Virus record (IMG/VR): IMGVR_UViG_3300028800_000184
Location: 1-40,034 of that record
Length of the DNA stretch: 40,034 nt
From: a virus
Direction: 5' to 3' (one strand)
Under the pieces are notes generated by a model. That model was not told the DNA's origin. It ran no database searches and saw only the letters and a list, made by a program, of their open reading frames with translations. Each line of letters opens with the position of its first letter. The stretch's first letter is position 1. Both the position numbers and the translations under genes were made by a program. This document shows, in pieces, positions 1-40,034 of this stretch.

Positions 1-139
1 TTTTTCTTGACCTACCGCTTCCTTGGCTTTTTCTTTGCCTCTGTAAGTTTCCCAGTGGTTAAAGAAGCTCTCGCCATTGCAACGCATCCCTTGAACTCAT
101 TAATCATGGAGTTCAGTTTATCAACGTTCTTCATGTACT
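1..139. repeat. Left copy of 139-bp terminal direct repeat
   Basis: These bases recur at the right end of the window (39896-40034) with a single difference: position 13 is T here and G at 39908. The repeat shows that the contig closes on itself, giving a unique length of about 39,895 bp. It may be an assembly overlap of a circular genome or a genuine short terminal redundancy; the sequence cannot separate these. The one mismatch falls in the stop codon of the leftward gene that ends here. Confidence 0.95.
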
Positions 140-368
140 CTTCAAACTTGTCCAACGTGGCCTCGGCTAGATAAACCGCTTCTTTACGATTTGCATCCTC
201 AATCAAAACCTCAATCTTTTCAAGAAGGTTCATAATGTTTTCATGCTCGCTATATTCGAGCTCATCCATTTTTTTCACTATGTAGGCGATGGAATGATCA
301 ATTCTCATCAAGCGATCGGTCAGACGGTTCATCCAGTCTTTGATATCTCTAATGTCATCCCAAAACAT
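12..368 (-). CDS. Hypothetical helical protein, 118 aa
   Basis: I do not recognise this protein. It is highly charged with heptad-like stretches of Leu, Ile and Met, so it is probably a coiled coil, and it ends in a basic tail (KKKPRKR). An upstream in-frame ATG at 386 has no ribosome site. The ATG at 368 follows GGCGGA by six bases and lies two bases past the stop of the preceding gene, so I chose it. It is the last gene of the leftward block. Its TAG stop lies inside the terminal repeat, and in the right-hand repeat copy that codon is TCG (Ser), which would extend the protein by 12 residues. Confidence 0.6.
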   Translation of the reverse strand: MFWDDIRDIKDWMNRLTDRLMRIDHSIAYIVKKMDELEYSEHENIMNLLEKIEVLIEDANRKEAVYLAEATLDKFEEYMKNVDKLNSMINEFKGCVAMARASLTTGKLTEAKKKPRKR

Positions 369-370
369 GA

Positions 371-646
371 TTATTCCGCCGTCCATTCGTTAAGTATAAC
401 GTCATAAACTGATGTGGCGGCTGCTTCGTCCACGAGCTCCACGAAGATGGATGTAGAGTAAAAGTTAAAAGTGATCTTTTTTCCTTCGAGTGTCATATTG
501 GTAACATGAGCGAGATTGACTACAGTAGATGTTTCGCCATTAAAGCGAAAGAACCCTCTTTTTTTCTTAGGCGCTATAGGCATGGAATCTGAAGGCGTTG
601 ACTCTACTGGAATTTCTTCAAGCATTACGTTATTTTCTTCGGACAT
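371..646 (-). CDS. Hypothetical small protein, 91 aa
   Basis: I do not recognise a named family. The first 30 residues are polar and proline-rich. Residues about 33-90 read as a compact beta-rich domain (NGETSTVVNLAHVTNMTLEG, then FYSTSIFVELVDE) ending in a Trp-containing helix. A good ribosome site (AAAGGA) precedes the ATG. It lies in a run of leftward small genes and ends two bases before the next start. Confidence 0.7.
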   Translation of the reverse strand: MSEENNVMLEEIPVESTPSDSMPIAPKKKRGFFRFNGETSTVVNLAHVTNMTLEGKKITFNFYSTSIFVELVDEAAATSVYDVILNEWTAE

Positions 647-693
647 TTTTTTTCCTTTGTGATTTTTAAGTTGATCTTATACATGTCTAAAAT

Positions 694-1239
694 TTACTTC
701 AAGCCCTGGCTTCTTCTAAAATTTCTATCAAGTTCTAAAAGAAGTTTTCCCTTACATGTATCGCATAAATCCATGCAATCAACATCAATGATATTATCAT
801 TAGGAAGAGGGACGTCTTGACATGATTCGAAAAAATTAAAAGTCGGTGTAGAAAGTAATAGTGGGTTAATCGTATAGGCAATAGTCGGGATGGCAACGTT
901 CGTTATTGGATTACAAGGTTTATCTTCATGTATTACTTTTCCATCAACAATAGGATCGTCCGAATCTAAATCCCAGCGATCAACCCACTTGGAGACAATT
1001 TCTCCGTCCGTTGTTATGCCGAATATAAGATATGCGTCTCTCCATAGTTGAAGCTTCTCTTGTATAGCATGCGGAATGACGGAAAAATCGTAATAATAGG
1101 CATCCACCATGCAATACTTGTTAATTTTGGGGTGATTTAGCAAAGCAAGTATTCGACTGCTAATCTGCTTGTCTTTATCTACCGCCCAGTCGGGCTCAAA
1201 TCCAAGTTGCCATCTTTGCAATCTTTCGCTTTCATCCAT
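694..1239 (-). CDS. Hypothetical protein with C-terminal Cys cluster, 181 aa
   Basis: Unrecognised. Near the C-terminus there is a Cys-rich stretch (CMDLCDTCKGK) with C-x3-C-x2-C spacing that could bind zinc or simply be structural. The frame is open from a GTG at 1257, but AGGAGG lies nine bases before the ATG at 1239, so the ATG is the better start. The start overlaps the end of the preceding gene by eight bases, which suggests translational coupling. Confidence 0.65.
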   Translation of the reverse strand: MDESERLQRWQLGFEPDWAVDKDKQISSRILALLNHPKINKYCMVDAYYYDFSVIPHAIQEKLQLWRDAYLIFGITTDGEIVSKWVDRWDLDSDDPIVDGKVIHEDKPCNPITNVAIPTIAYTINPLLLSTPTFNFFESCQDVPLPNDNIIDVDCMDLCDTCKGKLLLELDRNFRRSQGLK

Positions 1240-1429
1240 CTCTCTTGGCCTCCTCACATGACTCAGGACTATAAAGATGATCTAATAGCTTTTTAACATC
1301 ACTGAGGGTACATCCTAAAGGATCACCTTCTTTTTCTAAACTCTTGATCTCATCCACCAACTGTTGACATTTTTTTTTAATAAAATTCTTATGCACCTCA
1401 GGTGGATCATACCAACACATACAAGGCAT
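1232..1429 (-). CDS. Conserved-looking small Cys protein, 65 aa
   Basis: The N-terminus MPCMCWYDPPE is distinctive, followed by an amphipathic helical region (KKCQQLVDEIKSLEKEGDP) and a second segment with two more Cys. It resembles small hypothetical proteins of other phages, but I know no function. A ribosome site (AGGGGGT) lies just upstream. The ATG overlaps the stop of the preceding 39-residue gene as TAATG, a sign of coupling. Confidence 0.65.
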   Translation of the reverse strand: MPCMCWYDPPEVHKNFIKKKCQQLVDEIKSLEKEGDPLGCTLSDVKKLLDHLYSPESCEEAKRDG

Positions 1430-1548
1430 TAAAAACCCCCTTTTGGTTGATTAGGCCCATTAGCTCCTTTTGCTGGTTCCGGTGGATAATTATCAGGTTG
1501 GCAGACTCCCAGTATGGTCAGTGCCAACATTAGTGCGATTGTTTTCAT
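1429..1548 (-). CDS. Small secreted or lipoprotein-like peptide, 39 aa
   Basis: The N-terminus MKTIALMLALTILGVCQ has a positive residue and then a hydrophobic stretch ending in Cys, like a signal peptide. The Cys context (LGV-C) is a poor lipobox because of Val at -1. The remainder is rich in Pro, Asn and Gly. The stop overlaps the next ATG (TAATG), and the gene overlaps the end of the preceding gene by 56 bases. A proline-rich tail on a tiny lipoprotein would fit an outer-membrane spanin, but that is a guess. Confidence 0.45.
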   Translation of the reverse strand: MKTIALMLALTILGVCQPDNYPPEPAKGANGPNQPKGGF

Positions 1549-1687
1549 TGATACCTGCTTTTGTTAAGTGTTTTTTTTGGCAGTGATGGCAAAAATAATA
1601 CTTCTTTCTCAAATCTATAGGTGAAAAAAACCACATGCCCTTAGTAAATTCGGCATCTTGACAATATGTTAATCGGCATTTTGGCAC
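1493..1687 (-). CDS. Hypothetical protein with two Cys pairs, 64 aa
   Basis: Short protein with CRLTYC near the N-terminus and FCHHCQKKH near the middle, a spacing compatible with one zinc site. The last 19 codons overlap the start of the 39-residue signal-peptide gene in another frame, so the C-terminus is the least certain part. It follows the stop of the two-helix membrane protein directly. Confidence 0.5.
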   Translation of the reverse strand: MPKCRLTYCQDAEFTKGMWFFSPIDLRKKYYFCHHCQKKHLTKAGINENNRTNVGTDHTGSLPT

Positions 1688-1688
1688 T

Positions 1689-2012
1689 TCATTTCACCTT
1701 CTCAATCAAATGTTTTTGCAGCACATCAACAACTTCAACGACTTTATCGCTCCTAAGCGCATCCCAGCCAAGCATGATTGCTAAATCCGATTTTGTGGGG
1801 ATTAGACATGTTAACAAACCGCAAATTAATGCAGAGAAAAATAAACAACGACCAGGCAGGTAAACGATTTTTGTTTTTTCTTCATCATCTTCGTCAAAAA
1901 CCAAACCAATATATAAAAAAACACAGAGAATAAAACCCATGATAGATAAATAAGCGCAAATCTCAAAAAAATCATGCAAATGCTGCAACCTAAGCAGCCA
2001 GTATAGTTCCAT
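1689..2012 (-). CDS. Two-helix membrane protein, 107 aa
   Basis: Two clear hydrophobic segments are visible at residues about 18-39 and 56-71. An acidic loop (DEDDEEKTK) lies between them, and a polar C-terminal tail contains IPTKSDLAIM. No enzymatic motif is present. Two membrane spans and small size would fit a holin or accessory membrane protein, but no lysis neighbour supports this. It starts next to the stop of the HAD phosphatase gene. Confidence 0.65.
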   Translation of the reverse strand: MELYWLLRLQHLHDFFEICAYLSIMGFILCVFLYIGLVFDEDDEEKTKIVYLPGRCLFFSALICGLLTCLIPTKSDLAIMLGWDALRSDKVVEVVDVLQKHLIEKVK

Positions 2013-2516
2013 TTAAAACTCCTCTCCTGTTTGGTTGCAGTCGAAGACGAATATGCCTCGTCGACGCCACATCCTGACGACTTTCGGCCTGTCATCGAAT
2101 ACGAATTCGATCTGTTTTCCTTCAGAAATAGCTTCATCAAGCCATCTTTCTTTAAGGACATCGTCAGGTGTATTGTCGCCAATAGGACGCATTTTTAGAC
2201 GTCTATCCCAGTATTGATAATCTTCTAACGTTCCATATAAATTCATGAGCCATTTTAAGGTTTTCTCGCGGACAGATTCGCAACGCCCTGACCATATGCG
2301 CACATCATGATTAAATGGTTCACCTTGAGTTAAATGAATAAATGCATCTGCGACAGGTTGAATAACATTATCCTTATCGCAAGCCTCAAAAAACCCTTTC
2401 CAATCAGGCTTAAATCTCTTTCCCTGAATAATTCCTTCTAAAGATCTGCGAGCATCAATATAATGCCTGCGATGATCGCAGTCGGCCAATGTGCCGTCTA
2501 AATCAAATATTATCAT
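2013..2516 (-). CDS. HAD-family phosphatase, PNKP-phosphatase-like, 167 aa
   Basis: The protein opens with HAD motif I, FDLDGTLAD, whose first Asp is the nucleophile and second Asp the acid/base. A later IWSGR is consistent with motif II, and FVFDDRPKVVRMWRRRG with motif IV, the Mg2+-binding acidic pair. Overall it resembles the phosphatase domain of phage polynucleotide kinase/phosphatase, without a kinase domain. Such enzymes remove 3' phosphates from nucleic acid ends or dephosphorylate nucleotides; the substrate here is inferred. I chose the ATG at 2516, four bases after the methyltransferase stop, because motif I begins there. An upstream extension to 2591 would overlap the methyltransferase. 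Confidence 0.75.
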   Translation of the reverse strand: MIIFDLDGTLADCDHRRHYIDARRSLEGIIQGKRFKPDWKGFFEACDKDNVIQPVADAFIHLTQGEPFNHDVRIWSGRCESVREKTLKWLMNLYGTLEDYQYWDRRLKMRPIGDNTPDDVLKERWLDEAISEGKQIEFVFDDRPKVVRMWRRRGIFVFDCNQTGEEF

Positions 2517-2520
2517 GATA

Positions 2521-3555
2521 TTAATACTCAAAGTTAAATTGTTCTGGGAGTAGTTGGGTATTTTTAATACGTCTTTTAGCGATCTCTGCATATTCGTCTT
2601 CTTTTTCTATGCCTATTGCACGGATTCTTAGCTGCTTTGCAGCGACTAACGTGCTTTCGCTGCCTGCAAATGGGTCAAGCAATATAGGGTCGCCAGGAGG
2701 CGCAAGAAGCTTGATTATGTAGCGCATGAGGGCTAATGGTTTGACTGTGGGATGGATGCAATGTTTTTCAAGCCCTGCATTACGTTCGGATGATGAGGCT
2801 TTTGCACAATAAAAGAAGCGGGATGCGCCACCGGAATTTGCATGAATGTCATAACCGCCTATAGGATTATATTTATTATGAGTTAAACATTTTTGCATTT
2901 TTGAAAAATATGAGGGCTTGTGTGCTCCACTTTTTAAAATTCCCGTCTGCTCATCAAGCAACGCGGCCGCCTCCCTATCCAAAATAAGATTTGCTGGCCA
3001 GCGGCCAAGTGAATTAGATTCAGAGACTCGATCAGATCTCCCTTTTTTATCCATCAGCCCACCAGATGTAATATCGTGACATCGATGAGTCCATTTATCC
3101 TCCATAGGAATTCGCGTTGCGTCTATGTTGATCCCCGCAACATCCCACTTTTCAGCATTCTGTGCATATGTACCATCTAATGGCTTCATTGCTAATATGA
3201 TAGGCTCCCATGCAGGCTTTAAAGCCGTACCATAACCCTCAAGGCCGAACTTATTATGCGATTTAGGAAACCCGCTCCCATATAACCAACAAATGCAGTC
3301 TCTTATTTCCCATCCAGCATCCTCGATAGCGCAAGTAAGCCTATGAAAAGTCCTAGTACCTCCAAAAGCTGCCAACATTGAACCTGGCTTGCATACACGA
3401 AGCATCTCCGACCAAAAACCAACCCCAGGAATGCCATTATCCCATTTTTTACCCATGAACTTTAGGCCATAAGGGGGGTCAGTCACAATGAAATCAATGC
3501 TATTGTCCTGTTGTTCTCGCATCCAATCAAGGCAGTCAGCATTAACTATCATCAT
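2521..3555 (-). CDS. DNA methyltransferase (N4-cytosine/N6-adenine type), 344 aa
   Basis: The catalytic motif DPPYG is at residues about 26-30. The AdoMet-binding motif (DPFAGSES) comes late, near residue 294, followed by GIEKEDEYAEIAKRRI. That order (motif IV before motif I) marks a beta-class amino-methyltransferase. HPTVKP before motif I is also typical. No restriction endonuclease is adjacent, so a role in masking phage DNA from host restriction is the natural inference. The frame has ATGs at 3567, 3555 and 3552. The TGA of the upstream small gene overlaps the later pair, so I favour 3555. Confidence 0.88.
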   Translation of the reverse strand: MMIVNADCLDWMREQQDNSIDFIVTDPPYGLKFMGKKWDNGIPGVGFWSEMLRVCKPGSMLAAFGGTRTFHRLTCAIEDAGWEIRDCICWLYGSGFPKSHNKFGLEGYGTALKPAWEPIILAMKPLDGTYAQNAEKWDVAGINIDATRIPMEDKWTHRCHDITSGGLMDKKGRSDRVSESNSLGRWPANLILDREAAALLDEQTGILKSGAHKPSYFSKMQKCLTHNKYNPIGGYDIHANSGGASRFFYCAKASSSERNAGLEKHCIHPTVKPLALMRYIIKLLAPPGDPILLDPFAGSESTLVAAKQLRIRAIGIEKEDEYAEIAKRRIKNTQLLPEQFNFEY

Positions 3556-3683
3556 GCTTCCATCCAAATTGTAAACCTAACTACAAATCTATTTCGTATC
3601 CATTCAAATGGGACTTCTACCCCATCAGCTAAGTAATATTTCCTTTCTTTCAAGTTAATATATTGCAAATGCTCAATTACCAA
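3552..3683 (-). CDS. Candidate small protein with TTG start, 43 aa
   Basis: An open frame between the Cys-rich gene and the methyltransferase begins with TTG, with GGAGG four bases upstream. It ends in a TGA overlapping the methyltransferase ATGATG. The product is balanced and protein-like (YINLKERKYYLADGVEVPF, then two Trp). It fills what would otherwise be a gap of more than 100 bases in a block where all genes touch. The non-ATG start keeps confidence moderate. Confidence 0.45.
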   Translation of the reverse strand: MVIEHLQYINLKERKYYLADGVEVPFEWIRNRFVVRFTIWMEA

Positions 3684-3958
3684 GCTCCCTCCAACAACTC
3701 ATATTCTTTTAGCCTTCGTCTAACCTCAGCAAGCTCCTTTTCTAAGTCCTCTTTTTCGTCTCCCTCTAAAGGAATCGGCGTTCTTCCCGGATCGTAAATT
3801 CTGGCTCCATTTTTCCTAAATTCTGTACCATCTAATAGTCTTAAACAAGTGCTTTCATGGTCTTTTAGTCGACAAACGCAATAACAGCCTCCCGCACTTC
3901 TGGTTTCGCAACCAAGCACAAGACAAACAGTAGAACAACAAGGTTTGTATTTTTGCAT
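3677..3958 (-). CDS. Cys-rich hypothetical protein, 93 aa
   Basis: The first 40 residues hold eight Cys, including CC, CETRSAGGCYCVC and a later C. A charged C-terminal helix follows (EDLEKELAEVRRRLKEYELL). This looks like a small metal-binding domain joined to a coiled coil. The ribosome site TGAGG precedes the ATG at good spacing. No function is recognised. Confidence 0.65.
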   Translation of the reverse strand: MQKYKPCCSTVCLVLGCETRSAGGCYCVCRLKDHESTCLRLLDGTEFRKNGARIYDPGRTPIPLEGDEKEDLEKELAEVRRRLKEYELLEGAW

Positions 3959-3960
3959 TT

Positions 3961-4137
3961 TTACCTCAGACCTTTAGGCTTTGACAATCTTATGCCCCGT
4001 TGCTCACAAGGCACTATCTTTGTATATCTCTTATTTTCAAAGTGGCTCATTATCAATAGTAAAAAATCAACATCTACCCAGCCTTTAATAGTGACAAAGT
4101 CATTGTTTACTTCAATAATATATTCATCTTCTTTAAT
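3961..4137 (-). CDS. Candidate protein with ATT start, 58 aa
   Basis: An open frame of 58 codons lies in a region that otherwise has no gene and ends two bases before the next ATG. The translation looks real (EDEYIIEVNNDFVTIKGWVD, then FENKRYTKIVP and a basic tail), but the first codons after the upstream stop are ATT-AAA, with no ATG until residue about 31. AGGA lies eight bases before ATT, so initiation at ATT is possible. A frameshift from the upstream membrane-protein gene is the alternative. Confidence 0.4.
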   Translation of the reverse strand: MKEDEYIIEVNNDFVTIKGWVDVDFLLLIMSHFENKRYTKIVPCEQRGIRLSKPKGLR

Positions 4138-4286
4138 TTATTTAGTCCTAAATTTATAATCCATACGGACATGCAACATAGTATAAAAGCATTTAGTAAC
4201 CGCATGACATTTCCATACCAATCCGGCAAGCCTGTAAGACCGTTAACCACGATTGTTATCATTGTCATAAGCCACAGTATATCCAT
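4107..4286 (-). CDS. Small membrane protein, 59 aa
   Basis: Two hydrophobic segments flank a short polar turn: MDILWLMTMITIVVNG, then LPDWYG, then a second span of about 20 residues ending in a Lys-rich tail. The ATG abuts the stop of the preceding DUF551 gene (TAAATG), which supports coupled translation. A function such as holin or antiholin is possible but not shown. Confidence 0.55.
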   Translation of the reverse strand: MDILWLMTMITIVVNGLTGLPDWYGNVMRLLNAFILCCMSVWIINLGLNKLKKMNILLK

Positions 4287-4730
4287 TTAATCCTCACTCT
4301 CCGGTGGTTTCGGCAGTGGCATCCAGTGACTGACGCCTTTAATTACTTTAAATAGTTCGAAAGTATGGAATCTTTTTTCACTATATGTGCATAAGAAATA
4401 TCCAAAATTAGGTTCAATTTTAAGAGCTACTAAACATTCCTCTAAATCTTTTGGTAACCTATCAGAAACGTTTATCCATTGTGCATGTGTTTGAAACATG
4501 TTAATTTTTTCATATTTTTTGGACATGTTAAATGATTCTTGGTGGCCATTCATCTTTTTTTCCGCATTCTGCGCACACGTTTGCTCCTTTTGTTGTTCTT
4601 CCCAATCAGCTTTTAAAGCACCTTTCAGAAGATTTAAAGCTTCTTGCATATGATCACATTTAGGTCTCATTTGTTTTTCATTAATAATTGATTCCGTGCG
4701 AATCCATTGCTTCCCTTTCCAAGGCTTCAT
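4287..4730 (-). CDS. DUF551-domain protein, 147 aa
   Basis: The C-terminal 65 residues match the DUF551 pattern: QWINVSDRLPKD near the beginning and VSHWMPLPKPPE at the end, a domain common in phage genomes with unknown role. The N-terminal half is charged and helical, with no motif I recognise. The frame is open to an ATG at 4775, but AAAGGAGAAGGA stands directly before the ATG at 4730, so I start it there; this also removes an overlap with the upstream gene. Confidence 0.75.
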   Translation of the reverse strand: MKPWKGKQWIRTESIINEKQMRPKCDHMQEALNLLKGALKADWEEQQKEQTCAQNAEKKMNGHQESFNMSKKYEKINMFQTHAQWINVSDRLPKDLEECLVALKIEPNFGYFLCTYSEKRFHTFELFKVIKGVSHWMPLPKPPESED

Positions 4731-4740
4731 TCCTTCTCCT

Positions 4741-4962
4741 TTAAAGCATCTTACTTTTGTTATATTCATAAACAAATGTGCAAGATGAAAGGTACCTTTC
4801 TAAAGACATCCCCACCGCTATTGCGAAAAGAGATGACATATGGCTGGCAGCTAGACCAGAAATAACGGGTTCTGTTTCATCTGGTATGGCGTCGCTAAGT
4901 TTTATGGCCAAAAGAATCGATTTTTCAAATAAGTCTTTTATTTGTTTTTCATCTATTTCCAT
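4741..4962 (-). CDS. Tandem paralogue A, hypothetical helical protein, 73 aa
   Basis: It aligns end to end with the next upstream gene: LFEKSILLAIKLSDAIPDET here against LFEKSTLLASELTDAVPEGT there, and both share GLA-S-MS-AI near the middle and L--YL-SC--YE near the end. The profile is all-alpha with no catalytic motif. A small helical paralogue family in phage may encode dimeric regulators or inhibitors; this is inference only. Confidence 0.65.
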   Translation of the reverse strand: MEIDEKQIKDLFEKSILLAIKLSDAIPDETEPVISGLAASHMSSLFAIAVGMSLERYLSSCTFVYEYNKSKML

Positions 4963-4989
4963 GATTTATTCCTTCTCCTTTAAAGCGCC

Positions 4990-5205
4990 TTACTTCTCTT
5001 TCATCCATTCGTAGGCATACTTGCATGATAAAAGGTATATCTCTAAAGGCATGTCGACCTCTATTGCGCAAACAGCGGACATTTGGCTAGTCGCAAGACC
5101 AACTACGACAGTCTGTGTCCCTTCTGGGACGGCATCGGTAAGCTCACTGGCCAGGAGGGTTGATTTTTCAAACAATTCCTTGAAGAGATTGTCATTTGTT
5201 TCCAT
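4990..5205 (-). CDS. Tandem paralogue B, hypothetical helical protein, 71 aa
   Basis: Diverged duplicate of the 4741-4962 gene, with roughly half of its positions visibly identical. The shared core is a helix around LFEKSTLLASELTDAVPEGT, then GLATSQMSAVCAIE, then LEIYLLSCKYAYEWMKE. The stop of this gene is followed by the ribosome site (AAAGGAGAAGGAA) that serves copy A. No function is known to me. Confidence 0.65.
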   Translation of the reverse strand: METNDNLFKELFEKSTLLASELTDAVPEGTQTVVVGLATSQMSAVCAIEVDMPLEIYLLSCKYAYEWMKEK

Positions 5206-5208
5206 GGT

Positions 5209-5439
5209 TTATTCTGCCCTCTCTTTTATTGCTTTGCATACTTCAAAGGCGTAGCCAGCTCCCTCTTGAAAGCCTTGTTTTGTTACGCACATTTGCACAG
5301 CCATCATGGCAAACAAGTGTTGAGCGGCTGCTAAAGACACAAAACTTTTCGTTTTATTGGGGATGGTTTTCCATAAAAGGTAAGCTAGTTCCATTGTGTC
5401 TTTAAAGATTTCATCAACTTCTTCATTTGTATATTTCAT
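5209..5439 (-). CDS. Likely third paralogue of the tandem family, 76 aa
   Basis: The pattern is like its two downstream neighbours: EIFKDTMELAYLLWKTIPNKT aligns with LFEKSTLLASELTDAVPEGT, followed by an SLAAAQHLFAMMAVQ segment and a C-terminal YAFEVCKAIKE that matches YAYEWMKE. Divergence is greater than between copies A and B. I chose the ATG at 5439; extending to 5526 would overlap the preceding gene heavily. Confidence 0.6.
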   Translation of the reverse strand: MKYTNEEVDEIFKDTMELAYLLWKTIPNKTKSFVSLAAAQHLFAMMAVQMCVTKQGFQEGAGYAFEVCKAIKERAE

Positions 5440-5453
5440 CAAATAATCTTTTT

Positions 5454-5693
5454 TTATATGTTTTTGTTTTCTATGGTTTGTAATAAACAACTTATGCAGG
5501 CGTCCCAAGCTTCTTCTGGATCGCAAAACGCTCCTGCACAGATGTTTAAAAAATAATCTCTTAGCAGGTTTTTGTGTTTTTCGGAGATATGTTTTAAGTT
5601 GGTGCTAAATTTTCTTTCTATAAAATAGTGTCTCCATGCTTTTATTTCTTCAACAGCAGCGCACATAATAACGTCTTCATGCTCATTCATCAT
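5454..5693 (-). CDS. Hypothetical helical protein, 79 aa
   Basis: Mostly alpha-helical, with Cys and Trp residues scattered (MCAAVEEIKAWRHYFIERKF, CAGAFCDPEEAWDAC). I do not recognise it; it may be a distant member of the paralogue family downstream, but I cannot align it convincingly. Its ATGATG start overlaps the TGA stop of the preceding gene. Confidence 0.55.
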   Translation of the reverse strand: MMNEHEDVIMCAAVEEIKAWRHYFIERKFSTNLKHISEKHKNLLRDYFLNICAGAFCDPEEAWDACISCLLQTIENKNI

Positions 5694-5899
5694 TTTTTTG
5701 ACACCAACAGTTTAATGATTAATTCTAAAAGGCTGACGATATTTTCCTGACTCTTGGAGACGTCGCTGAGAAAATGTTCAATCTGATCGATCCTTTCAAA
5801 AATTGAAGCCTCGTCGTCTTCGGCCTTAAATAGATTTACAAGCTCTCTAATTTGGCGTTCTAAAGCATATAACTGCCCTTGTGGTGTTGTCATTGACAT
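5690..5899 (-). CDS. Coiled-coil protein, 69 aa
   Basis: After a short polar N-terminus, nearly the whole protein is heptad-like (LERQIRELVNLFKAEDDE, then IFERIDQIEHFL, then LLELIIKLLV). The last hydrophobic stretch could also be a membrane anchor. AAGGAGG at ideal spacing defines the ATG at 5899 and predicts strong translation. Coiled coil plus C-terminal hydrophobic segment can occur in lysis-associated membrane proteins, but this is only a possibility. Confidence 0.65.
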   Translation of the reverse strand: MSMTTPQGQLYALERQIRELVNLFKAEDDEASIFERIDQIEHFLSDVSKSQENIVSLLELIIKLLVSKK

Positions 5900-6111
5900 T
5901 TAACTTCCTCCTTATATTCTTTTTCATGGCAATTTTTGCATTTAGCGGCGATAACAATGCCACTAATGCAAATATTAAAGTCTCTCAAGTCTTTTACTTT
6001 ATAAGCGGGACGAACAAGGGCATTATATATTGCTCTCCTTTTCCCGCAATAATCACACTTGTGCTTTTTTGTGAACAGCTTCTCCCAATATGCCGACTGA
6101 TCAATATCCAT
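5890..6111 (-). CDS. Zinc-ribbon-like protein, 73 aa
   Basis: Two CxxC pairs, CDYCGKRR near residue 19 and CKNCHEKE near the end, are separated by about 40 residues and can form a zinc ribbon. The frame stays open to an ATG at 6168 within the terminase gene. The ATG at 6111 overlaps the last codons of terminase and avoids a long overlap, so I prefer it. Confidence 0.6.
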   Translation of the reverse strand: MDIDQSAYWEKLFTKKHKCDYCGKRRAIYNALVRPAYKVKDLRDFNICISGIVIAAKCKNCHEKEYKEEVKCQ

Positions 6112-7462
6112 AGTATTTATTGATAGCTTTAATGTCGTTGTCAATATTTCCTGAATCTCTTTTTTCAATGGCCTTTAATCCCACTGCTAAATACCTAAAA
6201 GCGTCGGCGGCATGGCTGTGTTCATCATGTAGGGGGGTATTTTTATAGCAACCCAGTCTGTCGTCCCAGAGTTTTTTATAGGCCTCAAGATGCTTAAGGC
6301 CTTCAGCGGTTTTCTCCTTATCGAACATACACCTGGAGAGCATCGCCCTGACCGTTTGTATTCCCTCAAGCTTGTCACACTCTTTGATGTCCAGTATGAT
6401 AATCTTGCCGTCAAGGAGTGGTGCAACGTAGTCAATATATTGCGTCTTAGCTCCAATGTCTCGTTTTCTTGCGTCATGAGGGAAGATATGACGTCCAAAT
6501 CTGTATTTTTGTTTGTTAAGCCAGTCACAATAATGCGCAGCTCCCTCGTCCCAATTTTCGTAATAGTTGATAATGGATATATGTCCGCCACGGCCTACCT
6601 GGAAGCACCAGATTGCACTAAAATCATCGAGACCAATGTCCCAAGCCGTATGCACCACGCTTGAATCGTCGTAGGGAACCCGACACACAGCCCCATTAGC
6701 ACGCAGTTTAGACAGCTGTCGACCGTAATAAAGACCTTCATTCGCACTTTCAAAAGCCTCCTTTGGCGTCGACGGATACTCTTGCTTCATCGCATCGCCG
6801 AGCATTTTATGTTTCATCTCATACCAGCGGCGCTGTTCCTCGTCAATTTTGCGCTGGCGCTCAATTTCAATGCCATCTAAATATTCGTTTGTCTCTTTGC
6901 TGATCACTATTGACTCGCTTGATGCTCTATAGTTGGGGTCGTCGAACCAAGGAAAAAAGAAGAAGCGCATTTGCATGGGTGACAAATCGGTTCCTTGCAA
7001 TGCGAGCGTTTCTGCTGATTTGCTGAACTCATAAAAATATCCTTCTCTTCCTTCGGCTGTAGATTCGATTGCAATAATTTGATCTGCAGAGACGGTGTTA
7101 AGAGATCCTGTAACAATTTCTTTCGCAACATCGGGAGACTTTGCGCAAATTTTTCCAAATTCACTAACAAGCAATCGCTGGTAAGTCCCTGACCTAAAAC
7201 CTGTAGAAACTCGATAGCTCGATCCATTTTCAAAAGCAAGCTCTCCGCTTCGATCGTTTGTAGCGGAGTTAAAAGTTCTTGTCCATTTGGGCATTCTGTC
7301 ATAAGCATATTTAACCTTTTTTTTGAAAATGTCTTCAGCATCTTCTTTTCGATGGGCGATGATACCAGCATGGGTATTTGCATGCCAGAAACAATCATCA
7401 AGAAAACTGATTGAGAAGTATGTAGTCACGCCAAGTTGCCGATTTAGGCTTGTGCCCTCCAC
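6101..7462 (-). CDS. Terminase large subunit (TerL), main C-terminal portion
   Basis: This is the bulk of the DNA-packaging motor. After residues QLGVTTYF (second half of a Walker-A-like motif) come AGIIAHRKEDAEDIF, a Walker-B-like segment RLLVSEFGK, and an IESTAEG segment consistent with the coupling motif. A nuclease domain follows, with AWDIGLDD, HDARKRDIG and DEHSHAADAFRY supplying acidic metal ligands. The first half of the Walker-A motif (LKAR) is at the end of the separate upstream frame 7466-7654. The frame opens with a GTG at 7462 inside the inserted hairpin, so its first eight codons are not expected in functional terminase. Joining CGG at 7484-7486 to CAA at 7436-7438 gives a 502-residue protein, the normal size for a P22-like enzyme. 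Confidence 0.9.
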   Translation of the reverse strand: MEGTSLNRQLGVTTYFSISFLDDCFWHANTHAGIIAHRKEDAEDIFKKKVKYAYDRMPKWTRTFNSATNDRSGELAFENGSSYRVSTGFRSGTYQRLLVSEFGKICAKSPDVAKEIVTGSLNTVSADQIIAIESTAEGREGYFYEFSKSAETLALQGTDLSPMQMRFFFFPWFDDPNYRASSESIVISKETNEYLDGIEIERQRKIDEEQRRWYEMKHKMLGDAMKQEYPSTPKEAFESANEGLYYGRQLSKLRANGAVCRVPYDDSSVVHTAWDIGLDDFSAIWCFQVGRGGHISIINYYENWDEGAAHYCDWLNKQKYRFGRHIFPHDARKRDIGAKTQYIDYVAPLLDGKIIILDIKECDKLEGIQTVRAMLSRCMFDKEKTAEGLKHLEAYKKLWDDRLGCYKNTPLHDEHSHAADAFRYLAVGLKAIEKRDSGNIDNDIKAINKYYGY

Positions 7463-7483
7463 TTTTCAGCAGAGGGCACAAGC
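7439..7483 (-). other. 45-nt hairpin insert in terL, candidate bypassing element
   Basis: Read on the coding strand, terL has CGG (Arg, 7484-7486), then 42 nt, then a second CGG (7439-7441), then CAA-CTT-GGC (Gln-Leu-Gly). The 42 nt contain arms GCTTGTGCCCTC and GAGGGCACAAGC, a perfect 12-bp inverted repeat. It extends to 16 pairs, including one outer G-C and three inner pairs (two of them G-U), closed by a UGAAAA hexaloop. The in-frame UGA lies in that loop. GGAGGG sits in the 3' arm, 13 nt before the second CGG. The host protein motif ARQLGVTT requires only one Arg, so exactly 45 nt is extra. This resembles T4 gene 60 (matched take-off and landing codons, hairpin, stop in the gap). A small mobile hairpin with a 3-bp target duplication, or RNA excision, are alternatives. 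Confidence 0.75.
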
Positions 7484-7654
7484 CCGTGCCTTGAGTACTA
7501 GCATTTGATGCCACTCGCGGTCATAAAGCTCTTTTTGGGTGGCGTTCAGAGTAAATTTGACGGCGTAACCGTCTTTGTCTGTAATGTAATAGAGATTGTT
7601 TAAGCGCCAGAGCTTGTCATTGAGCTCGTCCTGAGTGGGGATGTATTCATTCAC
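7466..7654 (-). CDS. Terminase large subunit, N-terminal portion (57 codons before the insert)
   Basis: Residues 1-57 match the N-terminus of phage terminases of this type (KLWRLNNLYYITDKDGYAVK, then a helix leading to MLVLKAR). After LKAR the frame continues only through ACALC before a UGA; those last five codons are the 5' arm of the hairpin insert. The normal continuation (QLGVTTY) lies 45 nt further on in the same frame. The start is GTG at 7654 with CAGG upstream, since no in-frame ATG exists after the small-subunit stop. Without bypass or splicing this would be a dead fragment lacking the ATPase core. Confidence 0.8.
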   Translation of the reverse strand: MNEYIPTQDELNDKLWRLNNLYYITDKDGYAVKFTLNATQKELYDREWHQMLVLKARACALC

Positions 7655-7715
7655 ATCTAGCCTGCAAATAGGGTAAAAATCTAAATTCTTCGGAAACAGT
7701 GGTTTCTTTTGACAT
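7647..7715 (-). CDS. 22-residue coupled open frame between terS and terL
   Basis: The ATG overlaps the terS stop as TAATG, and the TGA lies eight bases inside the terL coding region just after its GTG. The peptide is MSKETTVSEEFRFLPYLQAR plus Cys and Glu. It may be a translated coupling peptide that delivers ribosomes to the GTG start of terL. It may instead be the true terL N-terminus separated by a frameshift. I cannot tell which. Confidence 0.35.
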   Translation of the reverse strand: MSKETTVSEEFRFLPYLQARCE

Positions 7716-8152
7716 TATTGCGGCTTCCTTTTGTGTCTTTGCACTTCGGCTAGGACTTTCTGTCTTTCTTCTTCAGCGGCTCTTGCGTCGCTTTTAAGGG
7801 CGGAAGCTTTGCGAAGCTCAGCAGCTTGGGCGTCTTTATCTTCTTCGTCTCTGACTTCTGGGTCATAAATCCTCAAATATCGATGGGCAATTGAAGGGTT
7901 AACGGTGCCATCTATGTAACGTAAAGCCATAAGGCTACGTGCTTTCTCGTAATACCACTGAAATTCTGGCTTCTCACGCATATGCTCCCACTGCTTTCTG
8001 ATGAAGCCTTCTTCGGTATACCAGTCGCAGAAGCGTGCTCTGATGGGTTCGCCTTTTTTTTGTTTTGCAGAAGCCCATGCGACTAGCTTTTCACCGAGTT
8101 TAATTAACTCTTCTTTTTCGGGTATTGCTGATCGTGGGCGTCCGGCAGGCAT
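7715..8152 (-). CDS. Terminase small subunit (TerS), 145 aa
   Basis: Located immediately upstream of terL. The N-terminus MPAGRPRSAIPEKEELIK and the central helical region (FCDWYTEEGFIRKQWEHMRE, ARSLMALRYIDGT) are like DNA-recognition subunits that bind the packaging site and feed DNA to the large subunit. The C-terminal third is a charged helix rich in Ala, Glu and Lys. The ATG overlaps the preceding stop (TAATG). Confidence 0.8.
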   Translation of the reverse strand: MPAGRPRSAIPEKEELIKLGEKLVAWASAKQKKGEPIRARFCDWYTEEGFIRKQWEHMREKPEFQWYYEKARSLMALRYIDGTVNPSIAHRYLRIYDPEVRDEEDKDAQAAELRKASALKSDARAAEEERQKVLAEVQRHKRKPQ

Positions 8153-8337
8153 TATTGAATCTCCAGGTGAATTTTGATCTGGACGTTTTCCGGCTCGCCT
8201 TCGAAGCTTTTTTTAGCTTCTTCTATGCATTTGAGGATGGTGGGATCATTGTCGATGACATGGTAGGGCTCATAGACGATAAATTTCTGCCTATAGGTGC
8301 GGTCGGAATCTTTTAGTATCACGGTTAATTCGTTCAT
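8152..8337 (-). CDS. Hypothetical small protein, 61 aa
   Basis: Unrecognised. The pattern is beta-alpha-beta (ELTVILKDSDRTYRQKFIVY, then a helix around CIEEAKKSF, then VQIKIHLEI), so it is probably a compact globular protein. It is coupled to terS through TAATG and preceded by AAGG. It lies between the co-chaperonin gene and the terminase genes. Confidence 0.6.
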   Translation of the reverse strand: MNELTVILKDSDRTYRQKFIVYEPYHVIDNDPTILKCIEEAKKSFEGEPENVQIKIHLEIQ

Positions 8338-8369
8338 GAGCTAAGCCTTTTGAATAAAGATTTTAACCG

Positions 8370-8612
8370 TCAAGGGGAAACTTTAGCGAGGATGCTACTT
8401 TCGTCGATGACGAGGTATTGTTCTTTTTCGTGCTCGATGCCTGCGCCTGAGTATTTGTCGAGGTAAATTATATCGTTTACGTTGACTTTTGTAACTTCGT
8501 CCCCATTGGCGATGACTATGAAGCGGGTCGGCTTTTGCCCGGAGACGATGAGGTTGCCGTGAGTTTCTTCGACGGGTTTGACGAGGATACGTTTTCCGAT
8601 TGGTGTGAGCAT
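8370..8612 (-). CDS. GroES-like co-chaperonin, 80 aa
   Basis: The start LTPIGKRILVKPVEE matches the first strand of GroES (LHDRVIVKR). A Gly-containing loop (THGNLIVSG) sits where the mobile loop that contacts GroEL lies. The tail EHEKEQYLVIDESSILAKV matches the GroES ending (EEVLIMSESDILAIV). It is about 15 residues shorter than bacterial GroES. Phage versions such as T4 gp31 cap host GroEL so that it can fold the capsid protein; that role is inferred here. TAGGAGT precedes the ATG. Confidence 0.8.
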   Translation of the reverse strand: MLTPIGKRILVKPVEETHGNLIVSGQKPTRFIVIANGDEVTKVNVNDIIYLDKYSGAGIEHEKEQYLVIDESSILAKVSP

Positions 8613-8620
8613 GTTTACTC

Positions 8621-9118
8621 CTAAAATGTTATTTCGATTCTGATTCCGTACTCTTTGCTTTTGATTTGGTCACAGGCTATGAAGATGCGCTTGTCGCTAT
8701 CTGCTTTTCCAGGTCTAAATTCGCCGGTGATGATTGCGCATATGGCATCGGCGATATATTTGAAGCTCATGGGGAGATTGTCAAAGGCGTCGAGCTCATG
8801 GGGGGCGAAGCGGGTCAACGTAATTCTGCAGGGCAACTTGAGGTGCTCGCGAAGCGGGTTGAGTGCTAGGGCTACGCATTTTTGCTGCGCTTTATGCCTG
8901 GCGTGCTTTAGACGCCAAGGCTCGAAACAGTTGGCCTCGCTTTTAGTCTGCAATGGAAGCTCTAATAGTACCTTTCCCAGTGAAACTTCAGATTTGGCCT
9001 TTATTTTGGCCGCTGTTCGTTTTTTTTTCTTAACTGGTACCTTGGTATTACCCGACCCCTTTTGCGAGCTTGGCACCCCATTACTTTGCGAATTTAGGCC
9101 ATTTAAATTTCTGTTCAT
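8621..9118 (-). CDS. RusA-like Holliday-junction resolvase candidate, 165 aa
   Basis: The C-terminal half has features of RusA-type resolvases: ITLTRFAPHELDAFDNLPMS, then FKYIADAIC, then a segment with acidic residues (GKADSDKRIFIACDQIKSK) and the ending YGIRIEITF. The expected catalytic Asp residues would be those in LDAFDN and KADSD. The N-terminal part is unusually basic (KKKKRTAAKIKAKSE), and an extra 30 N-terminal residues compared with RusA may aid DNA binding. Location next to an SSB-like protein fits a recombination or replication role. Confidence 0.5.
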   Translation of the reverse strand: MNRNLNGLNSQSNGVPSSQKGSGNTKVPVKKKKRTAAKIKAKSEVSLGKVLLELPLQTKSEANCFEPWRLKHARHKAQQKCVALALNPLREHLKLPCRITLTRFAPHELDAFDNLPMSFKYIADAICAIITGEFRPGKADSDKRIFIACDQIKSKEYGIRIEITF

Positions 9119-9122
9119 AGCA

Positions 9123-9431
9123 TCAAAACGGCAGGTCGTCGCTTTTAACAACTGCACCCCCTGATGCGGATCGTTCCCATTGGCGGCCTTCGAGGAAGGC
9201 TTTGATGTCCTCGGCGAGGAAGTTGCTATCCTGCGAAAATGCCTTGAGGTATTTCTTTTCACCGTTTTTCTTGACGGCAGCGCTAATTTCCGACCAGAAG
9301 AGACCGCCATTCTGCGTTTTCTTTCTGACGTATGTGACGCGGTACTTTTGGTCAAAGCAGAGCGTTGCGGATTCGCTGATGTATTCATCTTCAGGGTATG
9401 TGTCGTGGCTAATGAAGTCAAAGGCGGTCAT
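9123..9431 (-). CDS. SSB-like protein with DDLPF tip, 102 aa
   Basis: No classical OB-fold motif is obvious, but the protein ends in KSDDLPF. This is like the acidic C-terminal tip (DDIPF) by which bacterial SSB recruits repair and replication proteins. The body has alternating strands with aromatic residues (YRVTYVRKKTQNGGLFWSEI). Size and neighbours (RusA-like gene, replication initiator) fit a phage single-strand-binding protein. AAAGGA precedes the ATG at 9431, preferred over the ATG at 9452. Confidence 0.5.
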   Translation of the reverse strand: MTAFDFISHDTYPEDEYISESATLCFDQKYRVTYVRKKTQNGGLFWSEISAAVKKNGEKKYLKAFSQDSNFLAEDIKAFLEGRQWERSASGGAVVKSDDLPF

Positions 9432-9482
9432 GATTTTCCTTTTGTTGAACATGTTTTAACGGATAAAAGCACTTTTTTCAAT

Positions 9483-9668
9483 CTAATTCTTTGTTTCTGT
9501 GATATCTACGATGTTGTTCCATTCTCTAAACATAGCCATGAGACGTTTTCCTGTGAATAGGCAAAGAGTTTCATTGGTAGTGTTTGTAAGAAAGTCATCT
9601 TTGAGTGCTAACTCATCGCATTTAATGGTGAAAATGCCTGAGAGGGTGTAAATTTCATAGGTTCTCAT
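9483..9668 (-). CDS. Hypothetical small protein, 61 aa
   Basis: I do not recognise this protein. It begins MRTYEIYTLSGIFTIKCDEL and ends in a helix (LMAMFREWNNIVDITETKN). The ATG overlaps the stop of the replication initiator (ATGA), so it is probably translated from the same message. An upstream ATG at 9713 would lie within the initiator gene. Confidence 0.55.
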   Translation of the reverse strand: MRTYEIYTLSGIFTIKCDELALKDDFLTNTTNETLCLFTGKRLMAMFREWNNIVDITETKN

Positions 9669-10606
9669 GGAGTTTTGGGATCCATTTTTTTTGTTTTGAT
9701 GAAGTTCTCGCATTTATTTCGCATCTCAGGGTCTACCAGAGCGATAAAAAAAGCTTCTTGATAAACGCTTTGTGGCTCGAAGAGTATTCCTCGCTGGTCT
9801 TTTTTCTTATTGTTGTAAAGATAGCAACGCCATCCTTGGCCATTTTCGTATTCTGGGAATTGTTTGCAAATCTTTTCTGCATAGGCCAGATTATCCTGAG
9901 CATTAACCTGAACCTTGTCTTCGATCTTCCAGCGAGCAAGTGCATTGAACCAGTCAGAAATGGCATGTTTACGCTTTTTGCTCTTCTGTATGTATTCTAC
10001 AGCATATTTTACCTTGTTGATATCGCCCTTGATGACTATGCAGGCCGCAAGCTCCCGCTTCGTCATCGAAACGCCGGGTATGACTTCAACCAACTCGTTT
10101 TCGAAAGAAAAGTCATCAGTCCGTCCATCATCCCGATTTTCAGCCTCCGAATTTTTTGAAGGGATAGAGGGATGACTTTCTTTAGATCTGATCTTCTTTC
10201 TTCTAGATTGTGGTCGCTCAGTCGGCGCGCAGTCGGCGCTCAGTTGGTTGTTCAGTTGGTTGTTAGGTTTTAAAAAACGCTCTGTCACCCATATGTAGCA
10301 TGTATATCGGTTGGTCATTGAGTTGGTCGTCTTTTTTAACAAACCGGCACAAAGTAGCATTTTCAGTTGGTGCCTCATTGCACTTTCGGATAACAAGCAT
10401 TCGGTCGAACTTGTGCCTCGTCCGGTAATAAATTCATAAGGCTGGAGGGTAATTTCTCGACCATCGTGAACTATAGTTCTGACTTCACAAGAGCATTTTG
10501 AAAAAGCCCATGTGACAAAAAGAATAGTATTAGGTTTATTGAACCATCCGGTTTCGCGGAAATATTTTGGAATTGGCGTTTCAAAGTAGTAAGGAATTTC
10601 AGTCAT
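9665..10606 (-). CDS. Winged-helix replication initiator candidate, 313 aa
   Basis: Residues about 10-115 look like a winged-helix domain of phage or plasmid replication initiators. They run FNKPNTILFVTWAFSKC, then ITLQPYEFITGRGTSS, a recognition-helix-like LSESAMRHQLKMLLCAGLL, and a wing TNRYTCYIWVTERF. A polar linker follows (about 118-165), encoded by direct repeats. The C-terminal region has MTKRELAACIVIKGD and several Trp-containing helices, as in DnaD-like partner-binding domains. It is the first gene of the leftward block. The ATG at 10606 follows GGGGT; the upstream ATG at 10642 has no ribosome site. I infer origin binding. Confidence 0.6.
   Translation of the reverse strand: MTEIPYYFETPIPKYFRETGWFNKPNTILFVTWAFSKCSCEVRTIVHDGREITLQPYEFITGRGTSSTECLLSESAMRHQLKMLLCAGLLKKTTNSMTNRYTCYIWVTERFLKPNNQLNNQLSADCAPTERPQSRRKKIRSKESHPSIPSKNSEAENRDDGRTDDFSFENELVEVIPGVSMTKRELAACIVIKGDINKVKYAVEYIQKSKKRKHAISDWFNALARWKIEDKVQVNAQDNLAYAEKICKQFPEYENGQGWRCYLYNNKKKDQRGILFEPQSVYQEAFFIALVDPEMRNKCENFIKTKKMDPKTP
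10219..10266. repeat. Iteron-like direct repeats inside the initiator gene
   Basis: Four tandem units are visible on the plus strand: CAGTCGGCGCG, CAGTCGGCGCT, CAGTTGGTTGTT and CAGTTGGTTGTT, each starting CAGT. They encode the linker NNQLNNQLSADCAPT of the initiator. Origins made of short direct repeats inside the initiator gene are known from phage lambda O. Whether these are binding sites or just linker repeats is unproven. Confidence 0.45.
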
Positions 10607-10626
10607 GGTGGCACCCCATAAATAGA

Positions 10627-10733
10627 TTGCGTAATTTCGCATGGGATGCTAAGATAGAAATATAGCGATCTATCATTTAGCATCTCCCAATGCTCGTGGA
10701 AATGCCCCGACGGCAAATCGGGGCATTTTCTTT
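10627..10733 (+). ncRNA. Candidate antisense RNA over the initiator leader
   Basis: On the plus strand a promoter-like pair (TTGCGT at 10627, 17-nt spacer, TAAGAT at 10650) is followed by a terminator. That terminator is an 11-bp stem AAATGCCCCGA/TCGGGGCATTT at 10700-10728 with a TCTTTT tail. A weaker inverted repeat (GCTAAGATAG against CTATC-at-TTAGC) lies near 10648-10681. No gene is read on this strand here, so the terminator calls for another explanation. A transcript of about 70 nt would be complementary to the leader of the leftward initiator mRNA, as in plasmid copy-control RNAs. The T-tract does not suit leftward termination. Confidence 0.4.
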
Positions 10734-10782
10734 TAGCACGTTAGCATATCTCCCGAACGCAATGCAATAAAGTTCTAATACA

Positions 10783-11058
10783 TTATCCATTAGAATTAGG
10801 CCCTAGAATGTCTATCTGAAACCATTCGTCGCTTTCGACGAAATTGATCAGATTTAGAAACATTAAGGGCGATAAAAGGTTTCTGAACATAGTGGGAGAG
10901 ATGAGAAACTCTCTTCGTATGTGGTTTTTTTGTACTTTAAGACCGAAGTTCTTTTTCTTTTTTTGGAATATTTGTACGTATAGAAAGGCCGAGCGAGGGC
11001 AGCTTTTTAGGACGCGCAGGAAATATTTCAGGGGGGGGAATTCGTTATAATCGTTCAT
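10783..11058 (-). CDS. Putative winged-helix DNA-binding protein, 91 aa
   Basis: Small basic protein with helices FLRVLKSCPRSAFLYVQIF and a recognition-like segment IRREFLISPTMFRNLL, then a beta wing (NFVESDEWFQIDIL). This is the layout of a winged-helix regulator. It sits in the control region between initiator and repressor. GAGG is very close to the ATG. Function as a regulator is inferred. Confidence 0.5.
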   Translation of the reverse strand: MNDYNEFPPLKYFLRVLKSCPRSAFLYVQIFQKKKKNFGLKVQKNHIRREFLISPTMFRNLLSPLMFLNLINFVESDEWFQIDILGPNSNG

Positions 11059-11100
11059 GATCCTCGTAAAAAAGATTGTTTTTTTTATCGAGGAGACTTT

Positions 11101-11253
11101 ATGCTCATCCGCAGAAAAGTTTGTTTCCTCGATGTTTTAAGCCATTTCTGTCTAAACTGGGTTATTTCTCCTGGACTAAACTTTTTGGTGATATTCTACT
11201 CTCTTGATGCAGCTGATTGGCGTCAGCTGCATCGTCTATGCTTAATTTTTTAA
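11101..11253 (+). CDS. Possible leader peptide frame, 50 codons
   Basis: An ATG preceded by GAGGAG at good spacing opens a 50-codon frame in an otherwise gene-free stretch. The product is hydrophobic and unusual (CFLDVLSHFCLNWVISPGLN), and its 3' part runs through a perfect hairpin (11206-11233), as leader peptides do ahead of an attenuator. It does not look like a folded protein, and chance is possible. The rest of 11059-11395 holds no other gene that I can support. Confidence 0.25.
   Translation: MLIRRKVCFLDVLSHFCLNWVISPGLNFLVIFYSLDAADWRQLHRLCLIF
11206..11233. promoter_or_regulatory. Perfect 11-bp inverted repeat in control region
   Basis: GATGCAGCTGA and TCAGCTGCATC flank TTGGCG. The symmetry suits either an operator for a dimeric repressor or an RNA hairpin. 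A T-run (TTAATTTTTT) begins ten bases downstream on the plus strand, too far for a standard terminator. It lies between the winged-helix gene and the XRE repressor. Confidence 0.45.
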
Positions 11254-11395
11254 AAATAATTTGCAACTTCTTTCAGTTTTCCCATACATTTTTATTGAGA
11301 AAATGAGAAGTTGGCCGAGTTATTTTTATAGGAATTTCTTGAATAGAGATTGGAAGCGAACATGTTTTATGTCTCTGACATTATATTCTGAAACC

Positions 11396-11638
11396 CTAAC
11401 TTTCCTGTGCAATAGCGACTGTCTGGATTGTCTCTTTTTCTGCTTGGGACTCATCTATCCAATCATAGAGAGTAATGGCCCCGCGAGTGTATTTTTCTAT
11501 TCTGTAGGCAAGTTTCAAATTTGGCATTTGACCCTTTCTAAGAATATCATGCAGTGTCGAAGCGCTGATGCCGAGCTTTTCTGCTACTCGACGTTGTTTT
11601 TTATCGTTATCTTTCATCCACAGGGCAAACCGATTCAT
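11396..11638 (-). CDS. XRE-family (Cro/CI-like) repressor, 80 aa
   Basis: The helix-turn-helix is clear at residues about 13-35: QRRVAEKLGISASTLHDILR, followed by a third helix (LKLAYRIEKYTRGAITLYDW). The size is typical of Cro-like single-domain repressors with no cleavage or dimerisation domain. The gene points away from the rightward recombination block, so the shared gap 11639-11789 is the likely operator region. GAGG precedes the ATG. A plus-strand frame through this gene is its shadow. Confidence 0.82.
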   Translation of the reverse strand: MNRFALWMKDNDKKQRRVAEKLGISASTLHDILRKGQMPNLKLAYRIEKYTRGAITLYDWIDESQAEKETIQTVAIAQES

Positions 11639-11789
11639 TTTTTCCTCTTTTTGTGTTTATTTACCTTAATAAAAATTTATCAAGTTGCGACGTTGAAGAC
11701 AACTTTTTTGCTAAAAGAAAGAATTTCTGTTAACTTATATTGATTTTCATGCAACAATATGATCTTTCATAACACAATAGGGGATGAAA
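11639..11789. promoter_or_regulatory. Divergent control gap between repressor and recombination block
   Basis: This AT-rich gap separates oppositely oriented genes, so it must hold promoters for both. A leftward pair, TTGTCT and TAAATT with 17 bases between (minus strand, about 11660-11690), is the best match that I can find; neither box is close to consensus. No clear operator symmetry is visible by eye. AGGGG at 11779-11783 is the ribosome site of the first rightward gene. Confidence 0.4.
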
Positions 11790-12059
11790 ATGATGATTGT
11801 TAATATTTATAATTTGATTGTTATTTCTGGTGATGAAACTGGAACATGGGAAATTGACGATCAAGAATATGCTGGGTGCATAAATCTCATTCAAGATTTT
11901 GAAATCGTTTACATAATGAAATTGTGTTTAATGTGTCAAAATTGTCATTGGGATATAGATAATGACAGATTTTTTATTGAAGAGGTTGAAGATGATATTT
12001 TTGTTTTATATAACAGATACGATTGTAATAAACCTTGTTTAAAAATTGTTATAATTTAG
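11790..12059 (+). CDS. Hypothetical protein, 89 aa
   Basis: First gene of the rightward early block. It is acidic and rich in Ile, Asp and Cys (MKLCLMCQNCHWDIDNDRFF, RYDCNKPC), with CxxC pairs that could bind metal. There are ATGs at 11784, 11790 and 11793; AGGGG lies six bases from 11790, so that is my choice. I do not recognise a family. Confidence 0.55.
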   Translation: MMIVNIYNLIVISGDETGTWEIDDQEYAGCINLIQDFEIVYIMKLCLMCQNCHWDIDNDRFFIEEVEDDIFVLYNRYDCNKPCLKIVII

Positions 12060-12068
12060 AGGCAAAAA

Positions 12069-12368
12069 ATGTTAGCGAGTGAATTGACAGATGAGCAGAA
12101 AGAAGATTTTTGCGATCATTTTTACAATGAATGCTGGAATCTTCCATATGAACCGGACGACAGAAGTCCTATGCCATGGGGCTGTCCCTGGCTGCATGGC
12201 TCTCCTATTCTTCTATTAGGTGGAACTCCTCAAGAGATGGCAGAGATTTACTGGGACGGAAACTTCAGGGACATTAGAGAAGTTTTGCAGGATGAATATG
12301 AAGATCGATGCTGTGGTGGCCGAGGTTGCATGAGGTGCCTGGGTTTCTGCGATGCGGATTTTTTTTAG
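12069..12368 (+). CDS. Cys-rich acidic hypothetical protein, 99 aa
   Basis: The C-terminus holds a dense Cys cluster (RCCGGRGCMRCLGFCDADFF) and the centre a conserved-looking MPWGCPWLHG. The acidic first 30 residues are helical. This may be a small metal-binding phage protein; I know no function. AGAGG precedes the ATG nine bases after the previous stop, so it is co-transcribed. Confidence 0.6.
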   Translation: MLASELTDEQKEDFCDHFYNECWNLPYEPDDRSPMPWGCPWLHGSPILLLGGTPQEMAEIYWDGNFRDIREVLQDEYEDRCCGGRGCMRCLGFCDADFF

Positions 12369-12394
12369 AAAAGATTAAACAAAAAGAGATTAGA

Positions 12395-12580
12395 ATGGAA
12401 AACCAAGTAATTGAGGAAGCGATCGCCAATATCGTTTCGACATCTGAGGCTTTAGACAGGTTTTGTAATGATCCCAAGAATTACAATTCTTTTGGTTCAC
12501 AGATTTTAGAGCAAATGTCTTGGGAATTGCATAAGCAGGCAAATCTGCTAAGAGAATTCAAGTGCGACTATGGTTTTTAG
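12395..12580 (+). CDS. Hypothetical helical protein, 61 aa
   Basis: All-alpha and acidic, running MENQVIEEAIANIVSTSEAL and then LEQMSWELHKQANLLREF. The upstream frame to 12308 overlaps the previous gene and is unlikely to be used. It lies just before the ERF gene and could be an accessory of recombination, though nothing shows this. Confidence 0.55.
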   Translation: MENQVIEEAIANIVSTSEALDRFCNDPKNYNSFGSQILEQMSWELHKQANLLREFKCDYGF

Positions 12581-12586
12581 GAAAGT

Positions 12587-12613
12587 TCGGAGAGGAATTT
12601 TAATCCTCTCCGA
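12587..12613 (+). terminator. Intercistronic hairpin before the ERF gene
   Basis: A perfect 10-bp inverted repeat (TCGGAGAGGA and TCCTCTCCGA around ATTTTAA) stands right after the 61-residue gene. No T-run follows, so it is a weak or Rho-linked terminator, or an mRNA-processing or stabilising hairpin at the 5' end of the recombination message. Confidence 0.45.
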
Positions 12614-12683
12614 TGAGAAAACACCTGGGAGTGCTAACAACGCCAATATCATCAAAAAGTAAATTTAAGGAAAGGAAAATATT

Positions 12684-13349
12684 ATGTCTCAATCAGAATT
12701 AATTAACGAATTAGCGGCCGCTTTATCGAAAGCTCAGGGAGAAATGCAGGCAGCTATTAAAGATAAAATAAACCCGTTTTTCAAAAGTTCCTATGCCGAC
12801 TTGGGTAGCGTATGGGATGCAGCTCGTCCCGTGCTCAGCAAGTATGGTCTTTGCGTGATGCAAACAACCGAACTTGCAGCTGATAGAAATCAGGTTATTA
12901 TGGTAACGACTTTAGCGCATACTTCCGGTCAGTGGATGAAATCATTTTTGCCGTTGAATCCGAGTAAAAACGACAGTCAGGGCATGGGGGCGGCGATTAC
13001 ATATTTAAGGAGATATTCCCTTTCCGCTATTGTTGGTGTCGTTTGTGATGAAGATGATGATGGAGAGACAGCAGTAGGAAGAGGAAAGGCTCAACACAGC
13101 CAGCCTATGACACAAGAAAAAGTTGCTCCGGTAGAGCGTTTAGGGCAGCCTGAGATTGTAGCGCTGACAAGTCAAATTCAAAGTTTAGATGAAGGAAGCA
13201 GGAAATCTTTTCTGGATTGGATTAAAAAGGACTTTAATGCCTCTTCTATCCAGGATATCCCTAAAAACTGTTTTGATAAGTGCATGGTCTCTCTCAATGC
13301 TAAGATTAAATATTTAAAAGATCAGGAAAAAACCATGGCGGTAGCATAA
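12684..13349 (+). CDS. erf: ERF-family single-strand annealing protein, 221 aa
   Basis: The N-terminal 130 residues match the ERF superfamily: INELAAALSKAQGEMQAAIK, then NPFFKSSYADLGSVWDAARP, YGLCVMQTT, and MGAAITYLRRYSLSAIVGV followed by the acidic DEDDDG. These proteins form rings on single-stranded DNA and anneal homologous strands, often circularising phage DNA after entry. A linker and a short C-terminal helical region follow. The gene overlaps the exonuclease gene (TAATG), the usual annealase-exonuclease pair. AAGGAAAGG precedes the ATG. Confidence 0.9.
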   Translation: MSQSELINELAAALSKAQGEMQAAIKDKINPFFKSSYADLGSVWDAARPVLSKYGLCVMQTTELAADRNQVIMVTTLAHTSGQWMKSFLPLNPSKNDSQGMGAAITYLRRYSLSAIVGVVCDEDDDGETAVGRGKAQHSQPMTQEKVAPVERLGQPEIVALTSQIQSLDEGSRKSFLDWIKKDFNASSIQDIPKNCFDKCMVSLNAKIKYLKDQEKTMAVA

Positions 13350-14215
13350 TGAAAGTCATTGAATTGGAACAGGGATCGGAAGCATGGCTATCTTGGCGAA
13401 AGACGGTCATCACTGCAACAGACTGCCCAGCGATCCTGGGCTCTTCTCCCTGGTCAACGGCATATAAGTCCTGGCAAAGAAAGCTTGGTCTTATAGACGA
13501 GCAGCCGAGCAATGAGGCTATGGAGCGAGGCAAGCGCCTAGAGCCCAAGCTTAGGGCTCGTTTTATAGAGAAACATGTCCTCATGATGAGGCCTACTGTC
13601 GTCGAAAGTACAGAATATGATTTTTTAGGAGCCTCACTCGACGGATTGTCCGGATGTAGTAAATATATTCTAGAGATTAAGACTGGCGGCAATCAGCTTT
13701 ACAAAATGGCTTTTGAAGGTTCTATTCCTGATTATTATATGCATCAGATTCAACACCAGCTTTTGGTAACGAGGGCGGAAAAGTGCTATTATTTCGTTGG
13801 TGGCGAGGATGAATCTAAAGATATAGTCCTTGAAGTCTATCCTGACCCCGATTTTGAAAAAGCCTATCTTTTACAGGCTAGAGCTTTTTGGAAATGCGTC
13901 GCCTTCAATGAGCCGCCTCCCTTGCAAGATAGCGATTACAAGGACATGTCAAATACTCCATCTTGGAAAGGATATGCCGAACAATATCGCAAGCTTAGCG
14001 AGCAAATTAAAGGACTAGAAGAGCTCAAAGACAGTTACCGTGCGGAACTCCTGAAATTGTGTGGCGATCAAAGCTGCATAGGAGGAGGCATAAAGGTTGT
14101 TAAAAACATTATGCGCGGTCGCGTTGCCTATGATGAAATTCCAGAGATCAAAGGGATCGACTTAGATAAGTATCGCAAGCCGACAACGACGACCTGGAAA
14201 ATTCTCGTTGAATGA
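13349..14215 (+). CDS. YqaJ / lambda-exonuclease-like nuclease, 288 aa
   Basis: Residues 9-35 (GSEAWLSWRKTVITATDCPA, then ILGSSPW) are the hallmark N-terminus. ERGKRLEPKLR follows, and the catalytic core is Asp98 (GASLDG), Glu109 and Lys111 (ILEIKTGG), then YYMHQIQHQLLV. This PD-(D/E)XK nuclease degrades one strand from double-strand ends, leaving 3' tails for the ERF partner. The C-terminal 70 residues include a coiled coil (YRKLSEQIKGLEELKD). The gene is coupled to erf and ends five bases before a strong hairpin. Confidence 0.9.
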   Translation: MKVIELEQGSEAWLSWRKTVITATDCPAILGSSPWSTAYKSWQRKLGLIDEQPSNEAMERGKRLEPKLRARFIEKHVLMMRPTVVESTEYDFLGASLDGLSGCSKYILEIKTGGNQLYKMAFEGSIPDYYMHQIQHQLLVTRAEKCYYFVGGEDESKDIVLEVYPDPDFEKAYLLQARAFWKCVAFNEPPPLQDSDYKDMSNTPSWKGYAEQYRKLSEQIKGLEELKDSYRAELLKLCGDQSCIGGGIKVVKNIMRGRVAYDEIPEIKGIDLDKYRKPTTTTWKILVE

Positions 14216-14220
14216 AAAAG

Positions 14221-14256
14221 TAATCCCTATAGCACCCTAGATGGCTATAGGGATTA
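14221..14256. terminator. Bidirectional terminator between convergent blocks
   Basis: A perfect 13-bp stem (TAATCCCTATAGC and GCTATAGGGATTA) with a ten-base loop separates the rightward recombination genes from the leftward fibre genes. Read leftward it is followed by CTTTTTC, a good T-run; read rightward the tail is poorer (TCTTAGC). It directly abuts the last codon region of both converging units. Confidence 0.8.
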
Positions 14257-14258
14257 TC

Positions 14259-14393
14259 TTAGCATCCTTTTTTCTTCATGGTTTTTTTCATGCCCATGCT
14301 TTCATGCTTCTTATCATTTTTCTTATCCATCTTCATGAGCTTATCCATGCCCTTGTCCATGGCTTTCTTTTCTTTTTTAATGGCTTTATCCAT
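14259..14393 (-). CDS. Lys/Met-rich peptide, 44 aa
   Basis: The translation is extremely rich in Lys and Met (MDKAIKKEKKAMDKGMDKLM, and it ends KKKGC). Similar basic tails occur among small phage proteins of unknown role. A strong ribosome site (AGGAAAGG) lies before the ATG, and the stop touches the terminator, so it looks like the real last gene of the fibre block. It overlaps the next gene by eight bases. Confidence 0.55.
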   Translation of the reverse strand: MDKAIKKEKKAMDKGMDKLMKMDKKNDKKHESMGMKKTMKKKGC

Positions 14394-14544
14394 GTTTTTT
14401 TCCTTTCCTCGGTATTTTTGCGCCAGCTTTGCGAGCAACAGTCAGGGCTATAGCAACAGCTTGCTTAGGCTTTTTTCCTGCCGCTTCTTCAGCCTTTATG
14501 TTCTCACCGATAGCTTTTTTAGACGCACTTTTAATTAGCGGCAT
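14386..14544 (-). CDS. DUF6496-like small basic protein, 52 aa
   Basis: The sequence follows a pattern that I recognise from many phage and bacterial genomes: MPLIKSASKKAIGENIKAEE, then KKPKQAVAIALTVARKAG, then a short basic tail. I assign it to DUF6496 from memory of that pattern. Function is unknown; a nucleic-acid-binding role is plausible from charge. AGAGGAAG precedes the ATG, which lies inside the end of the preceding gene. Confidence 0.7.
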   Translation of the reverse strand: MPLIKSASKKAIGENIKAEEAAGKKPKQAVAIALTVARKAGAKIPRKGKKHG

Positions 14545-14797
14545 TTGGAACTTCCTCTTGGGCAGCTGCAGGCTCTGAGCATGGGGCTGAGCAAGGAGCT
14601 GCTACTGCCGGCGCAGGTACATCTTTATGGCTTTGCAGGATCTCACAGATAGCATCAATGGCCGCATTTTTCCCATCGGCATCACGCATGTACTGTGCTT
14701 GTACAATGTTATTAATGTTAGCAATTTGTTGCAGGAGGCCAGCGGTATGTGTGTATTCCAGCCCTTCTCTGAAGAGTGCTTTGATTTTATCTAGCAT
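14531..14797 (-). CDS. Hypothetical protein with Ala/Pro/Cys tail, 88 aa
   Basis: The first 55 residues form a helical domain (LDKIKALFREGLEYTHTAGL, then DGKNAAIDAICEIL). The last 30 are a low-complexity tail (PAPAVAAPCSAPCSEPAAAQ). AAAGGA precedes the ATG. It sits downstream of the fibre genes with the small lipoprotein; I do not recognise it. Confidence 0.65.
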   Translation of the reverse strand: MLDKIKALFREGLEYTHTAGLLQQIANINNIVQAQYMRDADGKNAAIDAICEILQSHKDVPAPAVAAPCSAPCSEPAAAQEEVPNAAN

Positions 14798-14829
14798 AGG
14801 TTTTCCTTTTTTTCATTTTGCTGTTTTTG

Positions 14830-15012
14830 TTATGGTTCGTCCTTATTTTGGACGTTAATAGAAATCTCAAGGTCTGTTTCCTTCTGAAAAGTTTCCTTTG
14901 AAACCTCTATTTTAATTGCTGTATCCGTAGCTATATCTTCAATATCCTGTGCCACTTGCGGAAGATATTGACAAGCTACCATAAAAGGTAATAACAATAA
15001 AAAATAGTGCAT
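14830..15012 (-). CDS. Small lipoprotein candidate, 60 aa
   Basis: The N-terminus MHYFLLLLPFMVACQYLPQ is a short hydrophobic signal ending in a lipobox-like MVAC, so the mature protein would be lipid-anchored at Cys14. The rest is acidic and polar. TTAAGGA is perfectly placed before this ATG, whereas longer frames to 15045 or 15075 lack a ribosome site and run into the fibre gene. Phage lipoproteins may act as outer-membrane spanins or superinfection-exclusion factors; neither is shown. Confidence 0.6.
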   Translation of the reverse strand: MHYFLLLLPFMVACQYLPQVAQDIEDIATDTAIKIEVSKETFQKETDLEISINVQNKDEP

Positions 15013-15056
15013 ATTTTTCCTTAACAGTTCAAGAATTTCATTCATTTTATATCTTT

Positions 15057-17984
15057 TTAATAAGTCGCAACGCAACGGCCAGAAAAAAAGGAAACCTTGG
15101 TCGTTCCATTTAATCCACCGATATAAACGTTTTTAGTTACACCATCGACGCTGACATGGACATTGACTTTATACCCAGCAGGTAATCTCATGCGACTAGC
15201 TCCAGAGATTGTAACGCCATCGTCATTTGGTGCATCAGTTAAACGTGAAGCGGTAGAACCTTGAAGGTTACCAAATTCCAAAATGTTATAATCCACGTTA
15301 GATCCGTCTGTGGCCCATATCCACATGACAATGCGCGTATGTGCTGCCATATTGCCTGTGGTAGCCTGGAATCTGATTGCTGCCTCAAATTCGTATTCCC
15401 CCTGTACAGGAGTTGTATATAATGCCCCTGTACCTGTAGTGAAATTGCTATTTGCATCCCATCCAGGGCTTGTAACAGTATCGAAAGGCACAATATATTT
15501 TGTACCATCACCAGTCTGGGATGAAGTATTGGTGGAAAGATAGGCAAAAAACGTGTAGTTATTTAATGAATCTGCAATTGTGATGCTTCCAGCAGCATTC
15601 GTGATGCTTACGCCAGCTCCAGCATTTAGCGTCGACCAGACAGGCTGTGCCCCTGTAGAACCAATGAGAACTTTACCATTCGTTGGCTGCCCTGGTGTCC
15701 ATCCTATGGATTGCCAATTAGTGCCATCATAATAAAATGCGCTTGCTCCCTCGTTTGTACTTATAGCATAAGAAGCAAGTCCATCGATTGTTTTAGCTGA
15801 CTGAGCTTGCATTGTAATGTTATTAGTACCTGCGGCTCCAGATTCGTCTTTTACAACAAGAAAACTATTACCTGAGCTTGGCGTGGCCAACGTAATTGTT
15901 CTTGCGGCGGCTGTAGAGGTTACCGCGACTAAATAATCTCCAGTGACCGTGGAATAATTCGTTGCGGTAGCCGTTCTCGAAAATTGTAGAGTTCCTAAAA
16001 GTCCTTGAGTTTTTGATGCGGCAGTATTGAAGTTACGGTTAGTAACGGCAATTGCGACTGACCCCCAGGTAAAGATATCTGTACCATTATCACCAACCTT
16101 CATCGTTGACGTGCCAGAACGATAAATGCCGAAGGTGTTTTGAGCAGCAAAGCTATAGGATGGTGAGGTATTAGAACCATCCGATAATGTAGCCTGTGCC
16201 GTTGGGGTGGCTGCATTTGTAATTGTTAAAAAACTTACATATGCCGATCCGTTATATCCTTGTATGAGTGCAGTGTTTCCTGACGTTGTTGTAGATCTTA
16301 AAGCACCTCCATTTCCTAGGGTTACGTTACCAAACGTTACCGATGATGTTGTCGCTATATCTTGAGGTGTTGTTAAAGTAACAGATCCAGTTTGAGATGA
16401 TCCTGAAGTGCCGTTAGCAAGAACTTGGTTAGCTGTACCAACTATAGCAGTCACTCCACTAGCAGGGGGAGCCTGCCAGGTAGGTGAGCTTCCGGCTCCA
16501 TTACTAGTTAAGACGAAAGTAGACGTTCCAAAACCCAAAGAGCTTAACTGCCCGTTTGTATCTACTGCGACAGGAGCCGACGCTGAAACGGTAACGCCTG
16601 TTACACCAGCTAAAAAGGCTCTATTTTGTTGACCAGAGGATGACCCTGGCTTACCGATTCTAATTGTATTATTTTCGCCAGCGGTTCCATTTGTACCAAT
16701 AACAATATTGGAGCTTTCTGACCCCGTGTAGCCGGTTCCTGCGGGGGAGCCTAGACAAATATTGTTTGTGCCGGTTAGTAACGAACCCAAACAACCTGAA
16801 CCTATAGCAATGTTTGAACCTTGTGAAGAGGAACCAGTATAGCTTCCCATTGCGCTATTACCAACTACGGTATTGGAGGACGTGCTAACGGCATTAAGAA
16901 GGGCATTAGTTCCATAAACGACATTTGATACGCCGCTCGATAAAGAGGAAAGTGAAGAACCTAAAGAAAGATTCGATAAACCAAAATCAAGTGTTTGCGT
17001 TCCAGTGGTTCCCACGAATTGTACTGTAGCATGGGCAGTAAGAAGGTTCCAATTTCCTGCCACAGGGGCTATGCCCCCCCCGCTGTTGCCGGTGATCGTC
17101 TGACCAATTGAAGCCGAAGAAACTTCGCCTAATTGTCCTGAACTAGAAACATTGACGAAATTACCACTAACGGTTGTTCCTACAATACCAGCAAAAAAGG
17201 CGCGATTCTGTTGTCCAGCACTAGAACCTTGCGTTCCAATACGTATAGTATTAGATTCCGAAGCACTTCCTATATTATTTATTAATATATTTGAACTTTC
17301 TGCGCCTATATATGCATTTCCAGCGACAGCACCTAAAATAATATTTCTTACGCCAGTTAGTAGGTTTGCTGCACATGCTTGCCCTATAGCTATATTATTA
17401 CCTGCACCTCCCGCACCCGATGTAAAGGATTTTAGTGCTTGCTGTCCAATAGCTACACATGCAGATCCAGCTGTTAGTGCATTAAGAGCTAGTTGACCTA
17501 ATCCTACATTAGCAATACCTGAAACTGTGGGAGCGCTCCCTAAAATCAAGTTGGAGAGGCCAAAATCAAGTGTTTCTGTTCCGGCAGTTCCTACAAAAGT
17601 AACGGTTGCATTCGCTGTTAATAGGTTCCAATTTCCTGCCACAGGGGCTATGGCCCCCCCGCTGTTGCCGGTGATCGTCTGACCAAATCCACTGCCATTT
17701 AAAGTTACAAAACCATTGGCATCTACGGTGAAAAAAGTAGCATCAAAAGAAGCTAATCCGGCATGTGAAGCTGATGAGGAAGCGTTTGCCGAACTATATT
17801 GTACCTCGATTGTTATCGTATTTCCTGAACCTACAGTTTCAACAGGAATGCTATGCGCAGCAACCCCCTCTCCAAGGATTTCGATAGTATTTGCAATGGG
17901 AACGGCTTCTCCTACATTTGCTACAAATAACGTAGGAATCTCAGGGTGGGTGCCAATAAAATCAATTATTCCGGCTTGGGACAT
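15057..17984 (-). CDS. Large tail fibre / adhesin-like protein, 975 aa
   Basis: Three regions can be seen. Residues about 1-490 contain repeats like trimeric adhesin head motifs (NIAIGQ, ILGAVAGN, NTIRIGTQGSSAGQQNRAFF), each set introduced by GQTITGNSGG-IAPVAGNWNL. The middle is a Ser/Thr/Gly-rich shaft (GSSQTGSVTLTTPQDIATTS). The final 150 residues (FAYLSTNTSSQTGDGTKYIV to the end VSFFSGRCVATY) look like a C1q-type jelly-roll head. This is the layout of a trimeric receptor-binding fibre. It is followed by the small lipoprotein gene. Confidence 0.8.
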   Translation of the reverse strand: MSQAGIIDFIGTHPEIPTLFVANVGEAVPIANTIEILGEGVAAHSIPVETVGSGNTITIEVQYSSANASSSASHAGLASFDATFFTVDANGFVTLNGSGFGQTITGNSGGAIAPVAGNWNLLTANATVTFVGTAGTETLDFGLSNLILGSAPTVSGIANVGLGQLALNALTAGSACVAIGQQALKSFTSGAGGAGNNIAIGQACAANLLTGVRNIILGAVAGNAYIGAESSNILINNIGSASESNTIRIGTQGSSAGQQNRAFFAGIVGTTVSGNFVNVSSSGQLGEVSSASIGQTITGNSGGGIAPVAGNWNLLTAHATVQFVGTTGTQTLDFGLSNLSLGSSLSSLSSGVSNVVYGTNALLNAVSTSSNTVVGNSAMGSYTGSSSQGSNIAIGSGCLGSLLTGTNNICLGSPAGTGYTGSESSNIVIGTNGTAGENNTIRIGKPGSSSGQQNRAFLAGVTGVTVSASAPVAVDTNGQLSSLGFGTSTFVLTSNGAGSSPTWQAPPASGVTAIVGTANQVLANGTSGSSQTGSVTLTTPQDIATTSSVTFGNVTLGNGGALRSTTTSGNTALIQGYNGSAYVSFLTITNAATPTAQATLSDGSNTSPSYSFAAQNTFGIYRSGTSTMKVGDNGTDIFTWGSVAIAVTNRNFNTAASKTQGLLGTLQFSRTATATNYSTVTGDYLVAVTSTAAARTITLATPSSGNSFLVVKDESGAAGTNNITMQAQSAKTIDGLASYAISTNEGASAFYYDGTNWQSIGWTPGQPTNGKVLIGSTGAQPVWSTLNAGAGVSITNAAGSITIADSLNNYTFFAYLSTNTSSQTGDGTKYIVPFDTVTSPGWDANSNFTTGTGALYTTPVQGEYEFEAAIRFQATTGNMAAHTRIVMWIWATDGSNVDYNILEFGNLQGSTASRLTDAPNDDGVTISGASRMRLPAGYKVNVHVSVDGVTKNVYIGGLNGTTKVSFFSGRCVATY
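17044..17107. repeat. 64-bp intragenic repeat, copy 1
   Basis: This segment of the fibre gene matches 17623-17686 with one substitution and encodes the shared motif GQTITGNSGG-IAPVAGNWNLL. Near-identity at the DNA level, with more diverged sequence on both sides, indicates recent duplication or homogenising recombination within the fibre gene. Confidence 0.85.
17623..17686. repeat. 64-bp intragenic repeat, copy 2
   Basis: Second copy of the 64-bp fibre repeat, differing from the first at one base in a C-run (GG-C7 here, G-C8 there). Unequal exchange between the copies would delete or duplicate about 190 codons of the adhesin-repeat domain. Confidence 0.85.
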
Positions 17985-18652
17985 GCTGCACCTCTTTTAT
18001 TGAGTCTTTCAATTAACGTGTAAATATTCTCAATCTTCTTTTCGATATAGAAGGCCGCTTTTTTATAGCGCAGAATTTCTCTTTCAATGCCCTCTTTATC
18101 TAACTTTGCGAGAGCATAATTTTGTTCACCCTTGACCTGTATATCATCGAGGGCTTTTTGCATATCGTTACGCATTTTTGAAAATTCATCTTTTAGAGAA
18201 ATGAATAAATCCTTGCATTGTCTCTGACAATCTTGGAAAGCAAGTAAATGATTATTAGTAACTTGTGAAATATTTTCTTCTATGCTTTTCTTATGCTTTT
18301 CAACATCTTCCTTACTAGATAAATTCACTTGGCTCTCTTGCAAAAGCCTATGCAGCTCCTCTATCGCCTTTCCTTGCGAGGCAATAATGAATTCATTAGT
18401 TTCTATCTTTACTTTCAAAAATCCGATTTCGGCTAAGAAGAATGTTTGAAAGGTTTTTATCTCCTCGTCATTCCTTTGACATATGGCTTCGAATTTTTGC
18501 ATGGCAAGACGCAAATCATCTCTCAATGCTTGCATTTCCTTTTGATGAGAAGAAATGAGATGCTGATGCTCTCCTTCCTGTTTCTTCATAAGAAGATCAA
18601 GTCTTTTATCTGCCCTAGTAACCGGTTGTTGGGGCATTCGTTGGTTGTGCAT
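17966..18652 (-). CDS. Coiled-coil structural protein, about 228 aa
   Basis: Almost the entire protein is charged helix with heptads (QHLISSHQKEMQALRDDLRL, IETNEFIIASQGKAIEELHR, KFEAICQRNDEEIKTF). No domain is recognised. Placed between two fibre genes, it may be a fibre shaft, fibre chaperone or tail spike adaptor. The start is uncertain: ATGs at 18742, 18652 and 18637 are all in frame. The first would overlap the neighbour by over 120 bases, so I use 18652. Confidence 0.6.
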   Translation of the reverse strand: MHNQRMPQQPVTRADKRLDLLMKKQEGEHQHLISSHQKEMQALRDDLRLAMQKFEAICQRNDEEIKTFQTFFLAEIGFLKVKIETNEFIIASQGKAIEELHRLLQESQVNLSSKEDVEKHKKSIEENISQVTNNHLLAFQDCQRQCKDLFISLKDEFSKMRNDMQKALDDIQVKGEQNYALAKLDKEGIEREILRYKKAAFYIEKKIENIYTLIERLNKRGAACPKPE

Positions 18653-18980
18653 ACATGACTTCAATGTAAACGGCTCCTTTCGATGGTGCAGAGGCATATT
18701 TGACATAAAACTGTGTGCCAATGGCGAAACAGAAATCGTCATGGTTTACAGGTCTATGGTTAGTAGTTATGTCGAAAAGCTTAAAGCTACCTGCAGGCAC
18801 CAAAATCTGATCGGTAGTCCCATTAGTACTTAAAAAAACGTCCTCATCGGAAGTATTAGTGAAGCATATAATCCTTGCTGGAAAGCCTAAAGGAGTTCCC
18901 AGAGCCACATATGACCCTGTGATACTGCTATAGGCTACACTTCTAATAGCGTCAACCTTTGCTTGTGTGGTAAAACTCAT
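18615..18980 (-). CDS. Hypothetical beta-rich virion protein, 121 aa
   Basis: The pattern is a small beta-sandwich: ITGSYVALGTPLGFPARIIC, then FTNTSDEDVFLSTNGTTDQI, then VPAGSFKLFDITTN and FAIGTQFYVKYAS. This resembles small phage decoration or fibre-accessory proteins, though I cannot name a family. GGAGG precedes the ATG. The 3' end overlaps the coiled-coil gene. Confidence 0.6.
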   Translation of the reverse strand: MSFTTQAKVDAIRSVAYSSITGSYVALGTPLGFPARIICFTNTSDEDVFLSTNGTTDQILVPAGSFKLFDITTNHRPVNHDDFCFAIGTQFYVKYASAPSKGAVYIEVMYAQPTNAPTTGY

Positions 18981-18991
18981 AGGGCCTCCGA

Positions 18992-19927
18992 TTAGTTCAG
19001 CACCAAGAATGTTAATACTAAAGATGCTGTGCTATTAGTCACTGCTGAAGCATTCTGAACAACTACAACGGACTGATTTGCTGAGTTTGTTACGCTTTGT
19101 ATAGTAATAGCTGATCCTGTGGTGCCGCCTGTCAATCCGTAAAGAACCTGAGTGCCAGAGCCACTGATGGAGCTGTTGCTTATTGTCATGGTGAAAGTTG
19201 CCCCAGCGTTAATTGTTGGGGTTGTTATTGTTATCTGTCCTGAACGACCGTTTAACGTTGCTGTTGTTGTTCCAGAGGTAGATCCGGAGTTAAGTGTAAT
19301 ACCGGCTCCTGCTGTGGTAGCCACAAAGCCTGTAGCGGCTGTCATGTTACCAGTAACGGAAGGCGAAGCTGTATAAGCTGGGATGACACCAACGCCACCA
19401 CTTGCAAGAAGCTGGCCTACAGCGACGTCGGCAATTTGACCAATAACGTTACTTGCTGTAGCAGCAATTAAAGAACCGGCTGTTACGGTTGCTGGGTAAG
19501 TTGCCGTTGTCCAGGTAGGATCGGCAGAAGCGCCTCCTGATGTAAGCACTTGTCCGGCCGAGCCCGCAGCCGTTGCTACAATGGAACTAGTTCCTTCTCC
19601 GATCAAGACACCATGCGCTGTATAGGTTGCTGGAGTATAAGGGCCGATTAAGGAAAGGACGACGTTCCCGGTCGTTGGAGTAGCAAGGATTTGATTAGCA
19701 GTACCAGTAACGGATAATACGTTTCCAGAATTTGTTGCAAATTGCACCCAATTGCCACCACCACCATAGAGATAAAAAGCTGTTGGAGCCTTTGGAGGGG
19801 TAAAAACCAGCTGACCAATTTCATAATTTGTTTGATTGGATGTTGGTGCGGTTTCAAAAGGCAGTGGAGGAGGTAATACAGGGATGAGTGCCTGACCGAT
19901 ACCATAGACCTGAAACATCTTAGACAT
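18992..19927 (-). CDS. Tail fibre protein, 311 aa
   Basis: The N-terminal 60 residues are distinct (VYGIGQALIPVLPPPLPFET) and could be the tail-attachment part. The remainder is low-complexity Gly/Ser/Thr/Ala shaft with motifs shared with the large fibre (VTGTANQILATPTTGNVVLS; GSAGQVLTSGGASADPTWTT). No Trp-rich head is present. AGGAG precedes the ATG at 19927. It is the first gene of the fibre block. Confidence 0.72.
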   Translation of the reverse strand: MSKMFQVYGIGQALIPVLPPPLPFETAPTSNQTNYEIGQLVFTPPKAPTAFYLYGGGGNWVQFATNSGNVLSVTGTANQILATPTTGNVVLSLIGPYTPATYTAHGVLIGEGTSSIVATAAGSAGQVLTSGGASADPTWTTATYPATVTAGSLIAATASNVIGQIADVAVGQLLASGGVGVIPAYTASPSVTGNMTAATGFVATTAGAGITLNSGSTSGTTTATLNGRSGQITITTPTINAGATFTMTISNSSISGSGTQVLYGLTGGTTGSAITIQSVTNSANQSVVVVQNASAVTNSTASLVLTFLVLN

Positions 19928-19994
19928 GTGAATACTCCTGTTGTTGTTTAAAACGAAATTTGATGTATAAAATTCACGAGAGTCAATATTTATG

Positions 19995-20025
19995 TTTACA
20001 GATAAATGTAACGTTGACTTATAAA
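19995..20025 (+). promoter_or_regulatory. Candidate promoter for the rtcB block
   Basis: TTTACA (19995-20000) and TATAAA (20020-20025) are near-consensus boxes but 19 bases apart, longer than ideal. The gap 19928-20078 lies between divergent genes, so it should also carry a leftward promoter for the fibre block. I see no convincing one. Confidence 0.35.
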
Positions 20026-20078
20026 GCACACTATGAAACAATGATGTCTTATGTGTTCTTAATTAAAAGGGGGTTAAT

Positions 20079-20267
20079 ATGAATTTTTTAACCGTAGAAG
20101 AGTTTGCTCAGCGTATTAAAATGCATCCTGGAAGCGTTAGAAGATCTATAAAGCAAGGAAAAATCTTTGCTACAAGGCCGAGCATGGGTAAAAAAGGGCC
20201 CTACAGAATTGCGGAATCGGAACTGGAAAGATTACATTTACAAGGTATGTGTGAGAAGGAAAAATAA
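20079..20267 (+). CDS. HTH (excisionase/MerR-like) protein, 62 aa
   Basis: FLTVEEFAQRIKMHPGSVRR, then SIKQGKIFATRPSMGKKGPY, then RIAESELERL is the helix-turn-helix-wing pattern of small excisionase-type DNA-binding proteins. It leads the rightward block, preceded by AAGGGGG. With no integrase in the genome, a transcriptional role is likelier than excision. Confidence 0.75.
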   Translation: MNFLTVEEFAQRIKMHPGSVRRSIKQGKIFATRPSMGKKGPYRIAESELERLHLQGMCEKEK

Positions 20268-20270
20268 TCA

Positions 20271-20687
20271 ATGAAGTTGAAAATTCAGCCCTCGGAATGT
20301 GATTGTGAAAAATGCTCAAGCATGTGTCATTCTCCTTGTTGTGGGACTCCTGAAGATATGGACAAACTTATGGATGCTGGCTATGGAGATAGGCTTATGT
20401 ATGATGATTGGCCTGATGGAGAAACGATGTTAAAACCAGCTTTAAAAGGATATGGAGGCGAAAGAGCGCCATGGGAGGTTTCCAGTTTAATGGGATGCAC
20501 TTTTTGGAAAAAAGGAAAATGTGAACTGCATTCTTTAGGGTTAAAACCATCTTTAGGAAAATTAGCCATACATGATCAACCACAGGAAGAAAAAACTGAA
20601 ATTTGTGAATTTATTGAAGAATCTTGGAAAAAGAAAAAGGCTAAAAAAACTTTAGAAAGATGGAAAAGAGAATATGCAAGTAATTGA
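20271..20687 (+). CDS. YkgJ-like Cys-cluster protein, 138 aa
   Basis: The N-terminus has CDCEKCSSMCHSPCCGTPED, and later come GCTFWKKGKCELHSLGLKPS and a further Cys in EICEF, the pattern of YkgJ-type cysteine-cluster proteins thought to bind zinc or an iron-sulfur cluster. The C-terminal tail is Lys-rich. It precedes rtcB with a 14-base overlap, so the two are probably translated together. Its substrate is unknown. Confidence 0.65.
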   Translation: MKLKIQPSECDCEKCSSMCHSPCCGTPEDMDKLMDAGYGDRLMYDDWPDGETMLKPALKGYGGERAPWEVSSLMGCTFWKKGKCELHSLGLKPSLGKLAIHDQPQEEKTEICEFIEESWKKKKAKKTLERWKREYASN

Positions 20688-21852
20688 TGGAATCCCAGTC
20701 TGGGGTGATCCTCTCCCTGAAGCTGTAGCACAAATGAAGGAGGCAGTGAAATATGATGCGATTTACGGTGCCCTTATGGCCGATCATCACCTTGGCTATT
20801 CTGTTCCTGTCGGAGGTGTTATTGCTTACGAAGGGAAAATTTGCGTTAATGGGGTGGGATTTGATATTGCTTGCGGCAATAAAGCTGTTTTGGTGGACTG
20901 TCCTGCTGACGAACTTAAAAATAACATCTATCGGACGATGAATGAAGTACAAAAACTTATCTCTTTTGGAGTTGGTAGAAAAAATAACGAGAAGGTCGAA
21001 CATAGTTTATTTTACGATGAATTGTGGAACCAAATTCCCATCCTCAGAGATCTTAAGGGTAAAGCATGTGAGCAATTGGGTACCGTTGGTTCAGGGAACC
21101 ACTACGTGGATATCTTTACGGATGAGCTTGATCGCGTTTGGATTGGCGTTCATTTTGGGAGCCGTGGTCTCGGCCATAGCATTGCAACTCACTTCATAAA
21201 AGCAGCAGGGGGAAAAGATGGAATCCACGCAATGCCAGTCATTCTTGATGAAAATTCAGACCTCGGAGCCCAGTATATTAAATGCATGGAACTCGCTGGT
21301 CGATATGCTTACGCTGGCAGAGATTGGGTTTGCGACCGCGTCGCTAAAATACTACGAGCAAACGTGGTACAGTCAATTCACAATCACCATAACTTTGCAT
21401 GGCGAGAAAACCATTTTGGTAAGGATCTCTGGGTCATTCGAAAAGGGGCTACCCCTGCATTTCCTGGCCAAAGAGGCTTTGTTGGGGGTTCTATGGGAGA
21501 TATTTCCGTCATACTTGAGGGAATCGAATCGGCTGATAGCGCAACGACTTTATATTCGACAGTCCATGGAGCAGGACGTTCAATGGGAAGAATACAAGCC
21601 AAAGGAAAAAGATGCCGAAAAACAGGAAAGCAACTTACCGAAGGACTTGTCAAACGAGAAGATCATGATGCCTGGATCAAACATATTGGAGTTGAGTTAC
21701 GAGGGGGGGACCTCGATGAGAGTCCCTTCGCCTATAAAAGAATTGAACAAGTGTTGGAAGCACATTGTGGAACGATAAAAATATTGCATACATTAAAGCC
21801 GATTGGTGTTTGCATGGCAGATGAAAGGGAATACGATCCATGGCGCGATTAG
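20674..21852 (+). CDS. rtcB: RtcB RNA ligase, 392 aa
   Basis: RtcB joins RNA 2',3'-cyclic-phosphate or 3'-phosphate ends to 5'-OH ends with GTP and Mn2+. All hallmark residues are visible: Asp64 and Cys67 in VGFDIACGN, Asn142-His143 in GSGNHYVDI, His160 in VHFGSRGLGH, His238/239 in SIHNHHNFA, RKGATPAFPGQRGFVGGSMG, and the guanylylated His298 in TVHGAGRSMGR. The length fits bacterial RtcB. In phage it could repair tRNAs cut by host defence nucleases. Here it might also join RNA ends around the terL hairpin (speculative). It overlaps both neighbours by 13-14 bases. Confidence 0.95.
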   Translation: MQVIDGIPVWGDPLPEAVAQMKEAVKYDAIYGALMADHHLGYSVPVGGVIAYEGKICVNGVGFDIACGNKAVLVDCPADELKNNIYRTMNEVQKLISFGVGRKNNEKVEHSLFYDELWNQIPILRDLKGKACEQLGTVGSGNHYVDIFTDELDRVWIGVHFGSRGLGHSIATHFIKAAGGKDGIHAMPVILDENSDLGAQYIKCMELAGRYAYAGRDWVCDRVAKILRANVVQSIHNHHNFAWRENHFGKDLWVIRKGATPAFPGQRGFVGGSMGDISVILEGIESADSATTLYSTVHGAGRSMGRIQAKGKRCRKTGKQLTEGLVKREDHDAWIKHIGVELRGGDLDESPFAYKRIEQVLEAHCGTIKILHTLKPIGVCMADEREYDPWRD

Positions 21853-22277
21853 GATTTAATCCCCTGAATACAATACCGAGAGATATTGTAGCAAAAAAAG
21901 TGGTATTTGATGAAGGCGATCATTATGATCCTAAAATCAAATCAAACACCCATTGCTATAGCACGCTACCATTACCATTTTGGAAAACAAAAGACCTTCC
22001 CTTGAAGGTTAGAAACGATCCTCTATTTGAGGATTTGACAGGAGCTACATTTGGTAATTTTACCGTGATGGGATTGCTCAAAGGGTTCAAATATGACAAA
22101 TGGGTTCTTAGATGTTCATGCGGAGCCTATGAAGTTCGAAGGACAAAGACTCTTCGCAAGATAACCGGAAAGATTGATGAAACTCGATGTCAGAGCTGCT
22201 TGGATGGTGAGAGACTGAGGCATCGAGAATATTACAAAAAGCATGGTATTTATCCCTGGCAAAAGAAAAACAAATGA
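21840..22277 (+). CDS. Zinc-ribbon protein of unknown role, 145 aa
   Basis: The core DLTGATFGNFTVMGLLKG, then WVLRCSCGAYEVRRT and RCQSCLDGERLRHREYY matches a zinc-ribbon domain common in phage DNA-binding proteins (LTG-x2-FG-x-LTV, then C-x-C-G and C-x2-C). Residues 1-60 are unique and polar. It overlaps the 3' end of rtcB. A nucleic-acid-binding role is probable, and a function tied to RtcB is conceivable from position alone. Confidence 0.6.
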   Translation: MARLGFNPLNTIPRDIVAKKVVFDEGDHYDPKIKSNTHCYSTLPLPFWKTKDLPLKVRNDPLFEDLTGATFGNFTVMGLLKGFKYDKWVLRCSCGAYEVRRTKTLRKITGKIDETRCQSCLDGERLRHREYYKKHGIYPWQKKNK

Positions 22278-22447
22278 TTATCGAACTTACGAATGAAGAA
22301 GCAGAATTTTTAGAAAGAATGGTAAAAAGAGCTGTAGTTTTCTCTGAAATGAGAGAAGATGCTTTTCAGAGATTAAAAGACTCAGATTACCAAAAAGCAA
22401 AAAGACTTTTAGATAAATTTATTATAGAGAGAATGAAAATAAAATGA
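22274..22447 (+). CDS. Small helical protein, 57 aa
   Basis: This frame begins with an ATGA overlap with the preceding gene and ends with another ATGA overlap to a tiny membrane peptide. The product is acidic then basic helix (ELTNEEAEFLERMVKRAVVF, SDYQKAKRLLDKFIIERMK). Its codon usage and tight packing look genuine; I know no family. Confidence 0.55.
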   Translation: MIIELTNEEAEFLERMVKRAVVFSEMREDAFQRLKDSDYQKAKRLLDKFIIERMKIK

Positions 22448-22524
22448 TTATGTTTTTAGCATTTATTGGTTTAGGATTTTTTGGAATGTTTATTCTGGCT
22501 CAGCTTGATCTTCTTCCTTGGTGA
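22444..22524 (+). CDS. Tiny single-span membrane peptide, 26 aa
   Basis: The ATGA-coupled frame encodes MIMFLAFIGLGFFGMFILAQ plus six residues, nearly all a membrane span. It overlaps the 3' end of the convergent ejection-protein gene by 35 bases. Phages do encode peptides of this kind, but chance is possible at this length. Confidence 0.35.
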   Translation: MIMFLAFIGLGFFGMFILAQLDLLPW

Positions 22525-24394
22525 GTCTATTTTCGAGATTACTAATTAACAAACTCATTGGAATCCATTTTTCTTGAGAAGCGTTCTTCAAAATATTTAA
22601 AGTGATATTTTGATACCAAGGATCTGTAAGTAATTTTGTTGCAAATTTTCCGGCTACTTCACTACCTAAAATTAATCCTAGTGATTTAAAATTCAATGTT
22701 CCAACAGCTTTTCCCAATTCCCATAATTTCATTGAACCAAAAATTTGTTTTGCCTGATCTCCTGATATCTTTTTATCTAAATTCTTAATGTTTTTTCCGG
22801 TATCAGATATCAACTTTAGATTGGAAGCCTTGTCTTTACCTAAACCATTAACTAAAACTTCAAAATTCTTATTGTTTTCAAGAGATTTAGAAAGTTTAGT
22901 GAAATTTAATCCTTCTTCAGTGGAGGATTTTTTTATTAAATTAGAAACTTCTTCAGCTTTGAGATATTTCATCCATGACTTATTAGCTTCTTCAAGTTGA
23001 TTTGCCAATTTTATTCCATCGCTGCCTTGTTTTTGAAGAGCCTTTTTGACAGAATCTTTAACCTTTGAAAAAACAAATTCTCTTTGTTTTGGATTATCCC
23101 ATTGTCCAATCGCATTCAAACCTTTATAGAATTTTAAATAATAATCTCCTGTTGCAGGCGCCACTTTTTTAGCTTTGACTGAAGGGGTTCCAGGATGTGT
23201 AAGGGGCTTACCAAATTCATCTAAAATGTTAGATTTTGAAGGGGGAATAGCAGCCCTACCACCCTTAAATTTAGGTCTTGCTGATTCTATTGCTGTTTTT
23301 AAAAATGAAATAACAGACTTTTCTTGAGGAGTTTGAGCTAAAGTTTTTTCTAGTCCTTTGACCACCGTATTTAAATCGGAAGCAAAATCCGCAGTAATAG
23401 ATACTGGTATAGTTTTTGCTGTTTTTTCTAAGTTATCAAATATTTCAGAAGAAATATTTTTAAATGCATCGGGCCCTTCAGTAGTAATACCTTTAAAAGA
23501 AGATTCTAAAATTTTATCAAAGTTTTTTTGAACATTTTGTTCAGCATTTAAAAAAGCTTTTTTTGAAGCTTCTGTTTGTTTAGAAACTTTTTTTAAGATG
23601 TTTTTTTCTTCCAGAGCATTTTTTGCTAACGTAATATCTTGTTGAGAAAATCCAGATTTAGTAAGATTTTCTATTGTTTTTTGAATTTCTTTACTTTTTG
23701 AAGTAATTGGCACATTGGTTTTAGGAGATGCTTTTACAGCAGCAATAATTTCAGCTGCAGCTTGCATCCACGGGGGAGCACCGAGTTCTTCCAACGTTTG
23801 ACCGGCAAGCCCAGCTGCAATTGGCGAATTTATGCTTCCGCCTCCAAAGCTTAAGCTTGCTCCTCCAAATCTACCTATCCTTTTTGCATACCTACCGGCT
23901 GCCGTCTTTGGCTCTGAAACAAGACCTGTTTGCTTACCAAACTCCTCTACATCTTGAGATGATGGTAATCGTAGAAATGAGGATTCATCGGTATCGGATA
24001 ATTGCTTTATGTCATTCAGGGATAATTTTTCCCCTTTGTTAACCTTTCCTAATATATCAGCTTCGCGATCATATTTAGCTTTATCCATAGGAAGCATTTC
24101 TTTGCCTTGTAGGCCAAGCAAATCAAAGATATCGCCGTAACTGCCAAGAGCCCCAATTCCTACGCCCTGGGCACCTTGCTGTGCGAAATCTGTAGCATAG
24201 TCACCGAATCCTAATTCTTCGTCTTTTTGGGGAGAATTGAAATATCCTAAGACTTCTTCAGGAGAATATCCAGCTTCTTGAGCCTTCATCATCTTTTGTT
24301 CAAATTCAGGGTCTTTAGCAGCAAGATGATCCATGATTTCTTGATCGGAATATCCAGCTTGTTTTGCCCTTTGATATTTCTCTTGATCGCTCAT
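22490..24394 (-). CDS. Putative DNA-ejection / internal virion protein, 634 aa
   Basis: The N-terminus carries two copies of a short helical motif (KQAGYSDQEIMDHLAA and QEAGYSPEEVLGYFNS). A Gly-rich, membrane-active-looking segment follows (GAQGVGIGALGSYGDIFDLL; GRFGGASLSFGGGSINSPIA), then a long Lys-rich helical body to the end. Size, helicity, Gly/Ala segments and position last in the virion block fit a P22 gp16/gp20-type ejection protein. No catalytic motif is visible. Its start overlaps the stop of the next ejection-protein gene. Confidence 0.55.
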   Translation of the reverse strand: MSDQEKYQRAKQAGYSDQEIMDHLAAKDPEFEQKMMKAQEAGYSPEEVLGYFNSPQKDEELGFGDYATDFAQQGAQGVGIGALGSYGDIFDLLGLQGKEMLPMDKAKYDREADILGKVNKGEKLSLNDIKQLSDTDESSFLRLPSSQDVEEFGKQTGLVSEPKTAAGRYAKRIGRFGGASLSFGGGSINSPIAAGLAGQTLEELGAPPWMQAAAEIIAAVKASPKTNVPITSKSKEIQKTIENLTKSGFSQQDITLAKNALEEKNILKKVSKQTEASKKAFLNAEQNVQKNFDKILESSFKGITTEGPDAFKNISSEIFDNLEKTAKTIPVSITADFASDLNTVVKGLEKTLAQTPQEKSVISFLKTAIESARPKFKGGRAAIPPSKSNILDEFGKPLTHPGTPSVKAKKVAPATGDYYLKFYKGLNAIGQWDNPKQREFVFSKVKDSVKKALQKQGSDGIKLANQLEEANKSWMKYLKAEEVSNLIKKSSTEEGLNFTKLSKSLENNKNFEVLVNGLGKDKASNLKLISDTGKNIKNLDKKISGDQAKQIFGSMKLWELGKAVGTLNFKSLGLILGSEVAGKFATKLLTDPWYQNITLNILKNASQEKWIPMSLLISNLENRLTKEEDQAEPE

Positions 24395-25659
24395 TGAAAA
24401 ATCTCATCTAAGGACGGTCTTTCGTTTTTACTAGATTCCTGTTGAATCATTGATCTTGCGTGCATGTTGACTTGCTGCAATTGATTTTCTAGTTGATCTT
24501 TCAGTCTACGATAATTTTCCGTCGCATACTTTTTAATTAAAACCGGATCAGCTCCAGATCCATAATGCTCGACGGCAGCTTTGTAGGTCTCATCTTTTAG
24601 ATACGCAATTCGATTTCCTAAAGCAAGTTGCTGAGCAATAAGGCGTCGACCTTCAGGGCTGTTGGCCAGCGTAGGAAAACCCTGCTTAAATTGATCTAAG
24701 TCAAAGTTTGTAACACGGCCGGGGAAAAAGTCTTTTGCTCGTCTTGCCATACGCGCAATTGTTTTTACATAATCTTGAGTTTCGGGCGTTGCTAAAGCCC
24801 TAACACGTAAATCACCAGTATCCCAATCAACATTCCATTTTTGGACGCCAGTTGGCAATGCACCAGGAATTTCATTTAATTCTTGCAAGTGCTTAACTTC
24901 GCGATATTCATCATCTAAAGCATTCAGACGGTCAACAGTTTCGTTATAAAGCGGAGTATTTGTTTTTTCACGGTATTCATTTTGCTTAACAATATCGGCT
25001 GGCGTCATGCCTTCAGGCTCCGGCAGATCGGGAAAGTCCAGGTTAAGAGCTCCTAAGTTTGTCCCAGGAATATCAATATTTGGTTTAACTTGCTCCCTGG
25101 TCTGGCCTTCTCCGCCAATCCCCTTACCGGATTTTGATCGTCTGATTAAATCATTGACATTCTTGATTACATCACTTTGACCACCTACAGGAGCATTTTC
25201 CATTTGATTTTGCCAGATTTTCGCCGTTTCTTCAGGGTATTTTGCCTTGATTAATGAATCATATACACTTTTTCCCGCTTCTCTTTTTTTTAACAGTTCC
25301 AAGACTTTTAACTGATTTTGAGGAGTAAGATGTTTAAGGTCTTTGGGCGAAACTTTTTCACCATTAACGACGCGACTAAGAACTTCTTGTTCCGCTTCAT
25401 TCTTTTCCAGCTGTTCAATTTCCATGCGCTGTTTAAAGATTTCCTGGCCTTTTTCTCCATAGGGACTAAGTGCTTCTCTAATAGCTTCTAGCTTTTTAGA
25501 TTGCGGAGCCCCTTCAAGAGCTTTGTCATGCATGACGCTTTCCAAGCTTCTATTAGCAAAGAAGGTGTTTAATCCATTGCCAATGCCTTGTCCTAAGCTC
25601 ATGCCAAGCATATCTGATAATCTACCTTGAGGATTTCCTGTTTCAATGATTTGAACCAT
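24391..25659 (-). CDS. Putative DNA-ejection protein, 422 aa
   Basis: Gly-rich N-terminus (LGMSLGQGIGNGLNTFFANR), then a long charged helical region, a proline-rich linker (FPDLPEPEGMTPADIVKQNE) and a C-terminal helical domain (LKDQLENQLQQVNMHARSMI). I know no specific family. It overlaps its neighbours by 4 and 1 bases and sits in the middle of three genes of this type, as the ejection genes of P22-like phages do. Confidence 0.5.
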   Translation of the reverse strand: MVQIIETGNPQGRLSDMLGMSLGQGIGNGLNTFFANRSLESVMHDKALEGAPQSKKLEAIREALSPYGEKGQEIFKQRMEIEQLEKNEAEQEVLSRVVNGEKVSPKDLKHLTPQNQLKVLELLKKREAGKSVYDSLIKAKYPEETAKIWQNQMENAPVGGQSDVIKNVNDLIRRSKSGKGIGGEGQTREQVKPNIDIPGTNLGALNLDFPDLPEPEGMTPADIVKQNEYREKTNTPLYNETVDRLNALDDEYREVKHLQELNEIPGALPTGVQKWNVDWDTGDLRVRALATPETQDYVKTIARMARRAKDFFPGRVTNFDLDQFKQGFPTLANSPEGRRLIAQQLALGNRIAYLKDETYKAAVEHYGSGADPVLIKKYATENYRRLKDQLENQLQQVNMHARSMIQQESSKNERPSLDEIFQ

Positions 25660-26243
25660 TAGGATATTCCTCCACCCTTAGGACTTTTAAAGAGGCTGTT
25701 GATACCAGAAGCTATGTTATTGCCTAATACTGAACTGACAGGATTCATAACACCTGAAAGAAGATTATTCAAAAACCCTCCATTGCCTTCTTGCTTATTA
25801 TAGGCAAATGGTTGGTAATTAAGTCCAAGCTGAGAAAGATTTGAAAAGTTTCCAGATTGACGATTAGCAGATTGGTTTTGCAGATCAGTAAAGAGCTTAG
25901 CAAGATTTGCCTGTAGGCCGGCCGTAGCCCCGCCGATAGCTTGCCCAAAACCACTGGATGACAAAGCACCACCACCGGCATATCTTTCCGCAATCATAGG
26001 CAAAATTTGCTCTTCAAATTCCTGTAGATAAGGAGCAGAGAATTGATTGAAAGCTTCAGGGCCATTGCCAAGAATGTTTTGGTCAAATTGATTGGCTAAA
26101 TCAAAACCTCCTCCTTCTTGGAGCATACCTTGAAGCCATTGAATAAGATCCTGACCGCCAAACTGCGTTTGTGCTTCTGTGCCGGTCGCAACTTTTTTTA
26201 ACTTGTCTTTGCTTCCAAAGAGCCACTCGCTGAATTTTGGCAT
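25659..26243 (-). CDS. Putative small ejection protein, 194 aa
   Basis: Gly/Ser/Asn-rich with hydrophobic stretches: FGQAIGGATAGLQANLAKLF, then NNLLSGVMNPVSSVLGNNIA. The N-terminus MPKFSEWLFGSKDKLKK is like those of small internal proteins that leave the capsid first (P22 gp7 type). Position upstream of the two larger ejection proteins supports this, but family membership is not certain. Confidence 0.5.
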   Translation of the reverse strand: MPKFSEWLFGSKDKLKKVATGTEAQTQFGGQDLIQWLQGMLQEGGGFDLANQFDQNILGNGPEAFNQFSAPYLQEFEEQILPMIAERYAGGGALSSSGFGQAIGGATAGLQANLAKLFTDLQNQSANRQSGNFSNLSQLGLNYQPFAYNKQEGNGGFLNNLLSGVMNPVSSVLGNNIASGINSLFKSPKGGGIS

Positions 26244-26250
26244 AATGCAC

Positions 26251-26754
26251 CTAGTTTTTTAAATATTCTAAAACCCATACACACCAGGTCAGGGCGTTAC
26301 CTGAATTGTTTTGTATAATTATAGTATTTGTCGAGTTGTTATATCTAACATAAATAGAAGGATCATTTAGAAAATAAGAGAGACCACTTGTATCTATAGC
26401 CCCTCCAAAGCCTTGAACAGGATAGAGATAGCCATTAATTTTTGTTGGCTGCGTTGAAGAGGAAAGCACTATGCTTGTGCTTCCTATAGGTATATTTCCA
26501 CCATGCAAGGAAACCAAATCGGCGGTAATTCTATAGCCATTTCTGTTTTGTTGGGGATTGCCCAATTGAAACCACTGCTCAAAAGAAGCGTTTTCTTGTA
26601 GGAGAAAAAGACCACTTTCCTTTGTATTTACTGCATTTGCTACCCTACGAAGGTAAAGCAAAAGAATATTCTGAAAGTCCTTGTCGTCAGGATTGACATC
26701 TAAAGAAATTGGAAGCTGATTAGTGTTTAAAGAGCTGTCGCTAGAAAAAGTCAT
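26251..26754 (-). CDS. Hypothetical virion-block protein, 167 aa
   Basis: Beta-rich, with NGYRITADLVSLHGGNIPIG, then NGYLYPVQGFGGAIDTSGLS and a C-terminal strand series (SIYVRYNNSTNTIIIQNNSG). It could be a small tail or baseplate component. It lies between the ejection genes and the large hub gene in the same direction. I do not recognise a family. Confidence 0.6.
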   Translation of the reverse strand: MTFSSDSSLNTNQLPISLDVNPDDKDFQNILLLYLRRVANAVNTKESGLFLLQENASFEQWFQLGNPQQNRNGYRITADLVSLHGGNIPIGSTSIVLSSSTQPTKINGYLYPVQGFGGAIDTSGLSYFLNDPSIYVRYNNSTNTIIIQNNSGNALTWCVWVLEYLKN

Positions 26755-26769
26755 AGGTATCTATTTTTG

Positions 26770-29625
26770 TTAATTGATTAGACGCCCACCCTCTCTAAAC
26801 CAAATGTTCATTGCATTGAGCTCCATGGGCGTTTGATGGGTAGCTAATTGATTCATTAAGTTATCATCATAGGTTAGCCCTATGCGCAGATATTGACCAA
26901 ATTGTGTACTATAGAAACGGTACCAGGCATATTCCGAACCAGGAATATAGGTTTGTCCATTGACAGCTGATGTATTCCAAATGCCTCCAGAGGTATAGGT
27001 GCTAAATCCTGTTGAGTTCGTATTATCTAAAGTGAAGTTATTTGAATCAACCACTGTTATGGAATATATCGCCGCATTTAGCTGCGTCATACCCTTAACA
27101 TTGCCAATATAGATTAATGTGCTAGTGATTAAACTATGATCGGGGCTTGTAATTTGACAAGGATTGGCCTTCGTAGCACCCGTGATAAAACCACAATTTT
27201 GTGAAGAATTGATAAGTTCTTGATTACTACTGATAAGATTTGCTTGCTCACCAAGATAAGAATTTACAAAAAGCTGTATTGTCGTCGCGGCAATGGCTGG
27301 AGAAGCAATATTTGCATCCATTTGGAAGTCAATATATGAAAGCTTGAATTGTTTACCTTGGCTCTGGAATGGGTTAAAGTCTTTTCCTCTAATATTCATC
27401 TTAGGAAATAATGTAACGCGGCCCCCTCCAATATAGGTGGAAGACGATGAAATGTTAACGGCATTATAATTTTGAGAGGCCTGATCCCAAATGCTTAATG
27501 TTACAACATTACGATCGGCAACTGCCGGGGTTCCTGTATTAGGAATGGAAACGCTATATATTACATTGTTCAGGCCGGGATCGGCACCATCCCATATAGT
27601 CCCTTGAATGTAAATGATCTCGCCATTTTCTAAGTTATGATTAGGAATTGTAATCTGCGTGGGATTTGTTGAAAAGTTCACGGCGGTTATTGCCATAGTG
27701 TTCGCATATAGAGTCAGTGCAGCTTGAGGAGTTTCAGCATCGGGATTTTGATAAATATTAATAAACCCTTGCTGCGTTCCCAAGGTTACATAGTCGACAT
27801 ATTGTTGGTCGTCAACATTATCCCAGCTGACATTGCTTTCCCAAAAAGTTGTTAAGCTATCCCATGTGATACCAAATTGAAATTGAGAGGTTCCAAAGCA
27901 TGTAATGGTATCTCTAAATTTAGCCCAGGTATTATTGCGATAGTTGAAAACAAGAACGGTATTGGGATAGTTTTGTGTGGTAGAAGCACTGCTCGTGTCT
28001 ACATAGTTCCAGTAAACAAGTTCCTTCTCAAAATCTCTAATGCCATGCACAAAGTTGGGAGCGCTATTTTGTATTTCAAAGCCAAAGACTTGCTCAGGAA
28101 TTTGCTCGTCAAGACGAGTGACACCATTGGCGGCCGCTTGGATTATCCCTCTGTCGCTGACAGCCATCACTCCCTGATCGAATACAATAGCACTAAAAGG
28201 ACTAATGGCGCCAAAATCTGAAGAAATTCGTTCGAAAATAAAAGGAAGGCCATACTCTCCAATGTAACGTAATTGCCAAGTAGAATACTCAAAAAATACT
28301 ATTAAAGTATTTCTAAAAAAGGCTGCGCTGACAATTGCCTCGTTAGTAGGAGCATCAATAAAACCTCCACGACCAAAAATATCTTGACGCCACCCATTAG
28401 TCTGATCTGTCGGATCGCCAATTTGGCTAAAACGGCAGCGCGCAAAGAAATTATCAGCTCCCGTGTAGGTATCAGCTGTCGCTCCTTCCCAGGTATTCAA
28501 AGCAATAAGACGACCGTAATAAGGGATCAATATTAATGCCTGCCATAATGTCAGTGTATCTGTGACGAGAGGCTGTAAGTCTGTCCATGTCGAATTGTTG
28601 TAATACCTTATGGGATCATATGAGGATGCGGCAATGTCAATGTTATTATTTGTAACAAAGAAATATCTCAAATTCGGCGTTGAGCCTCGATAATTTGCTC
28701 CCCAGAAAAAATCTTTATCCGTTCCTGTCCAAGTAGTACCAGGAACTAATTCTGCAAATCCATTGACATATTGATAGGCGTATTTTGTATCAAAGAAGAC
28801 GGTAGAATCTATGCCAAGGGTAACAACATCTCGTTTGATAATTCCCATGACGGGCAATGCCGGATAATATACAAAGCTTGCACTAACCGAGACACCGGCT
28901 CCAGCAGTATGCGTGAGTGTTATTTCACCAGTCATGTAATTTATGGTTCCATGATTGGTAAGAGGATTTGTCTGCGCAACTAAATTACCCTGACCATCAT
29001 CTATAAAAATATTTGTACTTCCAGAAGTTGACGACCAAGTGCCTCCTGATGACCAAAGTCCCCAGCCATAAGAAGGAACGCCTAATTTAAAGCTTGTATT
29101 CGCTGGAATAACCTCAACGGTTCCAATTTCATCTCCCCACGTTGCATTTATTTCGTTTACACCCGAATTGGGGACTATGACGACTCCAGCTATTGTGACA
29201 ATGGCTCCATTGTATAGGCCTGTTAAGGTATCAGAAAAAACCTCGCAGTCCGAAGCTATCGTATAGCCTTTAACACCTGGCGAAAAAGGCCCAGCAACAA
29301 TATTTCCTGTATGTGTAACAGTATTAAAATATATCTGCACCGAACCTGCTTGTATTTCTGCATTAGGCTCTGGGGTAATTCCTGCAAGCGTATAAAGATT
29401 AAAAGTCCAAGGTGATGCGGAACTGTTACCCAGAGATTGGGCATTAAAAAAACGAGAAAGTCGCCCTATAGGAACTTCTCCATCTCGCTTTTTTACTCTA
29501 TCTCTAAAAACATAAGCATTTTGTAATTCAGAAAAAGCTTCTTCAGATAAAAGAGCAGGCTTTTTGTCTTGGGTAAGACCACCACTGGGATAACCGCCAA
29601 TTAATACCTGATGAAATCCAGTCAT
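26770..29625 (-). CDS. Tail hub / DNA-stabilisation protein candidate, 951 aa
   Basis: The N-terminus (GGYPSGGLTQDKKPALLSEE, then NAYVFRDRVKKRDGE) and the central beta-propeller-like region (FFRNTLIVFFEYSTWQLRYI, AVSDRGIIQAAANGVTRLDE) resemble gp10-type hub proteins that plug the portal of P22-like phages. It is twice the P22 size. A C-terminal insert (CQITSPDHSLITSTLIYIGN to FSTYTSGG) is a small beta domain that also occurs in the 30698-32065 protein. Assignment as hub rests on layout and order, not on a firm family match. Confidence 0.5.
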   Translation of the reverse strand: MTGFHQVLIGGYPSGGLTQDKKPALLSEEAFSELQNAYVFRDRVKKRDGEVPIGRLSRFFNAQSLGNSSASPWTFNLYTLAGITPEPNAEIQAGSVQIYFNTVTHTGNIVAGPFSPGVKGYTIASDCEVFSDTLTGLYNGAIVTIAGVVIVPNSGVNEINATWGDEIGTVEVIPANTSFKLGVPSYGWGLWSSGGTWSSTSGSTNIFIDDGQGNLVAQTNPLTNHGTINYMTGEITLTHTAGAGVSVSASFVYYPALPVMGIIKRDVVTLGIDSTVFFDTKYAYQYVNGFAELVPGTTWTGTDKDFFWGANYRGSTPNLRYFFVTNNNIDIAASSYDPIRYYNNSTWTDLQPLVTDTLTLWQALILIPYYGRLIALNTWEGATADTYTGADNFFARCRFSQIGDPTDQTNGWRQDIFGRGGFIDAPTNEAIVSAAFFRNTLIVFFEYSTWQLRYIGEYGLPFIFERISSDFGAISPFSAIVFDQGVMAVSDRGIIQAAANGVTRLDEQIPEQVFGFEIQNSAPNFVHGIRDFEKELVYWNYVDTSSASTTQNYPNTVLVFNYRNNTWAKFRDTITCFGTSQFQFGITWDSLTTFWESNVSWDNVDDQQYVDYVTLGTQQGFINIYQNPDAETPQAALTLYANTMAITAVNFSTNPTQITIPNHNLENGEIIYIQGTIWDGADPGLNNVIYSVSIPNTGTPAVADRNVVTLSIWDQASQNYNAVNISSSSTYIGGGRVTLFPKMNIRGKDFNPFQSQGKQFKLSYIDFQMDANIASPAIAATTIQLFVNSYLGEQANLISSNQELINSSQNCGFITGATKANPCQITSPDHSLITSTLIYIGNVKGMTQLNAAIYSITVVDSNNFTLDNTNSTGFSTYTSGGIWNTSAVNGQTYIPGSEYAWYRFYSTQFGQYLRIGLTYDDNLMNQLATHQTPMELNAMNIWFREGGRLIN

Positions 29626-30255
29626 TTAATTACCTATAGCGAGCCAGTGATAAGCCCAGGTATGCCCGTCATTATTGATGATTTGAAAACCAGATGGCCC
29701 AAGTCCTGATGTGTTTACCCAATAGCTGTATGAACTGCCAGGACTGGAACTGCTATGTAATCTAGTCACCTGGACATTGAAAATATTGTTAGGAAATACA
29801 ACATTCGGAGAAGAAGCGAGGTTAACAGTTGGGTTGCCATTAGTGGCAGAAATAGTGCCCCATTGGACTAAGATGCCGCCCATCCAGGCATAGCCGTTGC
29901 TAGTTGGCTGCGCTCCTGTCAGCTGATGGAGGCCCCCTGAACCGTTCAGAGAAAAAAGCTGAGTATGTCCATCAGGCGGAATCGCTGGTGTCGTTGTGCC
30001 ATTAACAACAAGAGTGCCAGGAACACCTGAGAACACCTGATTATATCCTGAGACCGTTGAAACATCTGTTTGCGAAACTTGGTGTATAATCGTATGGTAA
30101 CCAGCCGGTTGTGATCCTGGCTGTCCATTATTATTTATATGATCAACAGCAAGAGTGAGAAAGGTTCCATCGAGGTTATTTCGTATGGTAACTTTTGTTT
30201 GTCCTAAAGAAGAACCGTCCGGTGGATATCCGAGAGTAAATGTAGGAATAGACAT
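29626..30255 (-). CDS. Fibre protein with gp53-like C-terminal domain, 209 aa
   Basis: The C-terminal 90 residues follow the gp53-like receptor-binding fold: GYAWMGGILVQWGTI, then VVFPNNIFNVQVTRLHSSSS, then GPSGFQIINNDGHTWAYHWL. The N-terminal half (YPPDGSSLGQTKVTIRNNLD, then DHINNNGQPGSQPAGYHTII) has a pattern common near phage head-tail genes. A short fibre or spike that contacts the host surface is the likely role. Its stop directly precedes the hub gene. Confidence 0.62.
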   Translation of the reverse strand: MSIPTFTLGYPPDGSSLGQTKVTIRNNLDGTFLTLAVDHINNNGQPGSQPAGYHTIIHQVSQTDVSTVSGYNQVFSGVPGTLVVNGTTTPAIPPDGHTQLFSLNGSGGLHQLTGAQPTSNGYAWMGGILVQWGTISATNGNPTVNLASSPNVVFPNNIFNVQVTRLHSSSSPGSSYSYWVNTSGLGPSGFQIINNDGHTWAYHWLAIGN

Positions 30256-30267
30256 TTTATTCTTCCT

Positions 30268-30405
30268 TTAACTGACGCAAACAGTTGGTATCGGTTGCAC
30301 ATTTTGGGGACTGCGCAACTTCTTCTTAGCTTTAGCGCTCATCTTGTCTTTTAAAGCAGAGAGAGGCTTCTTCAGTTTCTTTTCTTTATTCTTGATGACG
30401 ACCAT
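30268..30405 (-). CDS. Small basic protein, 45 aa
   Basis: Lys-rich N-terminal two-thirds (MVVIKNKEKKLKKPLSALKD) and a short tail with PIPTVCVS. AGGA lies seven bases upstream of the ATG at 30405. A longer open frame up to 30498 would overlap the previous gene in another frame and has no ribosome site, so it is not used. Function unknown. Confidence 0.5.
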   Translation of the reverse strand: MVVIKNKEKKLKKPLSALKDKMSAKAKKKLRSPQNVQPIPTVCVS

Positions 30406-30409
30406 AGGA

Positions 30410-30532
30410 CTATCCTGTTGTATGACGACCCACAAAAGGCCCTCCACCCATGGGAATGGCCTTATTTGGTAGCGATTTAACTTTCTTTTTCTTATCAATA
30501 ATAGGTTTTTTAACTGGCTTACTCTTTCTCAT
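30410..30532 (-). CDS. Small basic Gly-ended protein, 40 aa
   Basis: The product runs MRKSKPVKKPIIDKKKKVKS, then LPNKAIPMGGGPFVGRHTTG. A Lys-rich head and a Gly-rich ending are like short virion-block peptides of other phages. It overlaps the end of the 59-residue gene and ends a few bases before the next start, which supports it as a real gene despite its size. Confidence 0.5.
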   Translation of the reverse strand: MRKSKPVKKPIIDKKKKVKSLPNKAIPMGGGPFVGRHTTG

Positions 30533-30698
30533 AACCAGCTAAATCTAAAATTAATAAGGCAACATTTATTGCATTTTCTCTGGTCATTAAAATTTGTTTA
30601 TATTCATCTTCAAAATTTGTATTTAGGCAAATAATTTCACCATCACTGAATTCGCAGATTTCAATAACAAAATCATTTCGTATTTCAACTTCTTCCAT
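30519..30698 (-). CDS. Hypothetical acidic protein, 59 aa
   Basis: Beta hairpin followed by helix: EEVEIRNDFVIEICEFSDGE, then LNTNFEDEYKQILMTRENAI, then NVALLILDLAGYEKE. The ATG overlaps the stop of the connector gene (TAATG). I do not recognise it. Confidence 0.55.
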   Translation of the reverse strand: MEEVEIRNDFVIEICEFSDGEIICLNTNFEDEYKQILMTRENAINVALLILDLAGYEKE

Positions 30699-32065
30699 TA
30701 AATTGACCCAAAGTTAGTTAAGCCACCACCAGAGCCATAGTTTTCTGTCAGCTGATCGGTATATATTGTTTTTATGCGCTCCTGACCTATCTGTGCATAA
30801 GTTCTGGTTTCAATGATGTCGTAGCGCTCTTTCAGCATTTTATCGATAAATATGACGCCATCGGAATCTATTCTATTTTCAAAGATCTTCTTAGCCGCTC
30901 CGACAGCTAATATTTCCCACCATTCAGAAAGCTCTGGATTACCAGCCATGTCTGCAGCAAGTAGCGCTTGGATAGGTTGACGATAGCATGTCAACTCGAT
31001 AGTGTAGCCGGCATCTGGCACAGGAATAAGGGTAAACTGATTCTGAAAAAACATGATCGCAAGAGGAATAGAAAACTGCTTGGGATTATATTGAATCTGT
31101 ATTGGAGTGCCCGCAGGAATCGGAGAGGCAAAGGTTAATCCTACAATTTCTCCCGTCTGATAGTTAATTGTGGCGTTACCAGGAACGGTTGGAGTCGCTG
31201 AAGCATACTGACGATAGTACGTCCATCCATATTCTTGATTGCCATTATTGCTAGTCTGAAAAATCTGAATAAGATTTCCCTGACCATCATCTGTCACATT
31301 TTGAGTTTGACCAACACCATTAGTGCCAATAACATTGGCGGTAATTAGTATATTTTGAACTCTTCCTTGAGGAAAATAAAGGTTTCGCGCTGACTGTGGG
31401 CCAGGATCATTATTTACACTGGCAATAAGAGGAGATGCATTAGTAAATCCATTGTAAGGAGAAGAATACCAATCTCCCCCCGATGTATATGCCGTGTATG
31501 AAGTAGAATTGACGTTTAAATAGAAACTGTTTGCATCAATAACAGTGATGATATAAGTGTTTTCATTAACTTCAATCATGCCTCCAACGTTATTGATAAT
31601 AACGCTTATCCCTGAAACAAGGCCATGATTGGGGGCTGTTATGACGGCATTTGTCGCCTGCGTAATATTGGTAATGAGGCCCGTCTGCGACCCTGTCGTC
31701 CCATCTCCTGAAGAGAAGTTTGTAAACTGCTGCCAGTTATAATTGGCCGCATAAAATTCCCACGGATTATGAAAAAACTTCAACTCCCTCTTAGCGCAAT
31801 AGCAAGGCTGATCTACGGTGATATAAAGCTCGCTATTGAAGGGATAGACATCTTGGCCCACATTGGTGGTAAAGGTATATATATCCTTAAGCTTTAAAGA
31901 CCTAAACTTTGCTGGCAGATCATAAGAATAGAAGCTATGCATCTGACGAACGATATATTCATCCGTTATCTGAAAAGCATTGCTAGAACCTGTCAGTTGC
32001 CTTGTCTTAGAGATAGAGTCTGCTAACGCAGGATATAATGGATAGGTAGGTACAAATGTCGTCAT
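30698..32065 (-). CDS. Head-tail connector / tail accessory candidate, 455 aa
   Basis: The N-terminal (LPAKFRSLKLKDIYTFTTNV) and C-terminal portions (FQNQFTLIPVPDAGYTIELT; ELSEWWEILAVGAAKKIFEN) look like head-to-tail adaptor proteins of podoviruses. Between them lies an inserted beta domain (NITQATNAVITAPNHGLVSG to YTAYTSGGDW) like the one in the 26770-29625 protein. It sits upstream of the hub gene as expected for gp4-like proteins. Overlaps of 4 bases upstream and TAATG downstream show tight coupling. Confidence 0.55.
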   Translation of the reverse strand: MTTFVPTYPLYPALADSISKTRQLTGSSNAFQITDEYIVRQMHSFYSYDLPAKFRSLKLKDIYTFTTNVGQDVYPFNSELYITVDQPCYCAKRELKFFHNPWEFYAANYNWQQFTNFSSGDGTTGSQTGLITNITQATNAVITAPNHGLVSGISVIINNVGGMIEVNENTYIITVIDANSFYLNVNSTSYTAYTSGGDWYSSPYNGFTNASPLIASVNNDPGPQSARNLYFPQGRVQNILITANVIGTNGVGQTQNVTDDGQGNLIQIFQTSNNGNQEYGWTYYRQYASATPTVPGNATINYQTGEIVGLTFASPIPAGTPIQIQYNPKQFSIPLAIMFFQNQFTLIPVPDAGYTIELTCYRQPIQALLAADMAGNPELSEWWEILAVGAAKKIFENRIDSDGVIFIDKMLKERYDIIETRTYAQIGQERIKTIYTDQLTENYGSGGGLTNFGSI

Positions 32066-32445
32066 AATACCGGCTGGTTATCAAATGCATCTTCTAGAGT
32101 AACCGTCGTAGTCCCCTCAATGATCCCTGAACCTGCGGGGACGGCTACGCAGGGAATCTGAGGATCTTGAACATATATAAAAGGATAAAAATTCGTTGTG
32201 TCTACTGCTATTGTCACAGTCGTTGACGTTATGGATAATATTTTAGCTTTTTGGTTATTAAGCTGTATCATCCCATTTGGTGGAGGGATGCGAAAGCTTA
32301 TCCATTCCGCCACAGTAAAATTATGATTACCGGAGAATGTAACAATAGCAGGAGCCGACTGAGTAATATTTGTTATATATTGCAAATTCGGAATAAAGTC
32401 CGACCCAAAAGGAGGCCCATAATTTGAATTATATGGGGCACTCAC
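32062..32445 (-). CDS. Paralogue of the decoration-protein C-domain, 127 aa
   Basis: It parallels the C-terminal part of the 32855-33943 protein. ITQSAPAIVTFSGNHNF aligns with ITQASQAVVYFFRQNPY, PPPNGMIQLNN with PTPYGMTQLSN, TIAVDTTNFYPF with TIDVDTTGFTAF, and CVAVPAGSGI with AVCMPAGSGV, and both reach LEDAFDN/LADAFDN. It is therefore one stand-alone copy of that domain, probably a virion protein. Both ends overlap their neighbours by four bases. Confidence 0.65.
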   Translation of the reverse strand: MSAPYNSNYGPPFGSDFIPNLQYITNITQSAPAIVTFSGNHNFTVAEWISFRIPPPNGMIQLNNQKAKILSITSTTVTIAVDTTNFYPFIYVQDPQIPCVAVPAGSGIIEGTTTVTLEDAFDNQPVL

Positions 32446-32804
32446 AATACCGCCGTAGGGGTAAATCTCACCCTTGAAACAGTTTCAAAGCTTCTAGGAG
32501 TCTTTTGGCCACTTTGAGGTAATTCCTGGGAATATCGTCTTATCTTCTTCTTGGTATTGTTTAAATGCTTAACAATGCCCATAGGTAGATCGCATACCTC
32601 ACCATGGATCATTTTAATCATTTGAATAGGCTCTCCAGGATATTTACGATAGGCAAATTCTAGCCAGCCACCTTGAGCATCAAGAAACTCGAACATGCCA
32701 GTAATCAGCTTGTCGTCTTCCTTGCGCATCTTTTTGACAAGCTCATCCCTTTCAGCTTGTGGGAGTGTGTTTCTTTGCTTTTTGTTTAATTCTCTAACTT
32801 CCAT
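32442..32804 (-). CDS. Hypothetical basic protein, 120 aa
   Basis: Helical and charged (ELNKKQRNTLPQAERDELVK, then FLDAQGGWLEFAYRKYPGEP, VCDLPMGIVKHLNNTKKKIR). AAAGGA precedes the ATG at 32804; the frame further up to 32852 lacks a ribosome site. It lies between two paralogous virion genes. It could be a small adaptor or assembly factor; I recognise no family. Confidence 0.6.
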   Translation of the reverse strand: MEVRELNKKQRNTLPQAERDELVKKMRKEDDKLITGMFEFLDAQGGWLEFAYRKYPGEPIQMIKMIHGEVCDLPMGIVKHLNNTKKKIRRYSQELPQSGQKTPRSFETVSRVRFTPTAVL

Positions 32805-32854
32805 TGCTTTTCCTTTAGTTAAAGGAGGAGGAGAATTTCCCCTCCTCCACATGA

Positions 32855-33943
32855 TTATGCATTGGTGATTCCGTTAACGAAATCAGCCTTGAATGCAAAC
32901 ACTTGCATGTTGGCATTGGCAACACCTACCGCAGAGGTACCGATGTTCATGATGTATTGCGACTTGTTGTCGAATGCATCAGCAAGAACAGTCCCTGGAG
33001 GAGAAGCTGGAATTGTTGCACTTCCGTTAAGAGGTACAACGCCAGAACCTGCAGGCATACAAACCGCTGGAGATGCTCCACCGGCAAAAGCTGCCGATGT
33101 TGGGAACTGGAATGCTGTAAACCCTGTTGTGTCTACATCGATTGTGATCGAAGAAACAGTTGCAGAGTTTGTTACACTCAAGATCCTAGCTGCCCCCGCT
33201 GGGTTATTAGTAAATGGCCCGCTTCCCGATTTTCCTGTCAGGTTGCTCAATTGAGTCATGCCATAAGGAGTTGGGATTTGGAAATCGACTAATTCCCCAG
33301 GTTGGTATGGGTTTTGTCTGAAGAAGTAAACTACTGCTTGAGAAGCCTGGGTAATATAGGCAACTGGCAGTGTGTTTGGTAGGAACTGACCTGGATATAC
33401 CTTTTGATAGTATCCAGTTGTTGCGTTGGCAACAGTCAGACCAGCACTTGCAGCTGAAGCGGCATACCCAAGGGTAATGCTTACACCAGCTGAAACGGCT
33501 GTAACCTGATAAAGGTTTGGGCCGCTGATTTGCTGACCACCAACGATATTAATTAAGCGAACAAAGTCGCCAACGTTAATACCTGTTGTCGTTCCTGTAG
33601 CAACGACAAATGTCGTTCCATTGACAGTAGTAACCGCAACCTTAGAAAAAGTCGGAGGGTTAGCCTGATCAATGAATGTAAAGCCACCGGATGTACCCTG
33701 AGAGGCATAAAGAGCAACTCCTGCTCCTGTAGAGCTAGGTTGACCCATGGCCAGGTAAGAGCCAGCCGCCATCGAGCTAAACCATTCGGCATAGACAGGA
33801 TTTGCAGCTGTTGATTGCGCACCCCAGTTGGTAATATCTTTAACGAAAACCCAGTCAGGCTTTGCAGTCATAGGGATATTCTGAGCTACTGGTGTGGCAG
33901 CATTTGTATAAGTCCAAGACCCAATAAAAGAATATGGCAACAT
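32855..33943 (-). CDS. Virion surface / decoration-like protein, 362 aa
   Basis: Follows the capsid gene by 11 bases with a very strong ribosome site (AAGGAGG), so high expression is expected. It is built of Ala/Thr/Gly-rich beta domains: an N-terminal part (SYLAMGQPSSTGAGVALYAS), a middle strand-rich part (VGDFVRLINIVGGQQISGPN) and a C-terminal domain ending VFAFKADFVNGITNA that is shared with the 127-residue paralogue. Location and composition fit an abundant capsid decoration or minor head protein. Confidence 0.55.
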   Translation of the reverse strand: MLPYSFIGSWTYTNAATPVAQNIPMTAKPDWVFVKDITNWGAQSTAANPVYAEWFSSMAAGSYLAMGQPSSTGAGVALYASQGTSGGFTFIDQANPPTFSKVAVTTVNGTTFVVATGTTTGINVGDFVRLINIVGGQQISGPNLYQVTAVSAGVSITLGYAASAASAGLTVANATTGYYQKVYPGQFLPNTLPVAYITQASQAVVYFFRQNPYQPGELVDFQIPTPYGMTQLSNLTGKSGSGPFTNNPAGAARILSVTNSATVSSITIDVDTTGFTAFQFPTSAAFAGGASPAVCMPAGSGVVPLNGSATIPASPPGTVLADAFDNKSQYIMNIGTSAVGVANANMQVFAFKADFVNGITNA

Positions 33944-33954
33944 AATCGACCTCC

Positions 33955-34485
33955 TTAAATACCGCTTGAGCGTAAATTTTGAATCCAGAGGTCATTGGTG
34001 ATACACTGCCCTTGGTAGAACGAGCATCCTGCCGTATGTCTTAGCATACATGGGTCGTTGTTATATCCTGGAGGCAGATAGATAAAGCGAGCTTTACCAC
34101 CTGCTTGCCATACAACCTTGTAGGCTTCTTTTGCGGAAACGAAGCAATTAGCAATGTCATTTCCAAGCATAGAAGCATTTGGAGTGACAGACCCTTGCTC
34201 AGAAGCAAAGAAGCGCACGTTATTTGCCCCACCTATCTCAACGCTTAACGTTTGAGAGATGTTTGGATATTGGAATTTCTTGATAAAACCAGTCATGTTA
34301 TACAGAACTGGAATCATCCTAGTGGTTAACATACAACCGTATGCGTCCCCAATTGGTGATGTTCCAAAGCGCAATTCCGCTTCCACGATGTTTGTAATGT
34401 ACTCTCCAGAGTTATTCTGAAGCACAGTAAAGACATCATCTACATCTGAGATTGTCATCTCAGTAGGGATGTCTCCATTAGACCC
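33955..34485 (-). CDS. Major capsid protein (N4-gp56 family), exon 2
   Basis: C-terminal 176 codons of the capsid protein. Features of the N4-gp56 family are evident: GSNGDIPTEMTISDVDDVFT, YITNIVEAELRFGTSPIGDA, NVRFFASEQGSVTPNASMLG, then AYKVVWQAGGKARFIYLPPG and the ending NDLWIQNLRSSGI. An ATG at 34488 opens the frame, but its G is the last base of the intron and no ribosome site precedes it, so this is an exon rather than a separate gene. The exon starts with GGG at 34483-34485, in phase with exon 1. Confidence 0.9.
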   Translation of the reverse strand, partial: GSNGDIPTEMTISDVDDVFTVLQNNSGEYITNIVEAELRFGTSPIGDAYGCMLTTRMIPVLYNMTGFIKKFQYPNISQTLSVEIGGANNVRFFASEQGSVTPNASMLGNDIANCFVSAKEAYKVVWQAGGKARFIYLPPGYNNDPCMLRHTAGCSFYQGQCITNDLWIQNLRSSGI

Positions 34486-34893
34486 CATATTTTCTGTTAC
34501 TTTTATGACCTAAGTGTCGGGTATTTGTCGTACTTTCTACGCTTTGTCTACCGACTTGCGCTGGTCGTCACCAATATGCGCTTCATTCAATTAGGCGGGG
34601 AAACCTCTTCGGATCTCCCTCTCTATGTTTCCATAGAGTTCAGACTATCGCTTCCTCTTTCGAGGTCTTCTCACTTAGTCGTTCAGGCTGATATTGATCA
34701 AAGAAATCATCAATAAATTCTTCTATCCATTGACGTCGTGGTTCCATCCATAAAGGAAAACCGTCTTTGTCTAATGTTTCCAAGTATTTTATCATTTCTT
34801 TTTTCATTACCTTGCCCCTTGTTGTCCGTCTGCTTAAGCAACGAGGAGTTCCAAGTCCATCAGAGAAGATTTAACGTCAGCAGGTTTTTGTTT
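34486..34893 (-). other. Group I intron in the major capsid gene, 408 nt
   Basis: On the coding strand the last exon bases CGTCGGT pair with the internal guide GCTGACG (34875-34881), ending in the required U-G pair (P1). TCTTCTC (near 34862-34868) pairs with GAGAAGA (P3). GACTA (34676-34680) pairs with TAGTC (34643-34647) as P7, in the typical contexts GAACGACTAAG and GATAGTCTGAAC. CCTC-GAAA-GAGG is P8. CTCTATG-GAAA-CATAGAG is P9. ACCT of the guide region can pair with GGGT at the start of exon 2 (P10). The intron ends in G (34486). It has no homing-endonuclease gene, only a 55-codon frame. Confidence 0.9.
34640..34807 (-). CDS. Intron-internal open frame, 55 aa
   Basis: An ATG follows AAGGGGCAAGGTA, a credible ribosome site, and the frame ends with TGA inside the conserved core after P7. 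The product is acidic and aromatic (GFPLWMEPRRQWIEEFIDDF, then FDQYQPERLSEKTSKEEAIV). It has no endonuclease motif (no GIY-YIG, LAGLIDADG or HNH). The last third of the frame coincides with P7, P3 and P8 sequence, so the RNA fold limits it. It could be a small protein or a chance frame in a P5/P6 extension. Confidence 0.35.
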   Translation of the reverse strand: MKKEMIKYLETLDKDGFPLWMEPRRQWIEEFIDDFFDQYQPERLSEKTSKEEAIV

Positions 34894-35310
34894 ACCGACG
34901 CAATTTATAATGCTTGCAGAACTTTCTAAATTGTCCCTCTGGAGGGCATCCTGGGTCTCACGGAGACTCTGTCCAAGTCTAGCCGCGGCGGAATTTAACA
35001 CAGGATCTTCATTAGTGATCGTGACCTGCCTTGTGAGCACTATGTAAGTGGCATAAACGCGGACACGGCAATCCACATCAACGCGATTAAGCTGCTGAGG
35101 TGGTGGGTTGTTTTGGCCATCATCGAGAGGCACTTCAAACAGGTCAAGCCTGTCATAGCGTGACTGACGATCAATAAAGCCTTGATTATCTGGCAGCTCC
35201 ACTGGTGTAGCAAACAACTGGTGGATCAAGTTGTGCTCTGGAGTCGACATTAATTTTGCGTTGTACCGCTGTTGAATTTGCGGTGGCAACGAAGCAATTG
35301 ATACTGACAT
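34894..35310 (-). CDS. Major capsid protein (N4-gp56 family), exon 1
   Basis: N-terminal 139 codons, from MSVSIASLPPQIQQRYNAKL through DRLDLFEVPLDDG to ASIINCVG. The segment TYIVLTRQVTITNEDPVLNS, then AAARLGQSLRETQDALQRDN is typical of this capsid family. Without splicing the frame reads 19 codons into the intron to a stop at 34834. Joined to exon 2 it encodes a 315-residue protein running INCVG-GSNGD across the junction. AAAGGG precedes the ATG. The scaffold-like gene is directly upstream. Confidence 0.9.
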
Positions 35311-35329
35311 GGTTTTTCCCTTTGACCTA

Positions 35330-36091
35330 CTAGGTCATTTCGGGAACCGAACTGGCAAGGGCTGCATATCCATGCATTTCACGGTATAGGTCTTTCTTCA
35401 TAGCATCGGTCAGTTGGAAAGCTTGTGCAATTGGTCGCTTATCATAAGCCAGGGGAGACGTTACCGCCTTCTCTGCCTTTTCAAGCGCCTTATCCAATTG
35501 CTTTTCTCGCCTACTTTCCGTTGCCTTTTGTGAAAGGCCCATCGCCTTGATGTATTTGTAGCTTTGGACGCCGATCTTATATGGATCTTTCAAATCCGCA
35601 ATCGTCGCCGCCAATTCCGGTTCTTTTTCTTCCAAAATTGATAAAGTTTCTGGATTGACGATCTCGGAGAAATCAGCATATTGACGATTCAAGCGATCCA
35701 TGAATTGATCTTGATGTTGCTTTTGAAGAGCTTTTTGCACTTCTTGGCGCACGAGTTCTTCGGTGTTTTTAAGCACCTTCTGAGTATTTTTCTCAGCTAG
35801 CTTTTTCACCTTACCCAAAGGAATAAACTCTTCATCACCGATCTTGTCAAATTCATCAACTTCTTGACGCACAGGCTGTTGATTGGCAAGCTGGGCTTGC
35901 ATAATCTGCATCTGAGCTTCTCGTAATTGCTTTAATTCTCTTTCGAGCTCGGCATTCTTGAGTCGCATCGCTTTCAAGTGCTGGTTCGTCACCGGCTCTT
36001 GTTGTTGTTGCGTCTCTTTTACTTCATTGACTTGAGCTTGTTCGTGAGTTGCTACCTCTTGGCCTTCGCTATTTTGAACTTCGTCCGTCAT
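35330..36091 (-). CDS. Scaffold-like assembly protein, 253 aa
   Basis: Gln/Glu-rich and almost wholly helical: coiled coil (LKAMRLKNAELERELKQLRE), a linker PLGKVKKLAEKNTQKV, and a long basic/acidic helix (LDKALEKAEKAVTSPLAYDK). It sits between portal block and capsid gene, where scaffolding proteins lie. No catalytic protease motif is seen. AAAGGA fixes the ATG at 36091; an extension to 36163 has no ribosome site. It is the first gene of the leftward virion block. Confidence 0.65.
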   Translation of the reverse strand: MTDEVQNSEGQEVATHEQAQVNEVKETQQQQEPVTNQHLKAMRLKNAELERELKQLREAQMQIMQAQLANQQPVRQEVDEFDKIGDEEFIPLGKVKKLAEKNTQKVLKNTEELVRQEVQKALQKQHQDQFMDRLNRQYADFSEIVNPETLSILEEKEPELAATIADLKDPYKIGVQSYKYIKAMGLSQKATESRREKQLDKALEKAEKAVTSPLAYDKRPIAQAFQLTDAMKKDLYREMHGYAALASSVPEMT

Positions 36092-36181
36092 GAATTTCCT
36101 TTTTGTTTGGTGGTCGGCTAGGCCCACATTTATATGCGCCGCAGTGATGGGGCTTATCATCACCTTATATACGCCCTTACA

Positions 36182-36210
36182 TTGACTTTGAGTAATAAAA
36201 ATATTATAAG
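36182..36210 (+). promoter_or_regulatory. Strong sigma70-type promoter
   Basis: TTGACT (36182-36187), a 17-base spacer and TATAAG (36205-36210) give ten of twelve consensus bases with ideal spacing. It drives the two rightward genes at 36231-37079. The rest of the gap 36092-36230 should hold the leftward promoter of the capsid block; I find no clear match there. Confidence 0.7.
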
Positions 36211-36230
36211 TCTAATAAAAAGTGAGTAAT

Positions 36231-36509
36231 ATGATTTGTGCTAATTGTAATATTGATAGATTAGTTAATGATTTTATAAATAATCAGAAATTTTGTTATC
36301 ACTGCGAATTTCAGATAAAGCTAACAAAATCACCGAAAAGGCAAACACCGAAGCCTTCGCTATGTCGCACCTGTGGCAAGGAAATTCCGCATAAGAAAAA
36401 CTTAGGAAAACGTCAAAGGACTGTCTTTTGTTCTGGCGAATGTGCTAAAAAAGGACATAAAAACTTACTTAACAATCACTGGACTAGGAAAGTTCGTTAC
36501 CTAGAATAA
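36231..36509 (+). CDS. Double zinc-ribbon protein, 92 aa
   Basis: Two metal sites are visible: CANC with FCYHC in the first 30 residues, and CRTCGKEI with CSGECAKKG in the second half. The protein is strongly basic, so nucleic-acid binding is likely. A GTG at 36222 is in frame; I prefer the ATG at 36231. It is the first gene after the promoter at 36182-36210. Confidence 0.6.
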   Translation: MICANCNIDRLVNDFINNQKFCYHCEFQIKLTKSPKRQTPKPSLCRTCGKEIPHKKNLGKRQRTVFCSGECAKKGHKNLLNNHWTRKVRYLE

Positions 36510-36521
36510 ATAAGGGGAAAC

Positions 36522-37079
36522 ATGGAACACAAATCAAGCATAGATCCTTCAAGAAATACCGTCGGATCTATCTATAGAGACGCTCAAATAAATGGCGAGC
36601 GCGGCGTTGTCATTGGAGATGTCAATCATGAAATTAAGAAAGACCTAGTCAAGGACATCAACGAGGCCATTCAAAAGGGTAGAGAGCATCCTGACTTTGT
36701 GGGTAAGCCCTTTTATTTGGCTTTTTACGAAAAATATGATCTGATGCTAAAAAAAGGCCTGGTTAGGATACCTAAAATAACTAAATACAGGCCTTATCCT
36801 GAGCAGGATACGATGGTGTTCCACGTGTTCCCAAATGATGAGGTTTATTTTTGTTGGGAATTGCCCCATAGATCGCAGATGATAAACATCGTCTCTAGTC
36901 CAGACCTTTATCCCCCCGAACAGGTTCAGCTAATTAAACGCTGGGAAAATCTTCAATTAGAATATTTTGGGTTTACCAAAGATGCCGAGGGTAACTGGAT
37001 TGAAAACAAACTCTATAGAGGAGATATGTTATTAGGCTCGCCCGACGGTCAGAAACAAACTAAAATACTAGTTAGTTAA
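36522..37079 (+). CDS. Hypothetical protein, 185 aa
   Basis: Globular alpha/beta protein with motifs GRGVVIGDVNHEIKKDL-like at residues about 26-43, YLAFYEKYDLMLKKGLVRIP, and a Trp-rich central part. The phrase FPNDEVYFCWELPHRSQMIN is distinctive. I have no function for it. AGGGG precedes the ATG and a terminator follows immediately, so it ends a two-gene unit between the capsid and portal blocks. Confidence 0.6.
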   Translation: MEHKSSIDPSRNTVGSIYRDAQINGERGVVIGDVNHEIKKDLVKDINEAIQKGREHPDFVGKPFYLAFYEKYDLMLKKGLVRIPKITKYRPYPEQDTMVFHVFPNDEVYFCWELPHRSQMINIVSSPDLYPPEQVQLIKRWENLQLEYFGFTKDAEGNWIENKLYRGDMLLGSPDGQKQTKILVS

Positions 37080-37082
37080 AAA

Positions 37083-37110
37083 AGGGATAAGAATATGTTT
37101 TCTTATCCCT
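37083..37110. terminator. Bidirectional terminator
   Basis: A perfect 11-bp stem (AGGGATAAGAA and TTCTTATCCCT) with loop TATGTT lies just past the rightward gene. Read leftward, it is followed by TTTTTT, a full T-run, ending the portal block. Read rightward, the tail is weaker (ATTC). Confidence 0.8.
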
Positions 37111-37122
37111 ATTCAAGCTGCT

Positions 37123-37302
37123 TTACTTCTTTGGAGTATGCAAAGAAAGCGTCATCTTCTCCTGACGCATCCTAAGATTTTCCATGTCGCGCATGGTATG
37201 CTCAGGCTCTCTTCGTAGTTGCTCAGAATATTGCTCATCCATACGAATTGGGCCCTTTTGTACTTCTACCGCATAGGGCTTAATATTATCTCGTTTAGCC
37301 AT
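37123..37302 (-). CDS. Small charged protein, 59 aa
   Basis: Helical and rich in Arg, Glu and Met: MAKRDNIKPYAVEVQKGPIR, then MDEQYSEQLRREPEHTMRDM. AGAGGAAG precedes the ATG. It is the last gene of the portal block before the terminator. Function unknown. Confidence 0.55.
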   Translation of the reverse strand: MAKRDNIKPYAVEVQKGPIRMDEQYSEQLRREPEHTMRDMENLRMRQEKMTLSLHTPKK

Positions 37303-37314
37303 AGCTTCCTCTCC

Positions 37315-37512
37315 TTAAGAATAGCGGCCCTTGTATGACTGCTTATTGATGTCCTTTGACATACCAGATTGTCTGGAGTCTTGTCTTTCGATATATTCAG
37401 TCGTTTTGTTGAACCCACGTTCAGCAAAATCTTTTTCAGGCTTTTGATAGCTTTCAACAGTCGGGTTCATATTCCCCTGTTCGTAGCCTCTTTTTGACAT
37501 TTTTTCTTTCAT
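37315..37512 (-). CDS. Small basic polar protein, 65 aa
   Basis: Rich in Lys, Glu, Gly and Ser, without hydrophobic core (SKRGYEQGNMNPTVESYQKP, then FAERGFNKTTEYIERQDSRQ), so it may be intrinsically disordered. AAGGTG precedes the ATG at 37512. It lies between portal and the terminal small gene. No family recognised. Confidence 0.55.
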   Translation of the reverse strand: MKEKMSKRGYEQGNMNPTVESYQKPEKDFAERGFNKTTEYIERQDSRQSGMSKDINKQSYKGRYS

Positions 37513-37551
37513 AATAACACCTTTTTTAAACGCGTTTGTTTAACCTAACTG

Positions 37552-39567
37552 TCATGCAACATTTTGTTTATTTGCAACAACATCCTTTTCAGGGTTTGCC
37601 GCTGGACTCAAAGCGTTTAATATTTCTACTTGTTGCATAAGATGGTCAAGATCTAGGCCCTTTAATTCCTTAAGTGCTTTGACGACATTCAATAAGCTGG
37701 CAGTATCCTCTTGATGGGCGCGACGGAGTTTGTCTTGCGCCACGGCAGCATCAGTTTGAATTTTTGCCACACGCTCTTTGGCAAGACCTTCCTGGCTATG
37801 CGCATAAGCAACTTTTGTCATATTGTCAATCTGGATTTGCTGCATTTGTAGCTCTTCCATTTTCTGTTGCTGCTCCATCATAGCTTTCTGTTTAGTCATG
37901 ACCTTTTCGACAATCCTGTCTTTATTTTGCAGCGTCATGCACTCCAGAACTTCATCAGGAGGTATAAGGTCAGGATAAAGCTGCTGAGCATGTAAAATCT
38001 GGGCTAGTTCAAGCTGTTGCTGTGTTTCTGTTAATGCTGCCTGAACAACTTTGCAACCATATTTGAAGAAGATTTTGCTATCAAATTCTGCTGTAGGCTC
38101 TTCCCCAATGACTTGCTTAACCTTTCCATATGTCCAGTTTCTCTGGATATATTCAATTTCTATGTCTGCGCAAAGCCTTTGAGACTCATCAGCTTGGTCA
38201 AAGAGCCTCTGCAAGTTTCTCGCCGTTGCTGCTTGCCTCATCATCGTTATGATACCCGCCTTGTCGTCAATGTCCATACCCATGGCGTTAGGATCAATGC
38301 CTGCAATGTTGAAGAAGATACCTTTAAGCATCTCTTCCATTTGAAGCATCACAGGAGACGGTGGCACAATAGGCATTGCTTGAACGTCATCCATTTGAAA
38401 CTCTGGATCAATGGAAAGCACGCGGCCGTGACCAGAATTTAAAGCATCATCGGGAGTAACAAGAGCGCCTTTTTTAACTTTAAGGCCTTGCTGTTGAGCG
38501 TCTAATATTTCTAGATTGCTGACTTTGAGACGGTTTAGGAGGTATTGACAATCACGAAGCATTGTCATCGGACTGTTAAACTTATAGGCATAGTATGGGG
38601 TGTCTGCTGTGAAGAAAGCGAGCATCGGCACCACTGGATATCGATCCATGCCGTAAGGGTTGGGTTCATCGACAATGACCCTGTCGTTTAAAATAATGCT
38701 TCTCCGTACCGTGGGAACCTGTTTGTTAAGCGTGGCAAGCTTACCATTGAAGGCTTGCATAATCTCTTTGAGCTGCTCTTTAGTCCCTTGAAATTCCTGG
38801 CACTCTTCGGTCTTTTTGTCTACGAGGAAAGTCGCTTCTCGGCTAGTTGCATACCAGTATTCATCAAAAGCAATTAGATTAGGAAATTGAATTTGATAAA
38901 CTTCTGGCATGTAAAAGAATTTGTCATCGCGGAAAGTGCCTTTAGGAAGTGATAGAATTTGATCGCCAAACTGCGGATACATGAGGGCGGCTTCCTGAGC
39001 ATCGAAGAAAGTCCTTACCCACCAGAATCTTGCATCTGACATGTCTTTTTTACGGAAATATGAGTCAAAGAGGCAGCTTTTCATATCAATATAGCGCCAG
39101 CGAGGGTCTGGGCTAATGGGATCTTTAGTGCTGTCACTATACATATACATGAAGCCTAAGCCCTGGATGACGGCGCCGAGCTGAAAGGCATCGCTAAATG
39201 TCTGGTGAAAACCTTCTTTGTGATTATGATAAAGACATTTGGTCAGTTGGTCTGCCGTCTTTTGCAGGCCATTGCGCACTGGAATTACGGCAGAACTCTT
39301 TCTTGTTTGTCTTTGCTGACCGCTAATGGCCTCGCTGATAGGGTTCATGATATTGAAGTTCCATATCTTCCTGCGATATGTCGCAACGCCAGGGAAGATA
39401 AGACCCCACACTTCTTGATCATTTATGGTAAAGCGTTGATTAAGATCTGCCTGATACCATTGAGTTTGTAATATATTAATGCAGTCCGAATAATTTTTTT
39501 CCATCCCTTGCCGAAGAGAAACATTTAAGGAATCTTCGGGCCAAAAAATCGGATCATTATTGCGCAT
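37552..39567 (-). CDS. P22-type portal protein, 671 aa
   Basis: Length and motifs fit the P22-like portal family: FTINDQEVWGLIFPGVATYR, then FNIMNPISEAISGQQRQTRK near the N-terminus; KDPISPDPRWRYIDMKSCLF; KFNSPMTMLRDCQYLLNRLK; and FNIAGIDPNAMG with DDKAGI. The C-terminal 120 residues are a Gln/Met-rich helical barrel or coiled coil (QKAMMEQQQKMEELQMQQIQ). It forms the dodecameric vertex through which terminase loads DNA. Unusually, the terminase genes are far away in another block. Confidence 0.9.
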   Translation of the reverse strand: MRNNDPIFWPEDSLNVSLRQGMEKNYSDCINILQTQWYQADLNQRFTINDQEVWGLIFPGVATYRRKIWNFNIMNPISEAISGQQRQTRKSSAVIPVRNGLQKTADQLTKCLYHNHKEGFHQTFSDAFQLGAVIQGLGFMYMYSDSTKDPISPDPRWRYIDMKSCLFDSYFRKKDMSDARFWWVRTFFDAQEAALMYPQFGDQILSLPKGTFRDDKFFYMPEVYQIQFPNLIAFDEYWYATSREATFLVDKKTEECQEFQGTKEQLKEIMQAFNGKLATLNKQVPTVRRSIILNDRVIVDEPNPYGMDRYPVVPMLAFFTADTPYYAYKFNSPMTMLRDCQYLLNRLKVSNLEILDAQQQGLKVKKGALVTPDDALNSGHGRVLSIDPEFQMDDVQAMPIVPPSPVMLQMEEMLKGIFFNIAGIDPNAMGMDIDDKAGIITMMRQAATARNLQRLFDQADESQRLCADIEIEYIQRNWTYGKVKQVIGEEPTAEFDSKIFFKYGCKVVQAALTETQQQLELAQILHAQQLYPDLIPPDEVLECMTLQNKDRIVEKVMTKQKAMMEQQQKMEELQMQQIQIDNMTKVAYAHSQEGLAKERVAKIQTDAAVAQDKLRRAHQEDTASLLNVVKALKELKGLDLDHLMQQVEILNALSPAANPEKDVVANKQNVA

Positions 39568-39613
39568 CTTTCACCGTTGATGATTATCAACTTAATCGTG
39601 TAGGATAATTTTT

Positions 39614-39641
39614 ATTATACGCAAGGAATCAAATGACTGAA
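39614..39641 (-). promoter_or_regulatory. Candidate leftward promoter of the portal block
   Basis: On the minus strand a perfect TATAAT (39614-39619) lies about 50 bases before the portal ATG. A weak upstream box (TTCAGT, 39636-39641) is 16 bases away and falls inside the start of the divergent gene. A small palindrome, GTTGAT-GATT-ATCAAC (39576-39591), lies downstream of it and could bind a regulator. Confidence 0.4.
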
Positions 39642-39887
39642 CATCGACGTATTTCTAGGGATGATGTAGACGACGTAATGGAAATGGCAGAAAAGATTGA
39701 AGATTTTATCTCTGAAAATCTTGAAGGTAATGAAGTTAATTTATGTATGTCAGCAATTTTCAGTGCTTTAATAAATACAATAATTTCACAATGCGATTCT
39801 TTTGAAGAGGTTTTGTTTTATAGAAATCTATTAATGGATTTCTTTGATGAGATAATTAAAAAAAAAGAATTCAAGGAGAAGGCATAA
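39633..39887 (+). CDS. Hypothetical helical protein, 84 aa
   Basis: All-alpha and acidic, with VMEMAEKIEDFISENLEGNE, then LCMSAIFSALINTIISQCDS, then FEEVLFYRNLLMDFFDEI. Its helix order and length recall the tandem paralogues at 4741-5439, but identity is low and the link is tentative. AAGGA precedes the ATG. It converges on the first leftward gene across the contig junction. Confidence 0.55.
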   Translation: MTEHRRISRDDVDDVMEMAEKIEDFISENLEGNEVNLCMSAIFSALINTIISQCDSFEEVLFYRNLLMDFFDEIIKKKEFKEKA

Positions 39888-39895
39888 CCTCTATC

Positions 39896-40034
39896 TTTTT
39901 CTTGACCGACCGCTTCCTTGGCTTTTTCTTTGCCTCTGTAAGTTTCCCAGTGGTTAAAGAAGCTCTCGCCATTGCAACGCATCCCTTGAACTCATTAATC
40001 ATGGAGTTCAGTTTATCAACGTTCTTCATGTACT
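39896..40034. repeat. Right copy of 139-bp terminal direct repeat
   Basis: Matches bases 1-139 with one mismatch (G at 39908 against T at 13); the 126 bases from 39909 on are identical. In this version the TAG stop of the leftward gene becomes TCG, and translation would run on to a TGA at 39871-39873. Confidence 0.95.

Follow-up and report, generated by a model that had tools for sequence, protein, structure and literature searches.

In gene 60 of phage T4, the closest described counterpart of a short stop-containing gap in a phage gene, ribosomes pass over 50 nt between identical take-off and landing codons, with a stem-loop at the take-off site and a stop codon that lies in the gap directly 3′ of the take-off codon (PMC5009743). 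The published marks of bypassing also include a Shine-Dalgarno-like sequence about 6 nt 5′ of the landing codon (PMC5009743). The byps of Magnusiomyces capitatus mitochondria are short blocks in essential genes that are to be absent from the protein; there are 81 copies of them, and an unused codon occupies the A site (PMC5009743). Bypass has further been proposed in the terminase gene of Streptomyces phage Hau3, where the use of a UUA codon is suggested (PMC5009743). On the side of RNA splicing, the relevant systems are the group I introns of phages, marked by a U·G pair in P1, by P10 and by a terminal G, and the engineered spliceozyme, a Tetrahymena group I ribozyme made to excise 100-nt introns in trans (PMC4094466, PMC4509937).

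The window analysed here, a stretch of 40,034 nt from the IMG/VR virus record IMGVR_UViG_3300028800_000184, was compared gene by gene with ten relatives, and two short stop-containing inserts were found in conserved frames: one of 45 nt in the terminase large subunit gene (terL) of the window, and another, 42 nt long, in the gene for the major head protein (PHROG 1357) of relative G003. The terL insert resembles T4 gene 60 in lying in a phage gene between identical codons, with a stem-loop at the first of them and a stop in the gap, but differs from it in that the stop is not at take-off, the Shine-Dalgarno-like sequence is misspaced, there is no special nascent peptide, the reading frame is kept and the insert is private to one genome. 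It also occurs once, as against the 81 byps, and its A-site codon is not unused; the Hau3 arrangement, although in a terminase gene too, is unrelated to it. We judge the inserts of the head protein gene, treated in the last two sections, to matter more than the terL insert.

The 45-nt insert in terL

A 45-nt hairpin with a stop codon interrupts terL in the assembled sequence; the original prediction of such an insert between two CGG codons is borne out by sequence, translation and fold. The gene lies on the minus strand, with a GTG start at 7654 and a stop at 6101. Its N-terminal part (62 aa, 7466–7654) runs to the in-frame TGA and aligns with the N-terminus of the relatives' TerL, and its C-terminal part (6101–7441, 447 codons including the stop) starts at R-QLGVTT, matches PHROG 5989, terminase large subunit (E=1.3e-6), and has tblastn matches to annotated TerL. 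Translation across the insert reads WHQMLVLKAR-ACALC*KVEGTSLNR-QLGVTTYF, so that the insert is placed between LKAR and QLGVTT. It is exactly 45 nt long and flanked by CGG codons at 7486–7484 (putative take-off) and 7441–7439 (putative landing), its borders being 7439–7483 or, equally, 7442–7486, where the sole ambiguity is the 3-nt direct repeat CGG.

The hairpin (7447–7484) has perfect arms of 13 bp in DNA, at 7484–7472 and 7459–7447, and its stem extends via U·G, G·U and C-G to 16 bp; in the folded RNA an extra U-A pair closes a GAAA tetraloop (16–17 bp in total). The 91-nt stretch around the insert folds with −43.0 kcal/mol (z = −6.4, with none of 200 shuffles as stable). These are the longest perfect arms in the 40-kb window, tied with one AT-rich pair than which the terL pair is far GC-richer, and hairpins with such arms occur at a mean of 0.125 per shuffled window. 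The G+C content of the insert is 56%, against 44% for terL. Neither a known RNA family nor a tRNA was found in the window at the insert site. A reading of the hairpin as a terminator was rejected, as no T-run follows it, and so was reassignment of TGA: translation table 11 gives long ORFs, and TGA serves as the stop eight times in the genes counted.

The TGA (7468–7466) is the sixth codon of the insert. The consequences drawn in the original prediction, namely 15 extra residues in the ATP-binding loop on readthrough and a divided ATPase on reinitiation, are judged correct. An ORF of 453 aa does begin at a GTG at 7462, one codon past the TGA, and would allow terL to be made as two polypeptides, by a stop at the TGA and a restart at this GTG. 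Such a break would lie inside the Walker A loop, with any ribosome-binding site buried in the stem, and the P-loop mechanism makes a functional split within this loop implausible. We consider a split enzyme highly improbable.

It had been suggested that close relatives be searched for the same gene without the 45 nt, and this is what they carry. In 13 viral contigs whose TerL is 62–87% identical, LKA-R-Q(L/I)G is read without an insert, and a scan with the N-terminal part matched 44 loci without the 45-nt gap, except for one locus with an inverted segment. When the pattern was counted across all loci retrieved, 69 uninterrupted terL sites were obtained, from loci that overlap and so do not amount to 69 independent genomes, and the insert occurred in the window only, which enters twice under two ids. 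As terL is uninterrupted in every relative inspected, the 45-nt insert is private to the window genome. None of the examined relatives has the same 15 residues, the toleration of which would have spoken against bypass. No second terL copy is present in the window, and a hairpin with the same stem was found neither in the other viral contigs searched nor in the phage and plasmid records searched, while a search of genome contigs returned only unrelated hairpins sharing a 10-nt arm.

With one contig as its source and no independent copy, the insert could have arisen in sequencing or assembly, or could be a minority variant raised to the consensus. Against this, the inserted letters do not repeat any adjacent sequence, and an artefact would therefore need two independent false joins, one on either side of 45 nt of new sequence, between flanks that are exactly conserved. 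We regard an artefact as rather unlikely.

Some other observations were made in the course of these searches. A host or phage repeat as the source of the insert was rejected, as only chance-like hairpins with 10-nt arms were met, bar an unrelated repeat family of Methylobacter. This is a multi-copy hairpin repeat of Methylobacter marinus (L089-L092 and L096) with arms CTTGTGCCCT/AGGGCACAAG, of which only a 10-nt arm is like the terL insert. The locus with an inverted segment (L331, from G019) has 300 bp of terL in reverse, residues 36–135 including the Walker A region, with inverted duplications at the borders; this is either a true inversion or an assembly fold-back. The terL gene is also interrupted near residues 231–242 in G013 (L120, 4305–4925), G029, G039, G040, G041 and G049. 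In G013 it is interrupted by an HNH_3 endonuclease ORF, after which the remainder of terL starts with an ATG.

Bypass, RNA removal or lesion as possible readings of the terL insert

The original prediction held the insert to be a bypassing element, in which ribosomes would quit the first CGG and take up translation again at the second, so that the folded 45 nt are passed over and TerL is made uninterrupted. The part of this claim that stands is the matched codons and the hairpin at take-off: the flanking CGG codons are identical, CGG is used less than any other sense codon here (11 of 10,013), the insert measures 15 codons, the strong stem starts within the take-off codon, and terL minus the insert is exactly the protein sequence pattern of the relatives. 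Bypass has, moreover, already been proposed for a phage terminase, that of Hau3 (PMC5009743). The other marks speak against it. Take-off is followed by GCT, one of the most frequent codons of this phage (274 of 10,013) and neither a stop nor a rare A-site codon, and the TGA lies five codons beyond it and not directly 3′ of take-off. GGAGGG, which had been noted before the second CGG, is indeed present (7460–7455), but is buried in the stem at 13 nt from the landing codon, instead of about 6. No KKYK-like nascent peptide is encoded, the upstream peptide being that of relatives without the insert, and the arrangement does not recur, with a single copy in the genome and none in the family or the searched collections. 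By our own estimate, about one insertion in nine that duplicates a 3-nt target would show a matched in-frame repeat by chance, and an insertion that keeps the frame and has such a repeat calls for no special cause. On this balance we hold bypass to be unlikely.

Removal at the RNA level would have the hairpin cut from the terL mRNA and the ends joined, for example by a phage RtcB together with a polynucleotide 3′-phosphatase, or would make the insert some other type of mini-intron. Both kinds of RNA repair enzyme are encoded in the window, as an RtcB ligase (20674–21852, plus strand) and a PNKP-type 3′-phosphatase (2013–2591, minus strand), and many introns are tolerated in the phage family, as are core-less inserts of this same size in an essential gene. 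RNA repair enzymes such as RtcB and PNKP, however, usually oppose host defences that cut tRNA. Among the eleven genomes compared, RtcB is found elsewhere only in G001, the terL of which has no insert, and RtcB was accordingly rejected as a marker of the insert.

The insert was also examined as a group I mini-intron. In the four possible registers the exon would end in A, C, G or G, with no U before the junction, and guide pairing amounts to 7–9 of 13 positions (shuffle p 0.2–0.9), against 12–13 of 13 for the putative mini-introns of the head protein gene; at least 9 of 13 guide pairs are reached by 39% of random stretches. This reading was rejected, as the insert fails in every register with pairing at chance. 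It shares none of the marks of phage group I introns, neither the U·G of P1 nor P10 nor the terminal G, and since it fails the tests of guide and ends, it is not one of the capsid mini-introns. Having neither a group I guide, a U before the junction nor usable pairing, it is unlikely to be removed from the RNA.

The reading that we favour, at a rough probability of 0.4, is that the insert is private palindromic DNA, a lesion or strain variant for which no rescue has evolved and which breaks terL as assembled. This is the largest single share among the readings, all shares being judgements and none computed. The insertion, bordered by a 3-nt repeat in an otherwise intact terminase gene, would reduce the product of terL as assembled to a 62-residue stub, and we infer that the gene is really broken. 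Several results point this way: the insert occurs in the window genome only, the terL of close relatives being uninterrupted at the same place; the window has no second terL; the same stem was not met in the other viral contigs, phages and plasmids searched; the marks of bypass fail apart from the matched codons and the hairpin; and in none of the four registers does a group I guide pair better than by chance. A lesion sits less well with the expectation that the consensus of an environmental phage is a common, viable form, with the kept reading frame and matched codons, and with the demonstrable tolerance of this phage family for other short inserts in an essential gene. No further frame break or short insert with a stop was found in the conserved genes of the window in comparison with the ten relatives, which argues against general decay; an in-frame stop suspected in the portal gene of one relative was merely its terminal stop. 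That mini-inserts are tolerated in the capsid gene makes tolerance of the terL insert more plausible, without telling how it would come about. If the terL insert is neutralised after all, it would be a rare case of a short, frame-keeping gap skipped or excised inside the active-site loop of an ATPase.

Introns and mini-inserts in the major head protein gene

In the window, the major head protein is encoded on the minus strand in two exons, 34894–35310 (PHROG 1357, start taken from the ORF list) and 33955–34485 (PHROG 1357, E=1e-10), separated at codon 144 by a group I-type intron of 408 nt (34486–34893) that is absent in relatives. The intron has 7 of 7 pairs in P1 and 4 in P10, a U at the end of the 5′ exon and a terminal G; its match to Rfam RF00028 is weak (21.2 bits against a gathering score of 50, E=0.0099), and a head-protein intron of a relative matches with 30.6 bits (E=2.8e-4). 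The head genes of relatives carry larger insertions at codons of about 92, 106, 107, 120, 144, 147, 184, 268, 283, 290 and 305. In most of those with fixable borders the exon ends in U and the insertion in G, and the guide pairs at 6–7 of 7 positions with the 5′ exon and at 2–4 with the 3′ exon. By these sequence features, those insertions are group I introns, and group I-type introns are found at ten or more positions of the family's head protein gene, one of them in the window. In some of the introns the opposite strand encodes a LAGLIDADG endonuclease.

A second, much shorter kind of insert accompanies the intron at codon 106. Among 24 head-gene loci with this intron, 21 have a second insert of 38–59 nt between codons 84 and 85 (L377-L383, L387, L389, L391, L394, L399, L403, L405, L411, L414, L424, L427, L428, L395 and L406). 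Nineteen of these mini-inserts, of 38–48 nt, were scored; two more are of 59 nt with a further intron between, and three loci have none. The scan asked only for the codon-106 junction and is thus unbiased toward the mini-insert, though it knows a single junction sequence, and the true set may be wider. No mini-insert is present in the uninterrupted head genes (0 of 76 full-length loci, some overlapping), and the contrast between 19 of 22 loci with the codon-106 intron and none of 76 gives p of about 2e-17, a value inflated by relatedness. The mini-insert was found only alongside a complete intron 22 codons downstream; in L381, for instance, a mini-insert of 47 nt is followed by a middle exon of 66 nt and an intron of 239 nt.

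Bypass cannot explain these inserts, because most of their lengths break the frame and the take-off codon GAT has no matching landing codon, the inserts ending in G. The joint occurrence of the two inserts could be due to co-conversion during homing, but their pairings could not.

Pairing and probable splicing of the mini-inserts

Like phage group I introns, the mini-inserts have a P1 with U·G, a P10 and a terminal G, the U·G at the 5′ junction and the terminal G being present in 19 of 19 (16 distinct sequences). Unlike these introns, they have no catalytic core of their own (P3–P8), for which 38–59 nt leave no room. A short loop is followed at once by a guide, made up of about 5 letters that pair with the start of the 3′ exon (P10) and then 8 that pair with the end of the 5′ exon (P1). 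In most of them the next 8 letters pair with the exon just before the codon-106 splice site, forming a tether that is weak in L424 and L427. A simple motif search found core motifs in the codon-106 intron of most mini-insert loci.

Silent changes in the exon are mirrored in the mini-insert. The matched forms (exon/mini-insert) are GTGGAT/GTCCAC versus GTCGAT/GTCGAC, TGCCG/CGGCA versus TGTAG/CTACA and TGCA/TGCA, and ATCACTAA/TTAGTGAT versus ATTACTAA/TTAGTAAT, ATCACAAA/TTTGTGAT and TACCAA/TTGGTA. In the 16 distinct sequences 95.5% of the cells of the helices pair, with changes on both sides in six pairs (19 cells); P1 is paired in 98% of cells and P10 in 90%, each with two pairs that show compensatory changes. 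All three helices, the tether included, covary; the covariation score was reached by none of 500 shuffles, and slid versions are 25–54% paired. When mini-inserts are swapped between phages, all three helices become weaker (permutation p at most 1e-4); these permutation values ignore shared ancestry, of which the existence of compensatory changes is independent. The minimum free energy fold of one 403-nt stretch contains 8 of 8 pairs of the mini-insert P1, 10 of 10 of the tether and 7 of 7 of the P1 of the next intron.

From these pairings, the mini-insert is probably a mini-intron that is removed by the ribozyme of the neighbouring intron. In the simplest model, the core of the codon-106 intron would splice the mini-intron first, while the tether, stacked on the P1 of the codon-106 intron, would hold it in place, and the codon-106 intron would then splice itself. 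Splicing of the mini-introns is thus suggested by structure and covariation. The wider proposal, that a core-less mini-intron of 38–59 nt with its own guide is excised by the codon-106 intron core to which a covarying helix ties it, and that it represents the spliceozyme's equivalent in nature and an early stage on the way to several introns sharing a single ribozyme, is one that we hold to be somewhat better than an even bet. As in the engineered system, a group I core would remove a second intron that has no core. The spliceozyme, in contrast, was designed, acts in trans and brings its own guide, whereas the phage mini-intron contains the guide itself and is tethered by a helix to the neighbouring ribozyme. 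If the mini-introns are spliced as their structure suggests, one self-splicing intron removes another that has lost its catalyst, which would be the step by which, as usually imagined, a shared splicing machine arose out of self-splicing introns; among group I ribozymes, such a step is present in the literature searched as a laboratory design only.

Two further genes of the window may be mentioned. An HNH-like ORF with a weak match to PHROG 374 (21840–22277, plus strand) directly follows rtcB, and a gene for a GroES-like co-chaperonin (PHROG 3188) is located at 8370–8612 on the minus strand.
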